From a virus, in IMG/VR virus record IMGVR_UViG_3300037042_000863, positions 1 through 27,359 of that record: DNA of 27,359 nucleotides. One strand, 5' to 3'. Shown in pieces: positions 1 through 27,359 of the stretch. A program made the translations under genes and the position numbers. Under the pieces are notes generated by a model, which ran no database searches, was not told where the DNA came from, and saw nothing but the letters and a program-made list of their open reading frames with translations. The stretch's first letter is position 1; each line of letters starts with the position of its first letter.

Positions 1-814
1 GAGTGGTGTCGGCTATCACAGACGGATTGGCCGATGTTCCTACTGCCGTTCCTGCGGTGTTGCGGATAAGTTGGTTGTTCGTGCCTCCGCTTACCGTAGT
101 GCCTACGGTCGTGCCGTTGACCTGTTGAGTGACGGGTTCACATGGAGTACACAATTCAGCCTCTAAACACGTCACCTGTTCGGGTGTCAACTGAGCAAAT
201 ACCGAAGGCTTACAGAAGTCGAAAGCATGAAGGATATTGCTATCAATGTCATCGCATTCGGTAGGTAGGCATGAGCCTTTGTAAATTACCGCAACCTCAA
301 TGTCAATCGAACCGTAAACCATTGCATACGTAGGTTCAAACGTCCCCGTTTCCGAAGTCTCTTCGTCCCAAACCTCTTTAGCGTTTCCGTTTGATGTTGG
401 AACGCTGACTGTTACCTTTTCCGCGCCAAGCGTTGTCTTTAAAACACCATCGTCAAAATTGAACTGACTAACAATGGTCTGTCTTATCCTGTCGAAAGCG
501 TAGGCATCATCTGTTGTCAACTTTGTACGCCTGACCGAAAACACCAACCGCAAAGGAATCTTAACCTCAACCCTTTTACCCGCTTGGTATTTGGTTTCAA
601 GTACGTCCTGAGTAGGCTTATCGCGCAGTCTCCAATAACTCACACCGTCAAATGCATCATGGCTTATTACCGTGTAGTTGGCATCACCCACATATTCAAC
701 TGGCGCAACATTTCCTTCATTGTCTGACTTCAATTCGCATAGACAATGCTGCTGCTCAAAGTAATCGAGTAGTCCTAAATTCAGGTTAAGGAAATTGATT
801 ATTGCTTTAAGCAT
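1..814 (-). CDS. Virion structural protein, C-terminus cut by window edge
   Basis: This reading frame starts at ATG 814 and stays open for 271 codons to the left edge, so its C-terminus is missing. The first residues are MLKAIINFLNLNLGLLDYFE. A Cys-containing segment follows (QQHCLCELKSDNEG). The visible C-terminal part is rich in Thr, Gly and Asn (for example VNGTTVGTTVSGGTNN), as often seen in phage fibre or decoration proteins. The start overlaps the end of the Mu F-like gene by 8 bases (ATGCTTAA), which implies translational coupling. I do not recognise the family. Its position after portal and minor head genes suggests a head-tail or virion surface protein, but that rests on context only. 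Confidence 0.75.
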   Translation of the reverse strand, partial: MLKAIINFLNLNLGLLDYFEQQHCLCELKSDNEGNVAPVEYVGDANYTVISHDAFDGVSYWRLRDKPTQDVLETKYQAGKRVEVKIPLRLVFSVRRTKLTTDDAYAFDRIRQTIVSQFNFDDGVLKTTLGAEKVTVSVPTSNGNAKEVWDEETSETGTFEPTYAMVYGSIDIEVAVIYKGSCLPTECDDIDSNILHAFDFCKPSVFAQLTPEQVTCLEAELCTPCEPVTQQVNGTTVGTTVSGGTNNQLIRNTAGTAVGTSANPSVIADTT

Positions 815-1667
815 TTTTCAGTTGTGCTTTAGGTACTACGGCCTCGGAAACGGGTAATATTGAGTGTTGGCAATTGTATCCTCCTGCCGTTACGAAGATA
901 GTTGTTGAATCTGTTCCTGCCATTGCACCATCCCAGTCAGGTGACGCGCCCCAACTTTCCACTTCTTTGCGGCTAAAGAATTTACCGTTACGCGCTTTAC
1001 AGAATGGTCGTGTCGTCTTCATAAGTCCACCCGTGTAAAGAAACCAATCCGCGCGTAGTTGTTTACTCACTTCGTTGGTTATTGCCCTGTCGTTCAAAGC
1101 GAAGGTATCGGACACTACTTGTCGAGTTGCTCGTTCCAACCTTCCAACGGTTTCAGGGTCGCCCTCGATTAGCAGTTTGAATACGTCAATCACATCATTA
1201 CGTGACGCACCCGAAACAACCGCATTACTTAACGCCTGTCGCATCGGATTGGTCAGATATTGGTCTGTGCTATTGAGTAGGTCAACGACCATTTCGCGCT
1301 TCTTCTGTGCGAGTATATCGGTAGCTATCGCGGGTATTTCAAAGGCATCAAATGACTGTTGAAAGTATCGGTAAGTGATGGAAGCCTGTGCATCCATTTC
1401 GCCCAACAGTTCACCGACAACTATCTCAAATTCCCCTTCTGTCAGCAACTCTTTTATCTGTTCGATAATAGGCTCGATCTTCAATAGGTTTGAACGACTC
1501 ACAACAACCGAACCATTTGAGTAGTCCAAGCCGTTCAGCAACTCCAAAACGTTAGCGAATTTTCGCTGTTGTATCTGTGTCATGCGTGACGCGAAGGCAT
1601 CGGGTATGGATTCAAGCCGTCCAACCTTTTCATCAACCAATCGTTGTATGGATTCCGAGAATGCCAT
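807..1667 (-). CDS. Mu F-like minor head / head morphogenesis protein
   Basis: A 286-residue protein directly after the portal gene. The C-terminal part holds the pattern of the phage Mu gpF / SPP1 gp7 head morphogenesis family: TRPFCKARNGKFFSRKEVES at about 219-238, then GGYNCQH at 262-268. Known members join portal and capsid and often enter the procapsid. The N-terminal 180 residues look helical. The start ATG shares one base with the portal stop (TAATG), so the two are coupled, and portal followed by a Mu F-like gene is the classic order. The family call rests on the C-terminal motif; the exact role is inferred. Confidence 0.8.
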   Translation of the reverse strand: MAFSESIQRLVDEKVGRLESIPDAFASRMTQIQQRKFANVLELLNGLDYSNGSVVVSRSNLLKIEPIIEQIKELLTEGEFEIVVGELLGEMDAQASITYRYFQQSFDAFEIPAIATDILAQKKREMVVDLLNSTDQYLTNPMRQALSNAVVSGASRNDVIDVFKLLIEGDPETVGRLERATRQVVSDTFALNDRAITNEVSKQLRADWFLYTGGLMKTTRPFCKARNGKFFSRKEVESWGASPDWDGAMAGTDSTTIFVTAGGYNCQHSILPVSEAVVPKAQLKNA

Positions 1668-3502
1668 TATCCACCGATTCCAAGTAGTCGATCCCTTGCG
1701 CTAAGTGCATCTGTCTTCGGTGCTTTTTCCTTCGCCAAAGCGGTCAATGCGGCAACCTGTTCATTGAGTTCAGTATCCAAGAAATCGGGGTTGCTTCCTA
1801 TCAATTCATTGATAAGTTGGAACGCGCTGTCATGCAACACGACCTCCCACGCATGAACCAAACCTTGCGCCTTTCGTTCTGTGACCTCTTGATTGGTCAA
1901 AGTCAAAAGCCTATCCGCGTTCATGACAATTTCCGATACTTTGGCGGTTGCCTTATCGGAATAGAATCGGTTTGAAATATACTGATAGATCAACGAACTG
2001 ATTATCAGGGAAGATTGATTCGTATCGCGGGCTATCTTAATGTCGTTCAGAATATCGGCATCAGTTCGGAAATCAAATGCCCTTGCGTAATCCAATTGCG
2101 CGCCCTCAAAATCTGCGCCCTCACGAACCTTTCCGATAACATCCAAAAGGAACTGCCAAACGTCAAACGTTTCATCGCTGTCGGGCTGCACAAAGGCGTA
2201 CATGGCTTTCACGTCAATCGCGGCTACTGTCGCAGTCATGTCCTCTTTGCCCTTCACATCCGCGTTTGACGTGTGAATGTGAAGCATCGCCTTTGAGTCC
2301 TGCACGTATTGGTCGGCCATCTTACGGGTGAACTCCAATGTATCGGTCTGTGGGGAAACGAATCCCATAGGCGTAGGAAATGAAGTATCGCCCTTGTCCT
2401 GACCTTTCTCAGATTTTAGAAGATAAGTCTTCATAGGACTTGTGCGGATCTTCATTCCTGAGCCATCGCACTTAGGACAATTCGAGAACACACCATCATG
2501 TGCTATCTTACCCTCGTGACACGATACCCCGTGTGAATCTGTAAAGTCACATTCGTCACCGACCATCCACCTGAACGGAAAGCAAACATTCGCCATGCTT
2601 GCATTCAGGTAATTGGAGTACAGGAGTGACCAGTCCAACAGATCGACCGCGTAATAGAACCGCGAAGTGTAGTAAACATCACCACAATCAAGCAACGATG
2701 GAACGCCCTTCATCTTGTGGCACGGGAACATATCAAGTTGATGCTTGAATATCAACGTGTAAGTGAATCGGTAATCCTTGAAATCTCCAACCTGTTCCAC
2801 TTTCCAAATGTTCGCGTCATCGTAGAAATAGAACACTCTGCCGACCATCAAAGGACGGTTGCCGTAATTCACTTTGCTCTTTTCGTGACTTTCAAATAAG
2901 GCATATTCACCCCACTTCCAAGCAACTACTTTTTCGCAAGAGTAATACTTCGGCTGTGGCTCAAAGCGTTCGGTGTCCACTACGACCATTTGGCCGTCAA
3001 CTTCTTTGGTCTTTGGTGGATTGATAATGAATGTCATTACTCCGTTAGCGTCCTTTTCCTTGTACGGGTGAGCTATACGCTTAACATAGTTCTCAACGCT
3101 TCCAAATTCGTCAATACCCGTCTCTACATATTCCTTGTAGTCATCGGCCTCCGTTGTTCCTTCGGGATAGGTAATATTCCAGTTGTTGTCAGATAGTCCA
3201 CGACCCGTAACGCCAAGCATGTCCATGAAGACGGGGTGAGTGGTGTTCTTGTAGTTCTCTTTGATGTATTCCGCCTCCTCGTCTGTTTGATTGGGTGCGC
3301 GTTTCTTGAATAACATTTCAGGGTACTTGTCAACCTCGGAATGGGTAGCTATTCGGTCACGTTGCTTTACAGCTTCCCGATACCCTTCATAATAGTCGGG
3401 TACGCCTTTCCACACCCCTTTACCATCTTTGATGATATATAGGTCTTTGGACGCGGCAATTACGCTCTGAACTATGGCCGATATTTCTTCTTGAACTTTC
3501 AT
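1667..3502 (-). CDS. Portal protein
   Basis: A 611-residue protein of portal size, directly upstream of the Mu F-like gene. The N-terminal half is rich in aromatic and charged residues, and the C-terminal half is strongly helical, as in phage portals, which form the dodecameric ring at the capsid vertex that TerL docks on. An unusual Cys cluster lies at about residues 318-345 (C318, C328, then CPKCDGSG at 342-349). It resembles a DnaJ-type zinc knuckle and is not a standard portal feature. The start ATG overlaps the stop of a 19-residue ORF (ATGA). The call combines size, context and general appearance; I cannot run a profile search. Confidence 0.72.
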   Translation of the reverse strand: MKVQEEISAIVQSVIAASKDLYIIKDGKGVWKGVPDYYEGYREAVKQRDRIATHSEVDKYPEMLFKKRAPNQTDEEAEYIKENYKNTTHPVFMDMLGVTGRGLSDNNWNITYPEGTTEADDYKEYVETGIDEFGSVENYVKRIAHPYKEKDANGVMTFIINPPKTKEVDGQMVVVDTERFEPQPKYYSCEKVVAWKWGEYALFESHEKSKVNYGNRPLMVGRVFYFYDDANIWKVEQVGDFKDYRFTYTLIFKHQLDMFPCHKMKGVPSLLDCGDVYYTSRFYYAVDLLDWSLLYSNYLNASMANVCFPFRWMVGDECDFTDSHGVSCHEGKIAHDGVFSNCPKCDGSGMKIRTSPMKTYLLKSEKGQDKGDTSFPTPMGFVSPQTDTLEFTRKMADQYVQDSKAMLHIHTSNADVKGKEDMTATVAAIDVKAMYAFVQPDSDETFDVWQFLLDVIGKVREGADFEGAQLDYARAFDFRTDADILNDIKIARDTNQSSLIISSLIYQYISNRFYSDKATAKVSEIVMNADRLLTLTNQEVTERKAQGLVHAWEVVLHDSAFQLINELIGSNPDFLDTELNEQVAALTALAKEKAPKTDALSARDRLLGIGG

Positions 3503-3558
3503 TTGGTTTTACCGCCTCGTTTTTTGGAACAGGCTGAACAGGCTTTTCTTGCTTTCAT
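3499..3558 (-). CDS. 19-residue basic CxxC microprotein between connector and portal
   Basis: This tiny frame encodes MKARKACSACSKKRGGKTK. Its ATG overlaps the stop of the upstream connector gene as ATGA, and its own stop overlaps the portal start as ATGA. Without it there would be a gap of about 50 bases in an otherwise gapless operon. The peptide is very basic with one CxxC pair (CSAC), so it could bind metal or nucleic acid, or may simply carry ribosomes to the portal start. I recognise no family. The double coupling is the main evidence that it is translated. Confidence 0.55.
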   Translation of the reverse strand: MKARKACSACSKKRGGKTK

Positions 3559-4241
3559 GATGTGAGGATTTTCGTTGCTTCAAAGTTATAGACTTCAAGG
3601 AATTTTGTCCGTTCGCCTTTCGTGAAACCGAAGACGTTTCCATACTTCGCCTCAATGCCTCGCAGCTTGTCAACGTTGTCCACACGCTCAACGTAAAGAT
3701 TGGCGTTCACACGTTCAGGTAGTGCATTATTAGGCACGGCATCTGAACCGCTTGGAATGTTCGTGTTGGCGAATTCGGATTGAAGGTTGTTTGTCATGCG
3801 AAGATTAACGCGGTCGCTTCTGAATCCTTGCTGTTGCTTCAATGCCTTGTAAGACTTGTAATAGCTTGTTTTGATTGGTTTACCTGTCTTGCCCCTATGC
3901 GTTCCAGCGCGTCTTAATTGCTTATCCGAAGCCCAAAGTTCATCCGTTGAGTTGTACGTACCGATACGTCCTGCCGAAGCGTTAAGACCGACATGGAATG
4001 TCCTTCTAATACGCAATGCGTGAATGGTCTGAGCCGCCATTTTCAAAGGGTAGTTGACCTTTGCCAATGCTTGCGCCTTAGCCCGAATCTTTTCAGCAAA
4101 TTGTGGTGCGGTCAGTTGATCCATATCATGAATTGCTTGATGCCATCCAAGGTGAAGGATGTCATTAGTTCCATCGATCTTACCCTTATGGAAGTGTGAC
4201 CACGCTCTTGGCTCTTGGCTTGCATGTGTAGCATATTCCAT
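3555..4241 (-). CDS. Head-tail joining / tail completion-like protein
   Basis: A 228-residue basic protein between the 331-residue connector-like gene and the portal. The segment from Met40 (MDQLTAPQFAEKIRAKAQAL), followed by RIRRTFHVGLNASAGRIGTY, recalls the start and core of HK97 gp10-like tail completion proteins (helix, RxxF.G pattern, then IG.Y). The annotated start at 4241 overlaps the upstream gene by 56 bases. Met40 at 4124 would remove the overlap but leave a gap of about 60 bases. No Shine-Dalgarno decides between them. The stop forms ATGA with the following 19-residue ORF. Function is inferred from pattern and location. Confidence 0.6.
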   Translation of the reverse strand: MEYATHASQEPRAWSHFHKGKIDGTNDILHLGWHQAIHDMDQLTAPQFAEKIRAKAQALAKVNYPLKMAAQTIHALRIRRTFHVGLNASAGRIGTYNSTDELWASDKQLRRAGTHRGKTGKPIKTSYYKSYKALKQQQGFRSDRVNLRMTNNLQSEFANTNIPSGSDAVPNNALPERVNANLYVERVDNVDKLRGIEAKYGNVFGFTKGERTKFLEVYNFEATKILTS

Positions 4242-5181
4242 CGTTTGGGGTGACCATGTTCTGAACTACTGACTTCAATTGAGTAGTGTAGTCCTCGTGG
4301 TATTTCATCATTCGTTCGTTCAACTCCTTTCGGTTGATAGATGTCTTTGCGTTGAACCGTTCGGTGTTGTAATAGGCATACTCCATGATGGCCTCTGCCG
4401 TTCGGTACATTATCGGCAATGCCAATACATTACGGTGCGCACAAAGCCAACTTTCGTTATCACATACCAATGAAAAATTAACGCTCAATCCTGCCGTATC
4501 GGTGTGTCCGTCAATGTTCGCAAGGATAGGTGTTGCACCCGTGGCATATTTGATGCTTCGGCCTGTGATGAACCCGTTCAGGTTATATACCCCTCCGTTG
4601 CACGTTGTACAGCCCTCGCCTATCAATGAAGTAAGGTAGTTGGGTATCGTGGTGCAATCGTAAACGAACGCTATCCTACGCTGTCTCTTTTCCGCATTGT
4701 AGGTCTTGTCAACGTAAGTGGTTACGACCTGACCCGCTACCGAAGTGACCGCTATCGTGTCCAACGTTTGGCCAGTCATGGTATCAATGACAAGGATATT
4801 CATTGCACCCGAATAGTTCAGGTAGGTGTCAATCGCGGAAACGTAAAGCGACAGGTAGCTTTGAGTATTGCATACCTTCAATTCAATGCCTCGGAAGTAA
4901 GCGGCTGCGGCTTTCAATGTCTGCGTTTCCGCAATGAATCCAGCGCGTTTGTTTTCAATAATTGTGCGAGGGATAAATGATGCCGTGTACATGTCATTGA
5001 CCTCACGGACAACGTTACGTATCGCAAAATCTATCTTGTCCTCAATGAGTTCAGGTGCATCAGCATAGTCTGCGCTAACGTACCGTTCAGCCTCCCTAAT
5101 CGGAATAAGCTGATCCAACAGTAACCCGCTTACCGAAGTGCATCCACCTTTATAGCTTATGATGTTATCGAAACAGGCCAT
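4186..5181 (-). CDS. Head-tail connector-like structural protein
   Basis: A 331-residue protein directly downstream of the major capsid gene. It has several Cys clusters: GGCTSVSG near residue 13, EGCTTCNGG near the middle and ICYTCKPR at the C-terminus. The central part is beta-rich (NILVIDTMTGQTLDTIAVTS). I do not recognise a named family. A gene of this size between capsid and tail-completion genes is usually a head-tail adaptor or neck protein. A hairpin separates it from the capsid gene, so its expression is probably lower than that of the capsid. Confidence is high that it is a gene and low on function. Confidence 0.6.
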   Translation of the reverse strand: MACFDNIISYKGGCTSVSGLLLDQLIPIREAERYVSADYADAPELIEDKIDFAIRNVVREVNDMYTASFIPRTIIENKRAGFIAETQTLKAAAAYFRGIELKVCNTQSYLSLYVSAIDTYLNYSGAMNILVIDTMTGQTLDTIAVTSVAGQVVTTYVDKTYNAEKRQRRIAFVYDCTTIPNYLTSLIGEGCTTCNGGVYNLNGFITGRSIKYATGATPILANIDGHTDTAGLSVNFSLVCDNESWLCAHRNVLALPIMYRTAEAIMEYAYYNTERFNAKTSINRKELNERMMKYHEDYTTQLKSVVQNMVTPNDGICYTCKPRAKSVVTLP

Positions 5182-5201
5182 TGAATATTTTTAATGAAAA
5201 G

Positions 5202-5230
5202 AGGAGGGTCGGGACATCCCCAACCCTCCT
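5202..5230 (-). terminator. Terminator-like hairpin after the major capsid gene
   Basis: Arms AGGAGGGT (5202-5209) and ACCCTCCT (5223-5230) pair perfectly over 8 bases, with a further GGG/CCC pairing inside the loop. On the minus strand the stem is followed by CTCTTTTCATT, an imperfect T-rich tail. It lies 13 bases after the capsid stop. It may be a partial terminator or an mRNA-stabilising 3' hairpin that raises capsid output relative to downstream genes. Confidence 0.6.
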
Positions 5231-5242
5231 TCAATTTCAGGT

Positions 5243-6295
5243 TTACGAATTGACCACGTTGATCTCTGCGAAGCCTTTAACACCATCCAAATGGTCACCC
5301 GTTTGGTACATGTCGTCAGGCAAAGCAACGAGTTTCGTGGTTGCTGTAATGGTAACGTCAATCACTCCGCAATCGTGTTTGATAACGATGTCGTAAGGAA
5401 TACCCAACGCACCCATGATCTGACCGTATGATTGGTTTGCATCTTGCGCACCGAACAGTCCAGTCCATCGGTTGTAGTACAGCACTTGAAGCGCACCGTT
5501 AGCAACCGCCCATGTGGTCGTTTGGTTTCCCTGTGCAGCCGCAACGAAACGGTCACGGATCGAAGCCATTCCATACTCGCGTTGGATGGCCGCAATGTCA
5601 AGACCGTAATCGGTGCAACATCCAAGTTGCATCAACCGTAGGTAGTTGTGAAGTGTGAATCCACCAACAAGGGTAGCGGGGCCGAAACTTGAAGCCTCAA
5701 GTGCCGATTGAACCGCTTGCATTGTAGCCGCAAATGGTTCGTCTGCTGAACCCGTTCTGAGGGTCTTAACTTCAATTACGTCACCATTTACGGTCAGGAA
5801 TGGAATACCTGAAACATCGGTTGACCATCCGCCTAAAAGAGCGTTGGCCTGTGATGCGTTCTTGTTGTTCACCGCTACATCCATTGCAGCTACCAGTTTA
5901 CCGATCTGATCCTGAAACCAAAACTCGTTACTGTCGCAAGAGGCTTTCAGGTCTTCCACATCGAACTGCTGCTCAAAGAACAGGTTCTGAGTGGTGTCGA
6001 TTGAATACTCCGTTGACGTGTTTCCGCGTTCGGTTGTGGCAGCGCAATAGTTCGTGACGTTGGTCTGAACTGTGCTTGTCAGGATTCGCGGCTGATAGGT
6101 AAGTTCAACCGTTCTGATCTTTGATCCGCCCGGACTTACGCGCATTCCCAGATCATTACGATTGAGTGGCGACATAAGGAACTCCGAAAACGGGATCTTG
6201 TCCGTGAAAAACTTGGCGTTCTCATTCTCGAAAACATTATCCAAGCGGTCTTGTAGGTTCGGACACGCTACAAGAGTTGAGGGTGTATAAGACAT
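5243..6295 (-). CDS. Major capsid protein
   Basis: A 350-residue protein that follows a scaffold-like coiled-coil gene. It has typical capsid composition: few charges, many Ala, Thr, Asn and Gly, with alternating beta and helical segments (LTYQPRILTSTVQTNVTN; WFQDQIGKLVAAMDVAVNN; ITATTKLVALPDDMYQTGDH near the C-terminus). It sits alone between two hairpins (terminator upstream at 6428-6451, hairpin downstream at 5202-5230) and has a TAnnTTTG promoter candidate 102 bases before its ATG, as expected for the most abundant virion protein. No protease gene is obvious nearby. I did not identify the fold from motifs; the call is by context, size and composition. Confidence 0.75.
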   Translation of the reverse strand: MSYTPSTLVACPNLQDRLDNVFENENAKFFTDKIPFSEFLMSPLNRNDLGMRVSPGGSKIRTVELTYQPRILTSTVQTNVTNYCAATTERGNTSTEYSIDTTQNLFFEQQFDVEDLKASCDSNEFWFQDQIGKLVAAMDVAVNNKNASQANALLGGWSTDVSGIPFLTVNGDVIEVKTLRTGSADEPFAATMQAVQSALEASSFGPATLVGGFTLHNYLRLMQLGCCTDYGLDIAAIQREYGMASIRDRFVAAAQGNQTTTWAVANGALQVLYYNRWTGLFGAQDANQSYGQIMGALGIPYDIVIKHDCGVIDVTITATTKLVALPDDMYQTGDHLDGVKGFAEINVVNS

Positions 6296-6396
6296 TGTGT
6301 AAAAGGCTTACTGTTTGTTTCGCCCCTATGTATGGTCGGGCAATTGAACCACGTAAACCTCCTATGTCAGGCGAGGTGACCTGTGTGATCGCGTGA

Positions 6397-6422
6397 CAAA
6401 TCTAAGTAATTATTGCGACAAA
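6397..6422 (-). promoter_or_regulatory. Promoter candidate for the major capsid gene
   Basis: On the minus strand TAGATTTG (6397-6404) matches the Bacteroidota -7 consensus TAnnTTTG. A TTTG lies upstream at 6419-6422, but the 14-base spacer is shorter than the usual 17-21. The site follows directly on the scaffold terminator and would give a leader of about 95 bases before the capsid ATG. That leader contains a short ACCTC/GAGGT pairing. Confidence 0.45.
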
Positions 6423-6427
6423 TAAAA

Positions 6428-6451
6428 AAGCCCTGCATTTCTGCAAGGCTT
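6428..6451 (-). terminator. Rho-independent terminator after scaffold gene
   Basis: Arms AAGCCCTGCA (6428-6437) and TGCAAGGCTT (6442-6451) form a ten-position stem with one central mismatch and a TTTC loop. On the minus strand it is followed by a run of T (GGGCTTTTTTATTTG). This separates the scaffold operon from the capsid gene. Confidence 0.8.
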
Positions 6452-6472
6452 CTTAATTGATATATAGTCGGT

Positions 6473-7291
6473 CTATGCCTTATGCCTTACAAGCCTACTC
6501 TGCCGAACACCATCGGCATTTGAGGCAGGTGCGGGTGGAGTGTACGGCCTTTGTTCAGTGCGTTTCAGGTCGGCAACTTTGAGAATCTTATTCTTTTCGG
6601 CCTCCAATCGGATAGCGGTCAAGGGATCAAGGAACTCACCCGCCTTCTTTGGGTCGGGTATTCGGTGACCGTCCTTCAATATCACTGGCTTGTCACCATC
6701 AAGTTCAATCTTGTATGCCTCATTGATAGCCGTAATGAATCCCTTTCGCTCAAGTTGTGTGGCGGTATCACTCAGGAACTCATTCGCCTTTGACCATATT
6801 TCAGTCACAGCCTGATCCTTCTTGAAGCTCTGAGTGAACTGGGTAAATTCAGCTTCTTTAGCCGTATACTTTTCCGCAAGTTCAGCCCGCATCTTGTCAA
6901 CGTCTGAGAATTTGGTGTTGAGTTGGTTGTACTTATCCTCCCACTCCTTTACCGCCTCCGAAGGTTTGCCCGCTTTCTTTTCAAGTTCAGCTATTTTGGC
7001 CGTGTAGCTTTCATCCTTCTTTGCCGTAAGCAATCGGGCAAGGTCACCAACGGGCAACTTCGTTTCGTCCTCTGAAAGTTCAATGCCACTTTCCTTCGCA
7101 GCCCGTTTCAATTCCTTGGCGAAGTATCGGGTACTTTCCCCGCTTATCGTTGCCTTAATGGTTTCATCCTCAACCGCCCTATCCCTACGGATGAACGTCT
7201 TGTCGAATGATTCTTTGAACGTGTCTTCGGTTGCCTTGTCGTCAAGTTCAATGCCTATGTAGGCGAGGATATTGTCTTTTTCTACTGCCAT
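6473..7291 (-). CDS. Capsid scaffolding protein
   Basis: A 272-residue, highly charged protein directly upstream of the capsid gene. The central region, about residues 90-160, is a coiled coil rich in Lys, Glu and Ala (IAELEKKAGKPSEAVKEWED; MRAELAEKYTAKEAEF). The C-terminus is a basic tail with Pro-rich linker (RPYTPPAPASNADG, then RQSRLVRHKA), matching the usual scaffold design in which a basic C-terminal helix binds the capsid protein. Size and position fit a scaffold that templates procapsid assembly. A terminator follows its stop. Confidence 0.75.
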   Translation of the reverse strand: MAVEKDNILAYIGIELDDKATEDTFKESFDKTFIRRDRAVEDETIKATISGESTRYFAKELKRAAKESGIELSEDETKLPVGDLARLLTAKKDESYTAKIAELEKKAGKPSEAVKEWEDKYNQLNTKFSDVDKMRAELAEKYTAKEAEFTQFTQSFKKDQAVTEIWSKANEFLSDTATQLERKGFITAINEAYKIELDGDKPVILKDGHRIPDPKKAGEFLDPLTAIRLEAEKNKILKVADLKRTEQRPYTPPAPASNADGVRQSRLVRHKA

Positions 7292-7292
7292 G

Positions 7293-7796
7293 TTATTGTG
7301 CGTTTTCTAATTCGTTTACCATTTGTCTCAGTTTCTCGATACGTTTCACCGTACCGTGCTTTTTCCCGTGTGAATCCAAGATATTACGCAACTTGTCCTC
7401 TTCGGATAGTTCGGTACTAAGTGATTCGATTTCGGCCAATTGCTCATCAGAAGTAAGGTCAATTCTGACTGGATGAACATTGACGTAATCTACTTCCGAA
7501 TTGCCAACGCTTGATTTTTCGGGTTCATCTTTGGTTTCGGTATCCAAGTGTTCAAATATGTCGGTCGCATTGAAAAGCGTTTTAAGGTAGTTGTAACGTG
7601 CGATAAGATGGTCTTTCGCGGGTGTGCCGTTGAATGTTTCTCCCTCGACCTTCTTAGGAATGTTCACGTCCTGAATAATGAACGGGTTCGCATCATAAGC
7701 CCATTGTGCCGACTGGCTCATAAGCCATGAGATCAACACTTGTTTCTTACGCCCTGTTGCTTGAAATACTATCGTTGTCTTGTCAATTAGTGCCAT
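7293..7796 (-). CDS. Hypothetical protein upstream of scaffold
   Basis: A 167-residue protein lying one base from the scaffold gene, so the two are probably co-translated. The N-terminal half has mixed hydrophobic segments (TTIVFQATGRKKQVLISWLM). The C-terminal third is acidic and helical, with a likely coiled coil (EQLAEIESLSTELSEEDKLR; VKRIEKLRQMVNELENAQ). I do not recognise it. Position suggests a virion assembly accessory, but nothing in the sequence proves that. Confidence 0.6.
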   Translation of the reverse strand: MALIDKTTIVFQATGRKKQVLISWLMSQSAQWAYDANPFIIQDVNIPKKVEGETFNGTPAKDHLIARYNYLKTLFNATDIFEHLDTETKDEPEKSSVGNSEVDYVNVHPVRIDLTSDEQLAEIESLSTELSEEDKLRNILDSHGKKHGTVKRIEKLRQMVNELENAQ

Positions 7797-7797
7797 C

Positions 7798-8667
7798 CTA
7801 TCCTATCATTTTATCGCGCATCACTACGCTGTTCTTGTACTTTACGTTGTGCTTGAATACCTCGTTTTTCAGAAACCTATCGTAGAACTCTTTGAAATCA
7901 GCCTTGACCATTGTATTTGAACCGCGTCCGTTTCCGAACATCGAAAGCACGTAGTAACCCTCGCGAAGTTCAGAAATAGAAAGGTGCTTGTTTGGAAAAT
8001 AGATAGGTTCATATTGGAACTTAGCGTCCATCTTAGCCCTTGCGATCGCACCGCCAATGATAAGTTCATCGGGTAGGTTCTTGCCCCACTTGATAAGTAG
8101 CTTGGTTCGGTCTGTGAATGATGAACCGTTGAGATTGATAGCGTCACGTATCAACGCGGTTGTTTCCTTAGACTTTCGCGCAAAATGCCAACTGGATTGA
8201 ATGGCTTGGAAGGTATCCGAATCCTTTAGCTTGAACTCGCCCCAAATGTCATCATTCGTAGCCCAAACGGAGTAATTGATAACGTCCGACTTACCACCTG
8301 ATCCACGAACATCTGTCAGGAAATTACGCCCGTCACTCTTTGCATCTGAATACCACTTCGATAGGTCTTTCAATGAAAGCGCGTCAACGTCCAAGAATAG
8401 ATACTCCTTGAAATACTTTGTGGCGATAGGATACACGCACAACTTAGCGTAACCCGCATCAAGCATCCCGTTAGGATTAGTAATGCTTTCGTCAATCTCA
8501 TGGAATAGGTCGAATACTTTCAGTTCGTCAGTCGCAAGGTATCGAAGCCCCGCATCGTGAATGAGAAGTATCTTGGTGTCGGGTGTGAATTTCTTGATAG
8601 ACGCGGCCAAATTGTAAGCCGCATAGAAGTAACCGCGCTTGCCGAAAACCGTTAAAGCAATGTTCAT
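7798..8667 (-). CDS. GT8-like glycosyltransferase
   Basis: A 289-residue protein that starts MNIALTVFGKRGYFYAAYNL, a common opening of nucleotide-sugar-dependent GT-A glycosyltransferases. The metal-binding DxD motif is DVD at 93-95, within YLFLDVDALSL, as in family GT8 and relatives. It would transfer a sugar from a nucleotide donor to an unknown acceptor: host glycan, phage protein or DNA. It lies among virion genes and may share a late transcript with the scaffold. A promoter-like TATATTTG ends only 5 bases before its ATG, so its mRNA could be leaderless. The acceptor cannot be read from sequence. Confidence 0.72.
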   Translation of the reverse strand: MNIALTVFGKRGYFYAAYNLAASIKKFTPDTKILLIHDAGLRYLATDELKVFDLFHEIDESITNPNGMLDAGYAKLCVYPIATKYFKEYLFLDVDALSLKDLSKWYSDAKSDGRNFLTDVRGSGGKSDVINYSVWATNDDIWGEFKLKDSDTFQAIQSSWHFARKSKETTALIRDAINLNGSSFTDRTKLLIKWGKNLPDELIIGGAIARAKMDAKFQYEPIYFPNKHLSISELREGYYVLSMFGNGRGSNTMVKADFKEFYDRFLKNEVFKHNVKYKNSVVMRDKMIG

Positions 8668-8672
8668 CGGGT

Positions 8673-8701
8673 CAAATATACAACTAATTCGTTAGTTACA
8701 A
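8673..8701 (-). promoter_or_regulatory. Promoter candidate just before the GT8-like gene
   Basis: The minus strand reads TTG (8699-8701), an 18-base spacer, then TATATTTG (8673-8680), a good match to the Bacteroidota promoter pattern. The ATG of the glycosyltransferase begins 5 bases later, so transcripts would start at or next to the start codon. The 12-base string TTGTATATTTGA recurs before the GTG start at 21377. Confidence 0.45.
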
Positions 8702-9082
8702 TATGACGGGGTGAAAGCCCTTGCTATCCGCGAACTTATATACTTCATCTGCAATCCACTCTGACAAGTAAGCCAACGGCTCATCGTTATTAAAGTCAGC
8801 TATTACGCCACGGTCATTAGCTATCATGTTTGCTGCATGGATTGATTCGTGAGTAACTGTGCCGTGGTATAGTTTCCTGTAATCGTTATCGAAATTCAAA
8901 ACAATGAAAAATGACCCGTAACCTTTCCAGTCGTAATAACACGTATGTGCATAGACGTTTCTGTCTCCAAAATTTGGAAGGTACTTCTTAACCTTTTCCG
9001 TGTCGTTTGATATGATTAAGACGAGTTTCCCTCGAAATAGTGGAATGTCTTTAGCATTTAGGTGCAAGTAACTTTCTGTCAT
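8696..9082 (-). CDS. HExxH zinc metallopeptidase-like protein
   Basis: A 128-residue protein with the zincin signature THESIH (His78, Glu79, His82). An acidic third-ligand candidate follows in NDEPLAYLSEW (Glu101). His and Glu of HExxH normally bind zinc and activate water for peptide hydrolysis. The protein is small and has no signal peptide or membrane segment, so it would act in the cytoplasm or virion. It could be a maturation peptidase for capsid or tail proteins, or a non-proteolytic zinc protein; many phage proteins of this size have unknown substrates. A terminator separates it from the preceding major tail gene. Confidence 0.65.
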   Translation of the reverse strand: MTESYLHLNAKDIPLFRGKLVLIISNDTEKVKKYLPNFGDRNVYAHTCYYDWKGYGSFFIVLNFDNDYRKLYHGTVTHESIHAANMIANDRGVIADFNNDEPLAYLSEWIADEVYKFADSKGFHPVIL

Positions 9083-9095
9083 GGGTCAAAAATAA

Positions 9096-9121
9096 GAAAG
9101 CCCATCGAATGACGGGCTTTC
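9096..9121 (-). terminator. Terminator after the major tail protein gene
   Basis: Arms GAAAGCCC (9096-9103) and GGGCTTTC (9114-9121) pair perfectly over 8 bases around a 10-base loop. On the minus strand the stem is followed by TTATTTTT. It lies 22 bases after the stop of the probable major tail gene and 14 bases before the ATG of the metallopeptidase-like gene. Confidence 0.8.
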
Positions 9122-9142
9122 AAATGATGAACTGAAAACAGA

Positions 9143-9688
9143 TTAGGTGAACACACCCGCAGGAGTGGCAACCACCCTTGCGTTGAGTTTGTTCTTCCAT
9201 GATCCCGTGTACACGTAGCGAAGTGCTTCCGTATCCGAACCTGTCAAAGAGCCTTTGAACGCAATACCAGCGTTATTAGGCGTGATGTAAAGCGTCACAT
9301 CCTCCTCATACAGTCTCAACAGAAGCGCACCGACCGTCTGACCATTTGCATAGTCCATTGAATCGTAGGCCGCGTGTGAAGATTCATTTACGTTAGCGTC
9401 AACCCATGTCACAGTCCTTTCAACGGTCGTTACCCGTGACTGACCACCCGCGATGTAACTCGCAGCTTCCGCTGGAGATCCTTCGGGTAATTCAACGAGT
9501 ACATTCTTGAAAAGTACTGCATCCCCTGCCGTGATAAGGGCAAGAACTTCCGTTCCGTCCGTTATATCAGTAGGTAGGTTTCCGCAACTGAATACAACCA
9601 CTTGGTCTGCCGATCCATTGAGAATTTCGCCACAGTCGTTGAGGACTTGCGGTGATAACGGGTCGCAATTATATGTAGGGCAAGCCAT
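9143..9688 (-). CDS. Probable major tail (tube) protein
   Basis: A 181-residue protein, the usual size for a siphovirus tail tube subunit. It is low in charge and rich in Val, Thr, Ala and Gly, with alternating beta strands (VTTVERTVTWVDANVNES; VTLYITPNNAGIAFKGSL). Three Cys lie in the first 35 residues (CPTYNC and others). Like the capsid gene it stands alone with its own TAnnTTTG promoter candidate upstream and a strong terminator downstream, a sign of high expression. It is far from the tail chaperone and tape measure genes, which is atypical. It could instead be a head decoration protein. Confidence 0.55.
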   Translation of the reverse strand: MACPTYNCDPLSPQVLNDCGEILNGSADQVVVFSCGNLPTDITDGTEVLALITAGDAVLFKNVLVELPEGSPAEAASYIAGGQSRVTTVERTVTWVDANVNESSHAAYDSMDYANGQTVGALLLRLYEEDVTLYITPNNAGIAFKGSLTGSDTEALRYVYTGSWKNKLNARVVATPAGVFT

Positions 9689-9763
9689 TGTGAATAGATT
9701 TTTATTTGAATATCCGACTATGATTAGCCTCGGACTTAGCTACGTTCTGACTTGCGATCGGTG

Positions 9764-9790
9764 CAAATGTACGGATTATTCAATTACCAA
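9764..9790 (-). promoter_or_regulatory. Promoter candidate for the probable major tail gene
   Basis: The minus strand carries TACATTTG (9764-9771), matching TAnnTTTG, with TTG at 9788-9790 and a 16-base spacer. It lies in the 95-base gap before the ATG at 9688, one of the few real intergenic gaps in the window, and gives a leader of about 70 bases. Confidence 0.5.
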
Positions 9791-10419
9791 CCGATAGCAT
9801 CGTCAATGCGCCTATGTTCGTGTCCGATGGTGCTGAACCGTCCAATATGCTGCATAAGGCTTGGAGTGTGAAAGAACTGCAAATAGCCCATTTGGTGAAT
9901 TGCTTCGGGAATCGCGTGGTCAATCTGTTGGTTCTTGGCGTAGTTGTCGCGATGGTTCAATATGTACGGGTGCTTCAATATCTTCTTTGCAACATCGCGC
10001 CTGAACAGATAACCACCACCCCAACTTGAAGCCCAACCGCCTTTAATCTCGTGCCATCCTTTCGTGTTCGGAAACTTACTTGCCATTCCTTTAGGCGTGT
10101 ATAGTGCCAAATACCCGACATAAGGATTTATATTGAACTGCCTTTCAGCCATGTTCTGCCATCCTTGACGAAGTTTAACATCGTCAGGGAATATGCCAAC
10201 TATGTCAGCGTCCGACTTGCATAGGTCTTCCAACACTCGATAGTAATGCTTGAAGCATCCGACATTATCGCCCAACTCCTTTACTGCGAAATCCGTTCGA
10301 TGTGGAAATGTAAACCCATCAGGATAGACCGTGCAATCGGGGTGAAATACATTGTGTTGCATAGTATGGAATGTCTCCACCTTGCGCGGAATCCATGTGA
10401 TGCCTATTGCTATCTTCAT
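9784..10419 (-). CDS. Glycosyltransferase-like protein
   Basis: A 211-residue protein starting MKIAIGITWIPRKVETFHTM. An acidic metal-binding motif sits in IVGIFPDDVKL (residues 73-83), where GT-A transferases hold DxD. Downstream GGWASSWGGGYLFRRDVAKK resembles the acceptor-side loop of GT2/GT25-like enzymes, in which a transferase checks or positions the substrate. Its ATG overlaps the acyltransferase stop as ATGA, so it is the last gene of the glycan cluster. Donor and acceptor are unknown. A DNA- or protein-glycosylating role cannot be excluded. Confidence 0.65.
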   Translation of the reverse strand: MKIAIGITWIPRKVETFHTMQHNVFHPDCTVYPDGFTFPHRTDFAVKELGDNVGCFKHYYRVLEDLCKSDADIVGIFPDDVKLRQGWQNMAERQFNINPYVGYLALYTPKGMASKFPNTKGWHEIKGGWASSWGGGYLFRRDVAKKILKHPYILNHRDNYAKNQQIDHAIPEAIHQMGYLQFFHTPSLMQHIGRFSTIGHEHRRIDDAIGW

Positions 10420-10934
10420 TCCTTTGTCTTCGCGGGGTTACCGTAAATAGTCGTATTGGCCTGAACCTCTTTGACAACGACCGAACCAAGACCGACCAAA
10501 GCATCATTTCCGATAAGTATCCTGTTGCGAACGGTCACGCCCAACTTCAACTTCACCCCGTCCTTTATCATGCAATAGCCGCCTATTATCGTTCCCGTGC
10601 AAATCTCACAGTTGCTGCCAATGAACACATCATGCCCGATGTGAACGTGTGCCATTATGATATTGCTCGACCCGATGGAAGTACATTCGCCATCTTTGAA
10701 CGGCCTTTGAATTGTGACAAGTTCGCTTATCACATTGTCATTTCCGATAACCACATGACCTTTGAAATCAAGCTGTGAGACACCTCGCATCTCGCCATTT
10801 GAACCGATAACGCAATAAGCCCCTATCCAGTTACCTGTACCAAGTTTCACGTTAGGGTGGACTATCGCGGTACGGTGAATGTGGTTGCCGTCTATGTTTA
10901 TCCAATCGCTGTTATACAAGTCCTGATTTGACAT
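10416..10934 (-). CDS. LpxA-like left-handed beta-helix acyltransferase
   Basis: A 172-residue protein built almost wholly of hexapeptide repeats from about residue 20 to 165 (TAIVHPNVKLGTGNWIGAYC; HVVIGNDNVISELVTI; VFIGSNCEICTGTIIGGYCM), the mark of the left-handed beta helix. SSNIIMAHVHIGHDVFIGSN resembles the active-site strand of LpxA, where a His accepts a proton from the sugar hydroxyl. It ends YGNPAKTKE, the usual terminal motif of sugar acetyl- or acyltransferases. It is shorter than LpxA (about 260 residues) and lacks its helical C-terminal domain, so a sugar O- or N-acetyltransferase role is likely. It overlaps its neighbours on both sides. Confidence 0.8.
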   Translation of the reverse strand: MSNQDLYNSDWINIDGNHIHRTAIVHPNVKLGTGNWIGAYCVIGSNGEMRGVSQLDFKGHVVIGNDNVISELVTIQRPFKDGECTSIGSSNIIMAHVHIGHDVFIGSNCEICTGTIIGGYCMIKDGVKLKLGVTVRNRILIGNDALVGLGSVVVKEVQANTTIYGNPAKTKE

Positions 10935-12228
10935 GATCCGTCCATTCTTTATTGGTGAAATGCGGGTTGCTGAACCCTCTTTTTTTAGCTACAAGTATTT
11001 CGTCAGGTAGACCGCTTATGTCCTTCAATATCCTTTTTCCATAAAGGTATTTTTGGGGCAAAGACAAAGCGAAATCAACCAGTTCATTGTCAAGGAACGG
11101 ATACCGCGTTTCCATCGTATGCCACCCGCCCATTCTGTCCTCAACGACCAATATCCCGCGAAGGTATGCCCAATCGTAAGCATCATGGGTAATATCGTAA
11201 CGCTTGCCATAAGCCCCCGTTCGGTTGATTACCGCCTGAATGTCCTTATCGTATCGGTGTGTATATCCTTTGAACACCTCGTCACCGCCCGCACCTGAAT
11301 ATACCACTTTACAGAACTTCGATGCAAGTTCGGCCAACGCAAAGTTCGTGTAGCAACTTCCAACCTTCGGGTCGTCCAACGCTTTCATTACCTCGCTGCC
11401 ATGCCTTTCAGCCAAATCATCATTGCATATCATGGTATAATGTTGCCCCTTACTATTGGTCTTAATCCCGTTAATCTCGCTCAACCCCGTAAGGTAATCC
11501 ATTGAGAATGAGTAGTCAGGTTTGAACCATTTAGCTATCATGCCGCTATCAATCCCACCACTAAGGTAGCACCCCGCGCCATCGTATCGGTTACGCCAAA
11601 CCACGCGCTCCCATATTTCGGTAAGCCTATGTTTAGCGTCTTCATAACTTATGTCAATCTTTGAAGGTCGGACAAAAGGCAATTGACCGACACGCTGAAC
11701 GCCTACGTAGATGGTGTCAGGTGTCATTACTCCGAGTGAATGATCCCAATCGGCCATAGCGTCAAGGTCTATCTTTAGGTCAGCAACGGCTTTCAATCCC
11801 TTAACCTCTGAGCAAATGAATTTGCCATAACTGTAAAGCTGTTTGATCCCGTAACGGTCTGTGAACCAATCAAACTTACCTGTGGTTGACGAATGATACA
11901 CGACAGCAAAGAATCCGTTGAGCCTATCAAGCCCGAAGCCACTATCCACCCAATAAGCCAACAGTTGCGTATCGCTTCCGAACGACCTACCTACTTCCAT
12001 GCTAAGTTCCTTCCAGTTGCTTATGAACCCGTTAAGCCAAAGGGTCGTATGCCCGTATTTCGCGGGTTGGTCGAATACGGTTGTTGTGATAGGTAAATGG
12101 GTGAAATATACCGAACCGCCTTTAAATGATGTGACGTGTGATGTTATTCCGCGTCTATGAATCTCAGCGCCCATAACATGAGCGTCAATTCCATGCCGTT
12201 CACTTAACGCTAACGCTATCCCACACAT
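10912..12228 (-). CDS. Asparagine synthetase B-like glutamine amidotransferase
   Basis: A 438-residue two-domain enzyme. It starts MCGI, so Cys2 can be the N-terminal nucleophile of a class II glutaminase, which fixes the start. The N-terminal domain also has LNGFISNW, GSDTQLLAYW and DRYGIKQLY. The synthetase domain has the PPi loop YLSGGIDS, VVYSGAGGDEVFKGY, RYPFLDNELVDFALSLP and KKRGF. It should release ammonia from glutamine and use ATP to amidate a carboxylate. It is shorter than E. coli AsnB (554 residues). The acidic residue usual at the third position of SGEGSDE is Ala here, which hints at a substrate other than aspartate, such as a sugar acid. It lies between glycosyl- and acyltransferase genes. 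Confidence 0.85.
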   Translation of the reverse strand: MCGIALALSERHGIDAHVMGAEIHRRGITSHVTSFKGGSVYFTHLPITTTVFDQPAKYGHTTLWLNGFISNWKELSMEVGRSFGSDTQLLAYWVDSGFGLDRLNGFFAVVYHSSTTGKFDWFTDRYGIKQLYSYGKFICSEVKGLKAVADLKIDLDAMADWDHSLGVMTPDTIYVGVQRVGQLPFVRPSKIDISYEDAKHRLTEIWERVVWRNRYDGAGCYLSGGIDSGMIAKWFKPDYSFSMDYLTGLSEINGIKTNSKGQHYTMICNDDLAERHGSEVMKALDDPKVGSCYTNFALAELASKFCKVVYSGAGGDEVFKGYTHRYDKDIQAVINRTGAYGKRYDITHDAYDWAYLRGILVVEDRMGGWHTMETRYPFLDNELVDFALSLPQKYLYGKRILKDISGLPDEILVAKKRGFSNPHFTNKEWTDHVKSGLV

Positions 12229-13054
12229 TGAATCTTGATGTTATGATGGTCGGGTCAATGTAGGCAGTATTCGGCCAAAGTTCAAACGGTGTCATGTTGG
12301 TCGAACTCTTAACGTCAACCGCAAATAGTCCTTTGTCCTTCAATCTGAATGTCTTAACGTGCCGATTGGCCTTTAATAACTTTCCCTGCATTGAATTATC
12401 CAAGAAGTCAGAATGTTGAACCTCCCACGGTTGGCCGTTCCATTCTTTGAGTAGTGACGCGCTAATTACCCGACCTGCACCACAAGTATGTCCGATGCGT
12501 TGCCTATCAACATATCCGCCCCAATAGCTTGCCTTTTCAGTTGTGGTATCGTAAAAGTACCAATCCAACACACCGATGAAGTCAAAGCCTTGTTTCATGT
12601 ATCGGATAAACTCGTTCAACAGTTCCTTTGATATAAGATCGTCAGAGCCTAAACATATAACGTGCGAGTAACCGTCTTCAACCGCCTTGATTGTAGTGGC
12701 GTTCATCTTGGTTGCAAGTGGTTGATTATCAATTTCAATGTACTTGAAACCGTACTTTTCGGCTTGTTTTCGGCTTACCTTTCCCTCACTACCCGCAACT
12801 ATCACATCAACTCCAAGCGTGGCCGTATGTTTGGCGAATATGTCGAATATGTCGGGTCGCTTCCACATTCCAGTTACAATGACTGGTATGACTACTTTAA
12901 TCGGACTTAGTGGTTCGGGTACATGATATTGAGCGTGACCGCTTGCAATGATACGCTCAACAAATTGCGGCTTTAAATTACCCTCGTAAATCAAAGACCC
13001 CTCGGCATGATGGTTGCCGTTGTGGTCGTATATCTGCTTGAGTAGTTTTAGCAA
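12200..13054 (-). CDS. Glycosyltransferase-like protein with short N-terminal extension
   Basis: A 284-residue protein. From residue 53 it shows a GT-A-like core (VVIPVIVTGMWKRPDIFDIF, then VDVIVAGSEG and the acidic motif CLGSDDLI at about 134-141), which would bind a nucleotide sugar through a divalent metal. The first 50 residues (LIYEGNLKPQFVERIIASGH and flanks) look like a separate small domain ending in a Pro-rich linker. The start is TTG 13054, two bases from the lipoprotein stop. Its end overlaps the AsnB-like gene by 29 bases. Donor and acceptor are unknown. Confidence 0.65.
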   Translation of the reverse strand: MLKLLKQIYDHNGNHHAEGSLIYEGNLKPQFVERIIASGHAQYHVPEPLSPIKVVIPVIVTGMWKRPDIFDIFAKHTATLGVDVIVAGSEGKVSRKQAEKYGFKYIEIDNQPLATKMNATTIKAVEDGYSHVICLGSDDLISKELLNEFIRYMKQGFDFIGVLDWYFYDTTTEKASYWGGYVDRQRIGHTCGAGRVISASLLKEWNGQPWEVQHSDFLDNSMQGKLLKANRHVKTFRLKDKGLFAVDVKSSTNMTPFELWPNTAYIDPTIITSRFNVWDSVSVK

Positions 13055-13055
13055 T

Positions 13056-13289
13056 TTATGGTTCTACTATTCGACAATCAAGCCCAGTAAATACATCCCA
13101 AACACTTGTCCATTCTTCTAATGTCATGTCTCCGCTTTCGGCCAAATAATCCTCACACATATATGTGTAAAGGCTATCCGTACCCGTGAAATAGCAATAC
13201 GAACATCTGTCGTATTCAATCGGTGGAACTTCGGTCTTTTTGCAGCCGAACAATGCAATGATTGAAAGTGTGAATAGCGTCTTTTTCAT
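13056..13289 (-). CDS. Small predicted lipoprotein
   Basis: A 77-residue protein with a short signal peptide MKKTLFTLSIIALFGCKK. The lipobox LFGC puts the lipidated Cys at residue 16, and Lys follows it. The mature part is acidic, with four further Cys (CSYC, CEDY, LDCR). It should be exported and lipid-anchored in the inner or outer membrane. Phage lipoproteins of this size include superinfection-exclusion factors, o-spanins and serum-resistance morons. No Bacteroidota surface-export signal is obvious after the Cys. Its ATG overlaps the fibre-like gene stop (TGATG), so it is made late. Confidence 0.65.
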   Translation of the reverse strand: MKKTLFTLSIIALFGCKKTEVPPIEYDRCSYCYFTGTDSLYTYMCEDYLAESGDMTLEEWTSVWDVFTGLDCRIVEP

Positions 13290-13813
13290 CAGTCGAGAAC
13301 TAAGCGGTAAGTGATGTTAACGGTAATGTCCGAATCGCCCGTTGTCGGTTCGCCTGTGGTATTGGTCACGTAAACGTCCGTAGCTGAAAGCACTTGCGTT
13401 TGGCCTGCCGTTGGGTTGGTCGGTGAATATGCCGTACATATCTTACTTACCGTTGACGCAAGGAAATTGTTTCCGATCGTTCCAAGAGCCGCCCCTCCTC
13501 CGTTTGTCAGTTGCAGTTGCGTGTTAGTTGCGTATGCCGCGCTATTGTAGTCTATTGATCCCGATGAACCAAGTATTTCCACATGGTATCCAGTCGGAAC
13601 GGTAAGCCCGAATGCTTTTGGAATGCTGTTAAGCGTCAATACTTCGGCTGTTGGAATAGTGACCGATGCAAATCGAATCCCGCCAAAGTAGTTGTCGTTA
13701 AGCCCGTCCAACGATGCCTGTTTTACCGTGCCATCAGGTGCAAGAATTAGGAATGTTGCGTCATCCGTGTAATCGGTTGAAGATGCTGCTGGGTATTGTG
13801 AAAATCGCGCCAT
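13289..13813 (-). CDS. Tail fibre-like structural protein
   Basis: A 174-residue protein of low charge, rich in Thr, Ser, Ala, Gly and Asn. The N-terminus MARFSQYPAASSTDYTDDAT and following FLILAPDGTVKQASLDGL resemble the virion-attachment segments of phage fibre or tip proteins, where a conserved anchor joins a variable domain. The remainder is beta-rich and ends VNITYRLVLD. It lies two bases after the large carbohydrate-binding tail protein. A trimeric fibre tip or accessory receptor-binding protein is likely, but no named domain is visible. Confidence 0.5.
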   Translation of the reverse strand: MARFSQYPAASSTDYTDDATFLILAPDGTVKQASLDGLNDNYFGGIRFASVTIPTAEVLTLNSIPKAFGLTVPTGYHVEILGSSGSIDYNSAAYATNTQLQLTNGGGAALGTIGNNFLASTVSKICTAYSPTNPTAGQTQVLSATDVYVTNTTGEPTTGDSDITVNITYRLVLD

Positions 13814-13815
13814 GT

Positions 13816-15366
13816 TTAAGGTGTGGTTATTGCCGAATCGGCTTGGTCTGTGATTGTTTCTGTTCTATTATCTAGCAATGGTGAGCCGCCTGTTTTACAT
13901 CCTACGGACGCGCTTGATAGCCTTCTGTTTTCAATCAATTGGGTCTTAATGCTTACGTTGATCGTAACGCCTCCACTATCCTCGTTGCCATCCCAACTGA
14001 TTGACGGGTATTCGTCATCTTCAACGAAGTATTCCATATCGTCAATATAGAAGTGGTCAGCCTGTCCGAACAACATTCCGAAGTCGTGCATGAACTCTTT
14101 GCCGTCAAAGCCCAACTCCCTCGCCTTGCGTGAACGTGCGTAATACGTTGCCTTTGTGCCGCGTGAATTGTCGTAGGCTAATCGCTCCATCGGATAGTTT
14201 GAACGGTTCAAACTTGCGGGTATTCTCATCAACGGCCTGAATCCTGTGTTTACAAATCCGAATCCCAAAGCGTCCGAATCGTTGCATAATGCTAAAGCTA
14301 TGGTTTGACAGTTGAACGCCTGATTGACGTGGATAACGTTGCTCAATGAATATTCTTGCGTGGTTCTCTCGATTGACATATTGGTCACCTCAAAGGTCTG
14401 AGTGCCTGACGATGAATTGCCGATCATGATGAACGATGTTCCACTTGAAACAATCGTTTCCGTGAACGTGCCATTGGTTGACCGTACAACACCATTCTGT
14501 GCGCCTAAACGTACATTGAATAGGTCGTTGCCCCCCATGCCTGACAGCGTGTAACTTACTGTATATGATACCTCATCACAAACAACATGATTCAATATAG
14601 CTTGTCCTGCCGTTGATCCGTTGTAAGTAGCTATGCCGTTCGATATTGACCAGCTTCCAGCAAGTGACCAGTTGAATAAACCAGTTTCAAAATCTAAAGG
14701 AATGATACCTCGGTTAGCACACGGGCAAGGATCAACGACCGCTATATGGTAGCACCCGTCAGGTATTGCCAATACCTCCCAATCTATTGAAGCGGTAAAA
14801 TACCCGTCCTCGAAGTTAAAGTAACCGTCAGAAGTCAATATGTCCTCAATAGGTGTTAAATTCTCATCGACAATAGCAACGGAAAAGTTCGTGTTGATCG
14901 TCATTACCTGAATGTTCGATATACACACCGCAAATGATGAGCCGACCGAGAACACCGCAGCCGAATCAGCAACTATCCAACGGGTGTAACTTCCGCTTAC
15001 TGTGAACGATTCTAAGTAAGTGCCATATTGAACCACGCAACCTGAATCAGTCACGCTCAGGTCAAAGGTCAAACGGATAAGCACCCCGTCAGCAACGGGA
15101 GCAATCTGTGAAAGAACTCCGTAAATACCCGAAGTGTGGCAAGCGTTACCATCGAACACATCCCAATTCAGCCCGACCGTCCAATTAGTTGAACCGTCAA
15201 AATTGCCATTACGGATAACGTTCACATCAGAACCACATGGCTCAAGCTGCATCTGAAATTGAGTGATGTCACCATACTCGGCAAGCACCATCAACCCACT
15301 ATCTTCAAGCCAACAGTCAGCCTCTTGGTCGAATACTATCGGTTGGTTTGGGAGTAGGTTAGCCAT
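13816..15366 (-). CDS. Large tail-tip protein with two carbohydrate-binding-like insertions
   Basis: A 516-residue protein after the baseplate-like gene. Two jelly-roll-like segments resemble CBM4/9-type modules: residues about 43-158 (start NVIRNGNFDGSTNWTVG) and about 219-335 (start IIPLDFETGLFNWSLAGSWS). Both begin with the N-F-(D/E) and W pattern and end in a beta-strand pair. They interrupt a frame protein whose C-terminal part (RIPASLNRSNYPMERLAYDN; DDMEYFVEDDEYPSISWDG) looks like a tail-tip core. It probably binds a surface glycan or receptor. It overlaps the upstream gene by 8 bases. The domain calls are by eye. Confidence 0.6.
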   Translation of the reverse strand: MANLLPNQPIVFDQEADCWLEDSGLMVLAEYGDITQFQMQLEPCGSDVNVIRNGNFDGSTNWTVGLNWDVFDGNACHTSGIYGVLSQIAPVADGVLIRLTFDLSVTDSGCVVQYGTYLESFTVSGSYTRWIVADSAAVFSVGSSFAVCISNIQVMTINTNFSVAIVDENLTPIEDILTSDGYFNFEDGYFTASIDWEVLAIPDGCYHIAVVDPCPCANRGIIPLDFETGLFNWSLAGSWSISNGIATYNGSTAGQAILNHVVCDEVSYTVSYTLSGMGGNDLFNVRLGAQNGVVRSTNGTFTETIVSSGTSFIMIGNSSSGTQTFEVTNMSIERTTQEYSLSNVIHVNQAFNCQTIALALCNDSDALGFGFVNTGFRPLMRIPASLNRSNYPMERLAYDNSRGTKATYYARSRKARELGFDGKEFMHDFGMLFGQADHFYIDDMEYFVEDDEYPSISWDGNEDSGGVTINVSIKTQLIENRRLSSASVGCKTGGSPLLDNRTETITDQADSAITTP

Positions 15367-17236
15367 CTATATCTTGCTTTCTTTGGTACAGTTGAACGTC
15401 AGAAACACCCGTTACAATATTACGCGTTATGTCAATCGGGAAACCGCTAAACGAACCGTCAACAAAAGTACACCCAATTCTTTTAAATGGGCTGTTTCTG
15501 ATGTCATTCCATGTGCTTGCATCTAACGGGTATTCAAATCTTGACCTAGATATGAACGCGTTATTGTTGTTTATCACTTTGTAGATGCCACCGTAAGCCC
15601 CCGTTTGTACCGCTTCAAATCTACCGCCGTAGTTGATGCTTCCGTTAAAAGCAAGACCAACATACACCCTCGTTCCCGCAGGCATATAAAAAGTAGAACT
15701 ACCAAATACGTGGCGATTATTAAAGTAATGATATTGTTGATTAAATGTGATGTTCGGATTGACATCAATATCAACTGGCGTTGACATTAACACGCCACCC
15801 GAATCAACGTGATACATAGTGGTTCTAAAATAAGCACCTGTCAAATAGAAGTCAACCCCTATTGATGCCACCATGTCAATGGGTGCTTCAAAGTACCCTG
15901 TATTGAACGACCCACCGCCTGACGTGTTTATTATACCTATTTGATAATCGCCATTAATATCAAAGTTCGGAAAGGTTGAATCATTATCAGGTGAAAAGAA
16001 GTTTGATGTCGGATTGGTCGTATTTGTTTGAGTAGCGGTAAGCGTTGCAAGAACTAATCTTTGTTCCGTGTTAAGCAATTGAACGATTGAAAAGGGGAAA
16101 GTTTCCGACCACCTTTCAGAAGCATATCTATTCGTGAAGTATTCATTGTAGAAGTAATCGGGGCTTAATGGGCTGATGGTAACGGCTGCGGTGTCTGTGG
16201 AGTTGCAATGAATGATCACTATGTCATTATCATAGTCATCGTTGTCCGTGCCACCATTCGCTACTGGCTGCATATCCTGAATGATGTTCGTGTCGGTTAT
16301 GAGCGTCTGCAATTGTAGGTCTAATTCAGTATCAATGTTGCATTGACCGCTTAAAAAGAATTGCTCTTTTTGAAACCCGTTATAGCTAAGTTTGATCAAG
16401 TAGCCATATCCTGATGCAACTTGTGCCGATCCCATTTTAATTGAGGCGTAGAATTGTTGGCGATTGCTTTCTTGGCTTACATCATTCACATTATCGATCG
16501 TGGCGGATGTTCCCAACTCCCTAAAATATGCCTTTGGTTCAATCCTTAGTGTATTGCCTTCAATCACACCCGCCAAGTTGTGCAGCTTGTTTATGTCATT
16601 AAAGAAGTCCATGAATGAAATATATGGAGTTAGTTCTGCCGCGCCAAGCCTCAACTCTTGGCCTCTTACAATGACAGAATATGCCGCTTCACCCCCATTT
16701 GTAGGGTCGAAGTAATCCGAAACAAATGTCATCTCTCCGTTAGTCATGAATTGAACCAACTCATTGAACACATCAAAAATTCTATAACCCCGCCTAGTTA
16801 CATCAAGCGTACCTGTCGGGTCTGGACAAGTTATGTCGGTAAATACGCTTGTGATCGGCACAAAGTCTTTTGAAAGCGCAACACCTATCTGAACCTTGAT
16901 CCCCTTGTTGTTGTCTATGGTCTCAATGAATTTATCAGAAACGATCTTGCACTCAGCCTCTCGTCTGCTTAGATTCCATTTTACATCGTTTAGGAATATT
17001 ACACCGTTGTAAGTGATTCCACTAACGTCGTCAAGTATTTCGACATCAATAATTGAACAAACATCAGTATCAAATTGACCGCGCAAATAGTTATATCCAT
17101 CGTTGATAAACACCACGTCACCATCCAGCTGATTAAGGTACATGGAAAGTTCGCTGTTGTAAAATACGCGGTCGTTCAACTCATCAAGACCTAAAGCCTT
17201 ATCATACAGTTGACCATCTAAAGTTACACTAAGCAT
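15359..17236 (-). CDS. Distal tail / baseplate hub-like protein
   Basis: A 625-residue protein directly after the tape measure gene, the place of distal tail and tail-associated lysin-type proteins. The first 330 residues (VFYNSELSMYLNQLDGDVVF; ECKIVSDKFIETIDNNKGIK) are beta-rich, as expected for a baseplate hub ring. The C-terminal part from about 400 is rich in Asn, Thr, Tyr and Gly (PDNDSTFPNFDINGDYQIGI; NTGYFEAPIDMVASIGVDFY) and may be an additional jelly-roll domain. No lytic enzyme motif is visible. It overlaps the tape measure end by 8 bases and the next gene by 8 bases. Function is from context. Confidence 0.55.
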   Translation of the reverse strand: MLSVTLDGQLYDKALGLDELNDRVFYNSELSMYLNQLDGDVVFINDGYNYLRGQFDTDVCSIIDVEILDDVSGITYNGVIFLNDVKWNLSRREAECKIVSDKFIETIDNNKGIKVQIGVALSKDFVPITSVFTDITCPDPTGTLDVTRRGYRIFDVFNELVQFMTNGEMTFVSDYFDPTNGGEAAYSVIVRGQELRLGAAELTPYISFMDFFNDINKLHNLAGVIEGNTLRIEPKAYFRELGTSATIDNVNDVSQESNRQQFYASIKMGSAQVASGYGYLIKLSYNGFQKEQFFLSGQCNIDTELDLQLQTLITDTNIIQDMQPVANGGTDNDDYDNDIVIIHCNSTDTAAVTISPLSPDYFYNEYFTNRYASERWSETFPFSIVQLLNTEQRLVLATLTATQTNTTNPTSNFFSPDNDSTFPNFDINGDYQIGIINTSGGGSFNTGYFEAPIDMVASIGVDFYLTGAYFRTTMYHVDSGGVLMSTPVDIDVNPNITFNQQYHYFNNRHVFGSSTFYMPAGTRVYVGLAFNGSINYGGRFEAVQTGAYGGIYKVINNNNAFISRSRFEYPLDASTWNDIRNSPFKRIGCTFVDGSFSGFPIDITRNIVTGVSDVQLYQRKQDIDG

Positions 17237-19691
17237 ATCTGTCGCGGCTATTTGAACGAAGTACTTTCTCCATCCTGTTTCCTAAATAAACAAAGCCCTC
17301 TTTTTCGGCCTGTCTATTCCTATCTAATACCCTTAGTAGGTTTCTGTCGTTGAATTGATTATGAAGCATATAAGATGCTCCCATGCCTTCTAGGCCACCT
17401 TCCATTACCTTGTCTATCGCGGGTGCAATGATATTATCAAACTTGTACTTTTCCCAATTACCTGTATTGATGGCCTCCAATATATCAGCATTAGGTTTGG
17501 CATATTTTCCCCTAGTAATGAACTCATTGCCTTCCGCCTCAATCATAACCCCTCCTTGCCCGTGTGAACGACCATGAATCTTGCCTTTATTGTCAACCCA
17601 TCCACCTTCTGCAAATTGCGGCAACGGTTGGCTTGATATGGTTGCAATTTCAGCAGCACCAGCAGCAGCGACAACTGCAGCTAATATAGCACCTAGAATA
17701 ATATTCGGGGCTGTGGCAAATGCGTTGGTCACGCCAAGAGCCGTATTAATAATCGCCTGAACTATCGCGAACTCCTTTTGTTGCTTGGCTTGTTTACGTG
17801 CTATCTGCGCCCTTTTCTTGTCGTATTGCTCCCTAGTTATCTCTTCATTCTTTAAAGCGTTGTCAAGAGCATTATATTGACGTTGATATTGAGCTTCCAC
17901 AAGTGATGCCACCGTACTCGTTACCGATTGCCATGCGCTTAATGTGGTATTGATAAAGTCTAGGTTTTCCTGTTGCCTTTCGGCTTCGACCTGTGCTAAT
18001 TCCTTTTGAAGTTCAATCTGATATTCGATTGACTTTTTATAGGCTTCATCTTGACCAGTTTGAATACCTGACTGAATTTCGGCTAATTGAATCTCGAGAT
18101 CAAGCGTTGATAAACCTAACCTCTTTCTAGCCTCAATTTGTGCGGTTATCCTGTCCATCTCAATTTGAAGCAACGCCTCTGACAGCCCCTCCGCCTCACT
18201 TATTGTTTGGAGGCTGTAAAGTTCATCGCGTTTAAACTTGTTGTCAATGTCGTTCAGGTATCGGTCTTGAGTGGCATCTCGGATAGCTTTAAGGTCAGCG
18301 TTTATTTGGTCTTGAAGTTCCTTCCATTTCACCGCGTCATCGTATTGCCTCTTTGCCGTTTCTTCGGCCTGTTTCTTTAGTGTTTTCTGCGCCTCCGTTT
18401 CTTCCCCAAGCAACTTAGCCAACTCAGCGCGAAGTTGCTTTTCCTTTTCGCGAAGTGGCATAATGTCTTTAACTGCCGTTCCTTCTGCTTGTATCGCGTC
18501 AACCACATCTTTGATGGCCGCCTGATAATATGCCACATTTCTGATTTCTTTTTCAACCGTGTCGGCTTTTGCTGTTGCTACATTTATATAACTTTGAAAC
18601 ACGTCTATCTGTGCAAGGTAGCTTTCGGAAAGTTCGTCCGATGCCTGAATTTCGGCCTTTAGTTGCTTCTGTTTCTTGAGAGCCGATATGCCATATTCAA
18701 TGTTCGCAAGGTCTAAAGCCTTTTGAAGTTCACCAACCTTCTTTTGCTCAGTATCATACGCGTCCTCATTGAATTTCAGATTCTGTTGGATCATTTTCAT
18801 ACGACCCTCATCCGCTTTCATTATGCCCTCAATGTTCTTGATGGTCTTTTGCGCGTTGGACTGACCCTCTTTGAATGATTCGGTCAACGCATCCGAAGCT
18901 TCTTTTGCCCTTACTGCATTAATATCGACCAATGCATCCCATGCTTTGCTTACGTCTTCAACCAATAGGATAAGAGACTTCCCTATATCCACCTTCATGT
19001 TCTCAAACGATGTGCCTATCTGAGCAATCTTATCAGCTGTAGTATCGGCCTGATCGCCCATCTTAGCCATCTCCTCCGTGGCAATGTCACCGATTATCTG
19101 CGCTATCTGACCAACATTAGCGGTCTCAACCCCTACACCCTTAAGACGTGACCTAAGTTCAACCGCACTGATACCAAGGTTGTCAAGGATCAAAGGCGAC
19201 TTTCGACCGATACCAAGGATAATCGAATCAACCAAGTAGTCAACGCTTTCTCCCGTTTCCCTCGCCCGTGCCTGTGCGAATTTGAAAAGGCTTGCAAGGT
19301 TTTCGAGTGGTATCTTAAAGTTGGAAGCCTTAACAGCGTTCTGCATAAGCACCAAGTCGGTTACTGTGCCTCTTGTCGCATCTCTCAACCCTTGCAAGTA
19401 TTGACCTCCTCCGATACGCTTAAATGCACGTTCAACACCTTCGGCCTGTGCGGCTAAGTTGACGGTTTCTTTTGTGAATGATACGAGTTGCTGCACTCCG
19501 AAAGCAACACCGATAGCAGCCCCGACCTTTGATAGATCGCTGACAAGATTGGATGACATTTGCTTGAAACCCTCCTCGGTCTTTTTGCGCTCTTGGTCAA
19601 TCTTGGAAACGCGATTAGCCAAAGCATCTAGGTTCTTCAACGCTTGGTCAACCTTTACAGTATATTCAGCGACTATCTTATCAGTTGCCAC
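17229..19691 (-). CDS. Tail tape measure protein
   Basis: An 820-residue protein that starts at GTG 19691. It has an N-terminal coiled coil (residues about 10-50), Gly/Ala-rich hydrophobic segments (SKVGAAIGVAFGVQQLVSF), long charged coiled coils at about 280-620 and a hydrophobic region at about 645-685 (NTALGVTNAFATAPNIILGA, then ILAAVVAAAGAAEIAT). A Gly-rich segment follows (FAEGGWVDNKGKIHG). This is the usual tape measure layout; the protein sets tail length and may help DNA cross the host membrane. At roughly 1.5 angstrom per residue it would fit a tail of about 120 nm, which is an estimate. The chaperone pair lies directly upstream. Confidence 0.88.
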   Translation of the reverse strand: MATDKIVAEYTVKVDQALKNLDALANRVSKIDQERKKTEEGFKQMSSNLVSDLSKVGAAIGVAFGVQQLVSFTKETVNLAAQAEGVERAFKRIGGGQYLQGLRDATRGTVTDLVLMQNAVKASNFKIPLENLASLFKFAQARARETGESVDYLVDSIILGIGRKSPLILDNLGISAVELRSRLKGVGVETANVGQIAQIIGDIATEEMAKMGDQADTTADKIAQIGTSFENMKVDIGKSLILLVEDVSKAWDALVDINAVRAKEASDALTESFKEGQSNAQKTIKNIEGIMKADEGRMKMIQQNLKFNEDAYDTEQKKVGELQKALDLANIEYGISALKKQKQLKAEIQASDELSESYLAQIDVFQSYINVATAKADTVEKEIRNVAYYQAAIKDVVDAIQAEGTAVKDIMPLREKEKQLRAELAKLLGEETEAQKTLKKQAEETAKRQYDDAVKWKELQDQINADLKAIRDATQDRYLNDIDNKFKRDELYSLQTISEAEGLSEALLQIEMDRITAQIEARKRLGLSTLDLEIQLAEIQSGIQTGQDEAYKKSIEYQIELQKELAQVEAERQQENLDFINTTLSAWQSVTSTVASLVEAQYQRQYNALDNALKNEEITREQYDKKRAQIARKQAKQQKEFAIVQAIINTALGVTNAFATAPNIILGAILAAVVAAAGAAEIATISSQPLPQFAEGGWVDNKGKIHGRSHGQGGVMIEAEGNEFITRGKYAKPNADILEAINTGNWEKYKFDNIIAPAIDKVMEGGLEGMGASYMLHNQFNDRNLLRVLDRNRQAEKEGFVYLGNRMEKVLRSNSRDRYA

Positions 19692-19720
19692 GCGAACACG
19701 GATAGAATTGTGTTAGAAGG

Positions 19721-19990
19721 TTATCGTGAAGCCGCCTTCTTATCGCGCTCGTTTCGGGCTTTCTCAAGCCGTTGTGCAAATATACGCAATTCAAAGATGA
19801 ACCGCTTACCGTCTAACGCCATCAGGTAATCATATCTTTCGGGTGTGTCGCTCAGAACATTTCGAACGAACTCAATGAACTTGTAGGAATTGGTCGCTAC
19901 GCCTTGTCGGAGTTCATCGAAAGAAGTATATTCCTTTCGTTTCTTGCCTCCTTTATGGCTTCTTGCCAACCGTGCAAGAGCATCTTCCAT
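19721..19990 (-). CDS. Tail assembly chaperone frameshift extension (gpT-like)
   Basis: An 89-residue frame that overlaps the end of the chaperone gene by 94 bases in the -1 frame. It is basic and helical (LARLARSHKGGKKRKEYTSF; DKRF-type end KARNERDKKAASR). The -1 frame is open back to the T9 slip site at 20044-20052, adding 18 codons that begin SPDRCERPIRTIQDFQRL. A -1 shift at the slip site would give a fusion of about 285 residues, the equivalent of lambda gpGT, which binds the tape measure. The ATG at 19990 is probably not its natural start. It lies 29 bases before the tape measure gene. Confidence 0.65.
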   Translation of the reverse strand: MEDALARLARSHKGGKKRKEYTSFDELRQGVATNSYKFIEFVRNVLSDTPERYDYLMALDGKRFIFELRIFAQRLEKARNERDKKAASR

Positions 19991-20577
19991 GAGTCGCTGG
20001 AAATCTTGAATCGTTCGGATAGGTCTCTCACAACGGTCAGGCGAAAAAAAAAGACGTTGCCCGTATCAATGAGGGTCTTAATATAGTCGCATTTTTCCCT
20101 GTGAATGTCATCGTTGACGGTGTGCGGGTCTTCGTCTTCGCGAACGAGGTCTGTGGCTATGAGATTGATAAGCACGTCCAATGGTATCACTTCGTCCTTG
20201 ATGGTCTTCAATCGTGTCAGGATAGCACCCGCTTCAATCAGTTTGCCTTTTGCCAACGCGGTATTAACGTCCTCAACCGTCTGGTCGAATAGTTCAGGGC
20301 TTATACGCGCGGTCAGGTATTCGTAGGCTTGCATGTTGGCCGCAATACGTTTCATAGGGTTTCCCATACCTTCAGGAAACTCATACCACGCTTTGCCCGT
20401 ATGGTCAACGAACATCAGCCTTAGTTCCTTCTTATCAACGGGCTTGACCCATCGTTTAGCTATGTAAGCGGTCTGTTCCTGTTCAGTCCAAAAGGCATCA
20501 AGTCCTTTCTGTCTTACGAAATCCGCGACCGCATCAGCGTCCAACCTTTCGAGAATCTTACTTGTCCAACTTTTCAA
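19897..20577 (-). CDS. Tail assembly chaperone (gpG-like)
   Basis: A 226-residue, largely helical protein just before the gpT-like ORF and tape measure gene. It opens MKSWTSKILERLDADAVADF and contains a middle segment GAILTRLKTIKDEVIPLDVL. In lambda-like phages the unshifted gpG product coats the tape measure and a minor frameshifted gpGT recruits tail tube subunits. Here the T9 run at codons 176-178 lies about 48 codons before the stop, so the shift replaces a substantial C-terminus. The start is TTG 20577, inside the end of the membrane protein gene (20-base overlap). The call rests on position, the -1 frame overlap and the slip site. Confidence 0.65.
   Translation of the reverse strand: MKSWTSKILERLDADAVADFVRQKGLDAFWTEQEQTAYIAKRWVKPVDKKELRLMFVDHTGKAWYEFPEGMGNPMKRIAANMQAYEYLTARISPELFDQTVEDVNTALAKGKLIEAGAILTRLKTIKDEVIPLDVLINLIATDLVREDEDPHTVNDDIHREKCDYIKTLIDTGNVFFFRLTVVRDLSERFKISSDSWKMLLHGWQEAIKEARNERNILLSMNSDKA
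20044..20052 (-). other. Probable -1 ribosomal frameshift site (T9)
   Basis: On the mRNA strand nine consecutive T encode Phe176-178 of the chaperone (GTC TTT TTT TTT CGC). The run fits the slippery pattern X XXY YYZ. In the -1 frame there are stops just upstream (TAA and TGA within about 15 bases before the run), and the frame is then open through the gpT-like ORF. The location just upstream of the tape measure gene matches the lambda G/T arrangement. Confidence 0.65.
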
Positions 20578-20857
20578 TCAGTCTATTGATTATGTGAATC
20601 AACGCGGCAACTACGAACACGAATAACGACCATTGGATTATGTTGCGACTTCCGTAGTGATAAAAGTAGCTTGCAGTTCCCCAAACGGACGGCATGCAAT
20701 AAACGCAAAATATGATGGGCTTAAGGGCGTTCCGATACCATTTACCTTCCATCATATCCCAATACTCATCCAATCCGTTGCCTGTAAAAGAATTAAGCAC
20801 CATGTCAACGCATCGGTTCAATCCGATAATGAACAATGCCGTGTAAAGTTCTATCAT
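20558..20857 (-). CDS. Small membrane protein
   Basis: A 99-residue protein with about three hydrophobic segments: residues 3-22 (ELYTALFIIGLNRCVDMVL), about 45-66 (ALKPIIFCVYCMPSVWGTAS) and about 73-92 (IIQWSLFVFVVAALIHIINR), followed by a charged tail EKLDK. It overlaps the upstream gene as ATGA and the chaperone gene by 20 bases. A holin role is possible from its size and topology, but it sits inside the tail operon, and membrane proteins of this type occur there with unknown role. Confidence 0.6.
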   Translation of the reverse strand: MIELYTALFIIGLNRCVDMVLNSFTGNGLDEYWDMMEGKWYRNALKPIIFCVYCMPSVWGTASYFYHYGSRNIIQWSLFVFVVAALIHIINRLIEKLDK

Positions 20858-21216
20858 GCCGCGCTTACTTTGCTCTCAGCTACCGTTACGTCCGTGACCC
20901 GTTCAAACGAGACAAGGATACAATCAACAAGCGTAGTGGTCGATGGTAGTTTAAACTGCGACTTGACCATCATTTGCCCTACGCTTGCGTTCATCCAAAG
21001 TTCGTAGCTATTGCCTTGCATCTTGTTTGGGAACTCGATTGACACCTTGCCGCTTGCACCACTTGTAACGGCCTCGTTTCCGATAAGACCGTTAGCCGTG
21101 TTCATCCACCACACTTGCAAAGCAACACCTGCACCCGCAGGCCAGTCACCTACCCAAACATCGTCCGAACAATATAGGACGGGCAATACCTTAGTACACG
21201 GATCGCAGACGCTCAT
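20854..21216 (-). CDS. Small beta-rich virion-like protein
   Basis: A 120-residue protein starting MSVCDPCTKVLPVLYCSDDV, with three Cys in the first 16 residues. The rest alternates beta strands and polar loops (GVALQVWWMNTANGLIG; GKVSIEFPNKMQGNSYELWM) and resembles an immunoglobulin-like or jelly-roll domain. Start and stop both lie in ATGA overlaps with neighbours. A minor structural or decoration role is plausible; I do not recognise the family. Confidence 0.6.
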   Translation of the reverse strand: MSVCDPCTKVLPVLYCSDDVWVGDWPAGAGVALQVWWMNTANGLIGNEAVTSGASGKVSIEFPNKMQGNSYELWMNASVGQMMVKSQFKLPSTTTLVDCILVSFERVTDVTVAESKVSAA

Positions 21217-21377
21217 GGTTTCAATAGTTTCAATTCACCTGTTTTCGGATTGACCGAATACCCGACCTTCTGACACATCTTGACAAAGCTATTGAAGTTC
21301 GCGTTGATCTCGTTCTTCGCCTTTGTCAAAGCGTTGGCGTTATGCCGTAGGTTATCCAGTTGTTCTTCGGGTGTCAC
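21213..21377 (-). CDS. 54-residue small protein after TerL
   Basis: A short frame from GTG 21377 to a stop that overlaps the next ATG as ATGA. It begins MTPEEQLDNLRHNANALTKA and ends VNPKTGELKLLKP. The N-terminal 40 residues are helical and probably form a coiled coil; the end is a short beta hairpin. It starts three bases after the TerL stop. It fills an otherwise empty gap of about 165 bases in the operon, which with the double junctions supports it as a gene. Function unknown. Confidence 0.6.
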   Translation of the reverse strand: MTPEEQLDNLRHNANALTKAKNEINANFNSFVKMCQKVGYSVNPKTGELKLLKP

Positions 21378-21380
21378 GGC

Positions 21381-23654
21381 TCAAATATACAATTTCTGTC
21401 GGTAACGGATATACTTCTGCACCGCGTCATGGTTGACCAAGTATCTGACCGCATCCAAGTGGTCGGCCTTTTCATGCGCATGCTTTCGGTTGGTCTTAAC
21501 AATTCCACCTTCGCCATCGGCCTCAACGAACTTCATGTCCCGGATAGTATTCGGGCAACGCGGGTCAATCCTGAAATCAATATCATGCGGCAACTCCCGC
21601 GAATGGAATAGCACAAAGTTAAGGTCATTGCGGCTGTTGGAGTGCTTCGGGTTCGGGCTTGTTTGAATCTGCCGTGCCGATAGCCCTAACTCACGCCTTA
21701 TCTGTTCAAAGTTTGAAGCGTTGTCTGACTGACCAAGTTCCTTCTTATTCCCGTTGTAGTCGCCTGTTATTACGCAATTCCAAAGGTAGTGATGGAATTT
21801 GTGCCGAATGTTTGCAACGGCTTGATGCACCGAACCCTTCTCGATTGTCTCCTCCATGAATATATGACAATGGAATCCCTCCTTATCCTGCCAAACGTGC
21901 GAATAGATGAATGCGAACGGCTCGATGTTAAAGTCCATCGAAATGATAAGCTGCCGACTTTCGGAGTGATAGCACGGTTTGATGTGGTGTTCGTCTGACC
22001 AGTTGAAAGCGAAAGGATTGTTGACCTCTTCATCAGCGTCCCAATTACCATACAATAGCCTTTGCTTGTCATAATCGGAACGCATTCTTCCAAGCTGTTG
22101 CTCATACAACTCTTTGAACTTGTCGTTGGGATTGTCGGATAGAAGCGACTGTACAAATGTGATATGTTCGGGCAACGCTTCGGGGTCAACGAACTTTTTC
22201 TTAACCCAATTCTTGCGCGGGTTTCCTGTACTCAAAACCTTCGGGGTCAATCCATACTCATCCAACTTGTAACGGATACGGCTACTAACAATGTCGTAAG
22301 CCTTTTCGGTTATTTCGGTAACCTCGTCAATGAACGCATCGGTGTACTCCGTTGAACCAAGCGAAATAAAGTCGGGGTCGGATGGATATAAGAACAGGTC
22401 TTTTAGAACCGTGACCGAACCGTTAGACCAATTGACCGTGTGCTTCTGTGAGTTGTAATTGAAGTCAACACCTACCTGATAGCCCATTATGTGAGCGACC
22501 TCAAAAAGAGTGACTAAGGTTGATTGTTCTAACGCGGATATTTTAGCCCTACCGATAAGCCCCCGACTTCCAGCATATTGCATCCTTCGGTTTATGTGCC
22601 ACACGCAACCGAACCATGACTTACCGCTATTATGAACGAGTATGTTATCGCGACTAACGCAATAGTTGTGATTGTCCTCAACGCATAGGTCGTAAACGGT
22701 TTCTGTTGAAGGTTGAAACCTGACTGAAAGTATTTCATCCAACCTTATACAACGTGCCTCCAGCTTCTCAAAATCACATCCTTTATTGTGTCCGGTGCTA
22801 CCCCATATTCGTCTGCCAACATTTGACGTGTGTATTTCCTTGGCTTGAACTTCGCGCGTATTTCCATTACTTGCGTTTCGGTCAACTTTGCCGTTCCTAC
22901 CTTTGAACCACGAACACAACAGTTCGGGTGTTGTTGTTCGCCCTTCTCGAAACGGAAACCGCCTTTGCCATTCTTTACAGCGTGTTCGGAGTTCTCCTTT
23001 GCGGATACCCATTCCAAGTTTTCCACGCGGTTGTCCGTCTTTATCATATTGATATGATTCACCTGTTCCTTGTTCAAGTAATGTGGTATCCATGCTTGTG
23101 CAACTACCCTGTGAACCTTTACCGTTCCAGTTCTTGAGTTGGTCTTTATCATTGTTCGAAGATACCCGTGTGCATCCAACGCGGGTTTCATTATCGCGGG
23201 TCGTTTTGAACCTTTCCAATCGGTTGTCAATAGCCGACCCATGTTCGATATTAGATAGCGGTTTTCCGTGTCCAACACGTATTTCCATTGCTCGTTCGGC
23301 AATGTATCCAGCCCGATGCCAAGATCCTTCAAAGTAAAACTCATGATTCTCTGTGCATTTAAGTTCGTAGTTCTTAAATTCAAAGATACATAAACTTTCC
23401 GTTTGAGTGTGCTGCGGGTAGGTAAATGTTTCAAGTACTATCTTGAACTCGGAAACTCCACTATCAATATTGACAGATAATACCGAATCGCCTACTTTAA
23501 TTTGGCTTATCGGTATGTGACCTGTTGATGTATGAACTAAAGTATCGGCTGCAAAACACCCCGCGCCCCCTCCATAGAATGTCTCAGACACCTTCGGGTT
23601 ATTTTCGAGGTAGTGCCACGCCTTAGATTGTTTCTTCGATAGGTCAATGCTCAC
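21381..23654 (-). CDS. terL: Terminase large subunit precursor with intein
   Basis: A 757-residue precursor from GTG 23654. The extein halves join to a 447-residue TerL: Walker A GGGAG (28-32) plus SGKSW (343-347), Walker B FIDEVTE (441-447), coupling motif STGNP (475-479), and an RNase H-like nuclease with Asp in SMDFNIEP (574), GDYNGNKK (632) and KADHLDAVRY (731-734). TerL powers DNA packaging at the portal and cuts the concatemer. Residues 33-342 are an intein lying within the P-loop, so splicing is required for ATPase activity. It overlaps TerS by 11 bases, the normal TerS-TerL order. It is not followed by the portal gene, which lies about 18 kb further on. Confidence 0.92.
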   Translation of the reverse strand: MSIDLSKKQSKAWHYLENNPKVSETFYGGGAGCFAADTLVHTSTGHIPISQIKVGDSVLSVNIDSGVSEFKIVLETFTYPQHTQTESLCIFEFKNYELKCTENHEFYFEGSWHRAGYIAERAMEIRVGHGKPLSNIEHGSAIDNRLERFKTTRDNETRVGCTRVSSNNDKDQLKNWNGKGSQGSCTSMDTTLLEQGTGESYQYDKDGQPRGKLGMGIRKGELRTRCKEWQRRFPFREGRTTTPELLCSWFKGRNGKVDRNASNGNTREVQAKEIHTSNVGRRIWGSTGHNKGCDFEKLEARCIRLDEILSVRFQPSTETVYDLCVEDNHNYCVSRDNILVHNSGKSWFGCVWHINRRMQYAGSRGLIGRAKISALEQSTLVTLFEVAHIMGYQVGVDFNYNSQKHTVNWSNGSVTVLKDLFLYPSDPDFISLGSTEYTDAFIDEVTEITEKAYDIVSSRIRYKLDEYGLTPKVLSTGNPRKNWVKKKFVDPEALPEHITFVQSLLSDNPNDKFKELYEQQLGRMRSDYDKQRLLYGNWDADEEVNNPFAFNWSDEHHIKPCYHSESRQLIISMDFNIEPFAFIYSHVWQDKEGFHCHIFMEETIEKGSVHQAVANIRHKFHHYLWNCVITGDYNGNKKELGQSDNASNFEQIRRELGLSARQIQTSPNPKHSNSRNDLNFVLFHSRELPHDIDFRIDPRCPNTIRDMKFVEADGEGGIVKTNRKHAHEKADHLDAVRYLVNHDAVQKYIRYRQKLYI
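22629..23558 (-). mobile_element. Intein in the TerL Walker A loop
   Basis: Precursor residues 33-342 (310 residues). Block A starts at Cys33 (CFAADTLVHTSTGHIPISQI, then KVGDSVLS). Block B is CTENHEFYF with Thr101 and His104. Block F is at about 315-333 (STETVYDLCVEDNHNYCV). Block G ends ILVHN with His341 and Asn342, followed by Ser343 as the +1 nucleophile. All key splicing residues are present, so it should splice by the Cys1/Ser+1 route. Blocks A-B and F-G add up to roughly 115 residues, the size of a mini-intein. The roughly 195 residues between them are hydrophilic with no endonuclease motif in this frame; the same DNA carries an HNH gene in the +1 frame. Confidence 0.9.
22745..23344 (-). 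CDS. HNH homing endonuclease nested out of frame in the intein
   Basis: A 199-residue frame, +1 to the TerL precursor, from ATG 23344 to TAA 22745. Domains in order: NUMOD4 (about 14-60; PNEQWKYVLDTENRYLISNM, then GRLL), HNH (about 70-125; VHRVVAQAWIPHYLNKEQVN, then HINMIKTDNRVENLEWVSAK) and a C-terminal helix-turn-helix (RQMLADEYGVAPDTIKDVIL). HNH enzymes of this group cut DNA at long sites and spread their host element. The ATG lies in the codons for block B (CAT GAG) and the gene ends just before block F, so it fills the classical endonuclease slot. The open frame continues upstream to a TTG at 23434, but the domain starts after Met at 23344. Confidence 0.85.
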   Translation of the reverse strand: MSFTLKDLGIGLDTLPNEQWKYVLDTENRYLISNMGRLLTTDWKGSKRPAIMKPALDAHGYLRTMIKTNSRTGTVKVHRVVAQAWIPHYLNKEQVNHINMIKTDNRVENLEWVSAKENSEHAVKNGKGGFRFEKGEQQHPNCCVRGSKVGTAKLTETQVMEIRAKFKPRKYTRQMLADEYGVAPDTIKDVILRSWRHVV

Positions 23655-23910
23655 TATGGACGTTAATGACTGGAACGTTTATCTTATCGCCTTGCGTAGT
23701 GTGGTCAATCTGTTGCTTTGGCAATCCGTAGAAGTATTTGAAGAACAGTTCAACCGCCCACCGTTCACCGTCTTGAAGCCCCGCGTTAAATGCTATCATG
23801 GCCTTTGGTTGAAGCGGTGTAAGTGTCTCAATAAGTTTCTGCTCTTCTGACCTTGCGGGTCGGCCTCCTTTATTTCCGATTGTTCCGCTATTGTTCTTTC
23901 GCTTATCCAA
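23644..23910 (-). CDS. terS: Terminase small subunit
   Basis: An 88-residue protein ending 11 bases into the TerL frame. It begins with a basic, Gly-rich segment (MDKRKNNSGTIGNKGGRPAR), then SEEQKLIETLTPLQPKAMIA and the segment ERWAVELFFKYFYGLPKQQI, which matches small terminases of Bacteroidota phages in which a short helical domain is followed by a basic-acidic tail. TerS binds the packaging site and loads TerL. The start used is TTG 23910. No ATG is available downstream near the conserved N-terminus, and an in-frame stop lies six codons upstream. A promoter candidate and a palindrome lie just before it. Confidence 0.75.
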   Translation of the reverse strand: MDKRKNNSGTIGNKGGRPARSEEQKLIETLTPLQPKAMIAFNAGLQDGERWAVELFFKYFYGLPKQQIDHTTQGDKINVPVINVHSEH

Positions 23911-23927
23911 ATCAGTAATATTCAGTT

Positions 23928-23943
23928 AACTAAAACCTTAGTT
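23928..23943. promoter_or_regulatory. Palindrome between terS promoter and start
   Basis: AACTAA (23928-23933) and TTAGTT (23938-23943) are exact inverse complements around a 4-base loop. The palindrome lies between the TACCTTTG promoter candidate and the terS start. It could be an operator or a leader hairpin; nothing else identifies it. Confidence 0.35.
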
Positions 23944-23945
23944 TA

Positions 23946-23975
23946 CAAAGGTAGCTAATTTTCATCCACATCAAA
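23946..23975 (-). promoter_or_regulatory. Promoter candidate for the packaging operon
   Basis: The minus strand reads TTTG (23972-23975), an 18-base spacer, then TACCTTTG (23946-23953). This is the best match in the window to the Bacteroidota pattern TTTG-N(17-21)-TAnnTTTG. It lies about 36 bases before the terS start and could drive the packaging and tail genes. Confidence 0.55.
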
Positions 23976-24059
23976 TAACGTCAGTTGTCCTTTCTTCTCA
24001 TCGCTAAGAATGAAATCCCAATCTTCGTCAATTGACCTAAGGTATTCGGTTATGGTCAT
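23955..24059 (-). CDS. 34-residue acidic microprotein
   Basis: ATG 24059 overlaps the stop of the preceding 97-residue gene as ATGA, and the frame runs to TAG 23955. The product begins MTITEYLRSIDEDWDFILSD and ends KKGQLTLFDVDEN, an acidic peptide. The LTLFDVDEN tail resembles short phage or PCNA-like interaction peptides (QLTLFD), which is suggestive only: QLxLF is the bacterial sliding clamp-binding consensus. The coupling overlap supports translation. The terS promoter lies at its 3' end. Confidence 0.55.
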   Translation of the reverse strand: MTITEYLRSIDEDWDFILSDEKKGQLTLFDVDEN

Positions 24060-24349
24060 ATCAAGTCCTTTATCTGTCCGAACCTCTGCTCATTGACAAC
24101 TATCTCACTTTCATCTAGTAGTTGTTCAATGTCAAAGAATCTAAGAAGCATATCGCTATCCACATCTTCGCCTACTCGTTCTTCCAATACCCCGCGCTTG
24201 ATCCGCACTATTTCAGGTTCAATGTAATCGCCTTGATATTCCCAATTTCCGTTAGCGTAATATCCTTCGGTGTAGATTATCTCTAGGTCGATGCCTTCTT
24301 CCAGTTCATTGCAGCTAATTGTAAGCGGCTTAGTCGTTGTGTCTTTCAT
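24056..24349 (-). CDS. Hypothetical acidic protein
   Basis: A 97-residue acidic protein (SCNELEEGIDLEIIYTEGYY; EERVGEDVDSDMLLRFFDIE). It has a beta-rich first half and a helical end. It starts three bases after the stop of the 122-residue gene and ends in an ATGA overlap with the 34-residue gene. No family recognised; the composition could suit a DNA mimic or an inhibitor, but I have no direct support. Confidence 0.6.
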   Translation of the reverse strand: MKDTTTKPLTISCNELEEGIDLEIIYTEGYYANGNWEYQGDYIEPEIVRIKRGVLEERVGEDVDSDMLLRFFDIEQLLDESEIVVNEQRFGQIKDLI

Positions 24350-24352
24350 TGT

Positions 24353-24721
24353 TCAATCAGCTAATTGTTGCCACTCATCACACCCTGAGTTAACCTTAGT
24401 CACAAATCCGCCTTTGACACAAGCCCTATCAACACGGTACGCGCAAGTGCCACACGTCTCGCCAAGCTGACGCATTGATTCAGTATAACCTAGATGAGCC
24501 TTCGCCCTTCGTACTATCGAAGTACGTCTGTGCGCCTTGCCTACGTGTTCGGATTCGATGCCCTTAGTAACGTGCTTACTTGCTGTGATGGTGTAACCTT
24601 GATAGTTGAAAGGCACTTCATAACGCTTGTCAACGTCAGGCCATTGCATCAATCGCCATAGCCCGTCAATGCCTTCATCAGTAGTATGCTGCTCGTCTCC
24701 GTGTGTCGCTGTGATTTTCAT
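24353..24721 (-). CDS. Hypothetical protein with C-terminal four-Cys motif
   Basis: A 122-residue protein. The C-terminal 35 residues hold a compact Cys pattern: CGTCAYRVDRACVKGGF then VNSGCDEWQ, that is C-x2-C-x7-C-x10-C. This spacing suggests a zinc-binding or Fe-S knuckle. The N-terminal part is a polar domain (WRLMQWPDVDKRYEVPF). It is followed closely by the acidic 97-residue gene. Function unknown; the Cys pattern is seen directly, metal binding is inferred. Confidence 0.6.
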   Translation of the reverse strand: MKITATHGDEQHTTDEGIDGLWRLMQWPDVDKRYEVPFNYQGYTITASKHVTKGIESEHVGKAHRRTSIVRRAKAHLGYTESMRQLGETCGTCAYRVDRACVKGGFVTKVNSGCDEWQQLAD

Positions 24722-24731
24722 TACTTGCTAA

Positions 24732-25019
24732 TTATCGCCCGTCCTTACCTATCTTTTGAACCTGCCTATTGAGTTGATTCAGTTCGTTGCCAGCTTTCAT
24801 TAGAAGCTCTGACGTTTCCTTTCGTGCTTCAATCTCGGCTGTGAGTTCTAGTAACGTGTCTTTGAGTTGTGATTGTAACGTTTCAATGTTTGCTTTCAAA
24901 TATAGGCTTTTGTTGACCTGTGCAATATACTTAGCCCTTGCCAACCCGTACATGAATACCATAAATGCTATCAATCCTAGTTCACCGAATGCAATCCAAA
25001 TTAGTTGTTGCGTTGTCAT
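24732..25019 (-). CDS. Membrane-anchored coiled-coil protein
   Basis: The product from ATG 25019 is 95 residues: MTTQQLIWIAFGELGLIAFM followed by more hydrophobic residues to about 27 form a single N-terminal transmembrane helix. The rest is a coiled coil (ANIETLQSQLKDTLLELTAE; KAGNELNQLNRQVQKIG). The longer frame back to TTG 25106 overlaps the preceding gene and adds an unlikely N-terminus; AGAGA lies just before ATG 25019. TM plus coiled coil fits an inner-membrane spanin, but there is no endolysin or holin next to it, so this remains a guess. Confidence 0.55.
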   Translation of the reverse strand: MTTQQLIWIAFGELGLIAFMVFMYGLARAKYIAQVNKSLYLKANIETLQSQLKDTLLELTAEIEARKETSELLMKAGNELNQLNRQVQKIGKDGR

Positions 25020-25089
25020 TGTCTCTGTTTTTAGTTGCTCAATATTAATCGTTGCTGTCGTGGTGAAATGTCGGCTAAATGACAAATGA

Positions 25090-25317
25090 TTAGAACGGGC
25101 AATCAATGTCTGTGATCCGTTCGAGTTGTGGTCTGAGTAATGTAAGCGATTGGAACTTGCCTCTAATGCAATAGCCGATACATCTGCCGTTCATTACTTG
25201 CTTAATCTCTTTGCCGCGCTGAACATTTATGCACTTACCACATTCGCTGAATTTGTATTCGTTGGCCGTTTTCAGTTGCCATTTTAAAGAGTAAGTATTT
25301 GAAAGTGAGTAGTTCAT
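25090..25317 (-). CDS. Small Cys-rich protein
   Basis: A 75-residue protein with five Cys: SECGKCINVQRGKEIKQ near residues 25-41, then GRCIGYCIRGKF and a final IDCPF. CxxC followed by CxxxC suggests a small zinc-binding fold. It looks like the small Cys-rich proteins of unknown function often found among phage early or accessory genes. It lies immediately to the left of the repeat that bounds the AT-rich insert (ACTGTTATA at 25342-25350). Confidence 0.55.
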   Translation of the reverse strand: MNYSLSNTYSLKWQLKTANEYKFSECGKCINVQRGKEIKQVMNGRCIGYCIRGKFQSLTLLRPQLERITDIDCPF

Positions 25318-25343
25318 GACTTAGTGTTGTTGCGTCAATCTAC

Positions 25344-25591
25344 TGTTATAGGCAAATAAATTTTACTTGCTATCCCTCTCCGAAATAAACCTTACATCAC
25401 CTTGCAAATACTTTACAGCATCCCATAGGTCATCTAATACTATTGTGCCAAGTGGCAGTAAATTACCTTTACCATCTTTTACACCTGACAAGTATATTGC
25501 AAGGTCACTAAGCGATTTTGTGTTAATCATTTTTCTTTCTTGAACTGGTTGTTTATCTTCCATAATCCGTAAAATTTATCAGCCTATAACA
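25344..25591. repeat. Inverted repeat pair flanking the 66-residue ORF
   Basis: TGTTATAGGC plus ATAAATTTTAC (25344-25366) is matched in inverse orientation by GTAAAATTTAT plus GCCTATAACA (25569-25591); the arms differ only in the two bases between the blocks. The trinucleotide TAC lies outside both ends (25341-25343 and 25592-25594). This could be a MITE-like unit with a 3-base target duplication, or the two half-sites that bound an integron-like cassette. Confidence 0.55.
25363..25563 (-). CDS. Small protein inside the repeat-bounded insert
   Basis: A 66-residue frame, or 55 residues from the internal MINTKSLSDLAIYLSGVKDG, which follows GAAAGAAAAATG and may be the true start. Its stop lies in the left inverted repeat and its start lies close to the right one. 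The product is mixed alpha/beta (LLPLGTIVLDDLWDAVKYLQ) and matches no family I know. It sits between long repeats and downstream of the methyltransferase-like gene, like a small gene cassette. Confidence 0.5.
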   Translation of the reverse strand: MEDKQPVQERKMINTKSLSDLAIYLSGVKDGKGNLLPLGTIVLDDLWDAVKYLQGDVRFISERDSK

Positions 25592-25711
25592 TACGCTATA
25601 CAAAAGTGGGGCTGTGTGCCAAATCTGTACAGTAGTACTTCTAATTTACTTTTAAGGTAAGTCAGGGTTCAGTACTTCTAATCCCCACCTTCGTATAGCG
25701 TCAGCCGTTAT
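25582..25711. repeat. Integron attC-like folded site after the methyltransferase-like gene
   Basis: A long imperfect palindrome. CGCTATAC plus GTGGGG (25594-25611) pairs with CCCCAC plus GTATAGCG (25683-25700). Outer TAAC (25587-25590) pairs with GTTA (25707-25710). One arm has extra bases between its two blocks, so the fold would show unpaired bases as in attC sites. The central part holds a direct repeat AGTACTTCTAAT (25634-25645, 25671-25682). Total length about 130 bases, within the attC range. Identity is inferred from shape; no integrase is in the window. Confidence 0.5.
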
Positions 25712-25724
25712 CTGAAATATTTTT

Positions 25725-26396
25725 TTAGCCATTTTTTTTAAGAGGACACAGAGAACCCCACTGCTCGCCCATTGCGTTTGCTATTCCTGGAAATGTTTTG
25801 CTCCTCATAATTTGTCTCTCCTTTCCTTTGCCTTTACTTGTTTCCCAATACCATTTGCTAAATGTCTTTCCTGTGCTTGTCGTTACCATTTCACCCTTTC
25901 CGCAATGTGTCGTTTGTTCGTCAAATAAATTTGCAGTTTTATTGTGATACAGTCGAGGCAAATTTTTTAACCAAAGGCAAGTTGTTTTTTGTGCTTCATC
26001 TCCGAAAAAATATGGTTGAATAATTTGTGTTGGCTTCATCCAAAGTGAACTCAATTTGCCAACAGGGTTTTCCAGCGCAACCATATTTATATCTGAATAA
26101 AACAACGCCTTTGCAAACTCCACCGCCTCATCCTGGCTTTTCCATCTTGCTTCGTTCCTGCTCTTATCCTTATTGTAAAGCCATCTTGCTCCTGTTACAG
26201 TTAGGAAAGTGCAAGGCGGAAAGCAAATCATCATATCCCACCCTAATTTTATCGCTTCAAATATGTCCATCTTTAAATGCCATTCAGGATGTCCGCCTGT
26301 GCAATCCTGTAAGTCACAACTAAACGCTTCGTGTCCTCTTTTCCGCATCTCTACGCAAACTGCCTGGCTTTCTTCGCATCCTAATAATATTCTCAT
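25725..26396 (-). CDS. Cytosine-5 DNA methyltransferase-like protein
   Basis: A 223-residue protein from ATG 26396 (a TTG seven codons upstream is less likely). MRILLGCEESQAVCVEMRKR resembles motif I of cytosine-5 methyltransferases. ICFPPCTFLTVTGARW holds the catalytic PPC of motif IV (Cys62), and ENP (109-111) fits motif VI. Then QPYFFGDEAQKTTCLWLKNL. It is much shorter than a full C5 methyltransferase and lacks a clear target-recognition region and motif X, as in a common phage-encoded subfamily. It would modify DNA at an unknown site. Base use is more AT-rich than in neighbours. It lies in the repeat-bounded insert with long non-coding flanks on both sides. Confidence 0.7.
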   Translation of the reverse strand: MRILLGCEESQAVCVEMRKRGHEAFSCDLQDCTGGHPEWHLKMDIFEAIKLGWDMMICFPPCTFLTVTGARWLYNKDKSRNEARWKSQDEAVEFAKALFYSDINMVALENPVGKLSSLWMKPTQIIQPYFFGDEAQKTTCLWLKNLPRLYHNKTANLFDEQTTHCGKGEMVTTSTGKTFSKWYWETSKGKGKERQIMRSKTFPGIANAMGEQWGSLCPLKKNG

Positions 26397-26443
26397 AGTG
26401 TTCACAGAGTAAAACAATGGCTAAAAATTACAGACACACACAT

Positions 26444-26512
26444 CGGCTTAAACAAAATAAAATTTATGTCTTTTATATTTTTCATTGGTATAAATTTTAC
26501 TTCGTTAAGCCG
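26444..26512. repeat. Stem-loop / second attC-like site before the methyltransferase-like gene
   Basis: CGGCTTAA plus TAAAATTTAT (26444-26467) pairs with ATAAATTTTA plus TTAAGCCG (26490-26512), leaving a short unequal internal bulge and a 22-base loop. GTTAAGC (26504-26510) matches the integron core GTTRRRY exactly. It could also act as a terminator for the nuclease gene, although the stem is AT-rich. It shares the TAAAATTTAT block with the repeats at 25356 and 25569. Confidence 0.5.
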
Positions 26513-26518
26513 TAACTG

Positions 26519-26914
26519 TTATACCATCCCCTTCACCATCTCAACTATCTTCGAGTGCCTGTGATGCGTATGCGTGAACCGCAGAACCCTCCACCCGTTT
26601 ACCGTTGCCGTGTTTATCTTGTCCATGTCGGAGATTACGCCCAAACCTCTCGAATGTCTGCCAAGAGTAAACACCGCCCCATCCAACTCAACCGCTATTA
26701 GGTGCGATGTTATTGCTATGTCGAACCTCCAATCGTGTAAGTCAGCATCCTTCAATCTTTGACGCAGACCTTTTCCCGTACCACCGACCAACTCAGCCGC
26801 GAAACGATATTCAGTAACCGCTTCGATTCCTTCGGATTTCAGTAGCTCGACCAGTTGCATCGCCTTACGCTTGCCCATGGAGATTCCTGATTTGGTTCGG
26901 GTGGATTGGGTCAT
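26519..26914 (-). CDS. PD-(D/E)XK / VSR-like nuclease
   Basis: A 131-residue protein. The core DWRFDIAITSHLIAVELDGA (61-80) supplies Asp65 and Glu76, followed by GRHSRG (85-90), SDMDKINTATVNGWRVLRF (95-113). This order, D...ExxG...GRH...DxxKxN...GWxVLRxT, is that of VSR/DUF559-like nucleases and phage endonucleases or Holliday-junction-type proteins. It probably cuts or nicks phage or host DNA. Its ATG overlaps the preceding gene as ATGA. The stop lies within the boundary repeat of the insert, so the end of the gene may have been rebuilt by the insertion. The target is unknown. Confidence 0.75.
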   Translation of the reverse strand: MTQSTRTKSGISMGKRKAMQLVELLKSEGIEAVTEYRFAAELVGGTGKGLRQRLKDADLHDWRFDIAITSHLIAVELDGAVFTLGRHSRGLGVISDMDKINTATVNGWRVLRFTHTHHRHSKIVEMVKGMV

Positions 26915-27123
26915 AACTTGTCAATTTCCTTTATCACGCCCCTGTAAAAATCAACCAATCTACTTTCTCCAAGTAGTTGTGATACCTGAGCGATTTCGTC
27001 AACAACCATCTTAGCCACCTTTTTTGATTCCTTATCGTTTGGCATCCATCCTTTTTTGGCGTCCCAGTCAAACTGATAAAACTTTTCATACAGTCTTAAC
27101 GCCTCATCTTTTTGTTCGCTCAT
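26911..27123 (-). CDS. Small helical hypothetical protein
   Basis: A 70-residue protein (MSEQKDEALRLYEKFYQFDW at the start, then AKMVVDEIAQVSQLLGESRL), predicted to be mostly helical. It overlaps a 25-residue ORF at its start and the nuclease gene at its end, each as ATGA, so the three are translated together. Small helical proteins of this type are common in phage accessory regions. Function unknown. Confidence 0.6.
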   Translation of the reverse strand: MSEQKDEALRLYEKFYQFDWDAKKGWMPNDKESKKVAKMVVDEIAQVSQLLGESRLVDFYRGVIKEIDKL

Positions 27124-27197
27124 CTCGTTTCCTTTAATCGTTCAATCAATCGTTCCACGGCACTATCCAACCAATACGAACCAAATAATTCTTTCAC
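27120..27197 (-). CDS. 25-residue microprotein
   Basis: GTG 27197 to TGA 27120, encoding MKELFGSYWLDSAVERLIER plus LKETR. The stop overlaps the next ATG as ATGA. The peptide is amphipathic helical. It could be a real small gene or a leader that couples translation into the 70-residue gene. Coupling is the only support. Confidence 0.4.
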   Translation of the reverse strand: MKELFGSYWLDSAVERLIERLKETR

Positions 27198-27207
27198 TTT
27201 AGGCTAA

Positions 27208-27224
27208 TTTAGAATGATTCTAAA
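27208..27224. repeat. Perfect 7-base palindrome
   Basis: TTTAGAA (27208-27214), TGA, TTCTAAA (27218-27224). It overlaps the stop codon of the partial gene at the right edge. No T-run follows on the minus strand (it reads TTAGCC), so it is more likely an operator or an mRNA end hairpin than a strong terminator. Confidence 0.35.
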
Positions 27225-27357
27225 TAAGGTTAGGTGGTTTGTAGTTAGGGTTTCGCTTCTTGATCTCCTCGGTCAATGCCTGAATTGCAAGGTCAGTTAC
27301 AACTTCCAGTTCACGGCAGTTGGCCTTTGTCGGGTTCTCGCAAACGGCATCACTCGC
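27220..27357 (-). CDS. C-terminal end of a gene cut by the right edge
   Basis: An open frame enters from the right edge and ends at TAG 27220, giving 45 residues (ASDAVCENPTKANCRELEVV near the start, KKRNPNYKPPNLI at the end). The Cys pair and helical middle give no family. It cannot be assigned without the upstream sequence. Confidence 0.4.
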   Translation of the reverse strand, partial: ASDAVCENPTKANCRELEVVTDLAIQALTEEIKKRNPNYKPPNLI

Positions 27358-27359
27358 AT

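Follow-up and report, generated by a model that had tools for sequence, protein, structure and literature searches.

I-HmuI (PDB 1u3e), a nicking homing endonuclease of the NUMOD4-HNH type, is the product of a gene in a group I intron. Dassa et al. reportedly found, in 2009, natural split inteins among metagenomic fractured genes in which the two halves flank a free-standing endonuclease gene, and UvsW of both Salmonella phage S16 and Proteus phage PM2 has this layout as well. Inteins with an in-frame LAGLIDADG endonuclease are known in the large terminase subunit (TerL) of mycobacteriophages (PMC5050341), and out-of-frame HNH genes have been described in mycobacteriophage DNA methylases, as the ShiLan domain and the Pacc40 gp60 insertion (Arsenault, Gosselin, Gogarten 2025, PMC11855218). 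The ShiLan element is the closest precedent for the locus described here and is not an intein; for an out-of-frame endonuclease within an intein, we found no prior report in the open-access PMC literature, to which the search was limited.

The locus lies in a stretch of viral DNA of 27,359 nucleotides (IMG/VR record IMGVR_UViG_3300037042_000863; hereafter the window), with all features discussed below on the minus strand. A preliminary description of this sequence had reported an HNH endonuclease gene nested out of frame within a TerL intein, and our analysis confirms that observation and supports the interpretation given to it. The terL gene (21381..23654; 757 aa, GTG start) encodes a large terminase subunit precursor whose reading frame runs from 23654 to 21381 with no interruption; it was assigned to PHROG 979/3717 (terminase large subunit) and matched Pfam Terminase_3 (1e-5). 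TerL residues 33–342 form an intein of 310 aa (22629..23558), inserted in the Walker A motif between GGGAG and SGKS. Sequence and alignment A7 revealed every splicing residue: C1, the TxxH of block B (TENH, 23343..23354, in which T69 and H72 are invariant columns of A7), the HN of block G (VHN) and the +1 nucleophile S that follows it; block F reads VYDLCVEDNHNYCV. Pfam PT-HINT and Intein_splicing matched the two ends of the intein frame, and the same search gave no endonuclease domain in its middle, so that the earlier statements on intact splicing blocks at both ends and a center devoid of an endonuclease both stand. An Rfam scan of positions 22400–23900 returned no group I or group II intron family and no intron RNA.

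Structure prediction divides the intein into three parts. The N-terminal part (IntN, intein residues 1–97, blocks A and B, 23268..23558) and the C-terminal part (IntC, residues 265–310, blocks F and G, 22629..22766) are predicted by AlphaFold2 to be folded, with 10-residue pLDDT means of 74–95 over residues 1–90 and 86–92 over residues 271–310. Residues 98–264 (22767..23267), which are the HNH gene read in the intein frame, are predicted to be disordered (pLDDT <50), a prediction based on a shallow alignment of 15 rows. The closest folds to the two ends in Foldseek are inteins and bacterial intein-like (BIL) domains, which together with the Pfam matches supports a HINT fold. With its splicing residues, its HINT fold and a conserved-motif insertion site that is empty in relatives (see below), the insert has the properties of an intein and is expected to splice. 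It differs from an ordinary large intein, where the endonuclease domain is read in the intein frame, in that the HNH is read in +1, and from a split intein, where IntN and IntC occupy separate ORFs, in that a single open frame spans both.

The overprinted gene (22745..23344; 199 aa plus stop, +1 relative to the intein) starts at the ATG at 23344..23342 and ends at the TAA at 22747..22745. Pfam identified a NUMOD4 motif (23150..23293, 1.9e-6) and an HNH_3 nuclease motif (22988..23119, 3.5e-9), and helices predicted at residues 156–165, 173–180 and 184–193 mark a C-terminal helix-turn-helix (HTH) region (22766..22879), so the complete NUMOD4-HNH-HTH protein with its own start and stop that had been proposed is indeed encoded, the HTH being assigned from predicted helices only. 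Residues H78, N96, H97, N105 and N109 are intact and correspond to invariant columns of alignment A8. The AlphaFold2 model of the protein has a mean pLDDT of 86.5; I-HmuI is its only relative in the PDB by sequence (7.5e-26) and also the top Foldseek match by fold (1.6e-7). The gene had been placed exactly between blocks B and F. This holds for the stop, which sits about 15–20 residues ahead of block F, and not for the start: the ATG overlaps the CAT codon of the catalytic His72 in block B (CATG). HNH residues 1–17 (MSFTLKDLGIGLDTLPN, 23294..23344) overprint block B and the helix after it, a stretch whose intein-frame translation is HEFYFEGSWHRAGYIAERA, and a homologous N-terminus is found in two free-standing relatives of the HNH (L153 and L069).

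How the HNH would be translated bears on one alternative, in which a +1 (or -2) ribosomal frameshift in or near block B yields a fusion of the TerL N-terminus, IntN and HNH. We identified no clear ribosome-binding site at the HNH ATG, and the nested relative L060 carries ACG in its place, which would leave a downstream TTG or a similar codon as its start; for both reasons the start codon is not firmly assigned. The leader of the window ATG ranks at the 95th percentile of non-gene ATGs in a model of the phage's own gene starts, a weak signal given that real genes reach only the 63rd percentile in leave-one-out. The missing ribosome-binding site and the ACG of L060 would fit a frameshift, as would the conservation of the overlap region at the DNA level between the window and L060. 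However, the open stretch upstream of the HNH frame ends at different points among relatives, visual inspection revealed no shared slippery motif, an ATG is present at or close to block B in most nested members, and free-standing L153 and L069 have an ATG at the same residue as the window HNH start. We therefore consider a frameshift unlikely and favor internal initiation. An RF2-type frameshift (CTTTGA), considered separately, is not supported; it would link frames other than those of the intein and the HNH.

The arrangement is recurrent, contrary to the singularity implied by the preliminary description, and hidden out-of-frame HNHs outside inteins had already been published (PMC11855218). 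A search for +1 HNH genes in other TerL inteins yielded 15 further distinct inteins (L060, L077, L079, L080, L082, L091, L103, L152, L157, L159, L160, L164, L167, L168 and L170), all with the HNH in +1 and an open intein frame, in very different terminases. Scanning with the single window HNH returned nothing but free-standing homologues, each of which has stops in its two other frames. The TerL protein, scanned against IMG/VR, led to L060, which has a terminase 32% identical over the best aligned stretch, an intein at the same site and its HNH in +1; further nested relatives surfaced only in two-sequence and alignment-based scans of IMG/VR. Among genome contigs, a C-terminal alignment gave none, and the full HNH alignment gave L170, an NCBI MAG contig. 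The nested NUMOD4-HNH family is known here from uncultivated contigs and one MAG only. Pfam or PHROGs called the submitted hosts L080, L091, L103, L152, L159 and L170 terminase large subunit; the host gene of L164 matches intein models only and was called TerL by its similarity to other members. An alignment of PHROG 979 into the intein-frame shadow region of L152 had hinted at a member among known phages, and tblastn of the L152 intein in the phage collection gave no match.

These relatives bear directly on a trivial explanation, namely that the HNH is truly in frame and that two compensating indels from assembly or sequencing flank it. The window is a metagenomic contig, and two such indels might in theory displace the frame of the segment between them. 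Yet 15 more distinct contigs, taken from different samples and including the NCBI MAG, have the same +1 layout, which rules this out for practical purposes, and the purging of stops across the HNH (quantified below) would be unexpected in a frame that is not read. No homologue with the HNH in frame with the intein was found, and neither frame of any nested relative contains a stop.

We examined whether the open intein frame could arise by chance from the HNH coding sequence. As the HNH is read in +1, any of its codons that ends in T and is followed by one beginning with AA, AG or GA creates a stop in the intein frame. In the nested genes (n = 14), T-ending codons occurred at 0/928 such positions vs 507/1677 elsewhere (Fisher p about 1e-111, to be read as a ratio and not as independent trials, the sequences being related). 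Free-standing homologues exhibited no such avoidance (526/1515 vs 919/2598, p 0.68), nor did split-intein homologues (131/328 vs 187/532, p 0.17), and both contain 12–29 stops in the intein-equivalent frame. Permuting synonymous codons of the window HNH gave a mean of 5.7 intein-frame stops, with 0/5000 trials stop-free; with extein codon usage, the mean was 12.4 stops and no sequence was stop-free, and resampling from the gene's own codon usage gave a stop-free frame with P = 0.0006. For the first eight nested genes, synonymous permutation recovered an open intein frame in none. The openness of about 200 intein-frame codons noted earlier is thus real, and chance is ruled out as its cause by codon reshuffling and by the homologues.

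Substitutions between close relatives indicate what each frame is selected for. Counts at intein positions 1, 2 and 3 for L080/L082 were 7, 1 and 28 in the flanks and 27, 5 and 7 in the overlap; for L077/L079, they were 20, 7 and 32 in the flanks and 42, 20 and 13 in the overlap. The peak therefore moves from intein position 3 in the flanks to intein position 1 (equivalent to HNH position 3) in the overlap, showing that the HNH is the constrained protein and that the intein frame is mainly kept readable. The intein frame shows weak similarity in excess of that imposed by the HNH (z 0 to 4.6), part of it due to shared ancestry. The shadow peptide is more hydrophilic (mean GRAVY -1.32) than its counterpart in free-standing and split homologues (about -1.0, p 2e-4). 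Per-frame comparison, which the preliminary description had suggested, thus shows two open frames that are both under selection: the HNH frame displays conservation at the protein level, and its intein counterpart avoids stops and retains blocks A, B, F and G.

The same data speak to the possibility that the element is decaying, with the HNH or the intein already a pseudogene and the dual openness a recent relic. The endonuclease does degenerate in places, as L167 lost its NUMOD4 through a deletion that preserved both frames. Against this, the HNH residues are intact, substitutions in close pairs are biased to HNH third positions, and dual openness persists across nested homologues at 38–56% HNH identity to the window; we regard decay as very improbable.

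The distribution of the element suggests mobility. Intein-free TerL relatives are available (L052, at 95% aa identity, L053, L054, L055 and L061), including TerL genes at 72–91% identity, and their empty site reads GGGAG(G/S)GKS or GGAAGGGKS. Among the window, L060 and L159, identity is 55–58% in the HNH and 48–52% in the intein ends, but only 28–32% in the terminase (55–57% in the HNH and 30–32% in the terminase when the window is compared with each of the other two), which suggests that the intein and HNH moved horizontally as a unit. Divergent phages thus carry the arrangement at one and the same TerL P-loop site, and close relatives have empty sites. Linkage of the HNH to TerL in most nested loci found would also fit a different role, that of a packaging helper comparable to the terminase-assisting, terminase-adjacent HNH proteins of other phages (cited in PMC11855218), rather than a homing endonuclease. 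The patchy presence of the element, with relatives free of both intein and HNH at 95% TerL identity, argues against such a role, as do the I-HmuI architecture and the occurrence of the same HNH family between split halves of helicase or primase genes (L092, L115). A packaging function accordingly seems to us improbable, and a homing endonuclease remains the preferred identity.

Beyond the nested genes, the HNH family occurs in two other settings. It is free-standing immediately upstream of intein-free terL in L069, L072 and L074, which were read directly, and it lies between IntN and IntC genes of TerL (L154, L161, L162) and between split-intein halves of DnaB-like or primase-helicase genes (L115, L092). 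At its N-terminus, free-standing L153 (MNYTLESLGIELDSLPNEQW) resembles the window segment MSFTLKDLGIGLDTLPNEQW, the segment that overprints intein block B in nested genes. This match is most simply read as an escape from a nested intein. In L154, L161, L162 and L115, IntN and IntC share a frame with the HNH in +1, and the split cases contain 23–28 stops in the intein-equivalent frame. The split members form one weakly supported clade in the HNH tree (87/35), which does not settle the direction between nested and split forms. We favor a nested-to-split direction, since one stop and one start would suffice for it, whereas the reverse would require the removal of about 25 stops.

Other nucleases are also encoded out of frame in inteins. 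Two inteins, a C-terminal one in the TerL of L068 and the second one of L077, carry a zinc-ribbon HNH in +2, with weaker permutation results (P 0.02–0.03). In L063 and in the isolated Vibrio phages 1.088.O, 1.194.O and K391, a helicase intein carries a DUF559-type nuclease in +1. This nested ORF, of 263 codons in the Vibrio lentus phages 1.088.O and 1.194.O (MG592463.1 and MG592563.1), is unannotated in the Vibrio phage records and exhibits 0/71 risk codons per genome. Between 1.088.O and 1.194.O, substitutions at intein positions 1/2/3 numbered 32/3/0 inside the ORF and 75/45/268 elsewhere. A sample of 23 stretches with the motif IKCTENH amounted, by our reading, to about 17 distinct inteins, of which 3 are complete nested cases and the rest inteins with in-frame LAGLIDADG or HNH, or mini, split or truncated inteins. 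An out-of-frame LAGLIDADG ORF in a helicase intein (L266/L275) was rejected as a further nuclease type; block G falls in a third frame there, and we therefore judged the gene broken or mis-sequenced. We propose, tentatively and with somewhat less than even confidence, that overprinted inteins constitute a general, overlooked class of mobile elements, with unrelated nucleases (NUMOD4-HNH, zinc-ribbon HNH and DUF559-type) each placed out of frame in phage inteins, and a stepping stone to split inteins and free-standing, gene-linked homing endonucleases. The stepping-stone proposal follows from the ease with which a stop and a start would convert nested to split, and from the free-standing TerL-linked HNH, whose N-terminus is still a block-B overprint.

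Taken together, we favor a mobile intein that splices in cis and carries its homing endonuclease as an independent overprinted gene, the product of which is a free protein that acts on intein-free terL, and we assign this reading a probability of roughly 80%. The sequences show selection on both frames; splicing, internal initiation with HNH translation, and cleavage are inferred from them. Ribosomes reading terL would produce one precursor in which the HNH region serves as a disordered linker of ~167 residues, and the two folded intein ends would come together across it to splice TerL. Some ribosomes would instead initiate internally at the ATG at 23344 in block B and release a free, I-HmuI-like HNH protein of ~23 kDa. 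This protein would nick or cut intein-free terL at the P-loop coding sequence, and repair would copy the intein, together with the HNH, into the competing allele. As TerL is essential, a phage unable to splice it would not survive, and stops in the intein frame would therefore be purged.

If this holds, endonuclease and splicing activity can sit on separate polypeptides while sharing DNA; the endonuclease could be regulated or lost separately, and its DNA could not be removed or frame-shifted without harm to an essential host gene. Such elements may connect the ordinary, hidden and split versions of this type of mobile element, offering a testable route to two puzzles—the origin of split inteins, and the way in which free-standing homing endonucleases come to be linked to a single gene. 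Surveys of inteins in a single frame would call them degenerate or endonuclease-less and miss the enzyme. The example in isolated Vibrio phages makes bench testing possible.

Compared with known systems, the window HNH shares with I-HmuI the order NUMOD4, HNH, C-terminal HTH, but I-HmuI is intron-encoded, whereas the window gave no intron RNA in the Rfam scan. Fractured genes resemble the loci in which this HNH family forms an independent ORF between IntN and IntC (L115, L154, L161, L162, L092), and differ from the window, where the intein frame is unbroken through the endonuclease gene and splicing would be in cis. In-frame TerL inteins have in common with the window the site in the ATPase domain, blocks A, B, F and G, an endonuclease between B and F, and a patchy spread (PMC5050341); they fuse the endonuclease as a domain, while in the window it would be a separate protein in another frame, leaving a linker rather than an enzyme in the intein. 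The ShiLan domain is likewise an out-of-frame HNH insertion with an open host frame, a disjunct distribution and a puzzle over its translation, but it has no splicing domain and is thought to remain in the methylase (PMC11855218). The window overprint, in contrast, lies within an intein with intact splicing blocks and a HINT fold, in an essential gene, and selection was tested in both of its frames.

We found inteins with out-of-frame nuclease ORFs in helicase genes as well as in TerL. The isolated Vibrio phage L251 (MG592463.1), and likewise the isolated Vibrio phages L282 and L283, carry an intein-bearing helicase (1593–4295 in L251), and the intein contains an unannotated +1 ORF (2254–3042 in L251) whose product is zinc-ribbon-like with a DUF559-type nuclease. 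Comparison of this ORF between L251 and L282 revealed 32/3/0 substitutions by intein codon position; the nuclease ORF is under strong purifying selection. One helicase gene of contig L063 holds two inteins (5001–5825 and 6519–7433), each with a nested +1 ORF: a DUF559-type nuclease in the first, and in the second an ORF (6703–7422) with weak zinc-ribbon matches, which looks HNH-like by eye. A LAGLIDADG_2 ORF out of frame within the helicase intein of records L266/L275 (1496–2512) was rejected as a nested case, since block G and the C-extein lie in another frame, indicating a broken gene or a sequencing error.

TerL itself has a second intein site in its C-terminal region, ahead of CQDAIRY/CLMMRM. 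In contigs L077 (4065–4895 and 4298–4837) and L068 (488–1459 and 751–1401), the +2 frame of the intein at this site encodes a zinc-ribbon HNH; the L077 TerL thus contains two inteins, with a different out-of-frame HNH in each. In the nested TerL case L167 (1035–1772), the NUMOD4 of the HNH has been deleted, and both reading frames remain open. In L069 (466–1134 and flanks), a TerL 5′ fragment stopping at the start of Walker A (QLLYGGAAG) is followed by the free-standing HNH gene and then by a different, complete TerL N-terminus (VLYGGGVFSGKS), an arrangement resembling a scar left by HNH-driven TerL replacement.

Elsewhere in the window, an asparagine-synthase-like gene and a hexapeptide transferase (10416–12228) lie amid structural genes; together with neighbouring ORFs of no assigned function (12200–13054, 9784–10419 and 7798–8667), they possibly form a glycan or virion modification set.

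UvsW of Salmonella phage S16 (L277; gp114/gp114.1/gp115) and Proteus phage PM2 (L278) is annotated as two separate helicases, which are split-intein halves flanking a free-standing ORF.
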